Positions 1-64,000 of a DNA stretch of 64,000 bases are shown piece by piece (position 1 is the first letter of the stretch; each line of letters begins with the position of its first letter). Below the pieces are notes generated by a model. It was not told where the DNA came from. It did not search any database and was given only the letters and a program-made list of their open reading frames with translations. The stretch covers positions 1-64,000 of the forward strand of contig NZ_JAAMFN010000007.1 of assembly GCF_013376095.1 (NCBI RefSeq), in the 5' to 3' direction. The stretch is from Arthrobacter sp. SDTb3-6 (GTDB lineage Bacteria; Actinomycetota; Actinomycetes; Actinomycetales; Micrococcaceae). Both the position numbers and the translations under genes were made by a program.

Positions 1-301
1 CGGCCCGCCCTGTGGAGGAAACAACGCCCAAAAGACCCGCACCGGACGCCGGGAGAACGGTGGACCGACGTTGCTGACGGGCTGAACCGCAGGCCCGGAC
101 CCGGTCGCAGGCCCTACCCGACGGACGCCGACACGCAGGCTCGAGGACGCCCAAGCTTGGCTTCGCCTGCGCCGAAACACGGAAGCTCCGGTCCAACGGC
201 AGGCTGCTGTTCCCCGGCGCCCGGCCGGTCCGTGCGGCCAGTGGGCGCACCTGCCCCGGCCATGCCGGGAGGGCCGAGTGGCCAAGTGAAAGGACAGCGT
301 C
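1..301. other. Left edge, no gene recognised
   Basis: This 301-base stretch has no open frame with a start, ribosome site and recognisable product. The only clear signal is at its right end, where a GAAAGGACA-like ribosome site precedes the ATG at 302. I see no RNA gene, long repeat or terminator in it. Confidence 0.5.
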
Positions 302-657
302 ATGGCTGGGGACGATGAGTCCGGGCGCCGCCTTCATCTGCACGGGCCCGAACCGGCGGCATTGCATGTAGCCGGCGTTTTTTGCAGTGCCCTGGATGCC
401 TTCGCGGGCCCGCCCGGCACGCCGATTGAAGTTGTCATTCAGTGTGGGGCTGCCGCCGGGCTGCCGGCCGACGGGGCATTGGCTGGCCTGGCGGCCCAGG
501 TCATGGAGGGCTGCGCGACCCTGACAGCCTGTGAAAACAGCATGGGTCCGCTGCCATCGACAGCGGCACGCTTCCGCTCGGTGTGTCGTCCGTGCCGTCC
601 GGTGTCGTCCATCCCGCCCGGCTGCAGCGGAACCACCGTGCCTACGTCGGGCTGTAA
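302..657 (+). pseudogene. Frameshifted DsrE-fold-like protein, paralogue of the gene at 8190
   Basis: The first about 80 codons align closely with the intact gene at 8190-8546: both share VAGVF-SAL, an IEIVIQ-like strand and the block ACENSM. Just after ACENSM, near position 545, the frame must shift by one base. In the new frame the protein resumes with SAAIDSGTLPLGVSSVPSG and ends in AYVGL at the TAA at 655-657, matching the paralogue's SATVDAAGLAPG...AYIRL end. Even the ribosome site and start context (GAAAGGACA, then ATG) match the paralogue. If left unrepaired, the frame runs on into unrelated sequence to 883. It is either a recently inactivated duplicate or a sequencing error. DsrE-fold proteins are small sulfur-relay or unknown-function proteins; the actual function is unknown. 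Confidence 0.8.
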
Positions 658-954
658 ATGCCGGCGACTGGCATCGCCAACCCTTCGATGCGGCCAGCTT
701 GGGTGCCGGCGTGCCCTGCAAGCCCCGTCGCCGCCCGAGGCGCCGCCCACCGCCGCCGCCCGAGGAGGGGCCCGGCGTCGTGCATCCCACGGCCAGAAGG
801 CGCCTTGCCCCGCGGCCGTGGCCGGCCCGGCACCGTGTGACCCGGCCCAAGAATCCCTTGCGCGCTTCCGGCTGCGCCTTTAGCGTGGAAAACGTAGCTG
901 CAATATCCGGGTTGCGGGCCGTGCCCGCAGGGAATGGCAAGCGGGAGGCGCGAA
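658..954. other. Gap without a supported gene
   Basis: This is very G/C-rich sequence with proline/arginine-rich open frames on both strands that look like chance readings. No conserved protein, terminator hairpin with a U-run, or RNA gene was recognised. The promoter of the small gene at 955 should lie near its right end. Confidence 0.4.
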
Positions 955-1221
955 ATGCCAGGGAAGAAGAATCCAAGCCTGAAGGATCCCGAAATGTACG
1001 AGGAATTGCGGGACGATGGCGCGTCCAAGGAAAAGGCGGCCAGGATCTCCAACGCGGCGGCCAAAAGAGGGCGCGCAGCGGTGGGCCGTAAAGGTGGCAA
1101 GGCCGGGTCCTATGACGACTGGACCGTTGCACAGTTGCGTGCCAAGGCCAAGGAGATCGGCCTGAGCGGATATTCGAGCCAGCGCAAGCAGGAATTGATC
1201 GACTCACTGCGAAACTCCTAG
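955..1221 (+). CDS. Small Rho-N/SAP-like domain protein (DUF7218-like)
   Basis: The gene encodes 88 residues. The start at ATG 955 is chosen because GGGAGG lies 5-8 bases upstream; an in-frame ATG at 934 lacks such a site. The N-terminal half is lysine-rich and contains [20 protein letters not shown] and an [13 protein letters not shown] stretch. The C-terminal part, from [20 protein letters not shown], has the pattern of the N-terminal domain of transcription terminator Rho or a SAP-like helical domain, which bind nucleic acid. Such short proteins are common in actinobacteria, often annotated as Rho termination factor N-terminal domain proteins, with no established role. It stands alone, convergent with the kinase operon to its right. 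A nucleic-acid-binding role is inferred from the domain only. Confidence 0.75.
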
Positions 1222-1320
1222 TTCAGGCGGCGGTGCCGTGCAGGTGCAGTGCCGGGCGCGGTGCCGAGACAAGCGGGATCGCCCGCCCAGTGTGGGTCGC
1301 CAGCGTCAAGGCCGCGGCGG

Positions 1321-1959
1321 TTATTTCACCGTGAGCCGCAGGACCCGGTCTGCCCGGTGGGACATGGATTCGATGAGCCTGGCGTTGTCCTCGTCGCTTC
1401 CCAGGGCCCACAGGCGCGCGTCGGCGGCGGACTTGCCGTAGTCCATGTGGCGGGAAATGAGCCAATTGTGCCGGTGTTCCCGGGCCGGGTTGAGAAACCA
1501 CGATTCAGTGAGGCAGTCGCGGGCCGACGGCCAGGCGCCCGACTCGGCGAGCAGGTAGTTTCCTTCCGTCACGACCAAGGGGACTTCGGCCAGGACGGGG
1601 ATGCTGCCGGCTATGGGTTCCTCCAAGTCACGGTTGAAACTAGGGGCGTAGATGACTTCGCCGGACTTTTGCCCGCGAATTCGCTGAATCAGGTTGGCGT
1701 ATCCCGCATCGTCAAAAGTCTGGATGGCACCCTTCACCTGGCGAAGCCCCTTCGCCAGCAATACGGCATTCGAGAGGTGAAAGCCGTCCATCGGAACCAG
1801 CACTGCCTTGTCAGGGCCCAGGGCATCCACAATCTGGCTGCCGACGGTGGATTTTCCGGCACCAGGGGGGCCCGTGATGCCCAGGATTGCCCGGCCTCCC
1901 GTCGCGGCCAGGACGCCGGCACTGGCGATGAGGTCTTCAAGATGGACAGTTGTTGTCAT
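1321..1959 (-). CDS. P-loop kinase of the nucleoside/nucleotide kinase family, FrcK-like
   Basis: This 212-residue protein has a Walker A loop, GPPGAGKS, at residues 30-37, followed by a PMDGFH block like that of uridine kinase/phosphoribulokinase-type enzymes. Length and position match FrcK, the kinase of the rhizobial frcBCAK fructose operon whose substrate has not been firmly shown. It is the last gene of a leftward operon; its ATG overlaps the stop of the upstream PfkB gene by four bases (ATGA), so the two kinases are probably translationally coupled. It likely phosphorylates a sugar or a sugar-derived metabolite brought in by the transporter encoded upstream. Family assignment is strong, substrate is open. 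Confidence 0.8.
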   Translation of the reverse strand: MTTTVHLEDLIASAGVLAATGGRAILGITGPPGAGKSTVGSQIVDALGPDKAVLVPMDGFHLSNAVLLAKGLRQVKGAIQTFDDAGYANLIQRIRGQKSGEVIYAPSFNRDLEEPIAGSIPVLAEVPLVVTEGNYLLAESGAWPSARDCLTESWFLNPAREHRHNWLISRHMDYGKSAADARLWALGSDEDNARLIESMSHRADRVLRLTVK

Positions 1960-2912
1960 GGCCGTTCCGTCCTCAAGTGGTCAAGGGGTTTTTCCCCGGC
2001 AATCAGGCCGAGCCATTCCCGCGTACCGGGAACGGTGCATTTCAGTGCCGCCAGGCGGGCGGCAAATCCCAGCGAAGTGGCGGGGTCGGGCGCCTGCCCG
2101 GCCCCGTCAAGGGCTGTTCGGGCAAGGCTATAGGCACCGTGGAAGAAATCGCCCGCACCCAAGGTGTCCACGGCGTGGATCTGTTCCACGGCCACGCTGC
2201 CTTCACGGAGATGGGTCCGCCACTCGATGGGAGAGGGGCCGGCCGTCACGGCGGCAAGCGCGGCACCCCCGTCCAGGATCCACTGCATCGGCCCCTCCGG
2301 GTGGGACGGGACGGCAAAATCCGCCGAACAGATGACGTCCGTTGACAGCGGAACGAGCTCGGCCATGACCAGCTTCCACCGGCCGGCGTCGAGCACCCGG
2401 GGAATGCCCAGGTCCCTGCCCCATCTGGCCGCTGCCACCTGGAGGTCGGGATGGTGGCCGTCAAGATGCACGACGTCGGCGCGGCCCAGGGATTCCAGGA
2501 CGGACCCGATGTCCCCTGCCGCGGCGGATCCCGCCCGGTTTCCCGGCGCTGATTGCGCGTCAGTCGAGACGATCTGCCGGTCGCCGGTCGCGTCGTCGAT
2601 GGTGATGGTTGAGACCGCCGGTTGGTACCTGGCCCCTGCGAGGTCGGCCACGATCACACCGTGGGATGCGAGGTCCTCCCGAATGACAGTGGAAATGCTG
2701 CCGTGGCCCAGCCGCGTCACCAGGGTTGCCTTGCCCCCGAGCCGGGCGAAGAGCACCGCCGCGTTGAGGGCCGGGCCCCCGCCGGCAACGTCCTGGCGCA
2801 GGGCCGTGGCCTTCGCATTGCGCCCGGGCAGTTCGCTGACGCGCTGGATGATGTCCAGCGTGGCCAGTCCCACGAAGATTCCGTGCGGCCTGGAGGGCGG
2901 TTCATGCCCCAC
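1956..2912 (-). CDS. PfkB/ribokinase-family carbohydrate kinase
   Basis: The 318 residues carry both PfkB family signatures. These are an N-terminal glycine-rich motif (VAGGGPALNAA, about residues 42-52) that closes over the sugar, and the C-terminal DTLGAGDFFHGAYS motif from residue 249, with the catalytic aspartate at about 255. Members phosphorylate fructose, ribose, 1-phosphofructose and similar sugars in the cytoplasm. The gene overlaps the ATPase gene upstream by 11 bases and the FrcK-like gene downstream by four, so it sits inside one transport operon. The context suggests a ketohexose such as fructose. Ribokinase or another sugar kinase cannot be excluded, because the sugar contacts are not diagnostic by eye. 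Confidence 0.88.
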   Translation of the reverse strand: MGHEPPSRPHGIFVGLATLDIIQRVSELPGRNAKATALRQDVAGGGPALNAAVLFARLGGKATLVTRLGHGSISTVIREDLASHGVIVADLAGARYQPAVSTITIDDATGDRQIVSTDAQSAPGNRAGSAAAGDIGSVLESLGRADVVHLDGHHPDLQVAAARWGRDLGIPRVLDAGRWKLVMAELVPLSTDVICSADFAVPSHPEGPMQWILDGGAALAAVTAGPSPIEWRTHLREGSVAVEQIHAVDTLGAGDFFHGAYSLARTALDGAGQAPDPATSLGFAARLAALKCTVPGTREWLGLIAGEKPLDHLRTERP

Positions 2913-3693
2913 CGTTGCGTTCCTCCTCCGTTGGTTCCAGGGCGCCCGTCATCAACGCGACGACGTCGGACATGCTGCGCGCCGTGGGATCCACCACTGC
3001 TGCACGCTTGCCCAGGCGGTGCACGTGGATCCGGTCGGCCACTTCAAAGACGTGCGGCATGTCATGGCTGATGAGGATGACCGGCAGGCCGCGCTCCCGA
3101 ATCTGGCGGATCAGGTCCATCACCATGCCTGATTCCTTCACGCCCAGCGCGGCGGTGGGTTCGTCCATGATGATGACACGCTTGCCGAACGCCGCGGAAC
3201 GGACCACGGCCACGCCCTGCCGCTGGCCACCCGAGAGGGTCTCCACGGCCTGGGTAGCCGATTTGATGCCGATTTTCAGGTCGGAGAGGTGTTGCATGGA
3301 TTCGCTGCGCATCCGCGGCTTGTCGAGTTGGCGCAGTACGGAGCCCATGAATCCCTTTTTGCGCAGTTCGCGGCCCAGGAACACGTTGCTGGCGATGTCC
3401 AGGGCAGGGATTACGGCCAGGTCCTGGTACACCGTTTCAATGCCATGGTGCCGGGCGTCAAGGGTGGTTTTGAACCGGACCGGTTCGCCGTCCATCTTGA
3501 TTTCGCCGGAATCGGGCACGAGCGCACCGGACAAGGCCTTGATCAGGCTGGACTTGCCGGCACCGTTGTCGCCAATGACGGCCAACACCTCGCCGGCGCG
3601 TAATTCGAATTCAGCCCCGTTGATCGCGGTGACTGAACCATAGCGCTTGACCAGGTTGTGCGCTTCGAGCACGACTGCCTGTGGCTTGTTCAC
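2902..3693 (-). CDS. frcA: Sugar ABC importer ATP-binding protein, FrcA-like
   Basis: This is a single-domain ABC ATPase of 263 residues. It shows Walker A GDNGAGKSS (41-49), signature LSGGQ (153-157), Walker B IIMDEPT (174-180) and the switch histidine at about 210. Most ribose/xylose-type importers use a double-domain ATPase of about 500 residues. The single-domain form with AVIGDNGAGKSSLIKALSG and NVFLGREL is typical of the FrcA group of fructose importers. It would pair as a dimer on the cytoplasmic side with the permease encoded upstream (four-base overlap) and the binding protein at 4831. The gene symbol is given by similarity; fructose as substrate is likely but not proven. Confidence 0.82.
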   Translation of the reverse strand: MNKPQAVVLEAHNLVKRYGSVTAINGAEFELRAGEVLAVIGDNGAGKSSLIKALSGALVPDSGEIKMDGEPVRFKTTLDARHHGIETVYQDLAVIPALDIASNVFLGRELRKKGFMGSVLRQLDKPRMRSESMQHLSDLKIGIKSATQAVETLSGGQRQGVAVVRSAAFGKRVIIMDEPTAALGVKESGMVMDLIRQIRERGLPVILISHDMPHVFEVADRIHVHRLGKRAAVVDPTARSMSDVVALMTGALEPTEEERNGGA

Positions 3694-4685
3694 TGTGTCC
3701 TCCTGCGGGCCAGCTGGTCAAAGGCGACGGCCAGAATGACCAGGGCGCCTGTGGCAATGTTCTGGTAAAGGTTGTCCACCCCGATGAGTGTCAGGCCGTT
3801 GCGCAGGACCCCCACTATCAGCGTCCCGATAAGGGTCCCCACCACGGATCCCCGGCCGCCGAAGAGGCTCGTGCCGCCGATGACGACGGCGGTGATCGTA
3901 TCCAGGTTGGCCGTCTGGTAGGCGTTGGGGTCGGCATTGGGGATGCGTCCCAGGGCCGCCCAGGCGGCAATCATGGCGATCACCCCGGTCATGATGTACA
4001 CCATCACGAGGGTCCGGTTGATCTTGATGCCGGTGAAGCGGGCCGCCGTCGGATTGCCGCCCACCGCGTAGACGTGCTGGCCGCCGGCGGTTTGGCGCAA
4101 AACGTAGAAACAGACGGCGTAAACAATGACCAGCACCCCCACGCCCAGCGTGGTCCGCCAGGCGCCGATTCCAAAGTCCTGGCCAAAGAATGTCAGCAGC
4201 GGGCTCGTCACCGGATAGGTGGCCGAACCGGCATACAACTGGCTGGCGGCCGCGACCGCCGTATAGGTGCCCAGGGTGACGATGAAGGGCGGCAGCCGGA
4301 GAAACGAGACCAATGAGCCGTTGACCGCGCCGATGGCCACGCACACCACCAGTGCGATAAGCAGGGCCCCGAAGCCGCCGGCCTGCGGTACGGTCTTGGC
4401 CATCACGATGGTGCCCAGGACCGCAATGGCACCGATGGAAAGGTCAATGCCGGCCGTCAGGATCACAATTGTCTGGGCCACGGCCAGAATCCCAATCACA
4501 ATGGATTGCTGGCCGATCAACGACAGGTTGTAGGGAGTCAGGAACCGGGGCGAGCCGATGGCAAACACGATGACGGCAACGATGAGTGCTGCCAGGGGGC
4601 CCACAAGCGGTTGCCGTGCAACCCAAGTCCAATCACGGTGTGTCCGTGGCGGGGCGGGGCTGATCTGGGTGGTGCTGGTAGTCAT
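3690..4685 (-). CDS. frcC: Sugar ABC importer permease, FrcC/RbsC family
   Basis: The 331-residue membrane protein begins with a hydrophilic tail of about 25 residues, then a series of hydrophobic segments. The family block GIDLSIGAIAVLG follows, then a C-terminal ITAVVIGGTSLFGGRGSVVG stretch characteristic of RbsC/FrcC-type permeases. It forms the membrane channel of the importer. Its stop overlaps the start of the ATPase gene by four bases. A 145-base gap holding a strong hairpin separates it from the binding-protein gene upstream. Substrate assignment follows the operon: fructose or a related ketose. Confidence 0.85.
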   Translation of the reverse strand: MTTSTTQISPAPPRTHRDWTWVARQPLVGPLAALIVAVIVFAIGSPRFLTPYNLSLIGQQSIVIGILAVAQTIVILTAGIDLSIGAIAVLGTIVMAKTVPQAGGFGALLIALVVCVAIGAVNGSLVSFLRLPPFIVTLGTYTAVAAASQLYAGSATYPVTSPLLTFFGQDFGIGAWRTTLGVGVLVIVYAVCFYVLRQTAGGQHVYAVGGNPTAARFTGIKINRTLVMVYIMTGVIAMIAAWAALGRIPNADPNAYQTANLDTITAVVIGGTSLFGGRGSVVGTLIGTLIVGVLRNGLTLIGVDNLYQNIATGALVILAVAFDQLARRRTQ

Positions 4686-4784
4686 GGCTTACCTTCCTTG
4701 AGCGCCTGTGCAAGGGTGCCCTTCAGCGGCAGTGGCGGGTGAATGGCGGGCGCCGGGGCGGGGAGCGCGCACCGTCCGGTCCGG

Positions 4785-4822
4785 CCGTGCCCACCCCTGC
4801 CGGGGGACAGGGGTGGGCACGG
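4785..4822 (-). terminator. Strong hairpin between the binding-protein and permease genes
   Basis: There are two perfectly complementary 15-base arms (4785-4799 and 4808-4822, core GTGCCCACCCCTG) around an 8-base loop. It lies just downstream of the binding-protein stop at 4831, inside the operon and without a U-run. Such hairpins commonly stabilise the upstream message or attenuate read-through, giving more binding protein than permease. Confidence 0.7.
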
Positions 4823-4830
4823 CGTGGTGA

Positions 4831-5880
4831 CTAGCCCCAGCAGTTCTGCAGGCCCCAGGCGGTGTCCTTTGAGTCCAGCCCGGCAACAGGGTGGTCGGTG
4901 ATGAGCTGTGCCCCCGTGTCAATGAAGCCGCTGGGCTTGGTGCCGTTCTTGGCGAAAGTGACCACGGCGTCAACGCCCTGCTGGGCCATCTTGGCGGGGA
5001 ACTGCATGACCGTGGCACCGATCTTGCCGGATTTCACGTTCTGCACACCCGTGCAGCTGCCGTCAATCGAGGCCATGGTGATTTGGCTCGTCTTGCCGGC
5101 TGCGGAAATGGCCTGGTAGCCACCGGCAGCGGCCGGTTCGTTGATCGTGTATACCGAGTTGGCGTCGGGAACACGCTGGAGCAGGTTTTCCATGGCGGTC
5201 TGGGCCTTGGTCTGGTCTCCGTTGGTGTTTTCCATGCCGGCGATCTCGGGGGAGCCGGGCTTGATGCCCATGCCTTCGAGGAAGCCGTTGTGGCGGAAAT
5301 CGTCCACCGTGCCGCCGGGAGTGCCGTCAAGCATCAGGAGCTTGGGCGTCTTGGTGCCCAGCGTCCCCTTGACCCACTTGCCTTCGAAGACGCCCGCCTG
5401 CTTGTTGTCCGTGGCGTACGTTGCGTCCACCGCGTTGGCCGGGTCGGTTGCCGTGTCGAGGGCAATGACCACGACGCCGGCATCCCGAGCCTGCTTGATG
5501 GCGGAAAGAATGCCTGTGGATGAGTTCGGCGTGATCAGGATTCCCTTGACGCCCTGGCTGACCAGGTTTTCAATCGCGGTCACCTGGCCTTCATTGTCGC
5601 CGTCGAACTTGCCGGCGAGGGCAATCAGGTCGGCGCCCTTCTTGGCGGCTTCAGCCTTGGCCGCTTCGCGCAACTTGACGAAATACGGGTTCGTATCCGT
5701 TTTGGTGATCAAGCCGATCTTGACGTTGCCCGCCCCGCCGCTGCCAGAGGATGCGGGCGTCCCGGATCCTCCGCAGGCTGATGCCGTCAGTGCGATGGCG
5801 CCTGCCAGGACGAGGGCTGAAAGGGAGCGGTGGATCCCGCTGCGGGGGGTGGTTTTCCTGGGACTGCGGTTCTTCGTCAT
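4831..5880 (-). CDS. frcB: Sugar ABC importer substrate-binding lipoprotein, FrcB-like
   Basis: The 349-residue precursor has basic residues (MTKNRSPRKTTPR), a hydrophobic stretch and a lipobox ending in SAC-GG near residue 36. It should therefore be lipid-anchored on the outer face of the membrane. The mature part follows the type I periplasmic-binding fold of RbsB/FrcB: KIGLITKTDTNPYFVKLREA at the start, then GILITPNSS and VVIALDTATDP further on. It delivers sugar to the FrcC/FrcA-like proteins. It is the first gene of the leftward operon, with a LacI operator about 65 bases upstream. Ribose, xylose or other ketose binding is the alternative to fructose. Confidence 0.85.
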   Translation of the reverse strand: MTKNRSPRKTTPRSGIHRSLSALVLAGAIALTASACGGSGTPASSGSGGAGNVKIGLITKTDTNPYFVKLREAAKAEAAKKGADLIALAGKFDGDNEGQVTAIENLVSQGVKGILITPNSSTGILSAIKQARDAGVVVIALDTATDPANAVDATYATDNKQAGVFEGKWVKGTLGTKTPKLLMLDGTPGGTVDDFRHNGFLEGMGIKPGSPEIAGMENTNGDQTKAQTAMENLLQRVPDANSVYTINEPAAAGGYQAISAAGKTSQITMASIDGSCTGVQNVKSGKIGATVMQFPAKMAQQGVDAVVTFAKNGTKPSGFIDTGAQLITDHPVAGLDSKDTAWGLQNCWG

Positions 5881-5943
5881 CTGGACTCCTTCGACCAGTG
5901 AGGCAGGGGCCTGCCATCGAGTGGCTCCACTCTAAGCACCTCG

Positions 5944-5965
5944 CAAACGCTTGCGCAAGCGTTTG
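5944..5965. promoter_or_regulatory. LacI-family operator, perfect 22-bp palindrome
   Basis: The half-site CAAACGCTTGC is followed immediately by its exact reverse complement, centred between 5954 and 5955. The central CG and the AAACG-CGTTT frame are typical of LacI-family operators. It lies between the leftward importer operon and the rightward lacI-type gene and overlaps the -35 of the latter, so it probably controls both directions. Confidence 0.85.
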
Positions 5966-5979
5966 AATTAAAATAATGT
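5951..5979 (+). promoter_or_regulatory. Putative promoter of the LacI gene
   Basis: TTGCGC (5951-5956), a 17-base spacer and TAATGT (5974-5979) form a plausible sigma-A promoter. The operator palindrome covers the -35 and part of the spacer, which fits autorepression. Confidence 0.55.
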
Positions 5980-6023
5980 GAGAACTGCCACATCGTGGAA
6001 CCACTGCACTGAAGGAGGCCCCC

Positions 6024-7025
6024 TTGGGCACCATGGCCGACGTCGCCCGGGAAGCGGGAGTCTCCATCAGCACGGTCTCCCATGTGCTCAACGCGACGCG
6101 GGCCGTCAGCCCGGAAACGCGGCAACGCGTGGTGGACGCCATGGCGGCAACGAACTTCCGGCGCAATGTCCTGGCCACGGCGCTGGTGACGTCGCGGACA
6201 CACGCCATCGGCCTGTCCATCTCCGCCTTGCAGAACCCGTATTTCGCCAACCTGGTCCACTCCATCGAGAAACGCGCCTCCGCCAGGGGCTACAGCCTGG
6301 TCATGGGGGACTCGCACGACGACGAGGAGGTGGAGGGCGCGCTGTTGGGCACGCTGCTGGACCGGCGCGTTGACGGCATGATCATTGCCCCCGCCCCGCA
6401 CAGCGAAACTGCCAACCTCCCGCGCGTGCTCAACGACGGCACCCCGGTGGTCCTGATCGACCGGCACGCGGACGTGGAGTGTGACCAGATCGCTCCGGAC
6501 AACGTCGAGCCGACGCGACTGATCTCCAGCCACCTCGTCGAATTGGGCCACAGCTACATCGCGGCCGTCACCGGCCTGCCGGCGATACAGTCCACCGAGG
6601 AGCGGATCCAGGGTTTCGAAGCAGCCATTGCACAAGGCGGCCCTGGGGTGAAGTCGACCATGGTCCGCGGAAATTCCAAGGCCAAGGAGGCCTACCGGGC
6701 CGTCCACAGGCTGTTCAGCGGCACGTCGCACCGGCCCACGGCGCTGGTTGTCCTGAACAATGCCATGACCATTGGGTCGATGCAGGCCTTGAAGGACCTG
6801 GGGCTCAGGGTGCCCGGTGACGTCGCCCTGACATGCTACGACGACTTTGAATGGGCTGATGTGTTCGAGCCGCAGCTCACCGCCATCGAACAAGACGTCA
6901 AGGCCATGGGCCACACGGCCGTGGACCTTTTGATCGACAGGATTGACGGCAAGGCCGGGCCACGCAAAGTGCTGCGCACCAAGACCATTTACCACCACCG
7001 GAATTCCTGCGGCTGCACCAACTGA
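6024..7025 (+). CDS. LacI-family transcriptional regulator of the fructose-type locus
   Basis: The 333-residue protein has an N-terminal LacI helix-turn-helix (MADVAREAGVSISTVSHVLN) and a periplasmic-binding-like effector domain (IGLSISALQNPYFANLVHSI; GMIIAPAP). The start is taken as TTG 6024, because AAGGAGG ends five bases before it; the in-frame ATG at 6033 would be 14 bases away. It diverges from the binding-protein gene and has a perfect palindromic operator in the shared upstream region, so it most likely represses both the importer operon and itself until sugar binds. An aldolase gene follows after 14 bases, probably in the same transcript. The effector is inferred to be fructose or a phosphorylated product. 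Confidence 0.9.
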   Translation: MGTMADVAREAGVSISTVSHVLNATRAVSPETRQRVVDAMAATNFRRNVLATALVTSRTHAIGLSISALQNPYFANLVHSIEKRASARGYSLVMGDSHDDEEVEGALLGTLLDRRVDGMIIAPAPHSETANLPRVLNDGTPVVLIDRHADVECDQIAPDNVEPTRLISSHLVELGHSYIAAVTGLPAIQSTEERIQGFEAAIAQGGPGVKSTMVRGNSKAKEAYRAVHRLFSGTSHRPTALVVLNNAMTIGSMQALKDLGLRVPGDVALTCYDDFEWADVFEPQLTAIEQDVKAMGHTAVDLLIDRIDGKAGPRKVLRTKTIYHHRNSCGCTN

Positions 7026-7039
7026 CCAAGGAGCCTGCC

Positions 7040-8059
7040 ATGCCCATTGCCACCCCGGATGAATACAGCGCGATGCTGGACACTGCCAAGGCGGAACGGT
7101 TCGCCTACCCGGCCATCAACGTCACCTCTTCCCAGACGCTGAACGCGGCATTGCGCGGCTTTGCCGAGGCGGAGAGTGACGGCATCATCCAGGTGTCCGT
7201 CGGCACCGCGCAATACCTTTCGGGAGCGGCACGAAACCGGATGGCGGGCTCGCTGGCATTGGCTGCCTATGCCCATGAGGTGGCCCCGCACTACAACGTG
7301 CGGATTGCCCTGCATACCGACCACTGCCCAAAGGCCAACCTTGACGACTGGGTCCTGCCGCTGCTGGAGCATTCGATCCGGCGGGTCAAGGAAGGGCGGC
7401 TCCCGCTTTACCAGTCCCACATGTGGGACGGCTCGCAATTGCCGCTGGCCCAGAATCTACAGGTGGCCGACCGCCTGCTGGCGCTGTCCGGCCGGGCACG
7501 GACCATCCTCGAGGTTGAAGTGGGCGTGGTTGGCGGCGAGGAGGACGGCCTCGTGGGGGCCATGGACGAGAGGCTCTACACCACCGTCGATGAAGCCCGG
7601 CAGCTCATGACGGCCCTGGGCACCGGGGACCGAGGCCGGTACCTGGCCGCCCTGACATTCGGCAACGTGCACGGCGCCTACAAGCCGGGCAAGGTGAAAC
7701 TTCGGCCTGCCCTTTTGGGCGAAATCCAGGCCGCCCTGGCGCAGGAGACCGGCATTGAACGGCCCCTGGACCTCGTGTTTCACGGCGGTTCCGGCTCAAC
7801 CGCCGGGGAAATCAGCGAAGCAGTCCGCCACGGGGTGGTCAAGATGAACATTGATTCGGACACCCAATACGCCTTCACCCGCTCCATTGCCGGCTACATG
7901 CTGTCCCGCTACGACGAAGTCCTCAAGGTGGACGGTGAGGTGGGGGTGAAGAAGTCCTACGACCCGCGGTCCTGGGGAACGCCCGCCGAGCAGGCCATGG
8001 CAGGCCGTGTCATGGAAGCGGCCCGGCAGCTCGGATCGGCCGGCCGAAGCCTGAAATAA
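7040..8059 (+). CDS. fba: Class II (zinc) fructose-bisphosphate-type aldolase
   Basis: The 339 residues include the metal-site motif LHTDHC (residues 91-96), TFGNVHGAYKPG, the phosphate-binding FHGGSG and NIDSDTQYAFTRSIAGY. These define the class II FbaA group. The enzyme splits fructose 1,6-bisphosphate into two triose phosphates in the cytoplasm, using a divalent metal. Its place directly behind the LacI gene and opposite a fructose-type importer suggests a locus-specific aldolase, with a housekeeping copy elsewhere. A ketose-1-phosphate or tagatose-bisphosphate aldolase role is possible, since these enzymes share the fold. The ATG follows an AAGGAG site. Confidence 0.88.
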   Translation: MPIATPDEYSAMLDTAKAERFAYPAINVTSSQTLNAALRGFAEAESDGIIQVSVGTAQYLSGAARNRMAGSLALAAYAHEVAPHYNVRIALHTDHCPKANLDDWVLPLLEHSIRRVKEGRLPLYQSHMWDGSQLPLAQNLQVADRLLALSGRARTILEVEVGVVGGEEDGLVGAMDERLYTTVDEARQLMTALGTGDRGRYLAALTFGNVHGAYKPGKVKLRPALLGEIQAALAQETGIERPLDLVFHGGSGSTAGEISEAVRHGVVKMNIDSDTQYAFTRSIAGYMLSRYDEVLKVDGEVGVKKSYDPRSWGTPAEQAMAGRVMEAARQLGSAGRSLK

Positions 8060-8189
8060 CGGACGGTTGGGGGTGTCCGGTACACAGTGCCGGGGCCCGC
8101 GCGGCGACACTGCCGCTGTGCCCTAAGTGCCGGGATCGCGGCCCCAATCGATGCTTGATAGGGTCGAGGTTCCACTGAAAGGACACATC

Positions 8190-8546
8190 ATGGTTGAGCG
8201 CAACGACGCACCGCGGGGCCTGCTGATGCACGGATTCGGTGTGGGTGCCGAAAACGTGGCGGGAGTTTTCCGCAGTGCCCTGAACGCTGCCGCCGGCCTC
8301 CCCGGCGCGGACATTGAAATTGTCATCCAGGGCCCGGCCGTTGCGGCGCTGGTTTCCGGGGGCGCCCTGGCCGGGCCGGTGGGCGAGGCCCTGCAGCGCG
8401 GCATCGCCGTCCGCGCCTGCGAAAACAGCATGCGCTCGGCAACCGTGGATGCGGCCGGCCTGGCACCTGGCATCCTGCCGGTCCCGTCCGCCGTCGTCCA
8501 CCTCGCCCAACGGCAGTGGGAGGGCTGGGCCTACATCCGCCTGTAA
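8190..8546 (+). CDS. DsrE-fold-like small protein
   Basis: There are 118 residues. The start at ATG 8190 is preceded by GAAAGGACA. The pattern is an N-terminal strand with GVGAENVAGVF, an IEIVIQGPAV strand, a single cysteine in the block RACENSM, and an end in WEGWAYIRL. This resembles DsrE/DsrF-like proteins, many of which keep a cysteine at this place for sulfur relay or have unknown roles. A frameshifted paralogue is found at 302-657, on the other side of the fructose-type locus. No operon partner is evident; the BCCT transporter follows 119 bases later. Function is unknown and the fold assignment is moderate. Confidence 0.65.
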   Translation: MVERNDAPRGLLMHGFGVGAENVAGVFRSALNAAAGLPGADIEIVIQGPAVAALVSGGALAGPVGEALQRGIAVRACENSMRSATVDAAGLAPGILPVPSAVVHLAQRQWEGWAYIRL

Positions 8547-8665
8547 GCTCGGAAAGGCAGGCCGCCACCGCGCACCACCCGTGCCGCGCCGGTGACTTCG
8601 CATGGGCTGCCGGTGGCCTGTCCGGCCCCGTGTGGGAATGCGGAACTGGAACAAGGGAGACGATC

Positions 8666-10942
8666 ATGGACGACCCCGAGAACGCCCGGCACGGCCGGAG
8701 GCACGCCCCCGAAGCCATGGTCGAACGCAGCCGGTTCGGTGCCACCGAACGGCGCAGGCCCCAGGAGCCGGACGAGAACCGCCCGCCGATCACCAGCAGC
8801 GAACTGAGCAAGGGGCCCGCCGAGCTGGCCACCGCGGCCCAGCTTGCCGAGGGCCGCAAGCCGCATGTCAACTGGCGCGTGTTCATTATTTCCGCCGCCA
8901 TCATCATTGCCTTCTCCGTCTGGGCCATGGCCATGCCCCAAGGTGCCAGGGACACCATGCATGCGGTAGTCACCTGGATCGCGACGAACCTCGGCTGGTA
9001 TTACGTCCTCACCATCACCCTGGTCATCGTGTTCGTCCTGTGGGTGGCGTTGTCCAAGGAAGGCAGTGTGCGCCTGGGGCCGGACCATTCCCGCCCCCAA
9101 TACAACCTGTTCACCTGGGTGGCCATGCTCTTCGCCGCCGGGGTGGGCATCGACATGCTCTTTTACTCGGTGACCGGGCCCATCACCCAATACGTCTCGC
9201 CGCCGTCGGGCACGCCGGAATCCGCTGTCGCGGCCCAGGATGCGGTGGTCTGGACCATGTTCCACTACGGCATTGCCGGCTGGTCCATCTATGCCCTGCT
9301 CGGCATGGCCATGGGCTACTTCGCCTTCCGCTGGGGCATGCCGCTCTCCATCAGGGCCGCCCTCTACCCGCTGCTGGGCAAGCGGGTGCGCGGCGCCACC
9401 GGCGACGCCATCGACATCTTTGCCCTCGTGGGCACCGTCTTTGGCGTGGCCACCTCGATGGGGATCGGCGTGGTCCTGCTCAACGTCGGAATCGCCTGGC
9501 TCTTCGGGCTGCAGGAGGGCCTGGCCCTGCAGATTGCCCTGGTGGCCGTGGCCGTCATCATGACTGTCGCAGCCTGCACCTCAGGGGTGGACAAGGGCAT
9601 CCGGATCATTTCCGAGCTGAACCTGTGGGCGGCGGCGGCCATGATGCTCTACATCCTGGTCACCGGCAACACCTCCTTCCTGCTCAACGCCATGGTGGAG
9701 AACATCGGCCGGTTCATCTTCACCCTGCCGGAACGCACCCTGCAGACCTTTGCGTATTCGCCCGGCGGCGTCGACTGGATGGCCGGCTGGACCTTGTTCT
9801 TCTGGGCTTTTTGGCTGGCGTGGGGTCCGTTTGTGGGACTGTTCCTGGCCCGCATTTCCCGCGGACGCACGCTCCGCGAGTTCGTCATTGCCGCCATCAC
9901 CGCCCCGGTGCTGTGTGACTTCTTCATTGTCTCGATCTTTGGCAACAGCGCCCTGCGTGAAGTGCTGGACGGGAACGCCGCCTTTGCCCAGGAAGCCATC
10001 AAGAGCCCTGAACACGGCTGGTATTCGCTGCTGCAGATGTTCCCGGGTGCGCCGTTCCTGATTGGGCTGGCCACGCTGTCCGGGCTGCTGTTCTACCTCA
10101 CCAGCGCCAATTCCGGGGCCATGGTGATGAGCAACTTCTCTTCCTCCATTCCGGACCCTTCCGTGGACGGGGCGAAGTGGCTGCGCATCTTTTGGGCCCT
10201 CGTCACCGCCCTCCTCACCGTGGCCATGCTGGTGGCCGGCGGCGTGGCAACCATGGAGTACGCAACGCTGATCTTCGCCCTGCCGGTGACAGTCATCGCC
10301 TACCTCGTCATGGCCTCCTTTTCGAAGGTCCTGCGGATGGAGCGGGCCGAACGCGAGGGCCAGGTGATGCGGCGCCGCTCGGCCGCGATGCACGGCGGGC
10401 AGACACCGGAAAAGACCTGGCGCCAGCGGCTGGCCCACCTGCGCTCCTACCCGTCCACCAAGGCCGTGGCGCAGTTCATGGACCGTGTGGTGGAGCCTGC
10501 GCTGCGGGACGTGGCCGATGAGTTCAAGCAGCTGGGCTACGATGCCGCGCTGACGTCCACCCCCAACGCCGAGACGGGCATCCACGAACACACCCTGGTG
10601 GTCAACATGGAGCAGCACCGCAATTTCCATTACCAGGTGGCCGCGGTGGAGGCCCCGGTGCCCATGTTTGGCGGACGCAGCATGTCCCGGGAGACCGACG
10701 TCTACTACCGCCTGGAGGTGTTCACGCTGACCGGCACCGAGGGCTACGACCTCATGGGCCTGACGCGCCAACAGGTCATCAACGATGTCCTGGACCGCTA
10801 CGAGGCCCACCTGTCCTTCCTGCGGTACTCCAGTGAGCGCGACTACGCCTCCGTGCTCACCCCGCCCCCGCCGGGCACCGAGCCCATCCCCAGGGTGTCC
10901 CTGAAGGACGACGGCGGGGACGACGACGGACGGAAGGCGTAG
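8666..10942 (+). CDS. betT: BCCT-family choline/betaine transporter
   Basis: This is a 758-residue protein. The start at ATG 8666 has AAGGGAGA five bases upstream. After an N-terminal cytoplasmic region of about 70 residues, twelve hydrophobic segments run to about residue 570. They include the family blocks DMLFYSVTGPI, MFHYGIAGWSIYALLGMAMG and WTLFFWAFWLAWGPFVG with its tryptophans. A soluble tail of about 180 residues follows, as in E. coli BetT, where the tail senses osmotic stress. It would import choline or glycine betaine with a cation for osmoprotection. The gene stands alone and ends at a clear bidirectional terminator. The exact substrate is not settled; the symbol is by family resemblance. 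Confidence 0.85.
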   Translation: MDDPENARHGRRHAPEAMVERSRFGATERRRPQEPDENRPPITSSELSKGPAELATAAQLAEGRKPHVNWRVFIISAAIIIAFSVWAMAMPQGARDTMHAVVTWIATNLGWYYVLTITLVIVFVLWVALSKEGSVRLGPDHSRPQYNLFTWVAMLFAAGVGIDMLFYSVTGPITQYVSPPSGTPESAVAAQDAVVWTMFHYGIAGWSIYALLGMAMGYFAFRWGMPLSIRAALYPLLGKRVRGATGDAIDIFALVGTVFGVATSMGIGVVLLNVGIAWLFGLQEGLALQIALVAVAVIMTVAACTSGVDKGIRIISELNLWAAAAMMLYILVTGNTSFLLNAMVENIGRFIFTLPERTLQTFAYSPGGVDWMAGWTLFFWAFWLAWGPFVGLFLARISRGRTLREFVIAAITAPVLCDFFIVSIFGNSALREVLDGNAAFAQEAIKSPEHGWYSLLQMFPGAPFLIGLATLSGLLFYLTSANSGAMVMSNFSSSIPDPSVDGAKWLRIFWALVTALLTVAMLVAGGVATMEYATLIFALPVTVIAYLVMASFSKVLRMERAEREGQVMRRRSAAMHGGQTPEKTWRQRLAHLRSYPSTKAVAQFMDRVVEPALRDVADEFKQLGYDAALTSTPNAETGIHEHTLVVNMEQHRNFHYQVAAVEAPVPMFGGRSMSRETDVYYRLEVFTLTGTEGYDLMGLTRQQVINDVLDRYEAHLSFLRYSSERDYASVLTPPPPGTEPIPRVSLKDDGGDDDGRKA

Positions 10943-10963
10943 CTCCCGGGGCCGGGCGGCACA

Positions 10964-11000
10964 AAAGCCCTCCGGCCCGGGTGCGGGGCCGGAGGGCTTT
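10964..11000. terminator. Bidirectional rho-independent terminator
   Basis: A perfect 15-base-pair stem (AAAGCCCTCCGGCCC and its complement) encloses a 7-base loop. It has A-run and T-run ends on both strands and lies between the convergent BCCT and YceI genes. Confidence 0.9.
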
Positions 11001-11011
11001 AGGTCCCGGGG

Positions 11012-11557
11012 TCAGGCCTGCTTCACGAGGGCCGCGTCAAGCTCAATCTTGACCTTGTCGCTGACCAGCAGTCCGCCGGCCGCCAAGGCAGCGTTCCAGG
11101 TCAGGCCGAATGCCTTGCGGCTGATCTCGGCCTCGGCGGTGAAGCCGGCGCGGGTGGCGCCGAAAGGGTCCACGGCCACGCCGGTGAACTCCACTTCCAG
11201 TTCCACCGGCTTGGTGACGTCGCGGATGGTGAGGTCCCCGGTCAAGGTGTACTCCTCGCCGTCGCCCTCGATTGCAGTGGCCCGGAACTTCATCTCGGGG
11301 TACTTGTCCGTGTCGAAGAAGTCCGCACTGCGCACGTGCTGGTCACGGTTCGCGTCGCCGGAGTCAAAGCTGGCGGTCTTGACGACGGCGTGCAGGGTGG
11401 AGTTGGCCAGCGAGTCGCCCACCCGGGCCTCTGCCGTGGCGTCCATGAAGCGTCCGCGGACCTTGCTGATGCCGGCGTGGCGGACGGTGAAGCCGATCTC
11501 GCTGTGGGCAAGGTCGAGCGTCCAAACGCCCTCGCTGAGTTCTGTAGGCAGTGTCAT
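11012..11557 (-). CDS. YceI-family lipid-binding protein
   Basis: The 181-residue protein starts at the ATG with AGGAGA upstream (11557). It shows the YceI pattern of a lipocalin-like beta barrel binding a long isoprenoid: WTLDLAHSEIGFTVRHAGISKVRG, VRSADFFDTDKYPEM, and GDLTIRDVTKPVELEVEFTG. It has no signal peptide, so it is probably cytoplasmic, as is common for actinobacterial YceI proteins. It is monocistronic and convergent with the BCCT gene. Its physiological ligand is unknown; links to stress or quinone metabolism are general family observations. Confidence 0.88.
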   Translation of the reverse strand: MTLPTELSEGVWTLDLAHSEIGFTVRHAGISKVRGRFMDATAEARVGDSLANSTLHAVVKTASFDSGDANRDQHVRSADFFDTDKYPEMKFRATAIEGDGEEYTLTGDLTIRDVTKPVELEVEFTGVAVDPFGATRAGFTAEAEISRKAFGLTWNAALAAGGLLVSDKVKIELDAALVKQA

Positions 11558-11674
11558 TGATATTCTCCTGATGGTGCGGATGGACAAATGAAGGTGTGGT
11601 CGGCAAGGGCCACGTCAAGCTAAACACAGCGTCCCGCCCGGCACCAGACCCCTTGGATCAACCCGCGGCGGGGG

Positions 11675-12214
11675 TCAGCCTTGGTCCGTGCCCGGCCCGT
11701 GGTTCGACGCCGGCTGACTGGCGGCCTGGCCCGCCGTCCGTCCCCGGCGGGCCCTGTATTCGCGCAGCGTGAGCCAGACGATGAAGATGTCGAAGGCGGT
11801 CAGCAGCGCCATTCCCCAGGTGAAGGCGACCACCAGTTCATAGCACTGGTAGACGATGAAGACCAGCAGGAAGACGACCATCCACGGGTATGCCCAGAGC
11901 CTGTCCCTGAGCACGGCCCAGACCAGGGCCACTTTCACCAGGCCGTGCAGCAGCAGGTAGATGGCGCCGAACAGGGTGGCGGAGAGGGTCAGGCTCCCGG
12001 CCAGGTGCACCAGCGTCGTGGCCACGAGGTCGTGGGGGTCCTCGGAGAGTTCGTGCTGCGTCAGGAAACGGACCACCGAGCCCAGCTGGGCGGGCGAAAC
12101 CAGCAGCAGGAGGATCCCTCCCACCAGTTCCAGGACGCCGTCCAGGCCCTTCAGGACCAGGCTGGCCCTGAACGTCTTGTCCAGTGCCGTGCTGCGCGGG
12201 CTTGCGTGCGTCAT
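11675..12214 (-). CDS. DUF2127 membrane protein
   Basis: The 179 residues contain four hydrophobic segments with the DUF2127 features LVLKGLDGVLELVGGILLLL near the start and LLHGLVKVALVWAVLRDRLWAYP in the middle. The start ATG at 12214 has GGAGGG upstream. It is an integral membrane protein of unknown function. It is transcribed away from the ChrB-N gene with only 38 bases between the start codons, so the two genes must share overlapping control sequence containing two inverted repeats. Confidence 0.8.
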   Translation of the reverse strand: MTHASPRSTALDKTFRASLVLKGLDGVLELVGGILLLLVSPAQLGSVVRFLTQHELSEDPHDLVATTLVHLAGSLTLSATLFGAIYLLLHGLVKVALVWAVLRDRLWAYPWMVVFLLVFIVYQCYELVVAFTWGMALLTAFDIFIVWLTLREYRARRGRTAGQAASQPASNHGPGTDQG

Positions 12215-12228
12215 TTTCCCTCCAAAAC

Positions 12229-12258
12229 GTAACGACTGTTACAATTCCAATTGTGACA
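12229..12258. promoter_or_regulatory. Overlapping inverted repeats and leaderless promoter between divergent genes
   Basis: There is a perfect GTAAC-N4-GTTAC repeat (12229-12242). Overlapping it is a near-perfect 22-base palindrome, TGTTACAATT-CC-AATTGTGACA (12237-12258, one mismatch), that covers the GTG start at 12253. TACAAT (12240-12245) is a good -10 element whose start site would fall on or next to the GTG. Confidence 0.7.
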
Positions 12259-12855
12259 CAACACAAGGGGTGGGTCCTGATCCTGCCACAGATTCCTTCC
12301 GAACCGTCCCGCCACCGCGTGGCCGTGTGGCGCCAGCTGCGCAAGGCCGGCGCCGTGCCGGTGTCCTCCGGGGTGTGGACGCTGCCGGCCGGCCCGGCAT
12401 TCCAGGCGGACCTGGACCTCGCCGGCGAACTGTGCCGCAGGGGCGGCGGGACCCTGGCCGTCATTGACGCCTCCCCCCGGGATGAGGCGTCGGCCGCCAT
12501 GCTCCGCGAGGCGTTCACCTCGGTCCGGCAGGATGAGTGGGCCGAGTTCACCGCCGATTGCGGCAAGTTCGAGGCCGAAATTGCCAAGGAGATCCAGAAG
12601 CGGAAGTTCACCTTTGCCGAGCTCGAGGAAGAGGAGCAAAGCCTGGAAAGGCTGCGGCGCTGGTACCGGGACCTGAAGAAGCGTGACGTGTTGGAACTGC
12701 CGGAAGCCAAGGCCGCCGGCGGGCGGCTGCGCGACTGCACGGTTGTCCTGGACGGCTACGCCGAGCGGGTCTACCAGGCCGTCCATGGCACGGCAGGTGA
12801 CGGCGGCCCGTCGGCGTCAGCCCCGCCGGACGCTGGACAGGACTCCGCCCCGTGA
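12253..12855 (+). CDS. ChrB N-terminal-domain protein
   Basis: The 200-residue protein begins at GTG 12253 and has no ribosome site. The -10 TACAAT is seven bases upstream, so the message is probably leaderless. The features WVLILPQIPSEPSRHRVAVW, LRKAGAVPVSSGVWTLP and LERLRRWYRDLKKRDV match the N-terminal domain of ChrB, the chromate-resistance regulator. That domain is related to PaaX-type regulators and is usually found with the chromate pump ChrA. Here the next gene is an MFS transporter instead, overlapping by four bases (GTGA). A regulatory role on the palindromes at its own start is likely but inferred. The C-terminal tail is low-complexity. Confidence 0.75.
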   Translation: MTQHKGWVLILPQIPSEPSRHRVAVWRQLRKAGAVPVSSGVWTLPAGPAFQADLDLAGELCRRGGGTLAVIDASPRDEASAAMLREAFTSVRQDEWAEFTADCGKFEAEIAKEIQKRKFTFAELEEEEQSLERLRRWYRDLKKRDVLELPEAKAAGGRLRDCTVVLDGYAERVYQAVHGTAGDGGPSASAPPDAGQDSAP

Positions 12856-14066
12856 GCGCCCCGCAACGCCGCAACGCCGCCGGGCCGGTGTCGACCGCCG
12901 CGCCCGGTCCCTCCGCCCGGGCCCTGGCCCCGCTCTATGCCGCGGGATTCACCACGGCCTTTGGCGCCCACAGCATCGCGGCAGGACTGGGCGCGGAAAG
13001 CGGCGGGATCGGACTGGGGCTGCTCACTTTTGGCGTGCTGCTGGCCCTGTACGACGTCGCCGAGGTCATCCTCAAGCCGGTCTTCGGATCACTGAGCGAC
13101 AGGATCGGGGCCAAGCCCGTCATCGTGGCCGGCCTGGTGGGCTTTGCCGTCGCCTCCCTGCTGGGTACGACGTCGGCCAGCCCCCTCATGCTGGGGCTGG
13201 CCCGGCTGGGCCAGGGCGCGGCCGCCTCAGCCTTTTCCCCGGCCTCGTCGGCGGCTGTGGCGCGGCTCTCGGGCCCGGCGGCCGCCGGCAGCTACTTCGG
13301 CAAGTATGGTTCGTGGAAGGGATTGGGCTACGTGCTGGGGCCGTTGCTTGGTGCCGGGCTCATCTGGGCCGGCGGCTTCCCTGCCCTGTTCCTGTCGATG
13401 GCCGTCATCTCGGCCGTGGCCGCGGCATGGGTCTGGCTCGCGATGCCCGCGCTGCCGGTCCTCCCGCGCCCGCGGTACACCGTGGCCGAGCTGGTCCGCC
13501 AAAGCACCCGGCGGTCCTTCCTGGTGCCCACCCTGGTGCTGGCCGCAGCCACGGGTTCGCTGGGCGTGGCCGTCGGCTTCCTGCCGCTGCTGGGCAGCAG
13601 GCTGCACCTGGACGTGTTCGCCAGCATGGCCGTCGTGGCGTTCCTTGCCCTGTCCTCGACACTGACCCAGCCGTTGGCCGGCCGGCTGCGGGACCGCGGG
13701 CGCGTGTCCGCCCCGGCCGGCATGGGACTCGGCCTGGGCATGATCGCTGCGGGAATCGCACTGCTCGCGGTGGTGCCGCTTCCGGTCACGCTCTACAGCT
13801 CCGCGGTGGTCATTGGTTGCGGGATCGGGATGGCCACCCCGCTTGGCTTTGCGCACCTTGCCGCCGCCACGCCGGCGGAGCGGATGGGGCGGACCATGGG
13901 CGCCGCTGAAATCGGGCGGGAGGCCGGGGACGCCGGCGGCCCGCTGTTGGTTGGCGCCATCGCCACCGTGGCCGGCCTCGCCGCGGGGCTGGGGACGCTG
14001 GCGCTCCTGGTTGCCGCAGCGGCGGTGGCGTCCGGGGCCCTGCTGCGCCGGGACCCTGTGGCCTGA
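12852..14066 (+). CDS. MFS transporter coupled to the ChrB-N gene
   Basis: The 404 residues have about twelve hydrophobic segments. The MFS loop motif GSLSDRIGAKPVIV lies after the second segment, and LARLGQGAAASAFSPASSA follows. The start GTG overlaps the stop of the ChrB-N gene (GTGA), so the two are co-translated. It probably exports a small compound whose presence is sensed by the upstream protein. Drug-efflux-type MFS proteins look like this, and the substrate cannot be read from the sequence. The transcript ends at the long hairpin at 14092. Confidence 0.85.
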   Translation: MSAPQRRNAAGPVSTAAPGPSARALAPLYAAGFTTAFGAHSIAAGLGAESGGIGLGLLTFGVLLALYDVAEVILKPVFGSLSDRIGAKPVIVAGLVGFAVASLLGTTSASPLMLGLARLGQGAAASAFSPASSAAVARLSGPAAAGSYFGKYGSWKGLGYVLGPLLGAGLIWAGGFPALFLSMAVISAVAAAWVWLAMPALPVLPRPRYTVAELVRQSTRRSFLVPTLVLAAATGSLGVAVGFLPLLGSRLHLDVFASMAVVAFLALSSTLTQPLAGRLRDRGRVSAPAGMGLGLGMIAAGIALLAVVPLPVTLYSSAVVIGCGIGMATPLGFAHLAAATPAERMGRTMGAAEIGREAGDAGGPLLVGAIATVAGLAAGLGTLALLVAAAAVASGALLRRDPVA

Positions 14067-14091
14067 CGCGACCGCGCCGCCCGTCGAGGAA

Positions 14092-14145
14092 GGGGCCAAG
14101 CCGCGAGAACGGTGTCTATTCACACCGTTCTCGCGGCTTGGCCCC
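14092..14145. terminator. Very long perfect hairpin (24-bp stem)
   Basis: Two 24-base arms (14092-14115 and 14122-14145, beginning GGGGCCAAGCCGCGAGAACG) are exactly complementary around a 6-base loop. It lies between the convergent MFS gene and the glycosyltransferase operon. It is much longer than a normal terminator stem and is followed by only a short T-run. Confidence 0.75.
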
Positions 14146-14415
14146 GCTTTCGTTGGGGGAGCGCTGCGGAGCTACCCCCACTGGCGGCCGCGGCCGCCGA
14201 TCCCGTCGACGTGCGCTTGAGGCGGGACATGGCAGGCATGGGTTCATCCTGCGATTTGGAAATGGCTGGCCCATGAAAGCCCTGACCGGCGGCTGGGAAG
14301 TGGTTGTGAACCCGGGAAACTGTGCCCGACGCCACGGTGAACGGCAGTGGCCGGTGCCGTCCGCGAGGGACCGGCAAAAGGCTGCCTGCCGGCCCCATCG
14401 CAGCCGCCGCGAAAT
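14146..14415. other. Gap with further palindromes, no gene
   Basis: After the long hairpin comes an imperfect stem (TGGGGGAGC with GCTACCCCCA, 14154-14180) and a perfect GGCGGCCG-CGGCCGCC palindrome (14183-14198). The remaining bases to 14415 hold no supported gene. Confidence 0.5.
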
Positions 14416-16620
14416 CTACGGCGCGGGCGACGCTGCGGTGTCCGGGCCGGGCTGGTTCCCTGCCGGAACGCGCAGGCTGCCGTACCGCTCCATGCGGTGC
14501 CACCGCAGGTGCACGCCGGCCACGGCGGTGACCACCGATTGGATGACGACCAGGTACATGAGCTGGCGGTACACGAACTGCTGGAGCGGCAGCGTCCAGA
14601 GCGGGCGAAGCTTCTCATGGTCGAGCCGGAAGGCGTAGGCGGCCATGAGGCATTGCACCAGCAGGAACGCCAGCCAGAGGGCCCCGATGCGGACCGGGTC
14701 AAGAAAGATCAGCCCGTAGACGGCAAAGACGTCGACGACGGGGGCGAACAGCGGAAGCAGCACCTGGAAGACCAGCAGGTAGCTGAGCCCGCGCCGGCCC
14801 AGCTTGCCGGCCTGCCCGCGCTGCACCATCGCCCCGCGGTGCTTCCACATGGCCTGGAGCGTGCCGTAGCACCAGCGGTAGCGCTGCTTCCACAGCGCGC
14901 CCAGGTCCGCCGGGGCTTCCGTCCAGGCCCGTGCGTCTTCCTGGTACACCACGCGCCACCCGTCGCGGCACAGCGCCATGGTCAGGTCGGTGTCCTCGGC
15001 GAGCGTGTCGTCGCTGACCCCGCCCACAGCAGCCAGGGCGTCACGGCGGAAGGCTCCGATGGCCCCCGGGACGGTCGGCATGCACTCCGCGACGTCGAAC
15101 AGGCGCCGGTCAAGGTTGAAGCCCACCACGTATTCAATGTGCTGCCAGGCACCCAGCACCCCGCCGCGGTTGGCCACCTTGGTGTTGCCGGAAATGGCGC
15201 CCACCCGCGGGTCGGCGAAGGGCTGGATGAGCGCATGGACGGTATCCGGCTCAAAGACGGTGTCGCCGTCGACCATCACCACCAGGTCGGGGCTGGCGGC
15301 TTCCAAGCCGGCATTGAGCGCCGAGGGCTTCCCGCCGTTTTCCTTGCGGATCACCCTGACGCCGGGCAGTCCCAACGCCTCGACGACGTCGGCCGTCCCG
15401 TCGCTCGAGCCGTCGTCGACCACGATGATCTCCACCGGGTGGCTCGAGGCGGCAATGGACCGGACAGCTGCCTCAATGCCTGCCGATTCGTTGTAGGCGG
15501 GCACGATGACGGTCACGGGTTCGGTGATCCCCCCGCCGACCGGCACGTCCACCCGCCTTCGCCCGCTGCCCTCCGCACGGCTGCGGCGCGCGGCGCGCCG
15601 GTGGCGGGCGGCAAAGCCCACCACCAGGACGGCCCGGATGAAGGTGACGATGCCGGCGGCCAGCAACGCCCAGGTGATGGCTGAGACAATGAAGTCGCTG
15701 ACCCGGATGCCCCACACGAATGCCGTGCCGCTGAGCTTCTCCGCCGTGGTGGCCGGGCGCATGCTGTCAATGCCGATGGCGTGGCCCACCGTGGTGACGT
15801 GGTAACCCTTCGCGGCAAACCGGGACAGCGCGGAGTCGAGTGCGGCGACGGTCTGTGCCCGGTTGCCGCCGCCGTCGTGCATCAGGAGGACCTGGCCGTG
15901 CGGGCCGGCGGCCGTAAGGTTCCGTTCGATGGCGGCAACCCCCGGCCGCCGCCAGTCCTCGCTGTCCACCGTGCTCAGGACGGTGAGGTACCCCTGGCGG
16001 GCCACCGTCTGCATGGCCGACCACGTGCCGTTGGTGATCGCGTCGTTCTCGGAGCTGTACGGCGGACGCAACAGCGACGCGGCCTGGCCGGTGATGCCGA
16101 TGACAGCGTTCCCTGCTCCCTGGACCTCCAGCTGGCGGCGCCAGGCGGGGGCCGTGCCGAGGTCGGTGTGGGTGAGGGTGTGGACGCCGATCTCGTTGCC
16201 GTCGGCGACGATGCGGCGCACGAGGTCGGGGTGGTCGATAGCCGCCGAACCAACGACGAAGAAGGTCGCGTGCACATGGTGTTTGCGCAGCACGTCAAGG
16301 ATCTTCGGCGTCCACACGGGGTCGGGGCCGTCGTCGAAGGTGAGGGCGAGGGTGAGGGCCGGCGGGCTAACGGTCCGCACGGAACCGCCGCGGGCATCCA
16401 CCACCGGGCCGCCGTGGGAGACGGCCTCCGGGACGGCGCTGGCAGAACCGCTGGAGGACACCGAGTCGTCGCCGATCCCGGCGAGGTGGTTCATGTAGCC
16501 CTGGACCATGAGGGCAAAACCCAGGGCGAGGATGACGGCGGCCAGGACCAGCCAATGGGCCCGGACACTGGCAGGGGCGGCACCCTTGCCCCGGCGCCCG
16601 GTCTGGCGGCGCACGCTCAC
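14416..16620 (-). CDS. Bifunctional polysaccharide deacetylase / family 2 glycosyltransferase
   Basis: The 734-residue protein starts at GTG 16620, overlapping the stop of the upstream gene by four bases (GTGA). Order: a membrane segment (about 23-41); a NodB-type deacetylase domain with TFDDGPD (94-100) and the metal histidines in GVHTLTHTD (145-153); a second membrane segment near 300; and a GT2 domain with VTVIVPAYNESAGIE, VVDDGSSD, DGDTVF, AEDTDLTM and the processive-synthase motif QRYRW. Membrane segments close the chain. Such fusions polymerise and deacetylate amino-sugar or chitooligosaccharide-like chains at the membrane, related to PgaC/IcaA and hyaluronan-type synthases. The polymer is unknown. 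Confidence 0.88.
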   Translation of the reverse strand: MSVRRQTGRRGKGAAPASVRAHWLVLAAVILALGFALMVQGYMNHLAGIGDDSVSSSGSASAVPEAVSHGGPVVDARGGSVRTVSPPALTLALTFDDGPDPVWTPKILDVLRKHHVHATFFVVGSAAIDHPDLVRRIVADGNEIGVHTLTHTDLGTAPAWRRQLEVQGAGNAVIGITGQAASLLRPPYSSENDAITNGTWSAMQTVARQGYLTVLSTVDSEDWRRPGVAAIERNLTAAGPHGQVLLMHDGGGNRAQTVAALDSALSRFAAKGYHVTTVGHAIGIDSMRPATTAEKLSGTAFVWGIRVSDFIVSAITWALLAAGIVTFIRAVLVVGFAARHRRAARRSRAEGSGRRRVDVPVGGGITEPVTVIVPAYNESAGIEAAVRSIAASSHPVEIIVVDDGSSDGTADVVEALGLPGVRVIRKENGGKPSALNAGLEAASPDLVVMVDGDTVFEPDTVHALIQPFADPRVGAISGNTKVANRGGVLGAWQHIEYVVGFNLDRRLFDVAECMPTVPGAIGAFRRDALAAVGGVSDDTLAEDTDLTMALCRDGWRVVYQEDARAWTEAPADLGALWKQRYRWCYGTLQAMWKHRGAMVQRGQAGKLGRRGLSYLLVFQVLLPLFAPVVDVFAVYGLIFLDPVRIGALWLAFLLVQCLMAAYAFRLDHEKLRPLWTLPLQQFVYRQLMYLVVIQSVVTAVAGVHLRWHRMERYGSLRVPAGNQPGPDTAASPAP

Positions 16621-17159
16621 GGGTGGGGGTGCGCCGTCGGCCGGGTGGCCTGGCCGGGGGCCGTCCCGCTCTTGCCGGGGGAGGTGGGTTGTGCGGTCGG
16701 GACGGCGGCGGGCGTGGGGACGGCAACCGCGGGCTGGGGCGTGGGGCTGGCGTTGCCCGGGGCGGGCGTCGTCGCCGGGAACGCCGCTGCCGGTGCGGGC
16801 GTGTTCCGGGCAACGGGGGCCGCTGCCGGTTGACGGTCGCTGGCGGGCACCGCCACGGCACTGGGCGCGGGCACCGCAGCGGCTGCCGGAAGCTGGCCGG
16901 GCGACGGCGTGGCAGTGGGGCGGGCCGGTGCCGCTGCCGGTGCGGGCGGAACGGGAACCAGCGGAAGGAAGGGGGCGGCAGCATTCGGCCCGGCGATCAA
17001 CGCAACCAGCAGGAGGGCCACATAACCTGCCGCCAAGGCAAGTACCCCGAGACCCAGGACCTTGAACCGCCGCAGCCGGCGGCCGGACGCGTCGACAAAG
17101 ACGGGTCCGTGCTGGGGCATGGGCAGTGTCTGGTCCGGGGCTTCGTGAATTGCTGGCAT
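16617..17159 (-). CDS. Single-pass membrane protein with long Pro/Ala-rich tail
   Basis: There are 180 residues: a cytoplasmic N-terminus of about 32 (MPAIHEAPDQTLPMPQHGP...), one hydrophobic segment (VLGLGVLALAAGYVALLLVAL), then about 110 residues almost wholly of proline, alanine, threonine and valine, a typical cell-wall-spanning or extended linker. Its gene overlaps the deacetylase/glycosyltransferase gene by four bases, so it is probably part of the same surface-polysaccharide machinery. A promoter with the ATG nine bases after the -10 suggests a leaderless message. No known family was recognised. Confidence 0.7.
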   Translation of the reverse strand: MPAIHEAPDQTLPMPQHGPVFVDASGRRLRRFKVLGLGVLALAAGYVALLLVALIAGPNAAAPFLPLVPVPPAPAAAPARPTATPSPGQLPAAAAVPAPSAVAVPASDRQPAAAPVARNTPAPAAAFPATTPAPGNASPTPQPAVAVPTPAAVPTAQPTSPGKSGTAPGQATRPTAHPHP

Positions 17160-17168
17160 CAGTCATCG

Positions 17169-17198
17169 ATTCTAGACGATGGGCCGCCAGTGTCACAA
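17169..17198 (-). promoter_or_regulatory. Promoter of the polysaccharide operon, probably leaderless
   Basis: On the minus strand, TTGTGA (17198-17193), an 18-base spacer and TAGAAT (17174-17169) are followed by nine bases and the ATG at 17159, with no ribosome site between. Confidence 0.6.
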
Positions 17199-17279
17199 AA
17201 GGGTAACGGCCGGCGCTGCCGCGGCGCATCCCCGCGGGCCCGGTGCGCGTCGACCCCGAAGCGGGCGGCCAGGCATGAA

Positions 17280-17310
17280 TAGTTGAAGCTACAAGTAATT
17301 GGTGTATCCT
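17280..17310 (+). promoter_or_regulatory. Promoter and candidate operator of the esterase/oxidoreductase operon
   Basis: TTGAAG (17283-17288), a 16-base spacer and TATCCT (17305-17310) form a possible promoter. TAGTTGAAG-CTACAAGTA (17280-17297) is an inverted repeat with 7 of 9 pairs and lies over the -35. MarR-type repressors bind sites of this kind; the regulator gene is not in the window. Confidence 0.45.
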
Positions 17311-17356
17311 TGCATTGAGTCAACGGCAACAGGATTCCCACACCCAAGGAGATTGA

Positions 17357-18007
17357 ATGAACACCACATTGCGCGACGTGCGCTCGCCCGGCTGGACCGC
17401 CAACCCCGTTCCCGATGCCGTGGTGCTCATGCTCCACGGCTTCGGCTCGAACGAGCATGACCTTGCCTCCCTGGCGCCGGCCCTCGGCCTCAACCTGCCG
17501 TGGGCATCCCTGCGCGCACCGATTGAGCTTGGCAACGGCGGCGCGGCCTGGTTCCCCATCACCACGCCCGGGGTCCCCGACGCCGCGCCGGTGGAACACG
17601 GAACGGAGGCCATCTGGGCCTGGGTTGAGGCCAATGTGGACCCCGGGACCCGGATTGTGCCCATCGGCTTCTCCCAGGGCGGACTCATGGCCACCCAGCT
17701 GCTGCGCACGCGCCCCGAGCGGGTGCAGGCCCCCGTCGTCCTGGGCGGCTTCGTGCTGGGCGCGCCGCAGCCGGGGGACGACGCACTGCTCGCCGGCCTC
17801 CCCACGCTGTTCTGGGGCCGCGGCGCCGAAGACAGGGTGATCGCCCCGGTCGCCGTCGCCCGCACGAGCGAGTACCTGCCACGGCACACCTCCCTGGTTG
17901 AACGCGTGTACCCGGGACTGGCGCACAGCATCAACGCCGCGGAGCTCGACGACGTCCGCGGCTTCATCGCGGCCGAGGTGGGTGCCGCGGCGGTCGCCCG
18001 CGCATGA
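17357..18007 (+). CDS. Phospholipase/carboxylesterase-family alpha/beta hydrolase
   Basis: The 216 residues begin after AAGGAG. Visible features are LMLHGFGSNEHD with the oxyanion-hole region, the nucleophile elbow GFSQGG, an acid loop with a GAEDRVI block and the histidine in GLAHSI. These make up the serine-histidine-aspartate triad of the YpfH/MhqD group. It should hydrolyse small carboxylic esters in the cytoplasm. Its stop overlaps the start of a luciferase-like oxidoreductase gene (ATGA), so the two act together. MhqD-type hydrolases elsewhere respond to quinones and electrophiles, and that role is only a suggestion here. Confidence 0.85.
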   Translation: MNTTLRDVRSPGWTANPVPDAVVLMLHGFGSNEHDLASLAPALGLNLPWASLRAPIELGNGGAAWFPITTPGVPDAAPVEHGTEAIWAWVEANVDPGTRIVPIGFSQGGLMATQLLRTRPERVQAPVVLGGFVLGAPQPGDDALLAGLPTLFWGRGAEDRVIAPVAVARTSEYLPRHTSLVERVYPGLAHSINAAELDDVRGFIAAEVGAAAVARA

Positions 18008-19038
18008 GCGCCCCGGCGCCCTTTGAGATCGGCATCTTCACCTTCGGCGAGCTCACCCGCGACGCCGCAGGGAAGCCGATCGATGCCTTGGCACGCACCC
18101 GCGACATCCTGGAATGGGCGCGTGTTGCCGACCAGGCCGGCCTGGACGTCTTCGGGGTGGGCGAGCACCACCGCGAAGACTTCGCCGTCTCCTCGCCCGC
18201 CGTGGTGCTGGCCGCGGCCGCGGCACAGACGCAACAGATCCGCCTCACCAGCACCGTCACCGTCCTCTCCAGTGCCGATCCGGTCCGCGTTTTCGAGGAC
18301 TTCGCAACACTGGACCTGGTCAGCGGCGGGCGCGCGGAAATCACCGCCGGGCGGGGCGCCTACCTGGAGTCCTTTCCGCTGTTCGGCCAACGGCTGGAAC
18401 GCTATGACGAATACTTCGAGGACCGGCTCGGGCTGCTGCTGCAGATCCGCGACGAAAACCCCGTCACCTGGAACGGCACCACCCGCCCGGCCCTGACGGA
18501 TGCGGGCGTTTGGCCGCGCCCGGCCCAGGCTGCACTGCCCGTGTGGCTGGCCGTGGGCGGGACGCCGGCCTCCGCCGCGCGGGCCGGCAGGCTGGGGCTG
18601 CCGCTGTACCTGGCGATCCTGGGGACACCGGCGCGGTTCGCGCCCCTGGCCGGGCTCTACCGCAAGTCAGCCGGCCAGGCAGGCCGGGGGCCGGGGCGGA
18701 TCGGGGTGACCTCGCACTTCTATGTGGAGGAAACCTCGCAAGGGGCAAGGAACACGTTCTTCCCGCACTATTCGCAGTACATCGGCCAGAACATGCCCCG
18801 GACCGGCCGGCTGGACCGCGCGGCCTTCGAGGACTGGGCCGGCCCCCGCGGTGCGCTGTTCGCCGGGAGCCCGGCCGAGGTCGTCGAGAAGATCCTGTGG
18901 GAGCACGAGGTTCTCGGGCATACGCGCTTCCTCGCCCAGGTGGGCCTGGGCGGGCTGTCCCAGGCAGCGACGCTGCGTTCCATCGAGCTGCTGGCCACCG
19001 AGGTGCTGCCGGCGGTCCGTGCGGCCCTGGGGCGGTAG
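18004..19038 (+). CDS. LLM-class (luciferase-like) flavin-dependent oxidoreductase
   Basis: The 344 residues follow the luciferase-like monooxygenase TIM barrel: EIGIFTFGELTRD at the start, then EWARVADQAGLDVFGVGEHHR, RLTSTVTVLSSADPVRVFEDFA and GRAEITAGRGAY. Members use reduced FMN or F420 to oxidise or reduce small molecules. The start overlaps the esterase stop by four bases, so both are translated from one message. The substrate is unknown. The group is often annotated as alkanal-type monooxygenase without evidence. Confidence 0.88.
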   Translation: MSAPAPFEIGIFTFGELTRDAAGKPIDALARTRDILEWARVADQAGLDVFGVGEHHREDFAVSSPAVVLAAAAAQTQQIRLTSTVTVLSSADPVRVFEDFATLDLVSGGRAEITAGRGAYLESFPLFGQRLERYDEYFEDRLGLLLQIRDENPVTWNGTTRPALTDAGVWPRPAQAALPVWLAVGGTPASAARAGRLGLPLYLAILGTPARFAPLAGLYRKSAGQAGRGPGRIGVTSHFYVEETSQGARNTFFPHYSQYIGQNMPRTGRLDRAAFEDWAGPRGALFAGSPAEVVEKILWEHEVLGHTRFLAQVGLGGLSQAATLRSIELLATEVLPAVRAALGR

Positions 19039-19067
19039 GCCGCCCGCCCGGCGGCAGCCGGACCCCG

Positions 19068-19589
19068 TCAGGTTTTGCCCTTGCCCTTCTTGTCGTCAAT
19101 GATCCCGCCGATCAGCCCCCCGATGGCCCCGCCCAGGACGCCGCCGGGAACCCCGCCCAGCAGGGTGCCGATGCCCGCCCCGATCCCTGACAGGCTGGAG
19201 CCGTAGCTGACCCTGGCGATCGTGACCGTCGTCGAGCCTCCGGGGTCAACGGACACTTCGAAGGAACCCAGGGCCGCTGATGCGATGACAAGTGCCACCG
19301 GGCTGGGCTTGGTTCCGGCGAGCATCTTGGCGTAAATCTCCCGGGTTTCGAAGTAGGCCCGCCGGGGATCGCCCTTTGGCTCGCCCGCCTCATATCCGAG
19401 CTTGTAGAGCCCGAGCAGGGTCTCCGCCTCTTCCTCGCTGACGACCTCCACTGCCGTGAGCCTGGCCAGAACGGCCCGGTGTTCGGCAACATAGTCCCCC
19501 TTGTACTCCTCCATGATGCCCCGCGCCTCGACGCGTGCAGCGTGCATCAAATCCGGCAATCCGACGATGATGGCTGGTGTTGACTCCAT
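19068..19589 (-). CDS. Hypothetical protein with C-terminal glycine zipper
   Basis: This 173-residue protein has a good AGGAGGGG ribosome site. The N-terminal half is acidic and helical (AARVEARGIMEEYKGDYVAE; VVSEEEAETLLGLYKLGYEA). The C-terminal part is a glycine zipper, about GIGAGIGTLLGGVPGGVLGG and onwards, ending in a basic DKKGKGKT tail. Glycine zippers pack closely in or on membranes. No family was recognised. It is monocistronic and convergent with the LLM oxidoreductase gene. Confidence 0.65.
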   Translation of the reverse strand: MESTPAIIVGLPDLMHAARVEARGIMEEYKGDYVAEHRAVLARLTAVEVVSEEEAETLLGLYKLGYEAGEPKGDPRRAYFETREIYAKMLAGTKPSPVALVIASAALGSFEVSVDPGGSTTVTIARVSYGSSLSGIGAGIGTLLGGVPGGVLGGAIGGLIGGIIDDKKGKGKT

Positions 19590-19734
19590 GTGTCCCCTCC
19601 TATAGGTGCATGGACCTTTGGGTGCACGGACAACGCTACGCCGCTACTGGCCGGTTGTGACGGGTGTCACGTGGCATTCGGTGTTGATTTTGGGAGCGGT
19701 TCCCGTCCGTCGAGGGTCATCCCTGCCCTGCGGG

Positions 19735-19761
19735 TGTCGATCCGGCCGCCGCCCAATCGTC
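19735..19761 (+). promoter_or_regulatory. ECF42-type promoter upstream of the YciI/sigma operon
   Basis: TGTCGA (19735-19740), a 17-base spacer and CGTC (19758-19761) match the promoter pattern reported for ECF42 sigma factors (TGTCGA at -35, CGA/TC at -10). It lies about 100 bases before the YciI start, so the operon probably drives itself. Confidence 0.65.
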
Positions 19762-19865
19762 ATCCTCGTGAAGCACGGCCACCCGGCAAGCCCGCCGCCG
19801 TCGTGCCTCGGACAAGACGCGGCGCCGCCCGTGGACGGCACCGCCCCGATCGAGGAGAATGAACC

Positions 19866-20243
19866 ATGCGCTACACACTGCTTTTGCACTACCCGGAAAT
19901 GGATGCCGCGGAGCTCGGCGAAGAGGCGCTTGCGGAGGGCCGGCAGGCCTTCCAAAGCTACGCGGCCGCGCTGCAGCAGGCCAACGTCCTGATCAGCGCC
20001 GAGGTGCTCCAGCCGTCGTCGAGCACCACCACGCTGACCACGGCCGACGGCGCCCTGCGGGTGCAGGACGGCCCGTTTGCCGACACGAAGGACCAGCTGG
20101 GCGGGACGTTCGTGATCGACGTCGCGGACCTGGACGCCGCCATCGGGTGGGCCGGGCAGGCACCGTCCGTGGAATGGGGGGCCGTGGAGATCCGCCCCGG
20201 GGCCACCTACACCGTGGACGGCGCCTGGACGCCCAACACATGA
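19866..20243 (+). CDS. YciI/DGPF-family protein
   Basis: The 125 residues start MRYTLLLHYPEMD and contain the hallmark DGPF in VQDGPFADTKDQLGG, with a dimeric ferredoxin-like fold expected. DGPF proteins are the standard genomic partners of ECF42 sigma factors, and the next gene is exactly that, overlapping by four bases (ATGA). The ATG follows GAGGAGA. Its chemistry is unknown. It may sense or act upstream of the sigma factor. Confidence 0.88.
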   Translation: MRYTLLLHYPEMDAAELGEEALAEGRQAFQSYAAALQQANVLISAEVLQPSSSTTTLTTADGALRVQDGPFADTKDQLGGTFVIDVADLDAAIGWAGQAPSVEWGAVEIRPGATYTVDGAWTPNT

Positions 20244-21502
20244 CCTCCCCGGAGGCGCGGGCCGCGGCCGAACACGCAGCCCGCGTCTCCTACGGGCACC
20301 TCGTGGCGCTTCTTGCCGCGTCCACGGGCGATCTCGCCCTGGCCGAGGACGCCCTGTCCGCCGCCTTTGAACAAGCCCTGGTCAGCTGGTCCGCCGGCGG
20401 CGTCCCCGCCAAGCCGGAGGCCTGGCTGCTCACGGTGGCCCGCAACAGGCAGCGCGACGCCTGGAAGTCAGCCGCGAGCAGGACGTCGCTGCCGCTCACG
20501 GACGCAGGCAGGCAAGGAAGCCCGGCCATGCCGGCCCTCGACGAAATCGACGTCGACGCCATTGGCGACAAGCGCCTGGAACTGCTGTTTACCTGCGCCC
20601 ACCCCGCCATCGACGCCGCCATCCGGACCCCGCTGATGCTCCAGGCGGTCCTTGGCTTTGACGCGGCCAGGATCGCCGCCGCCTTCGCCGTCCCGCCTGC
20701 GGCCATGGCGCAGCGGCTCGTGCGCGCCAAGAAGCGCATCAAGGCAGCCCGCATTCCCTTCACCGTGCCCGGCCGGGACGCCATGCCGGAACGGCTGCCC
20801 CCGGTGCTTGAGGCCATCTACGGCTGCTACGCGCTGTCCTTCGCCGACGGCCCGGAAGTGCCCGGCGGATCCGGTGTGGAAGACCTGGCCGGCGAGGCGC
20901 TCTACCTGGCGGCGACCCTGGCCGCCCTGCTGCGCACCGAACCCGAAGCGTGGGGGCTGGCCGCCCTGATCACGCTCTCCCAGTCCCGTGCGCCGGCGCG
21001 CGGAGGCCCGTTTGTTCCCCTCGAGGCGCAGGACACGGACAGGTGGGACGCCCGGCTCATTGCCGAAGGGGAGTCCCACCTGCGCCGGGCCGCCGCGGCA
21101 GGGGCCGCCGGCCGCTTCCAGCTTGAGGCCGCCATCCAGGCCGTGCACTGCGATCGGGCCCGCACGGGGCGGACCGACTGGCCGGCCCTGCGAACCCTGT
21201 ACACGGCACTCGTGGCAACAGCCCCCAGCCTCGGCGCCCGGGTGGCGCTGGCCGCCGTCACGGGCCGCACTGATTCGCCCGCCGCCGGGCTGGCGCAACT
21301 CGATGCACTTGGTGCGGGGGAAGGCCCAACCGCCGCGTCCGCCGTCGAACACTTCCAGCCCTTTCTGGCCACGCGGGCGGACCTCCTGGCCCGGGACGGC
21401 AGGCGGGCGGAGGCCGCGGCGGCCTTTGCGGAGGCCGCGGCAGCCACCGCGCAGCCCGCCGTCCGCCGCTACCTCCTGCAACGGGCGGCCGGCACCGCCT
21501 GA
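20240..21502 (+). CDS. ECF42-group RNA polymerase sigma factor with long C-terminal extension
   Basis: The 420 residues start at ATG 20240 inside the YciI stop. Region 2 is visible in LALAEDALSAAFEQAL and PEAWLLTVARNRQRDAWKS, and region 4 in QAVLGFDAARIAAAFAVPPA followed by MAQRLVRAKKRIKAARIPF. After these lies an extension of about 200 residues of helical, alanine-rich TPR-like sequence (AVHCDRARTGRTDWPALRTL and onwards). Such an extension is typical of ECF42, which lacks an anti-sigma factor and uses it for control. It probably directs transcription from the TGTCGA-type promoter at 19735, including its own operon. Confidence 0.9.
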   Translation: MTSPEARAAAEHAARVSYGHLVALLAASTGDLALAEDALSAAFEQALVSWSAGGVPAKPEAWLLTVARNRQRDAWKSAASRTSLPLTDAGRQGSPAMPALDEIDVDAIGDKRLELLFTCAHPAIDAAIRTPLMLQAVLGFDAARIAAAFAVPPAAMAQRLVRAKKRIKAARIPFTVPGRDAMPERLPPVLEAIYGCYALSFADGPEVPGGSGVEDLAGEALYLAATLAALLRTEPEAWGLAALITLSQSRAPARGGPFVPLEAQDTDRWDARLIAEGESHLRRAAAAGAAGRFQLEAAIQAVHCDRARTGRTDWPALRTLYTALVATAPSLGARVALAAVTGRTDSPAAGLAQLDALGAGEGPTAASAVEHFQPFLATRADLLARDGRRAEAAAAFAEAAAATAQPAVRRYLLQRAAGTA

Positions 21503-21562
21503 CTCCGGCGACCGGGTAACGTGGGACTGAAAGGGACCGTCGTCGCCGAAGGGAGCCATGCC

Positions 21563-22282
21563 GTGGGCAGCCGCAACGCCGGAAGGGACGCCCGGAGCCG
21601 CACGCATGGCAAGCCGCCGCGCGAATCGCCTGCCGCTGCGGGGCCGCACCTCCCCGCCGCCGAACCCGCCGTTGATCCAGCCTCCACCATCGACGGCGCC
21701 GCCGACATCGTCCGCCTGCGCCGCCGGGGCTTCGTGCTCGAAGGGGTGACGCTCGGCTGGAACGTGGTGGGCGTCGTCGTACTGGCCGTGGTGTCGATCA
21801 GGGCGGGATCCGTGGCGCTGGCCGGTTTTGGCCTGGACAGCCTGATCGAAATCGGGGCCAGCACGGTGGTGGTCTGGGAATTGTCCGGGAGCGGGGAAAA
21901 CCGCCGGCGGCTTGCCCTGAAACTCATTGCCTGGGCATTCCTGGCGTTGGCCGCGTACCTGGTCCTGCAGTCCGGTGCCGCACTTGCCGCCGGCCACCGG
22001 GCCGGGCCGAGCCCCGCCGGGATCGGCTGGACCGCGGTCACGGCGGCAGCCATGTTCCTGCTGGCTGCCGGGAAGGCGCGCACCGGGCGGGCACTGGGGA
22101 ATCCTGTGCTGGCGGCCGAGGGCCGGGTGACGTTCATCGACGGCTTGCTGGCGACGGCGGTCCTGGGCGGCGTGCTGCTGGACGATCTGGCCGGGTGGTG
22201 GTGGGCCGATCCCGTGGCAGGGCTGGTGATTGTCTACTATGCGGTCCGCGAGGCCCGGCACATCCTGCGTCCCCCGGGCTGA
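21563..22282 (+). CDS. Cation-efflux (CDF)-like membrane protein
   Basis: The chosen start is GTG 21563, with GAAGGGAG eight bases upstream; GTG 21521 is an alternative adding 14 residues. After a hydrophilic region of about 50 residues come six hydrophobic segments. LAGFGLDSLIEIGASTVVVW in segment 2 and DPVAGLVIVYYAVREA near the end both recall cation diffusion facilitators. The usual HxxxD metal pair is reduced, and there is no long C-terminal cytoplasmic domain. It may move a divalent cation or be a relative with altered function. It stands downstream of the ECF42 gene with a short gap and could share its transcript. Confidence 0.7.
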   Translation: MGSRNAGRDARSRTHGKPPRESPAAAGPHLPAAEPAVDPASTIDGAADIVRLRRRGFVLEGVTLGWNVVGVVVLAVVSIRAGSVALAGFGLDSLIEIGASTVVVWELSGSGENRRRLALKLIAWAFLALAAYLVLQSGAALAAGHRAGPSPAGIGWTAVTAAAMFLLAAGKARTGRALGNPVLAAEGRVTFIDGLLATAVLGGVLLDDLAGWWWADPVAGLVIVYYAVREARHILRPPG

Positions 22283-22358
22283 CCGGCCCGGCCGGGGAAG
22301 GGCCAACGCCGCAGTATGGGCCAAGGCCGCGGGAAGGGGCCGGAGCGCGGGGAGTAGC

Positions 22359-23051
22359 ATGGCACCCATGGCGGGAACTCCCAACCCAGGACCCGGACGG
22401 CTGCTGCGGATTGTTGGTGCGGTGGCCGTTGTGGGCGGGCCGCTCGGCTACCTGCTCGGCGGGCTGCTGGCGCCGGCAATCCACGGCACGGGCGCGGCAA
22501 CCATCCAGGCCAACGCCGCTGCCGGCCCGGCGGCCAACGCAACCCACCTGGCTGCCTTCGTCGCAGCCTCCTACCTGCTGCCCATCGGCGCCGTCGCCCT
22601 GGCTTGGCTTGCCTACCGGCGCAGGCCGTGGCTGGCGGCCATTGGCGGCCTGCTGGGGATCATCGGGTGGGCGCCCTTCGCGGCACTGGCCGCCCTGGAC
22701 GACCTCGCCAGCGTCATGGCCCGGCAGGCCGGCCAGGCGTCCAACGCAGCACTGTTGGACGCCTTCACCAACGATGCCGTCATGGGCAGCTACCTCATCA
22801 TCTACGTCATCTGCCATCTCGTGGCCTATGTGTTGTTCGGGATCGCGCTGTGGCGTGCCCGCATCATTCCGGCCTGGGCGGGTTGGGCGATGGTCGTCAG
22901 CAGTCCGTTGACCGTCGCCGCCTTTGCCTTCCACGACACTGCCCGCACCGCCGTGGGCGTTGCCGCGCTGGCCCTGCTCCTCATCGGCAGCCTGCCGGCA
23001 GCGCGTGCCATTGCGGCCAGGCGGGTAGTCCGCAGCACGGCTCCCCGCTGA
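22359..23051 (+). CDS. Hypothetical multi-pass membrane protein
   Basis: Starting at ATG 22359 behind GGGGAG, the 230 residues contain about six hydrophobic segments (RLLRIVGAVAVVGGPLGYLL first, ALALLLIGSLPAARAIA last) separated by short loops. One loop, DDLASVMARQAG, is polar. The general look is of DUF4386-type or similar unknown membrane proteins. No catalytic motif is visible. It is monocistronic between the CDF-like gene and the old yellow enzyme gene. Confidence 0.65.
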   Translation: MAPMAGTPNPGPGRLLRIVGAVAVVGGPLGYLLGGLLAPAIHGTGAATIQANAAAGPAANATHLAAFVAASYLLPIGAVALAWLAYRRRPWLAAIGGLLGIIGWAPFAALAALDDLASVMARQAGQASNAALLDAFTNDAVMGSYLIIYVICHLVAYVLFGIALWRARIIPAWAGWAMVVSSPLTVAAFAFHDTARTAVGVAALALLLIGSLPAARAIAARRVVRSTAPR

Positions 23052-23152
23052 CGGTGCCGCCCCGGTCACCGGGCCCGTAGGCTGTTGGGGGAATCAGCCG
23101 CGCGCCCGCGGCGTTGCCCAAGGCAAGACCCCCGCACCAGAAAGTTTTCCCC

Positions 23153-24244
23153 ATGACAAAAGCGCTTTTTGAAGAGATCACCCTGCGCGGCCTGACGGTC
23201 CGCAACCGGATCTGGGTCACGCCCATGTGCCAGTACTCCGCGGAGCAGCAGGACGGGATGCCCGGCGACTGGCACCTGGTCCACCTCGGGTCGTTCGCCC
23301 GGGGTGGGGCCGGTGCCGTGTTCACCGAGGCCACCGCCGTCGTCCCCGAGGGCCGGATCTCGCCGCAGGACCTCGGCCTGTGGAACGACGCCCAGCGTGA
23401 CGAATTCGCCCGGATCGTGCGCTTCATCCACTCGCAGGGTGCCGCCGCCGGGATACAGCTGGCCCACGCCGGGCGCAAGGCCTCGGTGTTCCGGACCTGG
23501 GACGAGCGGCGCGGCACGGTCCCCGCGGCCGACGGCGGCTGGACCACCGTGGGCCCCAGCACCGTGGCCTTCCCCGGCTACGACACGCCCGCTGCGCTGA
23601 CGGCTGGCGGGATCCGGGACATCACCGAGGCCTTCGCCGCCGCCGCCCGCCGGGCCATGGACGCCGGCTTTGACCTGGTTGAAATCCATGCCGCGCACGG
23701 CTACCTCCTCCACCAGTTCCTCTCGCCGCTGAGCAACACGCGTACCGACAACTACGGCGGCACACTCGCCAACCGGGCCCGTGCGCTGCTGGAAACCATC
23801 GACGCCGTCCGGGGCGCGGTGGGCGACGGCGTCCCCGTCCTGGTGCGCTTCTCCGGCACCGACTGGGCCGACGGCGGCTGGACCCTTGAGGACACCCAGA
23901 CCGTTGCGCGGTGGGCGGCGGAGCACGGCGCGGACCTGGCGGACATCTCCACCGGCGGGAACGTCCCCTCGGCCAGGATCCCCGTCGGCCCCGGCTACCA
24001 GGTGCCGTTCGCCACCGCGGTCCGCACAGCCGCGGGGATCCCGACGGCCGCCGTCGGGCTGATCGACGAGCCGCACCAGGCCGAGCAGATCGTCGCGACC
24101 GGGCTGGCCGACGTCGTCATGGTGGGGCGCGAACTCCTGCGGGACCCCAACTTCCCGCTGCGCGCCGCGGCCGCGTTGGGGGCCGAGGTGCCCTACGCGC
24201 CGAAGCAGTACCACCGCGCGCCCATCACGCGTCCGACGGCGTAG
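23153..24244 (+). CDS. Old yellow enzyme family NADPH dehydrogenase (YqjM-like)
   Basis: The 363 residues start MTKALFEEITLRGLTVRN with only a weak ribosome site. OYE landmarks are RIWVTPMCQYSAE, LVHLGSFARGGAGAVFTEAT, QLAHAGRKAS, the catalytic HxxH-type EIHAAHGYLLHQFLSPLSN, RTDNYGG, and the FMN phosphate site in VMVGRELLRDPNF. The short MCQYS form with cysteine is typical of the YqjM/thermophilic-like class. It would reduce activated C=C bonds of enones and other electrophiles with NADPH. It appears monocistronic. Confidence 0.9.
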   Translation: MTKALFEEITLRGLTVRNRIWVTPMCQYSAEQQDGMPGDWHLVHLGSFARGGAGAVFTEATAVVPEGRISPQDLGLWNDAQRDEFARIVRFIHSQGAAAGIQLAHAGRKASVFRTWDERRGTVPAADGGWTTVGPSTVAFPGYDTPAALTAGGIRDITEAFAAAARRAMDAGFDLVEIHAAHGYLLHQFLSPLSNTRTDNYGGTLANRARALLETIDAVRGAVGDGVPVLVRFSGTDWADGGWTLEDTQTVARWAAEHGADLADISTGGNVPSARIPVGPGYQVPFATAVRTAAGIPTAAVGLIDEPHQAEQIVATGLADVVMVGRELLRDPNFPLRAAAALGAEVPYAPKQYHRAPITRPTA

Positions 24245-24311
24245 GCTCCGCGGGCGGGCGGCCTGGCGCGGGCTGCCCGCCACGGGGCGGCACGCAATTG
24301 TCCGTGGAGGG

Positions 24312-24340
24312 TTGTCCGGCGCACTCCGGTGGGATAGCTT
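24312..24340 (+). promoter_or_regulatory. Putative promoter of the molybdenum oxidoreductase operon
   Basis: TTGTCC (24312-24317), a 17-base spacer and TAGCTT (24335-24340) lie about 80 bases before the first gene of the operon. The match is fair only. Confidence 0.4.
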
Positions 24341-24419
24341 ACGAAAGGGGCCGTCCCCGCACCCGAAACCGGGGCCGGCCCGTTGCGAAGCGGCCGTACC
24401 AACCGGAGGCGCACCTTTC

Positions 24420-24968
24420 ATGGACAAACGGATATCACTGCTGGTCGACGGCGAAGAGAGGACGCTGACCGTCGACACCCGCACCACGTTGCTGGACTCG
24501 CTGCGGGACAGGCTGGGGGTCACCTCGCCGAAAAAGGGGTGCGACCACGGCCAGTGCGGGGCCTGCACGGTGCTGCTCGGGGGCCGGCGCGTCAACTCCT
24601 GCCTGGTGCTGGCCGTCGCCCACGACGGGGCGGAGGTGGTGACGGCCGCGGGGCTGGGCGGCGGCGGTGGGGAACTGCACCCGGTCCAGGAGGCCTTCCT
24701 GGCCCGGGACGCGCTCCAGTGCGGCTTCTGCACGCCCGGCCAGGTCTGTTCGGCGGTGGGCATGCTGCAGGAGGCGGCCACCGGACAACCAAGCCACGTC
24801 ACGGCCGATCCGGGCCGGGCGGTGGAACTCGATGATGCGGAAATCCGCGAGCGCATGAGCGGAAACCTGTGCCGCTGCGGCGCCTATGTGAACATTGTGG
24901 CGGCGATCCGCGACGCCGCTGATCCGGGCCGGACTTCTGGCACGGCATCGGCAGGGGCACGACCATGA
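24420..24968 (+). CDS. paoA: Aldehyde oxidoreductase, 2Fe-2S subunit (PaoA-like)
   Basis: The 182 residues carry the two [2Fe-2S] clusters of the xanthine oxidase family small subunit. The plant-ferredoxin-type cluster is in [17 protein letters not shown] with a later cysteine. The helical cluster is in CGFCTPGQV with CRCGAY. It passes electrons from the molybdenum centre to the FAD subunit. It is first of three overlapping genes (ATGA with the next). Unlike E. coli PaoA, I see no twin-arginine signal, so the enzyme is probably cytoplasmic. Confidence 0.9.
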
Positions 24969-25963
24969 GGCCCTTCGACTACCAACAGGCACCCGATGCC
25001 ACCGCCGCGGTTGCCACCGTGGCCCGGCGGCCGGGCGCCATGTTCCTGGGCGGCGGGACCAACCTGGTGGACCTGATGAAGCTGGGGGTCGCCACCCCGG
25101 AGCTGCTGGTGGACGTCAGCCGGCTGCCGCTGGACACCGTGGCCGAACTCCCCGACGGCAGGGTCCGGATCGGCGCGGCGGTGCCCAACAGCGACCTCGC
25201 CGCCCACCCCTTGATCCTGCAACGCTATCCCGTCCTGTCGCAGGCGCTGCTGTCCGGGGCCTCGGGACAGCTGCGCAACCTGGCCACGACCGGCGGGAAC
25301 CTGCTCCAGCGCACCCGGTGCCCATACTTCCAGGACGCCAGCCTGCCGTGCAACAAGCGCGAGCCCGGCTCCGGCTGCCCGGCCCGTGGGGGGTACAGCC
25401 GCAACCACGCCATCCTCGGGGCCTCGGACAGCTGCGTCGCCGTCCACCCCTCCGACATGGCGGTGGCGCTGGCCGCGCTGGATGCCACCGTCGTCATCCT
25501 CGGCCCCGGCGGCGAGCGCACCCTGCCGCTGACGGAGCTGCACCGCCTGCCCGGCGCCGAACCGGAGCGCGACACCGTGCTGGCGCACGGCGAGCTGGTC
25601 ACGGCCGTGGACCTGCCGCCGGGCAGCCACCGCCGCTCGGCCTACCGCAAGGTGCGGGACCGGGCGTCGTTTGCGTTTGCGCTGGTGTCCGTGGCCGCCG
25701 TCGTGGAGCTGGCGGACGACGGCGGCACCATCGCGGGGGTGCGCATCGCCCTTGGCGGGGTGGCCCACAAGCCTTGGCGGGCCGAACGCGCCGAGGAACT
25801 CCTGCGCGGCGCGCAGCCGACGGAAACGAATTTCGGCAGGGCGGCCGCGGCCGAACTGGACGCCGCGGTGGCGCTGGCGGGCAACGCCTTCAAAATTCCC
25901 CTGGCGGCCAATGCCATGGTGGCGGTGCTCCGGGATCTCACGGGGAGGGGCGGCAATGGCTGA
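24965..25963 (+). CDS. paoB: Aldehyde oxidoreductase, FAD subunit with extra 4Fe-4S site (PaoB-like)
   Basis: The 332 residues show the FAD-binding block [17 protein letters not shown] and the [12 protein letters not shown] motif. An unusual cysteine insert follows, running [20 protein letters not shown] and then a further cysteine. This insert ligates a [4Fe-4S] cluster in PaoB and related 4-hydroxybenzoyl-CoA-reductase-type subunits, and separates PaoB from ordinary xanthine dehydrogenase FAD subunits. It accepts electrons from the iron-sulfur subunit. Its gene overlaps both neighbours. Confidence 0.9.
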
Positions 25964-28040
25964 ACTGCTGGCATCCAAGGCCATGGGCACCAGCCTCCGG
26001 CGCGTCGACGGCGTGGCGAAGGTGCGCGGCACCGCCCCCTACGCCTTCGACCACCCCGTGGAGAACCCCGTGTACCTGTTCCCCGTCCAGGCGACCATCG
26101 CGCGGGGGACGGTCAGCTGGATTGACACGGCGGAGGCGGAGGCGGTGGCTGGCGTGATCGCCGTCCTCACCCACCTCAACGCCCCCAGGCTGGCCCGCAG
26201 CGACGATGCCGAGTACGCCGTGCTGCAGGGGCCCGGGATAGGCTTCCGGGGCCAGTTCATTGCCGCCGTGCTGGCCGAAACAGGGGAAATTGCCTGCCAC
26301 GCGGCCGGGCTGGTCGCCGTGGGCTATGACATTGCGGTCCACGATGCGAGCTTCACGGCCGGCCACCCCGGGCAGTACACGCCGGGGCAGGTCAACGGCG
26401 GGGCCGTGCCGGACACCGCCGCGGGCGACGTCGAGGCGGCACTGGCGGAAGCCGCCGTCGTGCTTGACCAGACCTACACGACGCCCGCCGGGCACAACAA
26501 CCCCATGGAGCCTCACAGCACGGTGGCGGCCTGGGAAGGTGACAGCCTGGTGCTGTACGACTCCACGCAGGGCGTCCATGCCGTACGGCAGACACTGGCG
26601 CCGCTTTTTGGGATCGCGCCGGAGAACATCCAGGTGGCCGCCCCGAACGTGGGCGGCGGCTTTGGCTCCAAGGGCCTGCCGCACGCGCATGTGGTGCTGG
26701 CGGTGATGGCGGCGCAATGCAGCAACGGCAGGCCGGTGAAGTTTGCCCTGACGCGCCAGCAAATGTTTTCCCTGGCCGGCTACCGCACCCCCACGGTCCA
26801 GCACGTGCGGCTGGGCGCTGACGGCGCCGGCAGGCTCACCGCCATCTCGCACGAGGTGGTGGAGCTGACGTCGCGGATCAAGGAGTTTGCCGAGCAGACG
26901 GCCGTCCCGGCGCGGATGATGTATGCGGCCCCGAACCGCAGGACCAGCCACCGCCTGGTTCCGCTGGACGTGCCGGTGCCGTCGTGGATGCGGGCGCCCG
27001 GCGAGTGTCCCGGGATGTTCGGACTGGAAACGGCCATGGACGAACTGGCCGAAGCCTGCGGGCTGGATCCCCTGGAACTGCGGGCCCGCAACGAGCCGGA
27101 CCTTGACCCGGAGACCGGGAAGCCGTTTTCCAGCCGGCACCTGCTTGAATGCTTCACCACGGGTGCCGGGCGGTTCGGCTGGGATCGGCGTTCCGCGGTC
27201 CCCGGGGGCCGGCTGGAAGACGGCTGGCGGGTGGGGATCGGGGCCGCCAGTGCCACGTACCCGTTTTACCGCAACCCCGGCAACGCGGCCCGCATTGCCT
27301 ACGGCGGCGACGGGACGTACACGGTGCAGATCGGGGCCGCCGATCTCGGCACGGGAAGCTGGACCGTCCTGGCCCAGATTGCCGCCGACGCGCTGGACTG
27401 TCCGCTGGAGGCAGTGCGGCTGGAAATCGGCGACACCTCCCTGCCCGTGGCCAGCGTGGCCGGCGGGTCCTCGGGCACGGCCAGCTGGGGCGGGACCATC
27501 ATCGCCGCGGCCGACGCCTTCCGGAAGGAGCATGGCGACCGGCCGCCGGCCGGCGCCGCGACCCAGGCGGCGGCGCCGGAGGATCCCGAGGCCGGGCGGT
27601 ATGCGCTGCACTCCTTTGGCGCACAGTTCGCCGAGGTGCGCGTGCATGCCGACACCGGCGAGCTCCGCGTTTCACGGATGCTCGGGGTCTTCTCCGCAGG
27701 GCGCATCATCAATCCCCGCACGGCGCGCTCGCAGTTCATCGGCGGGATGACGATGGGAATCGGCATGGCCCTCCACGAGGCAGGCATCATGGATCCACGC
27801 TTCGGCCTGGTCGTCAACCATGACCTCGCCGACTACCACATACCCGCCAACGCCGACGTCGGTGACGTGGACGCCATCTGGCTGGAGGAGGTCGACCTCC
27901 ACGCCGGGGCCCTCGGGGCCCGGGGAATCGGCGAAATCGGCATCACGGGTGCGGCGGCAGCCATCGCGAATGCGGCCTACAACGCCACTGGGATCCGCAT
28001 CCGGGAACTGCCGCTCACAGCGGAGAAGTTTCTGTCCTAA
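25956..28040 (+). CDS. paoC: Aldehyde oxidoreductase, molybdenum cofactor subunit (PaoC-like)
   Basis: The 694 residues start at ATG 25956, overlapping the FAD gene by eight bases. Molybdopterin-binding motifs are [30 protein letters not shown] and [12 protein letters not shown]. The C-terminal [19 protein letters not shown] contains the conserved catalytic glutamate of the xanthine oxidase family. With PaoA and PaoB it forms a heterotrimer that oxidises aldehydes, often aromatic, to acids using water. No PaoD-type maturation (XdhC-like) gene follows directly, so maturation must be encoded elsewhere. The actual substrate is unknown. Confidence 0.9.
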
Positions 28041-28080
28041 AAGGGGCCGGGACGAGGGCACCCGGGTGTAGCATCTGGCC

Positions 28081-28596
28081 ATGATCCTGTCGAAGGTTCC
28101 GGACCCGCGCCTCGTGACCATCCGGCGCGGCGGGACCCTGACCGACGCGGACCACCAACTGCTCGCCCTGTGGGCGGCAACGTGCGCGGAGCATGTGCTG
28201 GCCCTCTTCGAATCGGTCCGCCCGGATGACCCGCGTCCCCGCCAGGCGATCGGGCAGGCCCGTGCCTGGGCCCGTGGCGAGGTGAAGATGATGGAGGCCC
28301 GGGCGGCAGGCGGCCATGCCATGGGTGCCGCCAGGGATCTGCAGGGGGCTGCACGCCACGCGGCGTATGCGGCAGGCCAGGCCGGCGCCGTGGCCCATGT
28401 CGCCGCACACGGGCTTGGTGCCGCCGCCTATGCCATCAAGGCCGCCCGGGCAGCTGCCCTGTCCGGCGAAGGCGTGGCAGCGGGGCGGTCGGAGTGCCGG
28501 TGGCAGCGCGCGCAGCTTCCGGAGCCCATCCGCGAGCTGGTCCTCGACGACCAGCGGCTGCGCAATGACATCTGCTGGTCCGTGTTTGACTGCTGA
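28081..28596 (+). CDS. Imm-5-like putative immunity protein
   Basis: This all-helical protein of 171 residues has RPRQAIGQARAWARGEVKMM, then alanine/histidine-rich repeats (ARHAAYAAGQAGAVAHVAAH, GLGAAAYAIKAA) and an end in WQRAQLPEPIRELVLDDQRL. This is the Imm-5-like pattern, proposed to be an immunity protein family from toxin loci. No toxin gene is adjacent. Many such genes are orphans in actinobacteria, and an ordinary cellular role is possible. The start lies two bases beyond a weak ribosome site, so it may be read through from the paoABC operon. Confidence 0.75.
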   Translation: MILSKVPDPRLVTIRRGGTLTDADHQLLALWAATCAEHVLALFESVRPDDPRPRQAIGQARAWARGEVKMMEARAAGGHAMGAARDLQGAARHAAYAAGQAGAVAHVAAHGLGAAAYAIKAARAAALSGEGVAAGRSECRWQRAQLPEPIRELVLDDQRLRNDICWSVFDC

Positions 28597-28653
28597 GCCG
28601 GCAGCCGTCGCTTCTGCGCCGGACCCGGGGCGGGTTGTGCGCATAAACTCCCA

Positions 28654-28682
28654 TGCGCCGGACCCGCCTCCGGTCCGGCGCA
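28654..28682. terminator. Hairpin between convergent genes
   Basis: An 11-base-pair perfect stem (TGCGCCGGACC and its complement) around a 7-base loop lies between the convergent Imm-5-like and patatin genes. No U-run follows. Confidence 0.6.
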
Positions 28683-28695
28683 GATGCGCCAGGCG

Positions 28696-29580
28696 TCAGT
28701 GCCAGAATGCGCCGAGCTGTCCGGCGAGGGCGCTGCCCTGGCGGTAACCGGCCCGGGCGGCGGGCGGGCGCAGCGCGGGATCCAGTGCGTTGGCGCCGAA
28801 CAGCTGTGTGGAGTTGCCGTCCGGGAAGACGGTCTCGACGCTGCTGCCGCCCGCGCGCAGCTCCCCGACCTGGGCCGCGAGCTGCATGCCCCAGCCCAGC
28901 GGGTGCCGCGTCCGGCCGCCGAAGGGGGAGAGCACCAGCACCCGCGCGCATCCGGCAGCCAGGTCCGCGTTCTCGTTTCTTCGGTAGCCGCCGTCGATGT
29001 ACTGGCGGGCGCCGATGCCATGGGCCGTGCTGCTGGAACAGCTGGCGGCCACGGCGTCCACGAGGTCAACCCCGCTGTGGCGGTCGAACACGGCCGGTTC
29101 GCCGGTTTGTGCGTCCACGGCCGTGATGAGCAGGCGGCGTTGCGGCCAGTCCAGGCCAGACAGCCGGGAGGCGACGGTGGCGCGCCACCGTGCGGGCACG
29201 GAAGCGTCCGAAGCCGCGGCATTCCCGATCGCCCACGCCCCCATGCCGCGGCGCATCCCGGCCGCGTCCCGGGCCGCGGCAATGATGGCGCCGGTGGTCT
29301 CCATGTGGCTGCCCGCCGGACGCACCGGACCCTGTCCGCCGCCGGGCCGGGCCGGGTCTGTGCGGCGCGGGGCCTGGGCGGCCAGGATGGCGGCATACAG
29401 TTCCGCGGGCCGCGTCCCGCCGGTTATTTGGGCCGCCGCGGTCGCCCCGGCCGACGTGCCGATGACCAGGTCGGCCAGTGTTGCATCCAACCCGGCCTCA
29501 AGCAGCCCGGCGATCACGCCGATCAGCCACGCGTTGCCGGCCGCTCCGCCGCCACCAAGAACCAATGCCCGTTCGTCCAC
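28696..29580 (-). CDS. Patatin-like phospholipase
   Basis: The 294 residues start at GTG 29580 with VDERALVLGGGGAAGNAW, the oxyanion-hole glycine run. The nucleophile motif GTSAG is in LVIGTSAGATAAAQ, and the dyad aspartate is in YIDGGYRRNENADLA. It should be a soluble lipid acyl hydrolase. A -10-like TAGAGT lies six bases before the GTG with no ribosome site, so it may be leaderless. The thioesterase gene upstream on the same strand could also read through. Substrate lipids are unknown. Confidence 0.85.
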   Translation of the reverse strand: MDERALVLGGGGAAGNAWLIGVIAGLLEAGLDATLADLVIGTSAGATAAAQITGGTRPAELYAAILAAQAPRRTDPARPGGGQGPVRPAGSHMETTGAIIAAARDAAGMRRGMGAWAIGNAAASDASVPARWRATVASRLSGLDWPQRRLLITAVDAQTGEPAVFDRHSGVDLVDAVAASCSSSTAHGIGARQYIDGGYRRNENADLAAGCARVLVLSPFGGRTRHPLGWGMQLAAQVGELRAGGSSVETVFPDGNSTQLFGANALDPALRPPAARAGYRQGSALAGQLGAFWH

Positions 29581-29644
29581 ACGGCCACTCTACCGGTGCC
29601 GGTGATCCACGGCTGCGGCGTCGAGCAGCAGGGGCGGGCCGCCT

Positions 29645-30610
29645 TTAAGCGGGCAACAGGTGGTTGGGAAGCCTGTTGCCCGGCACCCGGCCACGGATTT
29701 CGAGCAGGTCGCGGGCGTGGGCATGCAGCGCCTTGTCCTCGCTGGAGATCGGCACCCAGGGCGGAACCGGGACGGAGGTGCCGGCGTCGTCCCGTGCCAC
29801 CATCACGGTGAGGCAGTAGGTGGTGAGGTCCATCTCGCGCCCCTTCGGGTCCCCCGAACGGACGTGGACCGCGATGTGCATGCCCTTCATCCCGGTGTAA
29901 ACGAGCCGGGCCTCCACTTCCACGACGTGGCCGATCAGCAGCGGCCGGTAGAACCGCACGCCGCCGGAGAACACCGCAACGGTGTCCATGCCGCAGTATC
30001 GCGACGCGCACACATAGGCCGCTTCATCGATCCACTTCATCACGATCCCGCCGTGCACCTTGCCGCCCCAATTCACATCCGTGGGCGCGGCCATGAACCG
30101 CAGGACCACACGCTCGGCCGTGCCGGCAGCGGTGTATTCCTGGGCCTTCATGGCCGCCACAATCTCGTCGCGGACCTTGATCCGGGCCAGGGCGTCGTCG
30201 CGAAGTGCAAGCTCCGCCGGCGTCACGGCCTCGAAGGGGGCCACCGGGACGGGTTTGCCGTCGTCGCCCACGGCCACGAATATGACCATGCACTGGCTGC
30301 GCATCGTAGGGGTGCCGCCCCTGGGGTCGCCGGAGGAAACCACGGTGCGGATGTGCATCGAGGACCGGCCGGTGTAGACAATGGTCGCCTCCACCTCCAC
30401 CATGTCGCCGCTGTTGACGGGGTCGGCAAAGTGGATGTTGCCCACGTAGGCGGTCACACAATACGACTTCGCCCAGCCGACGGCGGCGGCATACGCTGCC
30501 TTGTCCACCCACTCAAGCACGGTGCCGGCATCCACCGAGCCGCTGTGCCCGATGTCGGTGGGGGCTGCGAGGAAGCGAAGGGTCACGGAATTGGCGGCAG
30601 TCTCACTCAT
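29645..30610 (-). CDS. Double-hotdog acyl-CoA thioesterase
   Basis: The 321 residues start at ATG 30610 (MSETAANSVTLRFLAAPTDI). Two tandem hotdog domains are obvious. LRFLAAPTDIGHSGSVDAGT with VLEWVDKAAY is repeated as LRFMAAPTDVNWGGKVHGGI with VMKWIDEAAY, and VEVEATIVYTGRSSMHI as VEVEARLVYTGMKGMHI. This is the ACOT/BFIT-like arrangement that hydrolyses acyl-CoA esters to free acids. The second domain keeps the more typical GGxV motif; the first is somewhat diverged. It precedes the patatin gene by 64 bases on the same strand, hinting at a shared lipid role. Confidence 0.88.
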   Translation of the reverse strand: MSETAANSVTLRFLAAPTDIGHSGSVDAGTVLEWVDKAAYAAAVGWAKSYCVTAYVGNIHFADPVNSGDMVEVEATIVYTGRSSMHIRTVVSSGDPRGGTPTMRSQCMVIFVAVGDDGKPVPVAPFEAVTPAELALRDDALARIKVRDEIVAAMKAQEYTAAGTAERVVLRFMAAPTDVNWGGKVHGGIVMKWIDEAAYVCASRYCGMDTVAVFSGGVRFYRPLLIGHVVEVEARLVYTGMKGMHIAVHVRSGDPKGREMDLTTYCLTVMVARDDAGTSVPVPPWVPISSEDKALHAHARDLLEIRGRVPGNRLPNHLLPA

Positions 30611-30772
30611 GGAACGAGTGTAATGAAGTGGCAGGCCGCCCCCGGGCGGGGAGGTCTCATGCGCACCTCCCAACGTCACAATCGCCGCGTCGGCCGCGCG
30701 GGGGACCCGGACCGGGCTATGCAGGCACGCCGGCACGTGCCTAGGGTGGAAATGGTACGAAAGGAGCATTTC

Positions 30773-31552
30773 ATGAAAAAGATCCTCATGGTACTGACAA
30801 GTGTTTCCGAGATCGGCGCTACGGGGGAGAGCACCGGCTACAACGTGGCCGAGGCCGCCCATCCCTGGAAAGTCTTCAAGGATTCCGGGCATTTCGTTGA
30901 CTTCGCCTCCATCCAGGGCGGCCAGCCCCCGCGCGACGTGGTGGATGCCGGGGACCCCGTCCAGGTGGCCTTCACGCAGGACGAGACCACGCGCGCCGGC
31001 CTTTACAACACGGCCCGGGTCGACGTCGTTGACCCCGAACAGTATGACGCCCTCTACCTGGTGGGCGGCCACGGCGCCATGTGGGACTTCCCGGACAGCG
31101 AAGGCCTGCAGAAGCTGGTGGCCGGCGTCTACAACGCCGGCGGCGTGGTGGGCGCGGTGTGCCACGGCCCGGCCGGCCTGGTGAATGTGGATTTGGCGAA
31201 CGGGATTCATCTGGTCAACGGCCGGAAGGTGGCCGCCTTCACCAACGACGAGGAAGTCGCGGCAGGGAAGGACAAGGTCATCCCGTTCTTCCTGGCCGAC
31301 CGGCTCGAGGAACAGGGCGCCACCCACGTCTCCGCCGGCGTCTTTGAGGAAAAGGTTGTGGTCGACGAGCGGCTGGTGACCGGCCAGAACCCGGCCTCGG
31401 CGGCCGGCGTGGCGAAGGAAATGGAGAAGCTGCTGGCCGGGGTCATCCACCAGGAAAAGGCTGAGGAACAGCAGCAGGCAGAGGCCCTGCGTGCCGAGAA
31501 GGACGCAAAAAAGGCGGCCGCCGCCGAGATGGAGCACCGGCACCACCCGTGA
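30773..31552 (+). CDS. DJ-1/PfpI-superfamily protein (class 1 amidotransferase-like, Hsp31-type)
   Basis: The 259 residues start at ATG 30773 after AAAGGAG. It shows GESTGYNVAEAAHPWKVFKD with the conserved glutamate, YDALYLVGGHGAMWDFPDS, and the nucleophile cysteine in GAVCHGPAGLVNV, as in Hsp31/glyoxalase III-type members. These act on methylglyoxal or as chaperone/deglycase-like proteins. The last about 40 residues are a charged tail (EKAEEQQQAEALRAEKDAKK and onwards, ending HRHHP) that is not part of the usual domain. The gene is monocistronic. Confidence 0.87.
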   Translation: MKKILMVLTSVSEIGATGESTGYNVAEAAHPWKVFKDSGHFVDFASIQGGQPPRDVVDAGDPVQVAFTQDETTRAGLYNTARVDVVDPEQYDALYLVGGHGAMWDFPDSEGLQKLVAGVYNAGGVVGAVCHGPAGLVNVDLANGIHLVNGRKVAAFTNDEEVAAGKDKVIPFFLADRLEEQGATHVSAGVFEEKVVVDERLVTGQNPASAAGVAKEMEKLLAGVIHQEKAEEQQQAEALRAEKDAKKAAAAEMEHRHHP

Positions 31553-31645
31553 AGTGCAGCCGGCCCCGCCGGGGCAAAACACCCCGGATGCGCCGTCGTG
31601 CCGATCCGGCCGTTGCGGTGCCAGGGAACGGGCAGCAGTCCCGGG

Positions 31646-32305
31646 CTAGGCGACCAGGTTCCCGGCGGCCACGTCCATGTGGTCCACCACGGCGGACCGT
31701 GCCGCTTCGGGGTCTCCGGTCTCAATGGCCGCAACGATTTCGTAGTGACGGTCCACGCGCATGTTCCTGACGGCCTTCTCCAACCCGGCGAACATGATGG
31801 ACATGCGGATGGATCCTTCCAGCGACGCCCACGAGTGCAGCAGCGTCTGGTTGCCGGTCAACGTGCACAGGGTCCGGTGGAATTCGAGGTCTGCCTCAAT
31901 CCGCTCCTCGAGGGATTCGTTGGCTACTGCGTTCATCCGGTCGACGGCGCTGCGCAGCGACTTGATGACGGCGGTCCGGTTCGGCCGTTCGCAAAGCGTG
32001 AGCACCGCCAGGGATTCCAGGGCCGCGCGGACGGCGAAGATGTCGCGGATTTCCTTGGCATCCAGGTGGCGGACGGAGAGGCGTCCGCGTGTGCCGGAGG
32101 TGAGCAGCCCTTCCTGGGCGAGCTGGCGCAAGGCCTCGCGCAGCGTGCCGCGGCTGATTTGGAGCATGTCGGACAGCTCGGTTTCGACGAGGTGCCGGCC
32201 AGGCTCCAGGGCGCCGCTGGTGATTGCGGTGCGGAGGGAGGACACGGCCTGCTCCCGCAGGCTCTTCTTTTCCAGTCCCAGAAGGGACGCGGTGGCTGCT
32301 GGCAT
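31646..32305 (-). CDS. GntR-family regulator of the FadR/FCD type
   Basis: The 219 residues have a winged helix-turn-helix (LREQAVSSLRTAITSGALEP; LSDMLQISRGTLREALRQL). A helical FCD effector domain follows, with metal-site features EADLEFHRTLCTLTGN and HYEIVAAIETGDPEAARSAV. It lies just downstream of the split transketolase genes. The 16-base sequence TGTTAACAGTTGATAC in its own upstream region recurs with one change upstream of the permease gene, so it probably represses the whole block and itself. The effector is likely an organic or sugar acid, by family habit. Confidence 0.9.
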   Translation of the reverse strand: MPAATASLLGLEKKSLREQAVSSLRTAITSGALEPGRHLVETELSDMLQISRGTLREALRQLAQEGLLTSGTRGRLSVRHLDAKEIRDIFAVRAALESLAVLTLCERPNRTAVIKSLRSAVDRMNAVANESLEERIEADLEFHRTLCTLTGNQTLLHSWASLEGSIRMSIMFAGLEKAVRNMRVDRHYEIVAAIETGDPEAARSAVVDHMDVAAGNLVA

Positions 32306-32347
32306 GGTGTGTTCCTCGGCGTGGGCGGGCAGTTGTTTACTGTCAGG

Positions 32348-32363
32348 TGTTAACAGTTGATAC
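32348..32363. promoter_or_regulatory. GntR operator upstream of the regulator gene
   Basis: TGTTAACAGTTGATAC recurs as TGTTAACAGATGATAC at 35746-35761. Its core TGTTAACA is palindromic. It lies between the regulator start (32305) and the terminator of the transketolase operon. Confidence 0.7.
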
Positions 32364-32370
32364 TACGCCA

Positions 32371-32403
32371 CGGGCGCGGGACCTTTGGGAGGTCCCGCGC
32401 CCG
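32371..32403 (-). terminator. Terminator of the transketolase operon
   Basis: A perfect 13-base-pair stem (CGGGCGCGGGACC and its complement) around a 7-base loop lies 31 bases beyond the stop of the C-terminal transketolase gene. No strong U-run is present. Confidence 0.65.
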
Positions 32404-32433
32404 TTTGCGTCGTATTGTGCGACGGAGGGCGGG

Positions 32434-33432
32434 TCAGCCCAGTTCCGCCAGTACCTTCCCCACAATCCTTGCCACGGACAGGCCATAGCGGTCGTGGAGC
32501 GTCGGCAGCGCACCGGCGTCCAGGAAGGCATCCGGCAGGCCGATGGGCACGACGCGCTTGTTGAGGCCGGCCGTCACCACTGCGGAGGCGACGGTCTCGA
32601 ACAGCCCGCCTACCACGGTGTGGTTTTCCAGTGTCAGGGCCAGGCGGTCGCCGGCGAGTTCGGCCAGCACGGTGGCCGAGTCAAAGGGCTTGATGGTGGG
32701 GGTGTGGACGACGGCGGCATCCACCTTGTGTGCCTCCAGCGCCTGTGCGGCCTGGAGTGCGCGCATCGTCATGAGCCCGCTGGATACCAGGACCACGTCG
32801 GTGCCCCCGCGCAGCACCTTGGCCTTGCCCAGTTCAAAGGTGTAGTCGTATTCGTCCAGGACGGTGGGCACGTTGCCGCGCAGCAGACGCAGGTAGGTGG
32901 GCCCGTCGCTGGCGGCCAGCTGGGGGACGGCCTGCTCAATGTCGACGGAATCGCAGGGGTCCACGATGGTCAGGTTCGGCATGCCACGGAAGATGGCCAT
33001 GTCCTCGGTGGCCTGGTGGCTGGGGCCGTATCCGGTGGTCAGCCCGGGAAGCCCGCCGACGATGTTGACGTTCAGGTTTGGCTCGGCAATGTCGAGGCAG
33101 AGAAAGTCGTAGGCACGGCGCGCGGCGAACACCGAATACGTCGAGGCAAAGGGAATGAGCCCGGTCTGGGCCATGCCGGCGGCGGCGCCGAAAAGGAGCT
33201 GTTCGGCCATGCCCATTTGGAAGAAGCGGTCCGGGTGCTGCCGGGCAAAGATGTGCATGTCCGTGTACTTGCCCAGGTCCGCGGTCAGGCCCACAATCCG
33301 CTGGTCGGCCTCGGCGGCCTTCGCCAATGCATGCCCGAACGGTGCCGGCGAGGTCTTCTGTCCGGGATCGGCAAAGGAGGCGATCATGGCGGATGTCTTG
33401 GGTTTATTGGCCGGTGCCAGTGTTGTGGCCAT
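32434..33432 (-). CDS. Transketolase, C-terminal (pyrimidine/linker) subunit
   Basis: The 332 residues start at ATG 33432, sharing one base with the stop of the N-terminal subunit gene (TGATG). It shows ADQRIVGLTADLGKYTDMHI, RFFQMGMAEQLLFGAAAGMA with the glutamate that activates thiamine diphosphate, GLTTGYGPSHQATEDMAIFR, and a C-terminal transketolase domain (VVLVSSGLMTMRALQAAQAL). Together with the next protein it makes one split transketolase that moves a two-carbon ketol unit. Split forms are typical of dedicated catabolic loci rather than of the pentose phosphate pathway. Confidence 0.9.
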   Translation of the reverse strand: MATTLAPANKPKTSAMIASFADPGQKTSPAPFGHALAKAAEADQRIVGLTADLGKYTDMHIFARQHPDRFFQMGMAEQLLFGAAAGMAQTGLIPFASTYSVFAARRAYDFLCLDIAEPNLNVNIVGGLPGLTTGYGPSHQATEDMAIFRGMPNLTIVDPCDSVDIEQAVPQLAASDGPTYLRLLRGNVPTVLDEYDYTFELGKAKVLRGGTDVVLVSSGLMTMRALQAAQALEAHKVDAAVVHTPTIKPFDSATVLAELAGDRLALTLENHTVVGGLFETVASAVVTAGLNKRVVPIGLPDAFLDAGALPTLHDRYGLSVARIVGKVLAELG

Positions 33433-34328
33433 CACAGGGCCGTCCTTTCGTAACCGTTGCTGAGCTGGTCGCGGCAGAGTTGCCACTCGTGTTCTTCGAT
33501 GCGCATGAAATGCGCCTTTTCGCGGTCCTCCAGCAGGGGAACGCCGCGGCCCACCTTCGTGTCGCAGAGGATGACGGACGGCTGCCCGTGGGGCTTGGCG
33601 TTCGCCGCCGCGTTGTCAAAGGCCTCCAGCAGCGCGGCGGTGTTGTTGCCGTCGACGCGCTGTACGTACCAGCCAAACGCCTGCCATTTCTCGGTGAGGG
33701 GTTCGGTGCGCAGGACGGTGTCCGTCCTGCCGTCGGCCTGGAGGGCGTTGATGTCCACCATGGCGGTGAGGTTGCCCAGCTGGTGGTGGTGGGCGCCCAT
33801 CGCCGCTTCCCACGTGGAGCCTTCATCAAGCTCGCCGTCGGACAGGAAGTTGAACACTCGGGCGCCGGACCCCTGGTGGCGCAGGCCGAGGACCGTGCCG
33901 ACGGCGATGGAGAGTCCGTGGCCCAGGGAACCGCCGGAAATTTCCATCCCGGGCGTGTAGGTGGACATGCCCGACATGGGCAGGCGCGAGTCGTCGGAGC
34001 CGTAGCTTTCCAGTTCCCCGACGGGGATGATGCCCGCCTCGGCCAGTGCCGCGTAGTGGCCGATGGCGTAGTGGCCGGTGGAGAGCAGGAAGCGGTCGCG
34101 GCCTTCCCAGTCCGGCTCGCCGGCCCGGAAGGTGAGCTGGCTGGTGTAGACGGTGGCGAGGATGTCCGCCGCCCCCAGGGCCTGCCCGACATAGCCCTGG
34201 CCTTGGACTTCGCCCATGTTCAGGGCGTGGTGCCGGATGCGGTACGCGGCCTGGGTGGCTGCGCCCACCCGGTCCTCGAAGGTGCCTTCGGCCAGGGGCC
34301 GGCTGGTGGTCGTATCCAATGTGGACAT
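33432..34328 (-). CDS. Transketolase, N-terminal (thiamine diphosphate-binding) subunit
   Basis: The 298 residues include SLGHGLSIAVGTVLGLRHQG and the thiamine-diphosphate motif beginning FLSDGELDEGSTWEAAMGAH, closing with a conserved asparagine in VDINALQADGRT. GHYAIGHYAALAEAG supplies substrate-site histidines. It pairs with the C-terminal subunit encoded immediately downstream. It is preceded by the MHS permease gene (stop 34354) on the same strand, so permease and enzyme form one operon. The donor and acceptor sugars are not known. Confidence 0.9.
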   Translation of the reverse strand: MSTLDTTTSRPLAEGTFEDRVGAATQAAYRIRHHALNMGEVQGQGYVGQALGAADILATVYTSQLTFRAGEPDWEGRDRFLLSTGHYAIGHYAALAEAGIIPVGELESYGSDDSRLPMSGMSTYTPGMEISGGSLGHGLSIAVGTVLGLRHQGSGARVFNFLSDGELDEGSTWEAAMGAHHHQLGNLTAMVDINALQADGRTDTVLRTEPLTEKWQAFGWYVQRVDGNNTAALLEAFDNAAANAKPHGQPSVILCDTKVGRGVPLLEDREKAHFMRIEEHEWQLCRDQLSNGYERTAL

Positions 34329-34353
34329 GATGTGGGTTCTGCCTTTCGTGGGC

Positions 34354-35691
34354 TTAGGCGTCGATGGTCAACGGTGTGCTTTTGGTGGCCTCATCCGCCA
34401 GCTGGCGTTCCCGCCTGCCCCAGGTTTCGCGGGTGCTGATGGCGGCGACCAGGCCGATGAGGCCGTAGAGCAGGAAGAGTGCGGCGGGGCCGGCCCAGCC
34501 GAAACTGAGGAACAGCAGCGTGGTGATGAAGGGCGTGAAGCCGGAGACCATGGCCGAGACCTGATAGGCCAGGGACGCGCCGGAGGCGCGGGTCTTGGCC
34601 TGGAACAGTTCGGGGAACCACGGGCCCTGGGCACCGGCCAGCGAGTTCTGGCAGACGGCGTAGGAGATGATGACCGTCAGGATGACGAGGATGGACAGCC
34701 CCGTGTTGACCAGCAGGAACATGGGGAAGGCGAACAGCACGGCAAAGGCGCAGGACCAGATGTAGAGCGGCCGGCGGCCAATCTTGTCTGTGAGGTGGCC
34801 CCACGCCGCAGTTGCGAAGATGCCGATCGCCGCGGCAATGCTCAGGGCCAGAAGGGTCTCGGTCTTGCTGGACAGGCCGGTGGTGTGGAGGTAGGAGATC
34901 ATGTAGGTGATGGAGACGGCGTAACCGGCCGTTTCAGCGATGCGCAGGCCGATGCCGCGCACGATGTTGCGCCAGTCGGTCTTGATGACTTCCACGATCG
35001 GCGACTTCACGATGGAGCCCGAGGCCTTCACTTCGTCAAAGACGGGGGACTCGGGAACCTTGGAACGGATGACCAGCCCCACGGCGACCAGGAAAATGCT
35101 GGCCAGGAACGGTATGCGCCAGGCCCATGAATTGCCCAGGTGGACGCTGAAGAGGAAAACAAGGTTGGCCAGCAGGAGTCCCACGGGGAAGCCGGCCTGG
35201 ACCATGCCGGTGTACTTGCCCTTCTTCTTCCAGGGTGCGTGCTCGTAGCTCATGAGGATGGCGCCGCCCCATTCCGCGCCGAATGCCAGGCCCTGGACAA
35301 TGCGGACAAACACCAGCAGCGCCGGGGCCAGTAGGCCCACGGTTGCATACGTGGGCAGCAGTCCGATGGCGAAGGTGGCAAGGCCCATCAGGACCAGCGA
35401 GGCCACCAGGACCGGCTTGCGCCCCAGCCTGTCACCCAGGTGGCCGCCGAGAATGCCGCCGAGGGGCCGGGCGGCAAAGCCGACGCCGAGGGTGGCGAAG
35501 GAGGCCAGTGTCCCGGTCACGGGGTCGGCACCGGGGAAGAAGGCAGTGCCGAAGTACAGGGCGGCCGCCGTCCCGAAACCGATGAAGTCGTAGGTTTCGA
35601 TGACGGCGCCCACGCTGGAGCCGAGGGCAACGCGCCGGGCGTCCTTGGTGCCGTGGACTGGTCCGCGCATCGAGAGAGCATCGTTGCTCAT
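34354..35691 (-). CDS. MHS-family (metabolite:H+ symporter) MFS permease
   Basis: The 445 residues have twelve hydrophobic segments and the MHS landmarks VGAVIETYDFIGFGTAAALY near the N-terminus, GGHLGDRLGRKPVLV in the first cytoplasmic loop, and FVRIVQGLAFGAEWGGAILM. MHS carriers bring in carboxylates and related compounds (shikimate, 2-oxoglutarate, proline) with a proton. This suggests that the catabolic substrate of the locus is a carboxylate or sugar acid rather than a neutral sugar. It is the first gene of the leftward operon with the split transketolase and faces the SDR gene across the operator region. Confidence 0.88.
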   Translation of the reverse strand: MSNDALSMRGPVHGTKDARRVALGSSVGAVIETYDFIGFGTAAALYFGTAFFPGADPVTGTLASFATLGVGFAARPLGGILGGHLGDRLGRKPVLVASLVLMGLATFAIGLLPTYATVGLLAPALLVFVRIVQGLAFGAEWGGAILMSYEHAPWKKKGKYTGMVQAGFPVGLLLANLVFLFSVHLGNSWAWRIPFLASIFLVAVGLVIRSKVPESPVFDEVKASGSIVKSPIVEVIKTDWRNIVRGIGLRIAETAGYAVSITYMISYLHTTGLSSKTETLLALSIAAAIGIFATAAWGHLTDKIGRRPLYIWSCAFAVLFAFPMFLLVNTGLSILVILTVIISYAVCQNSLAGAQGPWFPELFQAKTRASGASLAYQVSAMVSGFTPFITTLLFLSFGWAGPAALFLLYGLIGLVAAISTRETWGRRERQLADEATKSTPLTIDA

Positions 35692-35745
35692 GGTCTTATA
35701 TCCCTTTCAAACGGCGACCGATGCATTCGGCATCGTGATGTCGAC

Positions 35746-35761
35746 TGTTAACAGATGATAC
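35746..35761. promoter_or_regulatory. GntR operator upstream of the permease operon
   Basis: TGTTAACAGATGATAC differs at one base from the site at 32348-32363 upstream of the GntR gene. It lies 55 bases before the permease start. Confidence 0.75.
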
Positions 35762-35788
35762 GACAGTGTGACCCGGATCATTCATTCT

Positions 35789-35823
35789 TGTCAACAGTCA
35801 ACTTCAGAGGTTGACTGTTGACA
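35789..35823. promoter_or_regulatory. Large perfect inverted repeat, probable GntR operator pair
   Basis: The arm TGTCAACAGTCAAC (35789-35802) is exactly repeated in inverse at 35810-35823, with a 7-base spacer. Each arm contains a TGTCAACAG unit similar to the TGTTAACAG sites. It overlaps the -35 of the SDR gene and should also affect the leftward permease promoter. Confidence 0.85.
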
Positions 35824-35840
35824 CTGAAAAGTCCTAGTGT
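35811..35840 (+). promoter_or_regulatory. Putative SDR promoter
   Basis: TTGACT (35811-35816), an 18-base spacer and TAGTGT (35835-35840). The right arm of the inverted repeat covers the -35. Confidence 0.55.
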
Positions 35841-35906
35841 GGTTCCCATCACCCGCCACTGAAATTTTTCACCCCATCCAGTTTCGCCCAACCTTCAAGG
35901 AGAATC

Positions 35907-36683
35907 ATGTCCAACTCCATCCAGCGCACCGCCGTCCTGACCGGAGCCACGTCCGAGCGGGGCATCGGCCTGGCCGCCGCCCGCCGCTACGCCCGTGAGG
36001 GGTGGGCCGTGGCCATCCTGGACCTCGACGGCGAGAAGTCGGCCAAAATTGCCAGGGAAGTCGGCAACGAATTTGATGTCCCCGCCTTCGGCCATGCCGT
36101 CGACGTCGCCAGTGAGGACTCGGTTGCTGCCGCCCACGGTGCCGTCAGCGCCGAGTTGGCAGCCGGCAACCTGCCCGTGGTCGGCGCCGTGGTCAACATT
36201 GCCGGGATCACCTCGCCGGTGCCGTTCCTGGAGACCACCCTGGAACTGTGGAACAGGATCATGGCCGTCAACGCCACCGGCACCTACCTCGTCACCAAGG
36301 CGTTCCTTCCGGAAATGATCGACGCCGGATGGGGCCGCATCGTGAACATGTCCTCCGTCTCCGCCCAGCGCGGCGGCGGCGTGTTCGGCAAGGTCCCCTA
36401 TTCCTCGGCCAAGGCTGCGATCCTCGGCTTCACCAAGGCGCTGGCCCGCGAACTTGGGGACTCGGGGGTGACGGTCAATGCCATTACGCCCGGCGCCGTG
36501 GACACCAACATCCGGGTCGGCAGCACCGATGACCAGGAAGCGGCGATCGCCCGCGACATTCCCGTGGGACGGACCGCCACCACCGAGGAGGTCGCCGCCG
36601 TCATTACGTTCCTGTCCTCCGAGGATGCCGCCTACCTCACCGGCACCACGGTCGACATCAACGGCGGCAGCCACCTCCACTGA
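35907..36683 (+). CDS. Short-chain dehydrogenase/reductase of the transketolase locus
   Basis: The 258 residues follow AGGAG. It shows the classical SDR features: cofactor motif TGATSERGIGLA; an acidic residue after strand 2 (ILDLDGEKS) favouring NAD; NIAGI; catalytic serine in MSSVSA; and YSSAKAAILG with the tyrosine-lysine pair. It probably oxidises a hydroxyl of the imported compound to give the ketone that the split transketolase can cleave, or acts on a transketolase product. It diverges from the permease operon across shared GntR-type operators, which ties it to the same regulon. Confidence 0.88.
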   Translation: MSNSIQRTAVLTGATSERGIGLAAARRYAREGWAVAILDLDGEKSAKIAREVGNEFDVPAFGHAVDVASEDSVAAAHGAVSAELAAGNLPVVGAVVNIAGITSPVPFLETTLELWNRIMAVNATGTYLVTKAFLPEMIDAGWGRIVNMSSVSAQRGGGVFGKVPYSSAKAAILGFTKALARELGDSGVTVNAITPGAVDTNIRVGSTDDQEAAIARDIPVGRTATTEEVAAVITFLSSEDAAYLTGTTVDINGGSHLH

Positions 36684-36715
36684 GGCCTGCACCCGGGCCG
36701 GGGCGCCGGGGTGCT

Positions 36716-36736
36716 CCCGCTCACGGTGTGAGCGGG
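36716..36736. terminator. Hairpin at the SDR / DinB-fold convergent junction
   Basis: A perfect 9-base-pair stem (CCCGCTCAC and its complement) with a 3-base loop overlaps the stop codon of the leftward gene. It may end transcription from both sides. Confidence 0.5.
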
Positions 36737-37416
36737 CCGTGCAGGACCCGGCGTGCCAGGTCCGCGTCACCGTCGACGGCCGCGCTTCCGGCCAGGTTCC
36801 AGCGGCCCCAAAGGCCAAGGTACATTTCCCGCACCGGGGCGGTGATCGAGGCAGTGACGGGCCCTTCGCCGAGTGTCCAGCCGGTGGCCCCGGGGACGTG
36901 GAAGGCCACGGCCCCGTCCGGGGGCGGCATGCGCTTGAGCCGGAGCTGGCGTGGGGCGAACATGGCCAGGACCTCGTCAACCCCGTCGACCATGAAGCCA
37001 TCCGCGAATCCCGGCACGTCCACACCCGAGGCGAGGGAAGCGTCGACCAGGTGGATGGCGTGTTCGTGTGCCTGGCGCCGAAGCCAGAAACCGGCCTTGC
37101 GCGGCGGCGGGCCAAAGTTCCAGCACGGCGCCTCGGGGTCGAGGGCTCCCATCGCGGCGAGGAAGGGGCCCGTGCCGTCGAGGAACCATGCCGCGGCGCC
37201 CGTTGCCGGCGGGGCCGGTTCCTCGACGTATGTCCCTGTTTGAACGATGTTCGCCGCCCAGCGTTCGATTGACCCGAGGTGCCCGAAAAGTTGCCCGAGC
37301 GTCCAGTCGGGGCAGGCCGGAACGGGGCGGGCGGGCAATCCGCCGGGCTGGCGCGCAATCGTCATGAGACGCTCGAGGCTGCCGGCCAGCGCTGCGAGGT
37401 GGTCATCGGGGGTCAT
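36721..37416 (-). CDS. Maleylpyruvate isomerase-family mycothiol-dependent enzyme (DinB fold)
   Basis: The 231 residues start at ATG 37416 (MTPDDHLAALAGSLERLM). It shows CPDWTLGQLFGHLGSIERWA with the metal histidine, then FWLRRQAHEHAIHLVDASLA with the other two histidines, and a C-terminal MDMPI-like domain. Such DinB-fold proteins are often mycothiol-dependent in actinobacteria. The presence of this family supports the actinobacterial origin. It is monocistronic, and its thiol-transfer substrate is unknown. Confidence 0.83.
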   Translation of the reverse strand: MTPDDHLAALAGSLERLMTIARQPGGLPARPVPACPDWTLGQLFGHLGSIERWAANIVQTGTYVEEPAPPATGAAAWFLDGTGPFLAAMGALDPEAPCWNFGPPPRKAGFWLRRQAHEHAIHLVDASLASGVDVPGFADGFMVDGVDEVLAMFAPRQLRLKRMPPPDGAVAFHVPGATGWTLGEGPVTASITAPVREMYLGLWGRWNLAGSAAVDGDADLARRVLHGPLTP

Positions 37417-37504
37417 GCGTCGAGCATATCCGGCCGTGCGGGATTCCCGCCCGGGAATGGGGCTGACTGCCGCCTTGCCGGGCAGGGTGCATCTACTGCC
37501 GGCA

Positions 37505-37526
37505 GTACTTGCAAAAAAGCAAGTAC
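37505..37526. promoter_or_regulatory. Perfect inverted repeat in an intergenic gap
   Basis: GTACTTGC and GCAAGTAC flank six A residues. It could be a hairpin or an operator in the 240-base gap between the DinB-fold gene and the small gene at 37657. A promoter-like TTGACG (37591) and TAGGAT (37612) follow, with a short 15-base spacer. Confidence 0.45.
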
Positions 37527-37656
37527 GGCCCGCCTTTCGCGCCACTCTAAGCCGCAAAAGACGGGTACCCGCCACTCGTGCGATCCTGCATTGACGTCCA
37601 TAGCCTGTTCATAGGATATTCAGCGTGGCTCCGTCATTGAATCGTAGGTCCCAGTC

Positions 37657-37995
37657 GTGGCACACAGCTATCCTGCTTTGGTTGCAGGCATGGAAAATCC
37701 AGGCACGGTCCCTGGCCAGGGTGACGGGGCCTGCCTCGCCGGGCCCACTGTCCCGGGGCTTAATATCCCCGGGCCCGACGGCACCTACCGGACCATCTCG
37801 TCCCCCCGCTACGAGAAAGCACGATTGGCCCTCATTGAGGCCTGGGAGCACCGGCCGCCGGCCTGCTCCTGGGAGCGTGCCGTGTTCGAAAAGATGATCA
37901 TGCCGGACGCCCGCGCGGAATTGCAGGCTGCCTGGCTGGAAGCAGCGGAGATGTCAGGGTTCGTGCATCCGGGAGCCGGGCCCCAACTGCCGTGA
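37657..37995 (+). CDS. Small hypothetical protein
   Basis: There are 112 residues from GTG 37657; ATG 37690 is an alternative. The N-terminal 50 residues are glycine/proline-rich and probably loose. The rest is helical and looks coding (YEKARLALIEAWEHRPPACS; MIMPDARAELQAAWLEAAEM). No family was recognised. Its 3' end overlaps the convergent acetyltransferase-like gene by 42 bases, so one of the two may be annotated too long or the acetyltransferase may be decayed. Confidence 0.5.
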   Translation: MAHSYPALVAGMENPGTVPGQGDGACLAGPTVPGLNIPGPDGTYRTISSPRYEKARLALIEAWEHRPPACSWERAVFEKMIMPDARAELQAAWLEAAEMSGFVHPGAGPQLP

Positions 37996-38406
37996 CCGGG
38001 AATACACCACCGTGATGGCCAGGTCCAACTGGCGACACGGCACCCAAACGCAGTCGGCCGCGGGTGGAAACGGCCGGAACATGATGTGCTGGGGTCCCGA
38101 GCGGCCGCCCAGGTACCGTCCGCGGTCAACGAATCCGGACTTGAGATAGGCCGCCCGGCCCGCACCATTGCGCTCGTTGACACCAAGAACAACGCCGTTC
38201 GCCGGCAGCCCCAGCTCGGCGGCGATGTCCCGGGCAAGCCCGACGGCGGCCAGCGCCGCCTTCGTCCCGTAGCCGTGGCCCTCGTGCCTGTGGTCCACGA
38301 GGAATCCACGGAGCGAAATGGCACTGTCATCGTCGACCCAGCCCGCGGCCGTGGCCGCCCCGACGTGCAGGACCCCCATGCCCACGACGTTCCTGCCGCG
38401 CGGCAA
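37954..38406 (-). pseudogene. N-terminally truncated GNAT acetyltransferase
   Basis: The 150 residues from TTG 38406 (ATG 38379 is an alternative) contain the second half of a GNAT fold: FLVDHRHEGHGYGTKAALAA with the acetyl-CoA pyrophosphate loop, then NERNGAGRAAYLKSGFVDRG. The N-terminal strand and first two helices that GNAT enzymes need are missing. In their place the open frame continues upstream through four 15-base repeats encoding STPGS/TQGT units, without a usable start. It is probably a remnant of a gene that lost its 5' end, though an odd start cannot be excluded. Confidence 0.55.
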
Positions 38407-38416
38407 CTGTGCGGCG

Positions 38417-38476
38417 GTTCCCTGGGTAGGGGTTCCCTGGGTGGACGATCCCGGGGTGGACGATCCCGGGGTGGAC
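38417..38476. repeat. Four tandem 15-bp units
   Basis: Four consecutive 15-base units, two of the form GATCCCGGGGTGGAC and two of the form GTTCCCTGGGTRGRS, differ by a few bases. Read leftward in the acetyltransferase frame they encode five-residue units of S/T, P/Q and G. Confidence 0.8.
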
Positions 38477-38486
38477 GCGGGCGCCG

Positions 38487-38515
38487 GCCGGTCCGGCGGC
38501 CGGCCCGGGACCGGC
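38487..38515 (-). terminator. Possible terminator of the hydroxyquinol operon
   Basis: An 8-base-pair stem (GCCGGTCC with GGACCGGC) and a 13-base GC-rich loop lie directly after the dioxygenase stop at 38520. No U-run is seen. Confidence 0.4.
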
Positions 38516-38519
38516 GGGC

Positions 38520-39446
38520 CTATGCGGTGGCGGGGGCGAGGACGATGTCGAACCGGGCACGGGCCCAGACGTCATTGCCCAGTTCGCGCCCGTCGGGCGT
38601 CGGCGTCCCGGCGGGTTGCGGCACGAAGTCCTTGATCAGCGATTCCTTGACGCCGAACACGGTGTCGTACTTGAGCAATTTGTCGCCGGTGACGAAGATA
38701 TGCGTGACCAGGGTGCGCAGGCCGGGGGCGGTGACCATGAAGTGCAGGTGGGACGCGCGCATGGGGGACCGGCCGGTGGCTTCGAGCATCTTCCCGACGG
38801 GACCGTCGTGCGGGATCGGGTACGGTGTCGGGGTCAGGCCCCAGAAGTTGTAGTTGCCGTCCGTGTCAGAGAACAGGTGTGCCCGACCGGCGACGCGGCC
38901 GTCGGTGTACTGGACGTCGTAGAACCCGTCTTCGTCGGCTTCCCAGACTTCGATCCGCGCGCCGGATACGGGGTTGCCGTCGGTGTCCCGGACCGTGCCT
39001 TCGATCCAGCATGGTTCACCGGCCGCCCCGCCGGCGATGTCGCCGCCGCGGGGGATCTCGGGGGCGTCGTCGACGAAGAACGGGCCAAAGACGGTGGCCT
39101 CGGTGGCGTCCTTGTAGGCGGCGTTGTTGACGTTGATGGTCTGCATCGAGGCGCCCAGCACGTCGGAGAGCAGGATGAATTCCTGGCGCTTGTCGTCGGT
39201 GATGTGCCCGGCGGCGGTGAGGAACGCGATGGCGGCGTCCCATTCCTTCTCGGTCAGCCGGACATCGCGGATGAACGCGTGCAGGTGGGTGACCAGCGAC
39301 TCCATGAGTTGTTTCAGCCGCGGATTCGCGCAGTCCTGGAACGACCGGAGGACGTTCCCGGTGAGGCGCTCCTCGACGGCGGCCTGTGCTGTGGCTGCGG
39401 CGGTGGCTGCCGCGCCTTCGGCGGTGGAAGGGGAGTTCTGGCTCAT
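38520..39446 (-). CDS. Hydroxyquinol 1,2-dioxygenase (intradiol)
   Basis: The 308 residues have a helical N-terminal domain ([40 protein letters not shown]), then the intradiol barrel. Iron-ligand regions are [20 protein letters not shown], a YDVQYTDG strand, and the histidine pair in [11 protein letters not shown]. Size and N-terminal domain fit hydroxyquinol 1,2-dioxygenases rather than shorter protocatechuate enzymes. It opens 1,2,4-trihydroxybenzene to maleylacetate. Its start overlaps the maleylacetate reductase stop by four bases, and that next enzyme consumes its product. Catechol 1,2-dioxygenase activity is the alternative. Confidence 0.88.
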
Positions 39447-40537
39447 CGTGGTTCCTCCTGGAACTGGTCGGAAAGGGTTTTGGGGTCGTCGCCGTTAAGT
39501 GCGGCGGTGAGCAGCGCGGTCAGGTTCGCGGCGGTGACCGGGCGGGGGTTGTTGGCCGGGATGGCGGGCAGGGCCACCGCCACGGCTTCGGGGATGTCCG
39601 CGGCGGTGAAGCCGTAGTCCTTCAGTGCCTTGGGTGCATCAAGCCTCCCGCGCAGCTCCTGCAGCCCGCCCAGTGCGGTGTCGGAGCCGAAGGCCGCCGC
39701 GATGCGGGCCCGGGCTTCGGGCGCGGCCGGGCCGTTGAACGCGAGGACGTAGGGCAGCACGGCGGCATGGGTCTGGGCGTGGGGGAGGTTGAACGTCCCG
39801 CCGAGCACATGGCAGATCTTGTGGTGCATGCCGGATCCGGCCGAGGCGAATGCGACGGCGGAAAGGTACGCCCCGTAGAGGGCCTGCTCGCGGCCGGGCA
39901 GTCCTGCCGGTTCGGCAACGATCGCCGGCAGCCCCCGGCTGAGCGCGCGGATGCCTTCGGAGGCCATGGCCGCGTTGATCGGGTCCGCCCGCGGGCCCCA
40001 GAGCGAGTCGATGCAGTGCGCCATGCCGTTCAGCCCGGAGGCCACGGACATCTCCACGGGCAGGGAGAGGGTGAGTTCGGCGTCGTAGACAACCGTCACC
40101 GGCAGCACCTTGTCATCGACCCCGGTGGTCTTGCGGGACGCCTCCGTCAGCCCCCACACGTTCGTGGCCTCCGAGCCGGCATAGGTGGTCGGGACCGCGA
40201 GGATCGGCAAGCCGGTGGTCAGGGCAACCGCCTTGGCCAGCCCGGTGGTGGACCCGCCGCCCACGCACACGATGAGGTCGACGCCGGCCTCTTCCGCGGC
40301 CGTGCGGGCGGCCTGGGCCGTCTCGAGCGGTACGTGCATCACCACCCCGCTGTGCCACAGCGCCACGTCGATTCCGGCCGCGACGGTGCGGGCCATCGCC
40401 ATCTCGAAGTCGGAGGCGATGACCATGGCCTTGCCGGCGCCGAGCCGGGCGGCCTCCGCGGCCACCAGGTCTGCGGCCTGGCCGGAACCGAAGAGCACCC
40501 GCTGGCCCAGGGTGGTGTGTTCGAATGTCAGCTTCAT
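39443..40537 (-). CDS. Maleylacetate reductase
   Basis: The 364 residues start at ATG 40537, overlapping the monooxygenase stop (ATGA). It belongs to the iron-containing alcohol dehydrogenase family, with [20 protein letters not shown], the cofactor motif [16 protein letters not shown] and [15 protein letters not shown]. The histidine-rich site is in [20 protein letters not shown]. It reduces maleylacetate to 3-oxoadipate with NADH. Being sandwiched between a phenol monooxygenase and a hydroxyquinol dioxygenase makes the assignment firm. Confidence 0.9.
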
Positions 40538-42336
40538 GATTTGTCTCCGTTGCCCAGGATGGTTGAGATGGCGCCTTGCAGTGCGGCTTCCGGATCGGCC
40601 GGCAGGCCCTGCGAACGCCAGCCTACGTGCTTGTCGGGCCGGACCAGGACGGCACCGTCCTCGGCCACGCCGCGCAGGCGCTCCCAGTCGAAATACAGGT
40701 CCGTGACCTCCTGCCCGGGGCCGATCACCACCGCCTTGACCGGGACCCCGAGCTGGGCGGAGACCTTCCGGGCGGCGCCGTCCCAGGCCGTGCCGGTGAT
40801 GCCGGTGAAGAGCGTGAACCGGCCGTACGGGGCGAGGTCGTGCGTTGAGAACTTCCGGGTCCAGTCGCCCACCCACGCATGGGGCAGGCGGACACCGGGA
40901 TGGGTGGACGGTTCGTAGTACAGCTCGGCGTCGCGCGCCGGCACGGGCCGTTCCGTGCCGTCGGAGGCGATGGCGGCCGAGCGGTAGTACTGGCCCAGCT
41001 CCACGCCGTGCGCGTTGAACTCGTAGTTCTTGATTTCCATCGCCTCGCGGATCGCGGCGCGCTTGGCGGCGCCCGCGGCCGTGTTGTCCTTCCGCGATTC
41101 GATGGCAGCGAGCATCTCGGCCTCGCTTTGCCCTGCGGTGAGGCCCAGGGCGTCGAAGAGCTTCACAAACTCGCGCCCGGACTGGTTGGCGCGGGTGACG
41201 ATCTGCTTCGCCACCGGCGCACGCTCGGCAGTGTAGGTCTCGAGCAGGCCGGCCGGGGCCTGCCCGTTGAGCACGGCGGCGATTTTCCACGCCAGGTTGT
41301 AGGAGTCCTGGATGGACGTGTTCGAGCCCAGCCCATTGCTCGGCGGATGCTTGTGGACGGCGTCACCGGCACAGAAGACCCGGCCGGACTGCAGGGTGGT
41401 GGCGTACTGCTCGTTGTTGCCCCACAGCGAGATGCCGGTGATCTCGGCCTCCAGGTCGGGGACGCCGATCAGGTTGCGGATCACCTGCAGTGCGTCCTCC
41501 CGGGTGACCTCGGGCGTGCCCTGGGAGATGTCGAATCCCCAGACGATGAGCCATTCGTTCCACGGTCGGACCATGCGGACCAGTCCGGCGCCGATCCCGC
41601 CGATGTTGGAACCGGGCTGGACCACCCAGTACAGGACGGAGGGGCGGTGGCCCACCAGTTTGGCCAGGTCGGCCTTGAAGGTGATGTTCATCGACCCGGC
41701 GATGTCCATCTTTCCCTCCAGGGGAAGGCCGACGTCGGCGGCGACCTTCGAGCGGGCCCCGTCGGCCCCGATGAGGTACTTCGCGCGGATCGTGTACGCG
41801 TGGCCGGAGAGCCGGTTGAGCACGCGCACGGAGACGCCGTCGTCGTCCTGGGTGTGGGAGAGGTATTCGGTGGAGAACTGGGCCTGCGTGCCGCGCATGG
41901 TCGCGTTCTTGACCAGGATCGGCTCCAGGTACGTCTGCGGGATGTCGCAGTTCAGCGACGGGGAGGCGAGCTCGTAGTCCGCATGGCGTGCCGGGTGGTT
42001 GCCCCAGGTGAGGATCCGCCCGATCTCGTCGCCGGCGATCGACGTGCAGAAGACGGTGTCCCCGATCATCGCGTGGGGGGTGGCCTCGGCCAGGACCTGT
42101 TCCTCGATCCCGAGGTCGCGGAAGATCTCCATGGTGCGCTGGTTGGTGATGTGCGCCCGCGGCGTGTTGGCCGTCCAGCGGTACTTGGTGATCATGATGT
42201 TCGCCACGCCCAGCGAGGACAGGAAGAGGGCCGCGGACGAGCCGGCGGGGCCGGAACCGACGATCAGGACGTCGGTCTCCACGAGCGTGGTGTCCGGCGT
42301 TTGTGTCTCGGCGACGCCGTCGTTGAAGACAACCAT
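40534..42336 (-). CDS. FAD-dependent phenol/resorcinol-type monooxygenase
   Basis: The 600 residues carry the flavin motifs of the p-hydroxybenzoate-hydroxylase class: the GXGXXG-type VLIVGSGPAGSSAALFL, a DG motif in YLIGADGARSKVA, and VFCAGDAVHKHPPSNGLGSN, followed by a thioredoxin-like C-terminal domain. It is of the size of 2,4-dichlorophenol 6-monooxygenase and resorcinol hydroxylase. Because the next two genes act on hydroxyquinol and maleylacetate, it most likely hydroxylates resorcinol or another phenol to hydroxyquinol. A chloro- or nitrophenol substrate cannot be excluded. Confidence 0.87.
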   Translation of the reverse strand: MVVFNDGVAETQTPDTTLVETDVLIVGSGPAGSSAALFLSSLGVANIMITKYRWTANTPRAHITNQRTMEIFRDLGIEEQVLAEATPHAMIGDTVFCTSIAGDEIGRILTWGNHPARHADYELASPSLNCDIPQTYLEPILVKNATMRGTQAQFSTEYLSHTQDDDGVSVRVLNRLSGHAYTIRAKYLIGADGARSKVAADVGLPLEGKMDIAGSMNITFKADLAKLVGHRPSVLYWVVQPGSNIGGIGAGLVRMVRPWNEWLIVWGFDISQGTPEVTREDALQVIRNLIGVPDLEAEITGISLWGNNEQYATTLQSGRVFCAGDAVHKHPPSNGLGSNTSIQDSYNLAWKIAAVLNGQAPAGLLETYTAERAPVAKQIVTRANQSGREFVKLFDALGLTAGQSEAEMLAAIESRKDNTAAGAAKRAAIREAMEIKNYEFNAHGVELGQYYRSAAIASDGTERPVPARDAELYYEPSTHPGVRLPHAWVGDWTRKFSTHDLAPYGRFTLFTGITGTAWDGAARKVSAQLGVPVKAVVIGPGQEVTDLYFDWERLRGVAEDGAVLVRPDKHVGWRSQGLPADPEAALQGAISTILGNGDKS

Positions 42337-42466
42337 GGGAACTCCTTGTTGTTGGCCGGCTGCTCGGCCGGCGGGGTTGAATCAATCATGGGTGTGAGCG
42401 GCGTCTCACGGCAGGGAGAGGGCGATCATGGCGGAAAAACACAAAAAAGCGTCCACTGCAGGGCGG

Positions 42467-43414
42467 CTATGGTGTGGCGAGGAGCTCGCGCCGGTGTCGC
42501 AGGGGCGGCACGCCGAACAGGTCCCGGTAGCTGCGGGCGAACTGGGCCTGGGAGGAGAATCCGCACCGGCTCGCGATGTCGGAGATGGGAAGGTGGCCCA
42601 GTGCCGCGGTGCCGAGCAGCCGGCGGGCGCCCTCGAGCCTGGCGGCGAGGATTGCCTGGGGCACGCTGCGTCCCGAGGCGGCGAAAACGCGGGAGAGCTG
42701 GCGTTCGGACAGGCCGATGGCCGTGGCGATGCCGGGGACGGACAGTTCCCGGCGCCGGTAGTGGGTGCGGATGAAGGCCTCGGCTGCCTCCAGGTGCCCG
42801 GCGGCGGGCCCGTCCGTGAGGAGTTCGGTGACGAGCCCGATGAGTGTGTCCTCGAGGGCGTCCCAGGGTGCAGGGCGTCCGGACAGGGCGCTGCCGGCGG
42901 CCGCGGCGAGCCGGGCGCCGGGCGCGTCGGCGGAACCGCCGAACTCGAACAAGCGTGGTTGGGCCAGGTACGCGGCGCCGGCCAGGACGCCGCGGGGCAC
43001 CTTGACGGCCAGCTCGGTGAGGCCCTCGGCGAAGTCCCGCTCGAAGGGCTGGTCGGCGTCGATCAGCAGGCCCTGCCCGGGGGCCACCGTTTCGGTGCCG
43101 CCGCGGTGCATGAAGCGCCCGGCACCCCGGACCGCGAGGTAGGCGACGATCCCGCCGGCCGGGTGGGCGGCGACCTGCGCCTCGTCCCGGGACACCCGGT
43201 GGGCCGTTCCCGTGACCCTGGCCAGGCCGAGCCGCGGCAGGGAGAGGTTCAGTTCCGTGGCACGAAGCCCTGCCGCACCGTCGGTGGCCGCCGCGAGGCC
43301 AACCAGGGCACGGGCGTTGTGGCGTTCCCACTGGGGGATGCGCCGCCCGCTCGGCAGGCCGTCGGTTGAAAACCGGGTGAATCCCGCTGGAAGTGTGGTG
43401 CCTGAATGTGACAT
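42467..43414 (-). CDS. AraC-family activator of the aromatic locus
   Basis: The 315 residues start at ATG 43414 (MSHSGTTLPAGFTRFSTDGL). The N-terminal domain is of the AraC-binding-like type found in FeaR/NphR regulators (TGTAHRVSRDEAQVAAHPAG; RFMHRGGTETVAPGQGLLID). The C-terminus has two helix-turn-helix motifs (LSVPGIATAIGLSERQLSRV; LPISDIASRCGFSSQAQFAR). It lies directly upstream of the monooxygenase, reductase and dioxygenase genes and in the same direction, and probably activates them in response to the aromatic substrate. Confidence 0.87.
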   Translation of the reverse strand: MSHSGTTLPAGFTRFSTDGLPSGRRIPQWERHNARALVGLAAATDGAAGLRATELNLSLPRLGLARVTGTAHRVSRDEAQVAAHPAGGIVAYLAVRGAGRFMHRGGTETVAPGQGLLIDADQPFERDFAEGLTELAVKVPRGVLAGAAYLAQPRLFEFGGSADAPGARLAAAAGSALSGRPAPWDALEDTLIGLVTELLTDGPAAGHLEAAEAFIRTHYRRRELSVPGIATAIGLSERQLSRVFAASGRSVPQAILAARLEGARRLLGTAALGHLPISDIASRCGFSSQAQFARSYRDLFGVPPLRHRRELLATP

Positions 43415-43439
43415 GTGTCTCCAGTGTAGGCGGGTGTCC

Positions 43440-43466
43440 GTGCCCTGCACCATCGGCGCAGGGCAC
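43440..43466 (-). terminator. Hairpin between the MBL hydrolase and AraC genes
   Basis: A perfect 9-base-pair stem (GTGCCCTGC and its complement) with a 9-base loop lies in the 65-base gap. It may separate the transporter/hydrolase transcript from the AraC gene. Confidence 0.5.
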
Positions 43467-43479
43467 GTGCGCGCTGCAG

Positions 43480-44571
43480 CTACGCGCCTCCGGTCCGTGG
43501 GGGCCCGTCGGGTGCGCCGAGGCCGAAGGCCATGAGGTCCTCGCCGACGACGAGGGTGCCGGAGAAGCCGACGCCCGCCTTTTCCCACTTTTCGACGGGC
43601 GTGTTGCCGGGGACCAGGTGGGTGAGCACGAGGGTGTCGACGCCGGCCTTCCCGGCCTGGGGTCCGACCTCTTCGATGGCGGTGTGGGCGGCGAGCATGT
43701 GCTGCATCAGGTTGGGGTCCGGCTTGGGGGAGTCGGGGCCCATGAGCCCGTCGACCCAGTCCATGTCGATGCACTCGTGGAGCAGGATGTCGGCTCCCTG
43801 GGAGATGGTCACCAGGTTCTGGCACACGCCGGTGTCCCCGGAGACGACGATGGCGCCGTCGGGGGTTTCGAAGCGGAAGGCGAAGGCGGGGAAGATCGGC
43901 CGGTGGTCCACGAGGATCGCGGTGACCCTGATGTTCTCGTCGCGGTAGACCTCGAAGGGTTCCATGGCCGGGGACGGGTTTCCGTTCGGGTCGTGGCCGG
44001 TGCCGCCGGGCAGTTCAATGTCGTGGAATTCAAAGATCTCGCGCAGGTCCTGCTTGGCGTTGTCGCGCATGCGGTCGTTGATGTCCATGGAGTAGGCCTG
44101 CAGGAGGCGTTGCGTGGATTCGACGAGGCCGGGGGTGGGGGAATCGGGGTTGAACACCTCGGGAAGGTGTTCGCGCCTTTCCTCGGCGAAGATCGGGGGA
44201 AGCGCGCCGCGGTCGCCCGGGCCCACCACCTGGATGGGCTGCTTGAGCCCGTCGGAGCCGTTGTGCCAGGCCAGCAGCAGCAGGTTGGGGTAGTCGATCA
44301 TGTGGTCGGAGTGGTGGTGGGTGATGAAGACGCCGCGGAGGTTGTCCAGGCCCTTTTGGAAGCCGGCGGGTCCCAGGCCGGACTTGCGGAATTGCGGGCC
44401 CCAGCCCTCGCCGCAGTCGATGAGGTAGTGCTCGTCGCCGACGGAGATGACGGTGGAGATGCCGGCCCGGTCCGAGCCGTCCCACCAGGGCGGGCCGCCG
44501 GCCGTGCCCAGGAGGGTGACGCGGGTGCGGTGCAGGGCGGCCTGCTCGGCCGTGAGGGGGAGGTGTGCCAT
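43480..44571 (-). CDS. MBL-fold metallo-hydrolase (RNase Z-like) of the aromatic locus
   Basis: The 363 residues show VTLLGTAGGPPWWDGSDRAG at the start, then the metal motif FITHHHSDHMIDYPNLLLLA, SGDTG with the bridging aspartate, HECIDMDWV, and a last histidine in VLTHLVPGNTP. This RNase Z-like layout is shared by many small-molecule hydrolases. It follows an importer operon and precedes aromatic catabolic genes, so it may release the phenol from an ester or other conjugate taken up by the importer. That role is inferred. A decayed paralogue with the same opening lies at 50117. Confidence 0.8.
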   Translation of the reverse strand: MAHLPLTAEQAALHRTRVTLLGTAGGPPWWDGSDRAGISTVISVGDEHYLIDCGEGWGPQFRKSGLGPAGFQKGLDNLRGVFITHHHSDHMIDYPNLLLLAWHNGSDGLKQPIQVVGPGDRGALPPIFAEERREHLPEVFNPDSPTPGLVESTQRLLQAYSMDINDRMRDNAKQDLREIFEFHDIELPGGTGHDPNGNPSPAMEPFEVYRDENIRVTAILVDHRPIFPAFAFRFETPDGAIVVSGDTGVCQNLVTISQGADILLHECIDMDWVDGLMGPDSPKPDPNLMQHMLAAHTAIEEVGPQAGKAGVDTLVLTHLVPGNTPVEKWEKAGVGFSGTLVVGEDLMAFGLGAPDGPPRTGGA

Positions 44572-44592
44572 GGGGATTTTCCTCGAGGGGTG

Positions 44593-45441
44593 CTAGGCGA
44601 TGGAGGCGTGGGATTGGGCGGCCTGGATGAGTTCGAAGACCTCCGCGCGGAGCCGTGCGTAGTCGGGCAGCAGCTTGGTGTCCCGCTGGTCGCGGGGGCG
44701 GGGGAGGTCGACGGTGATGTTGCGGGTGACCTTGGTGGGTGCCCCGGAGAGGATAATGACGCGGTCGCCGAGGTAGACGGCCTCGTCGATGTCGTGGGTG
44801 ACAAAGATGACCGTGGTGTCGAAGTCCTGGCGGACGCGCAGCACAAGGTCCTCCAGCTCGATGCGGGTCTGGGCGTCGACGGCGGCGAAGGGCTCGTCCA
44901 TGAGCAGGACGTCGGGCTGGTAGGCCAGCCCGCGGGCGATGGCGGCACGTTGTTGCATGCCCCCGGACATCTGCCAGGGGTACAGGCCGCCCTTCCCGGA
45001 CAGGCCGACGGCGCGCAGGACTTCCTCGATCCGTGCCGGGCGCCCGGCCTTGGGCAGCTTGTTTTTCAGCGGGAGCCCGATGTTGGCGGCCACGGTCATC
45101 CATAGCAGCAGTGAGCGGGAGTAGTCCTGGAAGACGACGGCGAGCTTGGCCGGCGGCTCCGTGACGGTCTCACCTTCGAAGACGGTGCGGCCGCCGCTGG
45201 GATCGAGCAGGCCGGCCATGCATTTCAGGAGCGTGGTTTTTCCGGAGCCGGAAGGGCCCACGATGCACACGAATTCGCCCCTGCGCACGGAGAGGTCGAC
45301 GCCGTCGAGGATCTGGGTGGATCCGTAGCTTTTGCGCAGTTGTTCCAGTTCGAGGAGGACGTCGCCGAAGGGCGGTGTGGCGGGGGCCGCGGGGTTGGGC
45401 GCCCCGGGGTTGGGCTCGGTGGTGGTGGGTTGGGTGGTCAT
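44593..45441 (-). CDS. ABC importer ATP-binding protein, nitrate/sulfonate/taurine family
   Basis: The 282 residues have a proline-rich N-terminal tail, then Walker A VGPSGSGKTT, the Q-loop VFQDYSRSLLLWMTV, signature MSGGMQQRAAIARGL, Walker B VLLMDEPFAAVD and the H-loop FVTHDIDEAVYLGDR. DEAVYL is typical of SsuB/TauB/NrtD. It powers the importer formed with the two permeases encoded just upstream; the ATG is one base beyond the permease stop. The imported compound is probably an anionic or aromatic precursor of the nearby hydroxyquinol pathway (inference). Confidence 0.88.
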   Translation of the reverse strand: MTTQPTTTEPNPGAPNPAAPATPPFGDVLLELEQLRKSYGSTQILDGVDLSVRRGEFVCIVGPSGSGKTTLLKCMAGLLDPSGGRTVFEGETVTEPPAKLAVVFQDYSRSLLLWMTVAANIGLPLKNKLPKAGRPARIEEVLRAVGLSGKGGLYPWQMSGGMQQRAAIARGLAYQPDVLLMDEPFAAVDAQTRIELEDLVLRVRQDFDTTVIFVTHDIDEAVYLGDRVIILSGAPTKVTRNITVDLPRPRDQRDTKLLPDYARLRAEVFELIQAAQSHASIA

Positions 45442-45442
45442 G

Positions 45443-46282
45443 TCAGGCGTCCTTTCCGGAGGCTGCGCGCATCCCGGAGTGCCAGCGCAGGACGCGGGAC
45501 TCGATGCGCAGGAAGAGAAGGTTGGCGACGTAGCCCAGGGCCCCGAGGAGCAGGGTTCCGGCCCAGGTCTGGGGGACGGCGAAGGTTTGTTGGGAGTTGA
45601 GCAGGTAGTAGCCGATCCCGTTGACGGAAGCGACCATTTCGGAGACGACGATCAGGATGATGGAGATCTGCAGCGTGGTGCGCAGGCCGGCGAAGATCTG
45701 CGGCCCCGCGTTGGGCACGACGATGTAGCGCACCCGCTGGCCCAGGGTCAGCCGGTAGGAGCGGGACATGTCCCGGACCTGGGAGTCCAGCGACCGGACG
45801 CCGTCGATCGTGTTGAGCAGGGTGGGCCAGACGGCGCCGAAGGCGATGATGGCGATGTTCATGGGGGCGCCGATGCCGAACACGAGGATCCCGATCGGCA
45901 GCAGCACCGGCGGTGGCAGGGAGCGCAGGAACTGCACGATCGGTTCGACGGCGGCGGCGAGGGTGCGCGACATGCCGATCAGCAGCCCGAATACGATCCC
46001 GCAGGCGGCGGCGATCAGGAAGCCGGCCAGGAACTTGCCCAGGCTGGGGAGGAGGTTTGCCGTCAGGCCGGGGCCCAGCCAGTCGTGCTGAAGCGTCTCG
46101 AGGATGGTGGACAGTGGCGGGAAGTACAGCGACCTGCTGCCGGCGGAGGCGAGCCACCACCAAACGATCAGGACAACTGGCAGCCAGGTGCGCAGTGCGA
46201 GCAGCCGCAGGGGATGCGGGCGGGTTGTGGCGCGGGTGGCGGTCTGGGTGACGGCGCGTGCCGCGGCGCGGGTGGTGGTCAT
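45443..46282 (-). CDS. ABC importer permease (SsuC-like), second of two
   Basis: The 279 residues start at ATG 46282 within the stop of the other permease gene (ATGA). About six hydrophobic segments and the EAA-type cytoplasmic loop (DSQVRDMSRSYRLTLGQRVR, then VVPNAGPQIFAGLR) mark an SsuC/TauC-type permease. Two different permeases in one operon are unusual for this family, where most have one gene encoding a homodimer, and suggest a heterodimeric channel. Confidence 0.86.
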   Translation of the reverse strand: MTTTRAAARAVTQTATRATTRPHPLRLLALRTWLPVVLIVWWWLASAGSRSLYFPPLSTILETLQHDWLGPGLTANLLPSLGKFLAGFLIAAACGIVFGLLIGMSRTLAAAVEPIVQFLRSLPPPVLLPIGILVFGIGAPMNIAIIAFGAVWPTLLNTIDGVRSLDSQVRDMSRSYRLTLGQRVRYIVVPNAGPQIFAGLRTTLQISIILIVVSEMVASVNGIGYYLLNSQQTFAVPQTWAGTLLLGALGYVANLLFLRIESRVLRWHSGMRAASGKDA

Positions 46283-47139
46283 CGGGACGCCTCCTCGCGC
46301 ATGGACGGGTGCCAGAACAGCAGGGGCTTTTCGGCTGCCCGGAAGGCCGCGTTGAGGCCCAGGCCCAGCAGGCCGGCGGCGAGGATCAGCGCGTACATTT
46401 GGGTAAGGGCGCCGGCCGACTGGGCCACGACGATGCCTTGGCCCAGGCCCGTGGCGCCGCCGATCATTTCGGTGACGACGGCGACGATGATGGCGATGGC
46501 CGCGGAAATGCGCAGGCCGGTCAGCGCGAACGGAAGGATGGACGGCGCCACCAGGCGGGAGGTGGTGAGCCACCAGCCGAGGCGGTAGCTGCGGGCCATG
46601 TCGGTGGCGACGCCGTTGACCTCCTTCACGCCGTAGACCAGCTGCGTGAGCAGCGGCCAGAGGGCACCGAGGACGATCAAAAACAGTTTCATTCCCGGGC
46701 TGGGACCCCAGAGCAGCAGGCCCAGGGGGATCAGGGCGACGGGCGGGATGGGCTTGAGAAACTCCACGAGGAACCAGGTCGACTCCGCGAAAGGCTTCAC
46801 CAGCCCGATCAACAGGGCCAGCGGCGTGGCGATCACGATGATCAGCACCAGGCCCAGAAGCGCCACGGAGAGTGTGGCCCAGAGCGAGGCCCAGAACGCC
46901 GGCAGGAAGAGCTGCGCGGCGAACTCCGCGAGCACCGCGGACGCCGGCGGGATCGCGTCGGGCGGCAGGGCGCCGGTGCGGGAGAGGACCTCCCAGAACG
47001 CGAGTGCGAGGACGACGGTGCCGGCTCCCAGCACGAAGCGGCCGGCGGACGTGGCGGCCGGGTGGCGCCGCCGTCGTGCCTGTGGAGGGGAGGGGCGGAG
47101 GGCCGCCCCGGAGTCAAGGACGGTGGTGTTGGTGGTCAT
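46279..47139 (-). CDS. ABC importer permease (SsuC-like), first of two
   Basis: The 286 residues have a basic N-terminal tail, then hydrophobic segments beginning FVLGAGTVVLALAFWEVLS. The EAA-like loop GVATDMARSYRLGWWLTTSR is followed by VAPSILPFALTGLRISAAIA. It is related to the second permease but clearly diverged. Its start overlaps the binding-protein stop by four bases. It should form the membrane channel with that partner and the SsuB-like ATPase. Confidence 0.86.
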   Translation of the reverse strand: MTTNTTVLDSGAALRPSPPQARRRRHPAATSAGRFVLGAGTVVLALAFWEVLSRTGALPPDAIPPASAVLAEFAAQLFLPAFWASLWATLSVALLGLVLIIVIATPLALLIGLVKPFAESTWFLVEFLKPIPPVALIPLGLLLWGPSPGMKLFLIVLGALWPLLTQLVYGVKEVNGVATDMARSYRLGWWLTTSRLVAPSILPFALTGLRISAAIAIIVAVVTEMIGGATGLGQGIVVAQSAGALTQMYALILAAGLLGLGLNAAFRAAEKPLLFWHPSMREEASR

Positions 47140-48119
47140 GGCCAGACGGCTCCTTTGACGTCAACGGGTCCGGGCAAAAAGCCCAGTTCCTGCATGAGTT
47201 TTGCCGTGTTTTCGATGGCGGGGATGCTCATTTTGTCGGTGTACATCGGCACCCGCATCTTGGCGAAGACCTCCGGCGGAAGCTTGCCGTATTTCGCCAG
47301 GACCTGCCCCACCTTTTCCGGGTGGCTGGCCGCGAGCAGGCTGGCCCGGTCCATGGCCCGTTGGAATTTTTTGACGGTCTCCGGGTTCTTCTCCGCAAAC
47401 GGGCCGGCGGTGAAGATCACCGTAAACGTGCCGTCCGGGGTCAGGCTGGCCGAATACGGGTGGGCGATCACCCGGGCACCCGTGGCGACGGCCTTGACCT
47501 GGAACGGCTCAACCAGCGACGCGGCGTCAATGGCTCCGCGGTGGAGCGCCGGGATCATGTCGGGGAACGGCATGGCCACGAAGGTGACCTTCGAGGGATC
47601 GCCGCCGTCCTTCTTGATGGCAGCCGCCGCGACAACGTGGACGATGGAACCGAGGGCATTCACCGCGACGGTGTGGCCTTCGAGGTCGCGCGGGCCCTTG
47701 ATGGTGCTGCCCTTGGCGACGACGAGTGCGGAGGGGTCCAGGGCCGGGTTTGCCGCGATCGAGGAGCCGTTGGCGACGGCCTTGAGCGGCAGCCCCTTTT
47801 GGACCGCAGCCAGGAACGGCGTGATTGCAGCGGTGCCGAACTGAAGCTGGCCGTTGATCACGGAGGGGGCGATGGCGGCGGCGTTCTGCATGACCTGGGT
47901 TTGGACGTTCAGGCCTTCGTCCTTGAAGTAGCCTTCCTCCTGGGCGATGTAAACGGGCGCGAAGTCCGCCACGGGGATGACGCCGACCTTGATCGGATCG
48001 CCTGCGCCAAGGACTTTCGCGCTGCCCATGCCCACGCCGCACCCGGCGATGGGCAGGACCACGCACAGGCCGGCCAGCGCGATGGCTGTTCGGCGGGTGA
48101 TGGATGGGGCACGGCTCAT
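47136..48119 (-). CDS. ABC importer substrate-binding lipoprotein (NMT1/SsuA-like)
   Basis: The 327 residues start at ATG 48119 behind GGAGGT. The signal is MSRAPSITRRTAIALAGLCV followed by a lipobox ending in IAGC. The mature part runs VGVIPVADFAPVYIAQEEGY, AAIAPSVINGQLQFGTAAIT, then GRGAIDAASLVEPF-like sequence, as in NMT1/SsuA proteins that bind sulfonates, nitrate, aromatic acids or thiamine precursors. It is the first gene of the importer operon and diverges from a LysR gene with a GATAT-N11-ATATC box between. Confidence 0.87.
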   Translation of the reverse strand: MSRAPSITRRTAIALAGLCVVLPIAGCGVGMGSAKVLGAGDPIKVGVIPVADFAPVYIAQEEGYFKDEGLNVQTQVMQNAAAIAPSVINGQLQFGTAAITPFLAAVQKGLPLKAVANGSSIAANPALDPSALVVAKGSTIKGPRDLEGHTVAVNALGSIVHVVAAAAIKKDGGDPSKVTFVAMPFPDMIPALHRGAIDAASLVEPFQVKAVATGARVIAHPYSASLTPDGTFTVIFTAGPFAEKNPETVKKFQRAMDRASLLAASHPEKVGQVLAKYGKLPPEVFAKMRVPMYTDKMSIPAIENTAKLMQELGFLPGPVDVKGAVWP

Positions 48120-48175
48120 GGGACCTCCGCTAAGACAAGTTGGTGTGTTGTGAATCACTATCAGCTTGGGGCAGG

Positions 48176-48196
48176 GATATGCATATGACAAATATC
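48176..48196. promoter_or_regulatory. LysR-type binding box
   Basis: GATAT, 11 bases and ATATC form the T-N11-A dyad typical of LysR regulators. It is centred at 48186 between the divergent binding-protein and LysR genes. Confidence 0.7.
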
Positions 48197-48214
48197 AATT
48201 ACCGCCTAACCCCA

Positions 48215-48220
48215 TATAAA
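48215..48220 (+). promoter_or_regulatory. -10 element of the LysR gene, possibly leaderless
   Basis: TATAAA ends eight bases before the ATG at 48229 and no ribosome site intervenes, so the transcript may start at the ATG. Confidence 0.5.
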
Positions 48221-48228
48221 ATGCGACT

Positions 48229-49152
48229 ATGAACCTGCGAAGACTCGAATATTTTCTGGCCGTGGTGGAGGAAGGGTCCGTCTCCCTGGCCGCGCGCCGG
48301 TTGCACATGACGCAGCCGCCGCTGAGCCAGGCGATCCAGGCCCTGGAACGCGAGGTGGGGACGGAACTGCTGCAGCGCCTGCCGCGCGGGGTCGAGCCCA
48401 CCGCCGCAGGGCGTTTGCTGGCGGAACAAGGGCGGGACCTGCTGCGGTGGTCCGAGCGGGTCGGGGAGTCGGTCCAACGGATCGGGCAGGGGCTGGGAGG
48501 GCGGCTGCGGATTGCGTGCGTGCCCTCGATCTCCTGGTCGCTGCTGCCCCCGCTGCTCAAGCGCTTCCGTGTGGAGGCGCCGGAAGTGGAGGTCCTGCTG
48601 TCCGATCCGCAGCCGCTGCGTGTGCTGAACCTGGTTGCCGACGGCGGCGCCGACGTCGGGTTCATTGCGCCGACGGATACCGCATCCGTGGCGGCCGCCT
48701 ACCCGTCGCTGGTCGTTGAGCCGCTGGCCGAGATGCCGCTCGGGCTGGTGACGCCCCTGGACCGGGAGCAGGCCGGCGGTCCCGTGGACGCTGCCGCCTT
48801 TGCGCAGGACGCCTGGATCATCCCGGAGGCCGTGCCGGGTTTCCCCGGGCTGGCCGAGCTGGCGGACGAGCTCTGGCGCAGGGAGGGGTTCAGGCCGGCC
48901 CGGGTGCAGTACGTCTCCACCTTGCAGACCACGCTGCCCCTGGTTGCGGCGGGCATCGGGGTGGGCCTGATGCCGATGGACCTGGTGGGCCCCTTTACGC
49001 CGGGTGTGCGGATCGCTGAGGTGGCCGGCGGGGTGGCGCCGCTGCGGCCGGCCCTGATCCGCTCCGCCCAAATGCGCCCCTCGCCTGCGCTGGAACGGTT
49101 CCTCGGGGTCGTCTCCGCCGCCTTCGGGGCCACGGGGCCCGAAGCGGTGTAG
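48229..49152 (+). CDS. LysR-family regulator of the ABC importer operon
   Basis: The 307 residues begin MNLRRLEYFLAVVEEGSVSL with the winged helix-turn-helix (AARRLHMTQPPLSQAIQALE). The co-inducer domain follows (GGRLRIACVPSISWSLLPPL; VAAGIGVGLMPMDLV). It diverges from the importer operon and has a LysR box in the shared region. It probably activates import when the aromatic compound or a pathway intermediate is present. A fragment closely resembling its residues 127-185 lies at 62554-62745, and a different decayed LysR gene sits tail-to-tail with it. Confidence 0.9.
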   Translation: MNLRRLEYFLAVVEEGSVSLAARRLHMTQPPLSQAIQALEREVGTELLQRLPRGVEPTAAGRLLAEQGRDLLRWSERVGESVQRIGQGLGGRLRIACVPSISWSLLPPLLKRFRVEAPEVEVLLSDPQPLRVLNLVADGGADVGFIAPTDTASVAAAYPSLVVEPLAEMPLGLVTPLDREQAGGPVDAAAFAQDAWIIPEAVPGFPGLAELADELWRREGFRPARVQYVSTLQTTLPLVAAGIGVGLMPMDLVGPFTPGVRIAEVAGGVAPLRPALIRSAQMRPSPALERFLGVVSAAFGATGPEAV

Positions 49153-49205
49153 CCGGCCGGTCCCCGGGCTTCCTGCAGTCCCGCGGCAGGGCTGCTCGGC
49201 GGCAA

Positions 49206-50017
49206 GTGCCGTCATGGGTGCACCGTTCCGGGCCAGGACGTCGCGGCTGAAATCCCGCAGCGCCCGCACCTTGGCGTTGCCCAGGGAGCCGGGCGGGTAA
49301 AAGAGCTGGAGCGAGTTGGCCGGGAGGTCGTCGGCGATCTCCTGGTAGACCAGCGGGTCGCCGCGGTAGGTGCGGTCACCCAGCGGCCTGCCCATGATGA
49401 CCGAATACGCCAGGCCCCGCCCGACGACGGCCCGGATGGTTTCGACGTTGCGGGACCTCCACTTGATGTTGGCGCGGAAGCCGGCGGCCTGCCTGCAACA
49501 CGAGCTGGAGCCTCATCCCCGAGATCGTGGTGCTCTCCAGCGGGACGCTGGCGTGGAGGCGGTAACATGAAGGCGGCATCGGGCTGGCCGCCCTGGAGCA
49601 GGGCCTGCAGGCCGTCCGATGACGCCTCGTGCAGGATGGTCCCAACCCGCGGGTGGCATCGGGCGAAGTGTTCCAGCACCAGCGGCATGGGCCAGGGGGA
49701 GATCGTGTCGAAACAGCCGAGGTTGAGCGGACCGGGCAGCTCGCCCCGGATGTCCCCCGCCGCCGTCTGAAGGGACGCGGCGGCGCCCAGCACGTGCCGG
49801 GTGAGCGCGATGAGATCGCGCCCCGCGGCAGTGAGGGAGGCACCCTTGGCCCGGCGGCGGACCAGCGGCTGGAGGCCCAGAGCGTGCTCGAGCCCGCTCA
49901 GCGCAACGGACAGCGACCCCGGGGTGATGTGAAGGCGCCCGGCTGCGGTGACGAGCGAACCTTCCTCGGCAACCGCGAGGAAGTACTCGAGCTGCGAAGG
50001 GTGACTGCCTGATTCAT
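49206..50017 (-). pseudogene. Decayed LysR-family regulator
   Basis: Read leftward from ATG 50017 (MNQAVTLR) the frame must slip near 49993 to continue QLEYFLAVAEEGSLVTAAGR. Helix-turn-helix and effector-domain sequence then follow (GELPGPLNLGCFDTISPWPM; EASSDGLQALLQGGQPDAAF). A second slip near 49555 gives ESTTISGMRLQLVLQAG. About 30 residues then seem to be missing, and a third frame resumes FRANIKWRSRNVETIRAVVG and runs to about NGAPMTAL near 49206. At least three lesions make this a pseudogene. It would have controlled the divergent MBL gene at 50117, itself broken. Confidence 0.8.
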
Positions 50018-50116
50018 TGATTTACTCAAATATCGTTTGGAAACAGTTTCGTTTTTCATAATATGTTGCGCAGCTCATAGTGGAGACATCCCAGCTGTCC
50101 CCTTGAGGAGCATCCC

Positions 50117-50900
50117 TTGCCGGACCTGAACCCACGCGTTGTTCTGCTCGGCACCGCCGGAGGCCCGCGGTGGTGGCCGTCCCGGGGCGGCAGGCCCGCC
50201 CGCCATGGCATTTCCACCGCCGTCGTGGTGGGCGACGCCGTCTACCTCGTGGACTGCGGACGCGGGGCAGGCGGGCAATGCGCGCAGGCCGGGCTTGAAC
50301 CGCACGACCTTCGGGCCGTCTTCCTCACCCACCTCCACTCAGACCACACGGTTGACCTGCCGAACCTCCTGCTGTTCGGCTGGATGATGCGGGACCGCCG
50401 GCCGGGCCGGCGGTGGGCATCATCGGCCCCGGTGACCGTGTCCTCCTGCCACCCGTCAACCCCCGGGCCGCCTCCACCGTTGCCCCGCTTTTCGCGGACA
50501 CCCCGACGGCCGGGACCGTTGCCAGGGTCGGCCATCTTTTGCGCGCCTACCCTGCCGACACCACGGACAGGATGTTCGATTCCCTGCGGGACTCCCCGCA
50601 CAGCATCTTTGCCGCCGAGGACATCCGGATCCCTGACGGCACCGGCTACGGGCCGAACGCCAACCCGGCCCCGGACGCTCGGTCACGATCTCGGGCGACA
50701 CCGCCCCGCGCCGGAACCTGGTGGCGCTGGCCGCCGGAACGGACCTCCTCCTCCACGAGGCGATCGGTTTCGACTGGGTGCAGGACGACTACAAGGAAAC
50801 CGACGCGGCAACCCGGACCGCCACGATCGAACACCACAGGAAGTCCCACACCTCACCGGCCGACGCCGGGTCCCTTGCGGCCGCCGCCGGCCCACGCTGA
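50117..50900 (+). pseudogene. Decayed MBL-fold hydrolase, paralogue of the gene at 43480
   Basis: From TTG 50117 (behind GAGGAG) the frame gives VVLLGTAGGPRWWPSRGGRP, VYLVDCGRGAGG and the metal motif FLTHLHSDHTVDLPNLLLFG, as in the intact paralogue. Near 50415 the frame shifts to IIGPGDRVLLPPVN and on to PDGTGYGPNANPAPD. About 60 residues are then missing, and in a third frame SVTISGDTAPRRNLVALAAG, LLLHEAIGFDWV and a premature end at TGA 50898-50900 follow. The C-terminal histidine region is absent. It is not functional as written. Confidence 0.82.
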
Positions 50901-50972
50901 AGGCAACAGGCCAGCCCTACCTACAGGGAGATATCGACGCACCCCACGCTTGGGAAGACGGCGGCCGGAGCT

Positions 50973-51362
50973 GTGCTCGCCGTTGCCAACCAGCCATTCC
51001 TGTGGCTCTGTGCCATCGCCGCCTTCGCCGCCATCAGCCTGGGCGGGGCCATGTGGATGATCGGCGCCCTGGTCCTCACGCCCCTTCTGATGAAGGGCAA
51101 CACGGCGCTGACGCACACCAACCCGACCCTGCTGGCCATCGTTCCGGCCGCGGCGATGCTTGCCGCATTCTTCACCCTGGGCCTTGAACAGTTCACCATC
51201 TCAAGCGCACACATCTTCGCCTACCTCGGCGCTGCCGGCGCCATGGCAGCCTGCATCTTCATCTCCCGGGCCACCCGGAAGAAATGGGTCACCGAATGGT
51301 CCCAGGGCATTTCGATAGTCGCCGGACTCGCCGTCGCCTACTTCATCACGACCGCGCACTGA
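50973..51362 (+). pseudogene. Membrane protein, probably with an internal deletion (DUF5058-like)
   Basis: The open frame from GTG 50973 gives 129 residues: LAVANQPFLWLCAIAAFAAI, then directly LGGAMWMIGALVLTPLLMKG and four hydrophobic segments to FITTAH. From memory, DUF5058-type proteins have a segment of about 100 residues between those first two blocks, so this looks like an in-frame deletion product. The frame upstream of the GTG reads on toward a good AGGGAGA site at 50926, but no start codon remains there. A shortened functional protein cannot be excluded. It lies between a decayed MBL gene and a frameshifted membrane gene. Confidence 0.55.
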
Positions 51363-51373
51363 AAGGGGACGCC

Positions 51374-52091
51374 ATGACCATGCCAGGCACCACCGAGAAT
51401 ATCCGCAGCCACGCGGGACGGCCTCAGGGAGTTCGACCGGACCGTGTCCCGGTGGGGACGGCTGACCATGCTCGTTGGCCTCGCCATCTCGCTGGCCGCA
51501 CCGGCCTACCTGCTGTTCTTCGCCGGGCTGGGTGCCACCCCGGCCCAGGTCCTCACCGCCTTCCTGGCCGTCGCCGGGGCCTTCGGTTTCCTGTGGATGA
51601 TTGAGCCCGTGACGTATTTCCCGATCCTCGGCGAGTCTTCCATATACCAGGCGTTCATGACCGGCAACATCGCCAACAAGCTCCTCCCCGCCGCACTGAC
51701 GGCACAAACGGCAATCGGGGCGCGCCCGGGCACCCGACGGGGCGGGCCGGCCCCGGTGTCAGCCATCAGCGGGGCCGTGATGGTGCACCTGACCTCGCTG
51801 GTCCTCGTCGTCGGGTTCTTCGGCACGTGGTTCATTGCCAATCTCCCGCCGACCATCCTGCACGTCATGCAGGTCTACATTGTGCCGACCGTGTTCGGCG
51901 CGGTGCCCGTCCAGGCCCTGGCACACCTCAAGCAGCCCCGGACCGCCGCCATCGCGGTGCTGGTCTCCGTCACTGTGGTCTTCGTGATCAGCCCGGCGGT
52001 CCCCGCATTCGGCATGTACGCCACCGTGGCCGCGGTTGCCTCCACGATCATCCTGGCCTGGGACCTGCGCAAGCGCCGCACGGCCCAGTAA
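51374..52091 (+). pseudogene. Frameshifted multi-pass membrane protein
   Basis: The natural start is ATG 51374 (behind GAAAGGGG), reading MTMPGTTENIRSHA. Near 51410-51420 the frame must shift to continue RDGLREFDRTVSRWGRLTML and five or six hydrophobic segments (LFFAGLGATPAQVLTAFLAV; VSVTVVFVISPAVPAFGMYA) ending DLRKRRTAQ. Without repair only an internal GTG at 51444 could start the membrane part, leaving 215 residues. No family name was recognised. It is the partner of the damaged gene just upstream. Confidence 0.65.
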
Positions 52092-52201
52092 ACCAGCGCC
52101 GCACGGGCTCCCCGGACGGTGCCGCGCCGTCGCTGGGGGGACGCTGAGAAGGCAGGGGGCGGCAATTAGGCAATCGACACCCGCGGAGGCAAGGTTGAAC
52201 C

Positions 52202-53677
52202 ATGATTCCACCCAAGCCGCGGCCCCGCCCGTCCCGACGCCGGGGACGTGCCTGGGGCGTTCGCAAAAGGGCGACGGCGACGGCCGTCACCGTGGTTGCC
52301 CTTGCCCTGGTTGCCGGCGGCCTGCTGTTGCTGGTGCTCCTGCAGAGCTCACTCATCGCCACCACTGAAAGGGCCGCGAAGTCCACGGCATCGGACGTGG
52401 TGGCGATGATCACCAGCGAGGATGTCGAGGACGCGGGGGATTCACTGGCCACCACGGCCCACACCGGCCAGTATGTGCAAATCATCAGCCCGCAGGGGGC
52501 CGTGGTGGCGGCCTCGCAAAAATCGGCGGCCAGGGCTCCGCTCTCGCAATTGCGCCCCGGCCCGGGGGCGACCAAGACCGAGGACGTCTCCAGCCTGCAG
52601 GGCATTGGCGACACGGACGCGTTCCTCATCACCGCCGAAGGTGTGCAGACCGGGCAGGGCACCTACACCGTCGTCGTGGCCTCGACAGTGCAGGTCGAGG
52701 CGGACTCCGTCGCCACGGTCGCCTGGTTCCTCCTGGGCGCCACACTCGTGCTTCTCGTGGTGGTGGGCGTTTCGGTGTGGATCCTGGTGGGGAGGTCACT
52801 GCGCCAGGTCGGGAGGATCCGCGGCCAGGTGGCCCGGATCAATGCCAGCCACCTCAGCGAGCGGGTGGACGTCCCGGCCACCAACGACGAAATCCACCGC
52901 CTGGCCCTGACCATGAACACCATGCTCGACCGGCTCCAGGCCTCCGACGTCGAACAACGCCGCTTCGTTTCCGACGCCAGCCACGAACTGCGCAGCCCCC
53001 TGGCCACCATCAGCGCCGGGCTGGAAATCGCCGTCGCCGACCACAGCGGGGAGAGCTGGCGGGAACTCCAGAACATGCTCAGCAGCGAGACGGCCCGCAT
53101 GAGCTACCTTGTCGATGACCTGCTCACCCTGGCCAAGGCCAATGACGACGGCATCCACGTCACGGCCCAGGACGTCGACCTGGACGACATCCTGGCGGCC
53201 GAAATCCGCCGGCTGCGGTCCCTGAGCCCGCATCACATCACGGCCAGCCTGACCCCTGCCCGGGTCACCGGCGATGGACACCGCCTGGGCCAGGTGCTGC
53301 GCAACGTGCTGGACAACGCCAACCGCCACGCAAGGTCGGCCATCACCGTGGGGCTGGGTGCAGGCCCGGGGGTGGTGCGCGTCGTCATTGACAACGACGG
53401 CGACCCCGTACCCGAGGCCGACCGCGAGCGGATCTTTGAGCGGTTCGTCCGCCTGGACCAGAGCCGCTCCCGCGAAAGCGGCGGCAGCGGACTGGGCCTG
53501 GCCATCGCCGCCACCATCATGAAGGCCCACCACGGCACCATCACCACCAGCTCGACGCCGGCCGGAGGCTGCCGCTTTGAACTGCTCCTATCCCCGGGTG
53601 CCGTGGACTGGGGCCTGGGCGGGGTCACGGTCTGCGGAGAGCAGGTAACCCATGCCACGGACGGTGGAGAGGGTTGA
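52202..53677 (+). CDS. Two-component sensor histidine kinase
   Basis: The 491 residues have two membrane segments (TAVTVVALALVAGGLLLLVL and VAWFLLGATLVLLVVVGVSV) flanking an extracellular domain of about 130 residues. HAMP follows, then the phospho-acceptor box FVSDASHELRSPLATISAG, N-box LRNVLDNANRHA and G-boxes VIDNDGDPVPEADRERIFER and GSGLGLAIAATIM. The normal kinase end is about FELLLSPG. The reading frame then runs on for about 22 residues through the antisense of the response-regulator gene, giving a 90-base 3' overlap. The partner is the convergent OmpR-type regulator. The stimulus is unknown. Confidence 0.9.
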   Translation: MIPPKPRPRPSRRRGRAWGVRKRATATAVTVVALALVAGGLLLLVLLQSSLIATTERAAKSTASDVVAMITSEDVEDAGDSLATTAHTGQYVQIISPQGAVVAASQKSAARAPLSQLRPGPGATKTEDVSSLQGIGDTDAFLITAEGVQTGQGTYTVVVASTVQVEADSVATVAWFLLGATLVLLVVVGVSVWILVGRSLRQVGRIRGQVARINASHLSERVDVPATNDEIHRLALTMNTMLDRLQASDVEQRRFVSDASHELRSPLATISAGLEIAVADHSGESWRELQNMLSSETARMSYLVDDLLTLAKANDDGIHVTAQDVDLDDILAAEIRRLRSLSPHHITASLTPARVTGDGHRLGQVLRNVLDNANRHARSAITVGLGAGPGVVRVVIDNDGDPVPEADRERIFERFVRLDQSRSRESGGSGLGLAIAATIMKAHHGTITTSSTPAGGCRFELLLSPGAVDWGLGGVTVCGEQVTHATDGGEG

Positions 53678-54298
53678 CAGATTGAAGGGGGCGTCGATCT
53701 TGCGACGCAAATACCCTATGTAGACCTCCACGACGTTGTCGCCGCCTTCAAAGGTAGGATCCCAGACGTTGTCGAGGATTTCGGCCTTCGAGACCACCGC
53801 GTCATGCCGGCGCATGAGGAAATGCAGGAGCCCGTACTCGCGCGCGGTCAGGGGGACCAGCGTGTCGCCGCGGTGGACGCTGCGGTTCATTGGATCCAGC
53901 CGCAACGTCCCCAACGTCATCACGACGGGACGCTCGGGTGCCCCGCGCCGGATCAGGGCCCGCAGCCTGGCCACCAGCACCAGGAAGCTGAATGGCTTCG
54001 TCAGGTAGTCATCCGCGCCCAGGTCAAAGGCATCGGTCTGGTCATATTCACCGTCCTTGGCCGTGAGCATCATGACCGGTGTCCAGATCATGCACCCGCG
54101 CAATTCCTTGAGCACGTCATAACCGCTCTTCATCGGCAGCATCAAGTCCAGGACAATCACGTCGTAGGGATTTTCCGTTGCAGCCCACAGGCCGCTGACC
54201 CCGTCATGGACGACCTCCACAACAAATCCTTCATTCGTCAAGCCGCGCCGCACCGTCTCGGCCAACAGCGTCTCGTCTTCCACCAATAAGATCCGCAT
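53588..54298 (-). CDS. OmpR-family response regulator
   Basis: The 236 residues form a receiver domain (MRILLVEDETLLAETVRRG; phospho-acceptor aspartate 51 in VIVLDLMLPMKSGYDVL; MLTAKD; lysine in YLTKPFSFLVL) and a winged helix DNA-binding domain (LTAREYGLLHFLMRRHDAVV; EVYIGYLRRKI). It is convergent with its presumed kinase, not in tandem as is usual, and the two genes overlap by 90 bases at their 3' ends. CTGAG repeats spaced 11 bases lie just upstream of its start and are likely its own binding site. Confidence 0.9.
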   Translation of the reverse strand: MRILLVEDETLLAETVRRGLTNEGFVVEVVHDGVSGLWAATENPYDVIVLDLMLPMKSGYDVLKELRGCMIWTPVMMLTAKDGEYDQTDAFDLGADDYLTKPFSFLVLVARLRALIRRGAPERPVVMTLGTLRLDPMNRSVHRGDTLVPLTAREYGLLHFLMRRHDAVVSKAEILDNVWDPTFEGGDNVVEVYIGYLRRKIDAPFNLSTLSTVRGMGYLLSADRDPAQAPVHGTRG

Positions 54299-54337
54299 CC
54301 ATCTCCTTCCCTCGTAGATGAGTATGGCGCACCCAAG

Positions 54338-54353
54338 CTGAGACGTTCCTGAG
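54338..54353. promoter_or_regulatory. Direct repeat CTGAG-N6-CTGAG, candidate OmpR-type site (RR side)
   Basis: Two CTGAG units begin 11 bases apart (54338 and 54349), about 40 bases upstream of the response-regulator start. An 11-base period is the hallmark of OmpR/PhoB-family sites. Confidence 0.6.
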
Positions 54354-54418
54354 GAAAAGGCAGGACCGTCGCGGCGCCGGCTGCGGTCACCGCACCGCGC
54401 CCGGGCGTCCCGGACCTT

Positions 54419-54434
54419 CTCAGCGGCTTCTCAG
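54419..54434. promoter_or_regulatory. Direct repeat CTCAG-N6-CTCAG, candidate OmpR-type site (nuclease side)
   Basis: Two CTCAG units begin 11 bases apart (54419 and 54430), embedded in CTTCTCAGCG repeats. They are the exact inverse of the CTGAG pair at 54338, so the two sites face each other in the gap between the response regulator and the HNH gene. Confidence 0.6.
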
Positions 54435-54548
54435 CGTGGTCCTGTGACACTGGCAATGCGGGAAACGCCACGGGCATCCCCGATGCAGGCGCCGTGGATC
54501 CACAGCGGATCCACGGCGAAAACCGGTAACACGCAAGGAGAACTGCAG

Positions 54549-55433
54549 ATGCGATATTGGTGGGTCCACCATGGCCGGAACTACGGGACAGCGATCGAGA
54601 AGGGCACCCTCTGGGTCTGCCACGCGGCCGACGGGGCCCCGGCGCAAAGCCTTGAGGCGTTGAAAAAGATGGAACAGGGCGATGTCGTCTTCCACTACTT
54701 CGGGCCGTACGTGCGGGCCGTCAGCGTTGTCGCGAAGGAACGGCACGCCCATGCGCGGCCTGAGGGATACGAGCGGCTGGTGGGGGAGGGCGACGACGGC
54801 TGGCTCGTCCGGGTCAACACCGTCGCGACCGGGTTATGCGTCCACCGGGACCGCGCGGCGAAACTGTCCGGGCGCGGCGGCCCGGGGCCGTTCACCGAGT
54901 CGGGGAAACCCGTGCGGCGCTATGTGTCCCCCCTCAGCGACGACGACGGCGCGGCACTCCTGGCTGCAGCTCGCATCGACGGGTTGCCGTCGCCGGCGGG
55001 GAGCCTGCGCGGACGCCCGGGCAGTGTGTGGGGCACTGGAGACCCGGCCGATTCGGCCACCCGCCTGGAACAGGAGTATCTCCATAAAAACCTGTTGCGC
55101 GGACGCCGGAGTGCGAGCTGCTCCATCTGCGGCGAAGATCTGCCCGCCCGGCTCCTGAACGCCGGTCACATCAAGCCGCGCGAGCAATCCACCGACCGGG
55201 AACGCATGGACTTCGAGGCCAACGCCATGCTCACCTGTGCGCTGGGCTGCGACGCCCTGTATGCGTGGGGCTGTGTCCTCATCGACGGCGACGGCACCAT
55301 CCGGAGGGGTGTGCCGGCTGAGACCCGCTGCCTCGAGGAAGCCGTCAATGCACTGCTCGGGCGGCGATGCACCGCCCATGACGAACGGACGGCACCTAAT
55401 TTTGCCGCAACCACCCGGTTGGTCCTCGGATAG
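54549..55433 (+). CDS. EVE-like/HNH endonuclease, probable modification-dependent restriction enzyme
   Basis: The 294 residues start at ATG 54549 behind AAGGAG. The N-terminal about 110 residues (YWWVHHGRNYGTAIEKGTLW, then MEQGDVVFHYFGPYVRAVSV) resemble EVE/PUA-like modules that read modified bases and are often fused to nucleases. The C-terminal part has an HNH core: CSICGEDLPARLLNAGHIKP, then NAMLTCALGCDALYAWGCV. The linker contains ATRLEQEYLHKNLLRGRRSA. This layout fits type IV, modification-dependent restriction. It stands alone, and its upstream region carries the CTCAG repeats. A different role for the N-terminal domain is possible. Confidence 0.75.
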   Translation: MRYWWVHHGRNYGTAIEKGTLWVCHAADGAPAQSLEALKKMEQGDVVFHYFGPYVRAVSVVAKERHAHARPEGYERLVGEGDDGWLVRVNTVATGLCVHRDRAAKLSGRGGPGPFTESGKPVRRYVSPLSDDDGAALLAAARIDGLPSPAGSLRGRPGSVWGTGDPADSATRLEQEYLHKNLLRGRRSASCSICGEDLPARLLNAGHIKPREQSTDRERMDFEANAMLTCALGCDALYAWGCVLIDGDGTIRRGVPAETRCLEEAVNALLGRRCTAHDERTAPNFAATTRLVLG

Positions 55434-55542
55434 GGGCACGGGCCCGGACCAGGGGAAGGCGCCGGGCGGCCGCCGCTGTGCCCGAATGCCGGTGGCGCCC
55501 TTGCTTCGCAGCAGGGTGCCGGGGCGGCTCCTGCCCTCAGGG

Positions 55543-55568
55543 CCGGTCCCTCCCGCTCCCGGGACCGG
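55543..55568. terminator. Possible terminator between convergent genes
   Basis: An 8-base-pair stem (CCGGTCCC and GGGACCGG) with a 10-base loop lies between the HNH gene and the GH32 gene. No U-run is seen. Confidence 0.35.
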
Positions 55569-55618
55569 ACGGGAATCAGCGTCGCGCCGGGTGCCCCCCA
55601 AGGGATGGCGCCTGCGGG

Positions 55619-57214
55619 CTAGTTTCCGAAGGGGGTGGTGGTGAGCTGGTGGAGCTGGGCGGTTCCCCCTTCTGCGTAGAGCCAGACTTCGCGGGCGGTG
55701 TCCGGTGGGAAGATTTGTTCCGTCAGCGTTGTCAATCCGTCATGGCTGAATACTTCCACGGACGTGCTGTCGAGGTGGATGCCCAGTTTCAGGTGGCCGC
55801 CGGCCAACGCCACCGGGGCGTGCTCGATGGAGGCAAAGGACGGGTTGAATCCGGTGTCCCCAGATGCGGTCCGGTCAACGACCACGGATGCGCTCGCGGT
55901 GTCGTAGCCGATTTTTGTTCCGACGCCGCCGGCGCCGGCGCGCACGATCAGGCCGAACGTGGACGCCGTCCCGGGGGTGAAGTCCACGTCGATGCGCTGG
56001 GCTGTCCCGTGGGCCGGGACGGGCAGCAGGTGGCGGCCTTCCTCGATGGGGCCGGGGACGGCAGTGTACGACGGTTCGGCACCGCCGGCCTGGAGAACCT
56101 CCGTTGCGACCGATTGTGTGAGCCTGATGCGTCCGTCGATGGTGCGCAGTCGGACTTCGCGTGGCAGGGCCATGGCCCCGCGCCAGGGGTCCGTCGGGAT
56201 GTCCGCGCCATAGTCCCAGTTGTTCATCCAGCCGACCATGATTCGCCGGCCGCCGGGCACGCCGTTGAAGGAAACCGCGGCGTAGTAGTCCCGCCCCCAA
56301 TCAAGCCAGCCATAACGGCGCAGGCAGTCGGGATCGGGTTCCAGTCCTTGTGTCACGGTGCTTTCAGGGACGAAGGTGGTGCCGTCAAAATGGCCAATGA
56401 AGTACTGCCCGCCGGATCCTCCGGACACGGCTCCGGGGTTCAAATTGATGGTCAGCACCCATTTGGTGGCGCCGGCAGCCCCTTCGACGGGCAGTTCAAA
56501 CAGGTCCGGGCATTCCCACACGCCGCCAGTGGCGTTCTCCGGGCCGAACTCGCTCAGGAATTCCCAATCGGTCAAGTTGCCCGATTTATAGAACACGGCC
56601 TTGCGTTCCTGGGCCTCGACGGCGACCATGACCCAGCAGGCCTCGGGGCCGTGGCCGTACCAAAAGACCTTCGGGTCGCGGAAATTGGCCGAATTGCGGG
56701 TCAGTACGGGGTTCGCGGGATGCCTGGCCCAGGTATAGCCGCCGTCGAGGCTCAGGGCCAGTGACTGGGCCTGTTCGCCGCAGTGCTCCGACTCCTGCTT
56801 GAAGGCGCTGGTGTAGACGGCAACGAGCGCCGGTGTTTCGGCGGTGCCCAGGCCGGAGCTGTTGGACGCATCGAAGACCACACTGCCGGAGAAGATGTCC
56901 TCGCAGGCATCGGTGACGATGGCCGGGGCATGCTCCGTCCAATGGAGCAGGTCCACTGAGGTGGCATGGCCCCAGGACATGTTGCCCCAGGTCGATCCCC
57001 GTGGATTGTTTTGGTAGAACAGGTGGTAGATGCCGTTGTGGAGGATCAGGCCGTTGGGATCGTTGATCCAGGTGTCCCGCGCGGTGTAGTGAAACGCGGG
57101 GCGTCCGTGTTCCCGGGCCAGGTCGGATGGCCGGTCCTGTGGCCGGTCCCCGCTGGCGATGGCAGTGCCTGCGATTGCGGTGCTGGAGGAATCGGGCATG
57201 GTGGTGGAAGTCAA
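55619..57214 (-). CDS. Glycoside hydrolase family 32 (levanase/inulinase/sucrose hydrolase type)
   Basis: The 531 residues show the GH32 landmarks: nucleophile aspartate in TWINDPNGLILHNG, the stabiliser in FRDPKVFWYG, and the acid/base glutamate in WECPDLFELP. A five-bladed propeller and a C-terminal beta-sandwich (VALAGGHLKLGIHLDSTSVE) follow. There is no signal peptide, so it should act inside the cell on imported fructooligosaccharides or sucrose. It is the last gene of the LacI/ABC operon. Levanase, inulinase and beta-fructosidase cannot be told apart by eye. Confidence 0.9.
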   Translation of the reverse strand: MTSTTMPDSSSTAIAGTAIASGDRPQDRPSDLAREHGRPAFHYTARDTWINDPNGLILHNGIYHLFYQNNPRGSTWGNMSWGHATSVDLLHWTEHAPAIVTDACEDIFSGSVVFDASNSSGLGTAETPALVAVYTSAFKQESEHCGEQAQSLALSLDGGYTWARHPANPVLTRNSANFRDPKVFWYGHGPEACWVMVAVEAQERKAVFYKSGNLTDWEFLSEFGPENATGGVWECPDLFELPVEGAAGATKWVLTINLNPGAVSGGSGGQYFIGHFDGTTFVPESTVTQGLEPDPDCLRRYGWLDWGRDYYAAVSFNGVPGGRRIMVGWMNNWDYGADIPTDPWRGAMALPREVRLRTIDGRIRLTQSVATEVLQAGGAEPSYTAVPGPIEEGRHLLPVPAHGTAQRIDVDFTPGTASTFGLIVRAGAGGVGTKIGYDTASASVVVDRTASGDTGFNPSFASIEHAPVALAGGHLKLGIHLDSTSVEVFSHDGLTTLTEQIFPPDTAREVWLYAEGGTAQLHQLTTTPFGN

Positions 57215-57307
57215 GGTGGGGTTCTTTCGGTGCCGGGTTCTGCTGGTGGCGGGTGGAGGTGCTTTTCGGCGGTGGTTGGCGGGCCAGGGCCGGGTCTTGG
57301 GATGTTC

Positions 57308-58231
57308 TCAGCCCTTGACGCCGGTGGAGGCGATGCTGTTGACGAAGGACCGCTGGAAGGCGATGAAAAGGACCAGGATGGGCAGTGTGATGAGGGTGGT
57401 GTAGGCCATGATCTGCCCCCAGGCCACATTGAGCTGGTAGAAATACTCCACACCCACCATCACGGGGCGCAGGTTCTCGGACTGGACCACCATGATGGGC
57501 CACAGGTAGGAGTTCCAGGCCGGAAGGAAGGTCAGGATCGCCACGGTGGCGATGGCCGGCCCGGAGAGCGGCATGATGATCTTGCGGTAGATCTGGAACC
57601 AGCCGGCCCCGTCCATGCGGGCTGCCTCGTCGAGTTCCTTGGGAATGCTGTCGAAATATTGGTGGAAGAGGTAGACGGAGAAGGCATTGGCGATGAAAGG
57701 GATGATCTGGACCCGGTAGGTGTCCAGCCAGCCGTGCGTCAGGGCCAGGCTAAAGCCGTTGACCTGCAACCAGGGCAGCTGGTTGACCCACCAGACCAGG
57801 GGCAGGGCCAGTGTTTCGAAGGGAACGATGAGCGTGGCGATGATGGCGGTGAGAATGATCTTCTTGCCCCGCAGGCGCATGCGGGAAAGTGCGAAGGCGG
57901 CCAACGAGTTCACCAGCAGGCCCAGGATGACGGTGGCCGCCGAGATTCCGACGGAGTTCATCAGGAAGGTCACGATCGGCACGCGGTCAAACACACCGGC
58001 ATAGTTGGCGAACGAGATGTGTCCGGTGGGCAGGAACGCATTGATCGAGCCGAGGTCCGAAAAGATTTGCGCGTCCGGCTTCAGGGAGGAGACGAACATG
58101 AACACGATGGGCAGGACGAAGACCAGGGCCAGGACGATTTTGGCCACGGTGCCTACAATATGGCGCGGTTTCGGGGCAGGGCGGAGGGCCTGGGCGGGCT
58201 GGCGGCGTGCGGGGGCTGTGGTGGTAGCCAT
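57308..58231 (-). CDS. Oligosaccharide ABC importer permease, MalG-like
   Basis: The 307 residues have six hydrophobic segments and the EAA loop PKELDEAARMDGAGWFQIYR, typical of the carbohydrate CUT1 family. The gene begins four bases after the stop of the MalF-like permease gene. It forms the channel with that protein. The operon has no ATPase, so a shared ATPase (MsiK type) encoded elsewhere must power it, as is usual in actinobacteria. Confidence 0.9.
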   Translation of the reverse strand: MATTTAPARRQPAQALRPAPKPRHIVGTVAKIVLALVFVLPIVFMFVSSLKPDAQIFSDLGSINAFLPTGHISFANYAGVFDRVPIVTFLMNSVGISAATVILGLLVNSLAAFALSRMRLRGKKIILTAIIATLIVPFETLALPLVWWVNQLPWLQVNGFSLALTHGWLDTYRVQIIPFIANAFSVYLFHQYFDSIPKELDEAARMDGAGWFQIYRKIIMPLSGPAIATVAILTFLPAWNSYLWPIMVVQSENLRPVMVGVEYFYQLNVAWGQIMAYTTLITLPILVLFIAFQRSFVNSIASTGVKG

Positions 58232-58235
58232 GGGG

Positions 58236-59186
58236 TTAGGCCTTTTCTCGGGTGAGGAAGCGCTGTATCGCGGCGACGATGAGGACCAGGGCGAAGAACA
58301 CCAGGGAGATCGCCGAGGCGTAGCTGGTCTGTTGCTGCTGGTAGCCGGTCTGGACGGCGTCGTAGACCACCGTTGAGGTGGAGTACAGGGGCCCGCCCTG
58401 GGTCATGACACTGACCTGGGTGAACAGGCTCAGGGCCTGGATGGTGATGGTGACCAGCACCAGGGCGCGGGTGTTGCGCAGGCCGGGCCAGGTGACAAAG
58501 CGGAAGCGCTGCCAGGCGCTGACTCCGTCCAGGGAGGCTGCCTCGTGCAAATCCGGGGCGATGGTTTGCAGCCCCGAAAGCCAAATGACCATGTGGAAGC
58601 CGACGCCCTGCCACACCGACATCAGGATGATCGCCGGCATGGAGGTGGCGGGGTTGTTCAGCCAGTCCGGTCCGGTGACCAGGCCGAGCGTGAGGCGGTG
58701 GATAAGTTCGTTGATCAGGCCGTTTTGCTGGTACATGAACAGCCAGAGCATCGATACCACCACCATGGAGGTGACGACCGGCAGGAAGTAGACGGTGCGG
58801 AAGAAGCTGGTGCCACGGGTCTTGGTGTTGACCAGGATGGCCAGGCCCAAGGCGGCCCCGCCCTGGACCGGGACGACGACGGCGGCAAAGTAAAGCGTAT
58901 TGAGCAGGGACCGGTAGAAGACGGGATCCTGGAAGAGCTGGATGAAGTTGGTCAGGCCCACAAACCCAATCGGGTTGGGCGAGATGAGCTGGGCGTTGGT
59001 GAATGCCAACACGAAGGCCAAGGCGGCGGGGACAAAAATGAAGAGGGCCAGGAGCAGGACCGCGGGGGCCACCATGCCCAGGGCTGTGAGCGATTCTTTC
59101 CGCCGGCCGCGGTTGACCTTGCGGGGTGGGCTGGGTTTTTTCACTGACGGTGCTGTCTCCGCGCGGGAGGGGTGAATGAGAACCAT
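58236..59186 (-). CDS. Oligosaccharide ABC importer permease, MalF-like
   Basis: The 316 residues start at ATG 59186. A basic N-terminus leads to six hydrophobic segments (MVAPAVLLLALFIFVPAALA first) and the EAA loop APDLHEAASLDGVSAWQRFR. It is the partner of the MalG-like permease. It follows the binding-protein gene after a 67-base gap that contains a strong hairpin. Confidence 0.9.
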   Translation of the reverse strand: MVLIHPSRAETAPSVKKPSPPRKVNRGRRKESLTALGMVAPAVLLLALFIFVPAALAFVLAFTNAQLISPNPIGFVGLTNFIQLFQDPVFYRSLLNTLYFAAVVVPVQGGAALGLAILVNTKTRGTSFFRTVYFLPVVTSMVVVSMLWLFMYQQNGLINELIHRLTLGLVTGPDWLNNPATSMPAIILMSVWQGVGFHMVIWLSGLQTIAPDLHEAASLDGVSAWQRFRFVTWPGLRNTRALVLVTITIQALSLFTQVSVMTQGGPLYSTSTVVYDAVQTGYQQQQTSYASAISLVFFALVLIVAAIQRFLTREKA

Positions 59187-59205
59187 GGGCTGTCCAAAGG
59201 TGTGG

Positions 59206-59237
59206 GTCCGGGTGCGGGCGGCAGCCCGCACCCGGAC
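59206..59237 (-). terminator. Hairpin between the fructan binding-protein and permease genes
   Basis: A perfect 14-base-pair stem (GTCCGGGTGCGGGC and its complement) with a 4-base loop, GGCA, lies between binding-protein stop and permease start. It is the same arrangement as at 4785 in the other sugar operon, and probably attenuates or stabilises the message. Confidence 0.7.
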
Positions 59238-59253
59238 GAGGGGGAGTGGCGGC

Positions 59254-60558
59254 TTACTTGTAGCCGTTGTTGGTCTTGATGTTCGCGTCGATGCCGCGTA
59301 CCGCCTGGTCCAGGGTGCTCTTGGGATCGGCACCGGCCAGGATGTTCTGTGCGGCCGTGGTGAAGGTGGTGGAGATGAACGGGTAGGCCGGCGTCGGGGG
59401 CCGCAGCTCGGCATACTTGCGCGATATTTGGGCAAAGATTTCATTCGACCCGCCGGGGCCGTAGCTGGGGTCCAGCTTCAGGGCTGCGGGGGAGGACGTC
59501 GCGGGGATTGTTCCCGCCGCGACAGCCACAGAGGCCTGGTATTGGGGTTGGAGGGAGAACTTCAGGTAGGCCGTGGCAGCCGCCTTGTTCTCGCAGGTGT
59601 TCGTCATGCCCCATTCCCAGGACCCGCCGCCGATCTTGGGGCCGCTGCCAAAGTTGACCGGCGGGATGACCGCCAGGTCCTTGCCCAGCGTTTTGGACAG
59701 GGGCGCCGCGGCCCAGGATCCGCTGTATTCGATGGCTGTCTTGTTGTTGGTGAGGTCGGCGTTGGCATCCGCGCCGGACTTCTGGGCAATGAGGCCCTGC
59801 GTGACCAGCCCGCGCATCCACGTGGCCCAGTTGACCGCGTTGGCGCCGTTGAGTGCCCCGTCAGCGCTTTGGTAGTCGGTGCGGTTGATCAGGTCGCCAC
59901 CGAAGCTTTGCAAAAGGGGCGAGTAGGCGTACGTCCACCATTCCCCGGTGCCGCTGGTGCCCAGGTCAAGCGGGGCAGCCCACTTGCCGGTCTTCTTCAG
60001 CGCGGCCAGGGACTGGTTGAATTCGTCCTGGGTCCACGGGGTGTCGATGGTGGGGATCCTGATGCCGGCAGCCGTCAGGACCGACTTGCGCGCAAACATG
60101 GCCAGGGCCACGTCGTAATAGCCAACCGCATAGACCTTCCCGTTCCACTTGCCGATGGTGCTGGGCAGTTGTCCCTTCAGGGAGGTGCCAAGGTCCAGCG
60201 GCGCGAGGTACTTGGCCCAGGCCCAGTTGGGCACGTTCGGTGCATCCATGTCCAGGACGCAGGGGAGTTTGCCGGAAGCGGCGGCAGCCACCACGGACTG
60301 GTTGTACGACGCTTGCGGAAACGCCTGGACAGTGACCTTGTATTTGCTTTGGCTGGAATTGAAGGCGGAAACAATTTTCTGGTCCGCAGCCAATTCCGCC
60401 GGATTTCCGGCATTGTGGGTCCACAGCGTGATCGAGTTTCCTGATCCCCCGGACCCGCCGGAAGCGCTGGCGGTGCCACTGCATCCCGCCAGCGGTGCCG
60501 CGATGACCATGGCCGCTATACTGGCGGTGAGAAGCCGCCGCGATTTATGGAACTTCAC
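59254..60558 (-). CDS. Oligosaccharide ABC importer substrate-binding lipoprotein
   Basis: The 434 residues start at GTG 60558 with GGAGGAAA upstream. The signal (MKFHKSRRLLTASIAAMVIA) ends in a lipobox LAGC. The mature protein is of the CUT1/MalE type (ITLWTHNAGNPAELAADQKI; TNNKTAIEYSGSWAAAPLSK). It captures an oligosaccharide outside the membrane for the MalF/MalG-like permeases. The GH32 gene at the operon end points to fructooligosaccharides, levan or inulin fragments. Confidence 0.9.
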   Translation of the reverse strand: MKFHKSRRLLTASIAAMVIAAPLAGCSGTASASGGSGGSGNSITLWTHNAGNPAELAADQKIVSAFNSSQSKYKVTVQAFPQASYNQSVVAAAASGKLPCVLDMDAPNVPNWAWAKYLAPLDLGTSLKGQLPSTIGKWNGKVYAVGYYDVALAMFARKSVLTAAGIRIPTIDTPWTQDEFNQSLAALKKTGKWAAPLDLGTSGTGEWWTYAYSPLLQSFGGDLINRTDYQSADGALNGANAVNWATWMRGLVTQGLIAQKSGADANADLTNNKTAIEYSGSWAAAPLSKTLGKDLAVIPPVNFGSGPKIGGGSWEWGMTNTCENKAAATAYLKFSLQPQYQASVAVAAGTIPATSSPAALKLDPSYGPGGSNEIFAQISRKYAELRPPTPAYPFISTTFTTAAQNILAGADPKSTLDQAVRGIDANIKTNNGYK

Positions 60559-60605
60559 TGTATTTCCTCCATTGTGGTATTGACCGGTGGTTTTGCCGGC
60601 CGGAA

Positions 60606-60625
60606 ACGCTCGCTGCAACGAGCGT
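60606..60625. promoter_or_regulatory. Inverted repeat in the lacI-binding-protein gap
   Basis: ACGCTCG and CGAGCGT flank CTGCAA in the 93-base gap between the LacI gene and the binding-protein gene. It may be an operator or a weak terminator; it does not match the AAAACGTTTT sites upstream of the LacI gene. Confidence 0.4.
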
Positions 60626-60651
60626 CCGTTGCCCCGGACCCGCCACCCCGC

Positions 60652-61686
60652 TTACAGCAGGGGTGGCGGTGCGACGGAGGCACGGCGGACTATTGGGCAA
60701 TCCAACGCAGTCCGCAACGGTTCATGTGGCCCGTCCTTGGCGCGGGCGATCTCCTCCTCAAGCCGGTTGATGGCCCATACCCCCATTTCGTAGTGGGGCA
60801 GTTGCACCGTTGTCAGGCGCGGGTGGAGAAAGCCTGAAATCAATTCAAGGTTGTCAAAGCCGACGACCGAAAGGTCGGCCGGAATTTTCAGGCCCAGTTC
60901 TGCCGCGGCCCTGTAGGCCCCCATGGCCATCTGGTCATTGAAGCAAAACAGGCCCGTGGGACGTGCCGGCAGCGTCAGCAACTGCATGGCAGCCGTGTAG
61001 CCGCCGTCCGTGCTGGACTCGGCCGCCACCGTCAGGGCCGGATCGTAAGGCAGCCCGTGCCCGGCAAAGGCCGCCTTGACGCCGTCGAGCCGGCCGGCAG
61101 TTGCCGGAATGGCGTCTTGGTTTGAGACAAAGCCGATCCGCCGGTGGCCGGCGGCCAGCAGTTCATGCATGGCGGCGCGTGCACCGCCAAATTCGTCGGG
61201 GACCACCGAAGGCAGGGAGGCCTCCGGCGACGTGGCGTCAAGCAGGACGGCGGGAATGCCCTTCAGTGAGTCCGGGACCTGGATGCGCCGGTGGTACATC
61301 GTGGCGTAGACAATGCCATCCACCTGATGCTGGAGGAGTGCCTGGATGCCTTGTGCCTCCGCCTGGGCGTCACCGTCGGTGTTGATCATGATCAGCAGCA
61401 GGCCGTGCTTCTTGGCCGCGTGCTGGGCCCCCAGGATCATCTTCCCCGCAAAGGGGGTCGTGGAGATCTCATCGCTGATGAAGCCGATGGTCTGGGACTG
61501 CAGGTTGCGCAGCCCGCTCGCCAGCCGGTTGGGCGCATAATTCAGGTCCGCCGCCACTGCCAGCACGCGCTGGCGGGTCTCCTCATTGACGCGGGCGCCC
61601 TGCACGTCGTTGAGCGCGTGGGAGACAGTTGTCACCGAAACGCCGGCCGCCTTCGCGACCTCGCGGATTCCGATCCTGCTGCGCAT
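60652..61686 (-). CDS. LacI-family regulator of the fructan operon
   Basis: The 344 residues start at ATG 61686 with GGAGG upstream. The helix-turn-helix is IREVAKAAGVSVTTVSHALN, and the effector domain has TIGFISDEISTTPFAGKMIL and LSVVGFDNLELISGFLHPRL. It reads in the same direction as the importer and GH32 genes and may be the first gene of that operon. Two AAAACGTTTT operators lie upstream, one inside its promoter spacer, so it represses itself. A fructan-derived sugar is the likely inducer. Confidence 0.9.
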   Translation of the reverse strand: MRSRIGIREVAKAAGVSVTTVSHALNDVQGARVNEETRQRVLAVAADLNYAPNRLASGLRNLQSQTIGFISDEISTTPFAGKMILGAQHAAKKHGLLLIMINTDGDAQAEAQGIQALLQHQVDGIVYATMYHRRIQVPDSLKGIPAVLLDATSPEASLPSVVPDEFGGARAAMHELLAAGHRRIGFVSNQDAIPATAGRLDGVKAAFAGHGLPYDPALTVAAESSTDGGYTAAMQLLTLPARPTGLFCFNDQMAMGAYRAAAELGLKIPADLSVVGFDNLELISGFLHPRLTTVQLPHYEMGVWAINRLEEEIARAKDGPHEPLRTALDCPIVRRASVAPPPLL

Positions 61687-61694
61687 CAAGTCCT

Positions 61695-61708
61695 CCAAAA
61701 CGTTTTGG
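61695..61708. promoter_or_regulatory. LacI operator 1
   Basis: CCAAAACGTTTTGG is a perfect 14-base palindrome with the central CG of LacI-family sites. It lies nine bases before the LacI start, over its ribosome site. Confidence 0.85.
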
Positions 61709-61723
61709 CATTGTCTGTGAGAG

Positions 61724-61752
61724 ACATTACAAAAACGTTTTGGCAATGTCAA
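61724..61752 (-). promoter_or_regulatory. LacI promoter with operator 2 in the spacer
   Basis: On the minus strand, TTGACA (61752-61747), a 17-base spacer and TAATGT (61729-61724). The spacer contains AAAACGTTTT (61732-61741), so bound repressor would block RNA polymerase directly. Confidence 0.8.
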
Positions 61753-62014
61753 GGGACGGGTGCCTGGGAACGGAACCGCCTGGCGCCGGCAGCAAAGGCA
61801 GCCGCCCAGGTCCCCACGGCCAAAATTGCCCATTCGGTGCGGCGCGGGCCTGCACTCGCGCCCGAACAGTTCCGTGCGCGCCGACATTGCCGGGCGCGCG
61901 CCCCTGCTCGCTTGAACTAGCGGTGTGGCCGATTTCGGACGACCCGTCGGGGCCGGCCACGCATGGGGCCGGCACCGTGGACGGCTGGCCGCGGTGTTGT
62001 TTACGAGGTGTGTT
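61753..62014. other. Gap without a gene
   Basis: Beyond the LacI promoter there is no supported reading frame, RNA gene or clear terminator up to the SRPBCC gene stop at 62015. Confidence 0.4.
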
Positions 62015-62452
62015 TTAGGAATCCTGCTCCAGCACGCGCTTCAGGTTTTCCAGCTGGGCCACTTCCGCCTGCATTGCTTTGGTGACCATGGGCCCCATCA
62101 GTTTCATCAGCCCCTTGGGCTCCAGGGTCAGGCTGAAGGACACCGTGGTGCCGGCGTCGTGCCCGGAGAGGGCAAAGCTGCCGGTGGGCCGTGCCGGGCC
62201 GGCAACCACGTCGAAACCCAGCCGCACCCCCGGCTCGGCCACGTTGATTTGGTAGTCGCCGTCAATGCTCCGCCCGCCGGGGCCTGCCATCCGCTGGCTG
62301 TACACCGCACCGACCCCGGAGGCCGGCCCGCTGGCGAGGCGCACCTGGGTCACCCCGGGGCGCCAGAGCGGATTGTTCAGTCCGTTGGCCAGGAAGTCGT
62401 AAACGTCGCGGGTGTTGCGTCTGATGAACACTTCATTTTCTGCGTGCGCCAT
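62015..62452 (-). CDS. SRPBCC-family (polyketide cyclase-like) protein
   Basis: The 145 residues follow the START/SRPBCC pattern: EVFIRRNTRDVYDFLANGLN, NPLWRPGVTQVRLASGPASG, then strands and a long C-terminal helix (MKLMGPMVTKAMQAEVAQLE) that closes a hydrophobic cavity. Such single-domain proteins bind small lipids or aromatics. No partner gene is adjacent, and function is unknown. Confidence 0.8.
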   Translation of the reverse strand: MAHAENEVFIRRNTRDVYDFLANGLNNPLWRPGVTQVRLASGPASGVGAVYSQRMAGPGGRSIDGDYQINVAEPGVRLGFDVVAGPARPTGSFALSGHDAGTTVSFSLTLEPKGLMKLMGPMVTKAMQAEVAQLENLKRVLEQDS

Positions 62453-62553
62453 GGCCGGCTCCTTCGTCTCAGGCTGGATCGAATCCTACGTTGCCCCGTC
62501 CCCTTTTTGAAAGAGGCTTGCGCCTCCTTGCCGGTTCGGCCTGGAAAATCACC

Positions 62554-62745
62554 CGCCGCCGCTGCTGCGCCTGCTGAACCTGGTTGCCGACGGCGGGGCC
62601 GATGTCGTGTTCATCGCGCCGACGGACACCGCGTCCGTGGCGGCCGCCTGCCCCACCCTGGTTGTTGAGCCGCTGAGCGAGATTCCGCTGTGGCTGGTGA
62701 CGCCCTTGGAACGGGAGGTGGCCGGCCTGGCGCCGTTGCAGTCGG
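62554..62745 (+). pseudogene. Fragment of a LysR regulator related to the gene at 48229
   Basis: In the frame through 62571 the sequence reads LLNLVADGGADVVFIAPTDT, then ASVAAACPTLVVEPLSEIPL and TPLEREVAGL. Over 53 residues I count 43 identical to residues 132-184 of the LysR protein at 48229. The helix-turn-helix and the rest of the effector domain are absent on both sides. It is a short relic of a duplication or recombination, inserted between the SRPBCC and formylglycine-generating enzyme genes. Confidence 0.85.
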
Positions 62746-62778
62746 CCGTTTCGTGCCCACCGGACGGCCAGTTGAAGA

Positions 62779-63834
62779 TCACACTGCGCAGCGAAATCCG
62801 ATATGTGTTGACGCGCTGTCCTCGGACTGTGCCTGCCTTGCAGCGGGCCGGTAGCGATGGCAGTAATCGGCTGAACAGAGATGGGAACCGCCCTTGACCA
62901 CGCGGCGGGCGGTTGATTCCCCCGGCGGGGTGGACAGTCGCTTCATGCGTCGCTTCGGGTCCTCCAGGCAACAGCAAGCCTGGGGGCGCAGCGTTTCCCC
63001 GACTGCGGCATGGTATGGATTTCCATGGGCCGAAGCCTTGCCGGCGCCCGACAACCTGTCCGCGACTTCCCTGTCCGATCCTTCAGCGAAGAGCGTGGAA
63101 GTCCACTCCCATACGTTTCCGATGAGGTCGACCAGGCCCAACCTGTTGGCCGGGAATGACCCGATGGGTGATGTTCCAACCCATCCCTCGGCGCCCGTGT
63201 TAAGGTAGGGGAAGCGGCCCTGCCACGTGTTGGCCATCAGCTGCCCGTTGGGGCGTTCTTCCTCTCCCCAGGCATAGGTGGTCGCGGGATGATCGGCACG
63301 CATGGCATACTCCAGCTCCACCTCCGTGGGCAGCCTTCGTCCTGACCAGCGGGCGTAGCCGGCCGCGTCCTCGAAGGAAACCTGCACGACAGGGTGGTCC
63401 ATGCGTTTCGCGATGGAACTGCCCGGTCCTTCCGGACGGTGCCAGCAGGCGCCTGGCACCACTCTCCACCATTGTCGCCAATCGTCGAGCGGGACCGGGC
63501 CCGGCGTCGGGGTGAAGACGAGGGCTCCTGGAGTGAGAAGCCGTGGATCCACGCCCGGATAATTCGCAGGCTCAGGTTTCCTCTCGGCTTCCGTGACGTA
63601 ATCGGTGGCTTCCACGAAGCGGGCGAACTGCGCATTGGTGACCGGGTGGCGCTCCAAATGGAAGGAACCAACACTGCGATGGCGCGACGGAGCTTCCTCC
63701 GGATACGCACTGTCCGAACCCATCCGGAAGGAGCCTGCAGGCACGCTGACGAGCTCGGTCAGCTTTGGGTTGGTGGAGTTGGCACCGTGGCTGTTCGTCC
63801 CTTCCAGCCACGGAGGGTCGATGTCTATAGGCAA
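62779..63834 (-). CDS. Formylglycine-generating enzyme (sulfatase maturase)
   Basis: There are about 351 residues. The start is uncertain: TTG 63834, nine bases before the sulfatase stop, is used here, and GTG 63882 is an alternative. FGE-sulfatase domain features are LVSVPAGSFRMGSDSAYPEE, HPVTNAQFARFVEATDYVTE, GRRLPTEVELEYAMR and GNVWEWTSTLFAEG. The copper-binding, catalytic cysteine pair is in GGSHLCSADYCHRYRPAAR. It oxidises a cysteine in the CXPXR motif of nascent sulfatases to formylglycine. The gene directly upstream is a sulfatase, clearly its client. Confidence 0.88.
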   Translation of the reverse strand: MPIDIDPPWLEGTNSHGANSTNPKLTELVSVPAGSFRMGSDSAYPEEAPSRHRSVGSFHLERHPVTNAQFARFVEATDYVTEAERKPEPANYPGVDPRLLTPGALVFTPTPGPVPLDDWRQWWRVVPGACWHRPEGPGSSIAKRMDHPVVQVSFEDAAGYARWSGRRLPTEVELEYAMRADHPATTYAWGEEERPNGQLMANTWQGRFPYLNTGAEGWVGTSPIGSFPANRLGLVDLIGNVWEWTSTLFAEGSDREVADRLSGAGKASAHGNPYHAAVGETLRPQACCCLEDPKRRMKRLSTPPGESTARRVVKGGSHLCSADYCHRYRPAARQAQSEDSASTHIGFRCAV

Positions 63835-64000
63835 TTGGCCACGACCCTGTCGGCATCTTCCATCCAGTCGATCTGGCGCCACCGGCCGCTGGGCGGGTTT
63901 GGCTGGTTCCGTTGTTCAGCCCCTGGGGTTGACCGTCCGCGGCGGATGTGGCTTGCCAGGAGCTCCGAGAGTTCGTCGACGATCTCCGGGTGGTCGTCGA
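63825..64000 (-). CDS. Arylsulfatase, C-terminal end only (cut by the window edge)
   Basis: About 57 residues are visible, reading DDHPEIVDELSELLASHIRR, GRSTPGAEQRNQP and ending DRVVANCL at the TAG at 63825. The GRSTPG-type block after an HPEIV helix is the usual C-terminus of arylsulfatases of the alkaline-phosphatase fold. The active-site CXPXR motif lies outside the window. The downstream gene is the maturase that would activate it. Confidence 0.75.
   Translation of the reverse strand, partial: DDHPEIVDELSELLASHIRRGRSTPGAEQRNQPNPPSGRWRQIDWMEDADRVVANCL

What the first reader, a model, noticed from the sequence alone, without database searches (positions are those of the whole stretch)
54338..54434. 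Facing 11-bp-spaced repeats shared by a response regulator and an HNH nuclease gene
CTGAG-N6-CTGAG and its exact inverse CTCAG-N6-CTCAG lie 66 bases apart in the gap between the two divergent genes. The 11-base period is that of OmpR-type sites. It suggests that a two-component system controls a probable restriction enzyme, that is, signal-gated defence.
Basis: partly seen in the sequence, partly recalled or inferred. Interest (0 to 1): 0.75.

Follow-up and report, generated by a model that had tools for sequence, protein, structure and literature searches.

The report
Regulator-controlled promoter of DNA-modification-reader gene
Two facing repeats between a response-regulator gene and a nuclease-like gene look like real binding sites of that regulator: related soil bacteria keep the same sites in front of the regulator and of cell-envelope genes, and one relative keeps a weaker copy in front of the nuclease-like gene even though it lies far from the regulator.

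Summary
The repeats are real and non-random. Each is CTCAG-N6-CTCAG followed after exactly 11 bases by a -10-like hexamer (CATACT towards the response regulator, GACACT towards the EVE-HNH gene), the layout of an OmpR/PhoB-type activator replacing the -35. The 33-bp pattern occurs in 8 of 23 genus genomes, the same 8 that carry this regulator. In relatives its recognised targets are the regulator itself, a divergent PAP2/MprF-like operon and a DedA-like gene: an envelope/lipid regulon. Here the EVE-HNH gene stands where PAP2/MprF stands in six relatives. In Arthrobacter silviterrae the EVE-HNH orthologue is on another contig, yet has a one-mismatch site at the same distance from its ATG, and detectable promoter homology starts at the site. 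So control of EVE-HNH by this two-component system is well supported, though only by sequence and in only two genomes. 'Restriction enzyme' and 'defence' are weaker: the window protein keeps His207 and Asp235 of the HNH site but has Ala for the third catalytic residue; the A. silviterrae orthologue lacks the His and that Asp. Most likely an autoregulated envelope-stress two-component system has recruited an EVE-HNH protein of uncertain nuclease activity.

The parts
54338..54353 (-). Tandem repeat CTCAG-GAACGT-CTCAG: predicted response-regulator site of the regulator's own promoter
   Evidence: similar place and spacing upstream of close orthologues
54321..54326 (-). -10-like hexamer CATACT, 11 bases after the repeat, 22 bases before the regulator's ATG
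   Evidence: CATACT at the same spacing in 9 of the 10 read loci with at least 84% regulator identity, window included
54419..54434 (+). Tandem repeat CTCAG-CGGCTT-CTCAG: predicted response-regulator site of the EVE-HNH promoter
   Evidence: CTCAG-N6-CTAAG at the same distance from the ATG (one base off) in the A. silviterrae orthologue
54446..54451 (+). -10-like hexamer GACACT, 11 bases after the repeat; identical in A. silviterrae
53588..54298 (-). OmpR-family response regulator (236 aa, receiver + Trans_reg_C)
   Evidence: Pfam PF00072 1.9e-24, PF00486 4.9e-23
52202..53677 (+). Sensor histidine kinase (491 aa), convergent with the regulator; the two ORFs overlap by 90 bp
   Evidence: HAMP, HisKA, HATPase_c; convergent in 7 of 7 related regions in which the kinase was found, in one of them about 2.2 kb away
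54549..55433 (+). EVE-HNH protein (294 aa), distant relative of VcaM4I; nuclease activity uncertain
   Evidence: 6yex at E 2.8e-15 by profile, Foldseek 1.0e-15; HNH_2 18.6 bits, cut-off 21

Best explanation
The gap holds two divergent promoters, each with a tandem 11-bp-spaced site for the neighbouring OmpR-type regulator placed where a -35 element would be (class II activation, as at PhoB-type promoters; that comparison is recalled). The phosphorylated regulator binds as a head-to-tail dimer on each site and turns on its own gene and the EVE-HNH gene. In relatives the same regulator's sites stand at its own gene, a PAP2/MprF-like operon and a DedA-like gene, so the signal is probably envelope or membrane-lipid stress. 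In this lineage the EVE-HNH gene carries its own copy of the site and occupies the place of the PAP2/MprF operon. Shown: sites, spacing, conservation, co-occurrence with the regulator, neighbouring genes. Inferred: binding, activation rather than repression, the signal, and what the EVE-HNH protein does.
For: Two exact sites with equal N11 spacing to -10-like hexamers. Pattern CTCAGN6CTCAGN12ANNCT: 22 matches in 8 of 23 genus genomes, exactly the 8 with the regulator at E <= 1e-70, 0 in the 15 without; reversed control 1 match. Family: matches in 19 of 37 genomes with the regulator (E <= 1e-95) against 18 of 258 without, Fisher p 2.5e-10; 60 matches against 7 for the reversed control. Recognised genes at the sites in relatives: regulator, PAP2, MprF-like, DedA-like. 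In A. silviterrae the pattern with up to 1 mismatch gives six genome-wide matches: two regulators, two DedA-like genes, PAP2 and the unlinked EVE-HNH gene (with 33, 66). EVE-HNH promoter homology between the two species runs from the site to the start codon region (local score 81 against a shuffle maximum of 31); upstream of the site none is detected (17 against a shuffle mean of 20).
Against: Only 2 EVE-HNH genes have the site: the other 19 of 21 loci read (one of them misplaced, see Tried and rejected), the other 5 of 7 (partly the same genes) and the one plasmid gene checked have none. The A. silviterrae site has a mismatch and scores 16.1, just under the weakest left-out training site (17.0), and reversed controls show that 1-mismatch matches arise by chance (1 there, 4 in this genome). 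Co-occurrence is partly circular, since many sites lie at the regulator itself. Of 31 regulator loci read (of 40 matches), 18 have a site with at most 1 mismatch within 200 bp upstream and 13 do not, mostly the more distant ones. Three regulator-positive genomes (G225, G264, G277) have matches near none of the six reference genes. No binding or expression data.
Confidence: 0.72

Rival explanations
1. Both repeats serve the regulator gene or a lost PAP2/MprF operon: the second site is a relic of the PAP2 promoter, and the EVE-HNH gene merely landed beside it and is not functionally controlled.
For: In 6 genus loci with PAP2 and/or MprF-like genes on the other side (G246, G221:C45, G052, G113, G247, G076; in G052 and G076 only the MprF-like gene was recognised), a facing site (0-1 mismatch) lies at -82/-83; this genome lacks a close PAP2/MprF copy (best 42% and 37% identity).
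Against: Site spacing differs (65 bases here, 10-11 in those relatives); the A. silviterrae EVE-HNH gene, not next to the regulator, has a similar site and -10, with detectable homology beginning at the site.
Confidence: 0.18
2. Signal-gated restriction: the two-component system switches on an active modification-dependent EVE-HNH nuclease as phage defence.
For: VcaM4I-like domain order and fold; His207 and Asp235, matching VcaM4I H224 and D250, are kept; VcaM4I restricts T4gt.
Against: Position of VcaM4I D254 is Ala239; of the pocket residues P24, W82 and Y130 only the last is matched in the profile alignment; the A. silviterrae protein with the weaker site has Leu and Lys for H224 and D250; recognised co-targets are envelope genes.
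Confidence: 0.3
3. The repeats are a chance pair or sites of another regulator.
For: Bare repeat is hardly more frequent genome-wide than its reversed control (3 against 2), also with the -10 and one mismatch (2 against 4); binding was not tested.
Against: Co-occurrence with this regulator and position in its own promoter across species.
Confidence: 0.04

Closest known systems
OmpR/PhoB-family response regulators with tandem 11-bp direct-repeat sites (PhoB pho box; recalled)
   Same: Receiver + winged-helix protein, two direct half-sites 11 bp apart upstream of a -10, site in its own promoter, divergent target gene
   Different: Half-site CTCAG; the motif in four spellings is in no paper of the held library; targets differ
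MprAB of Corynebacterium glutamicum (PMC12113857, passages seen)
   Same: Actinobacterial two-component system, positive autoregulation, envelope genes as targets
   Different: Published C. glutamicum motif is TKTTAAGAAM, and sigE, sigB, htrA are among the targets; orthology was not tested
HexRK of C. difficile (PMC10128005, passages seen)
   Same: Two-component system that controls an operon with an MprF-like membrane-lipid gene
   Different: Clostridial system, different partner genes, no EVE-HNH in the passages seen
VcaM4I EVE-HNH modification-dependent restriction endonuclease (PMC7897488, abstract and passages seen)
   Same: EVE then HNH, same order and similar length; catalytic His and first Asp kept
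   Different: Third catalytic Asp is Ala; two of three base-pocket residues differ; the window protein's subfamily has four invariant Cys (C191, C194, C230, C234), of which only the first has a Cys partner in VcaM4I
ArsRS control of the hsdR1-hsdM1 operon in Helicobacter pylori (PMC10810217, abstract and passages seen)
   Same: A two-component system affects a restriction-modification operon
   Different: Type I system with methyltransferase; acid sensing; phase-variable

Membership tests
OmpR/PhoB response regulators | Receiver domain plus Trans_reg_C | tested here: met
   PF00072 and PF00486 above cut-offs
OmpR/PhoB response regulators | Direct-repeat half-sites 11 bp apart next to a -10 | tested here: met
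OmpR/PhoB response regulators | Phosphorylation-dependent binding to those repeats | not testable with these tools
   needs footprinting or EMSA
A named OmpR subfamily (CopR/SilR, PhoB, MtrA, CseB and others) | Score above NCBIfam cut-off | tested here: not met
   best TIGR01387 216 bits, cut-off 279; none of the 25 families shown (of 89 matched) reaches its cut-off
VcaM4I-type EVE-HNH restriction endonuclease | EVE domain followed by HNH domain | tested here: met
   6yex by profile 2.8e-15 and by fold 1.0e-15, though overall TM only 0.42-0.44; AlphaFold pLDDT 80.8, pTM 0.50
VcaM4I-type EVE-HNH restriction endonuclease | Catalytic H224, D250, D254 | tested here: not met
   His207, Asp235, but Ala239; that position is Glu in 21, Gly in 3, Asp in 2 and Ala in 1 (window) of 27 aligned distinct proteins (one search read)
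VcaM4I-type EVE-HNH restriction endonuclease | Modified-base pocket P24, W82, Y130 | tested here: not met
   only Y130 is matched (Tyr125); P24 is Cys24 and W82 falls on Glu80, the latter in a loop where the profile alignment is less sure
VcaM4I-type EVE-HNH restriction endonuclease | Cleaves 5mC/5hmC DNA | not testable with these tools
   biochemical assay needed
Known anti-phage defence system | PADLOC model match | tested here: inconclusive
   PDLC03546 HNH, E 2.7e-5, residues 162-250 only

The most novel reading that the evidence does not exclude
An envelope/lipid-stress two-component system, whose usual targets are MprF-like, PAP2 and DedA-like genes, has in this lineage swapped its divergent lipid operon for an EVE-HNH modified-base reader, which may act as a non-cleaving or conditionally cleaving DNA sentinel raised when the envelope is attacked, for instance by phage or antimicrobial peptides.
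Probability: 0.2. Interest if true: 0.7.

Novelty: new variant of a known kind. Interest (0 to 1): 0.48.

Why it matters
It gives a testable binding code (CTCAG-N6-CTCAG-N11, then a -10) and target set for an uncharacterised Arthrobacter two-component system, and links an EVE-HNH gene to envelope signalling. If the link holds, production of a modification-reading protein would be conditional on envelope stress; my searches found no direct precedent (listings only).

Tried and rejected
MprA-box identity: I recalled a resemblance to the mycobacterial MprA box, but one search found no paper, another listed 8 of 322 papers, none holding the '8-bp direct repeat' term (listing only), and the C. glutamicum motif differs; dropped. 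Bare repeat as regulon marker: rejected, 81 matches with up to 1 mismatch against 65 reversed controls. Third genome match, in the PucR-type gene: intragenic. Relic of the regulator promoter upstream of the A. silviterrae EVE-HNH gene: suggested by an alignment but not above shuffles. Conserved leader RNA hairpin: strong in the window (z -2.9), not predicted in 5 orthologue leaders. First translation of the EVE-HNH gene was one base off, corrected. dN/dS of the EVE-HNH pair is about 0.24, but synonymous change is near saturation, so weak support for constraint.

Rows dropped or mishandled: the weight matrix used 17 of the 22 genus sites (left out: the two window sites, two G247 sites without a recognised target, one G143 site). 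In one search, 5 of 31 regulator starts were missed by my pattern and were added. In one search, the upstream of L012 was misplaced (contig edge); its counterpart L137 was read; loci with EVE-HNH fragments (L017, L019, L024-L030) were not read there. In one search, proteins under 251 aa were left out of the alignment, and 2 rows that do not align in the HNH region out of the counts. Targets were read only for matches that had a locus (18 of 19 in regulator-negative genomes). A residue check read a gapped copy of the protein and was wrong; one search is the right one.

Full report
Observation. The two repeats are at the stated places: CTGAGACGTTCCTGAG 54338-54353 on + and CTGAGAAGCCGCTGAG 54419-54434 on -, 65 bases apart. 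They are the only CTGAGN6CTGAG matches in the window; shuffles expect 0.10. In the 4.31-Mb genome the bare repeat has 3 matches against 2 for the reversed control, so the repeat alone is not a genome-wide signal.

Anatomy. Reading outwards, each repeat is followed after 11 bases by a -10-like hexamer: CATACT (54326-54321, towards the regulator ATG at 54298) and GACACT (54446-54451, towards the EVE-HNH ATG at 54549). With this hexamer in the pattern and one mismatch allowed, the genome has only these two matches; the reversed control has 4. A weight matrix trained on 17 sites from other genomes scores them 33.1 and 29.4; the next best place in the window scores 14.1. The regulator is an OmpR-type protein and the kinase has HAMP, HisKA and HATPase_c domains. 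The kinase ORF converges on the regulator ORF and overlaps it by 90 bp; the two are convergent in 7 of 7 related regions where the kinase was found, in one of them about 2.2 kb apart.

Relatives. In the genus, 8 of 23 genomes carry the regulator at E <= 1e-70. The pattern CTCAGN6CTCAGN12ANNCT gives 22 matches, all in those same 8 genomes; the 15 others have none, and the reversed control gives 1. This is partly circular because many sites lie at the regulator. In 295 genomes of the family, 19 of the 37 with the regulator at E <= 1e-95 have a match against 18 of 258 without; of 60 matches 41 are in the former, and the reversed control gives 7. Upstream of 31 regulator loci read (window included, of 40 matches), 18 have a site with at most one mismatch within 200 bp and 11 a facing site; those without are mostly the more distant ones. 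Recognised genes at the matches are the regulator, a divergent PAP2 phosphatase and/or rhomboid/MprF-like lysyltransferase, and a DedA-like gene (Pfam PF01569, PF01694, PF09924; VTT domain PF09335, the name DedA being recalled). Two G247 matches, one G143 match and the matches of G225, G264 and G277 have no recognised target; in regulator-negative genomes, 18 of 19 matches had a locus to read and none showed one of the six reference genes within about 1.5 kb. So in relatives this looks like an envelope/lipid regulon.

This genome. It has no close MprF-like, PAP2 or DedA-like homologue (best identities 37, 42 and 35%). Where six genus loci have PAP2/MprF-like genes, it has the EVE-HNH gene. EVE-HNH genes occur in 26 of 245 family genomes. 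It lies on a contig on which no regulator was found, 25 kb from the contig's nearer end. Searching that genome with one mismatch allowed gives six matches: both regulators, two DedA-like genes, PAP2 and this gene, against 1 in the reversed control (with 33 and 66). Homology between the two EVE-HNH promoters covers the site to near the ATG; none is detected above the site, as if gene and site travelled as one unit. The A. silviterrae site is weak (16.1 against a left-out training minimum of 17.0). Other EVE-HNH genes whose upstream was read lack it, including the second copy in this genome (C54).

The EVE-HNH protein. Its profile finds one sequence in the PDB up to E 1, VcaM4I (6yex), at 2.8e-15, and an AlphaFold model of moderate quality (pLDDT 80.8, pTM 0.50) finds it first by Foldseek, then YTH/EVE domains. 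In VcaM4I H224, D250 and D254 are catalytic, N241 structural, and P24, W82 and Y130 line the base pocket (PMC7897488, abstract and passages). By the alignments the window protein has His207, Asp235 and Ala239, and of the pocket only Tyr125. In 27 aligned distinct proteins the His is replaced in 5, the Asp in 1 (A. silviterrae, which also lacks the His), and the third position is Glu in 21, Gly in 3, Asp in 2 and Ala in 1. So the window protein may cut, but this is open, and the A. silviterrae protein probably does not.

Mechanism. The most economical account is an autoregulated two-component system that activates two divergent promoters from matching class II sites. That the regulator binds and activates is inferred. 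Literature: a two-component system affects a restriction-modification operon in H. pylori (PMC10810217, abstract and passages); an operon with an MprF-like gene is under a two-component system in C. difficile (PMC10128005, passages). A search for the motif in four spellings found no paper, and searches for two-component control of defence or of type IV or modification-dependent restriction showed no direct precedent in the listings (listings and abstract starts only). The EVE census paper mentions EVE-HNH architectures and, for a different EVE fusion (MmcQ/YjbR-EVE), nearby kinases and regulators (PMC7641849, passages).

Verdict. Observation confirmed; regulatory reading supported by comparison; nuclease and defence reading open.

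Noticed in passing
L031/L054, L008/L055, L009/L056, L010/L057, L134-L136, L177, and partial copies L019, L025, L026: In other Arthrobacter-type genomes (and for this genome's second copy on C54) the EVE-HNH gene sits beside a queuosine-precursor transporter, often with tgt and a conserved hypothetical gene; in three genomes only partial EVE-HNH matches lie there. The transporter and tgt were not found beside the window copy or the A. silviterrae copy.
   Followed up: partly
window 54490-54518 (+): Perfect 12-bp hairpin with a 5-base loop in the EVE-HNH leader, just upstream of the start; z -2.9 for the leader. Not predicted in 5 orthologue leaders.
   Followed up: partly
window 53588-53677: Kinase and regulator ORFs converge and overlap by 90 bp; the convergent order is kept in 7 of 7 relatives where both were found.
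   Followed up: no
window 52133-52148 (-): One-mismatch relative of the repeat (CTCAGCGTCCCCCCAG) upstream of the kinase start, pointing away from it; weak score 10.8.
   Followed up: no
L051 2804-4081 and L050 4919-7993: The regulator's upstream neighbour varies: a polyketide-cyclase-like ORF beside A. silviterrae copy 2, and a Tn3-type transposase (PF01526) upstream in G143; the regulator's own site stays in both.
   Followed up: no
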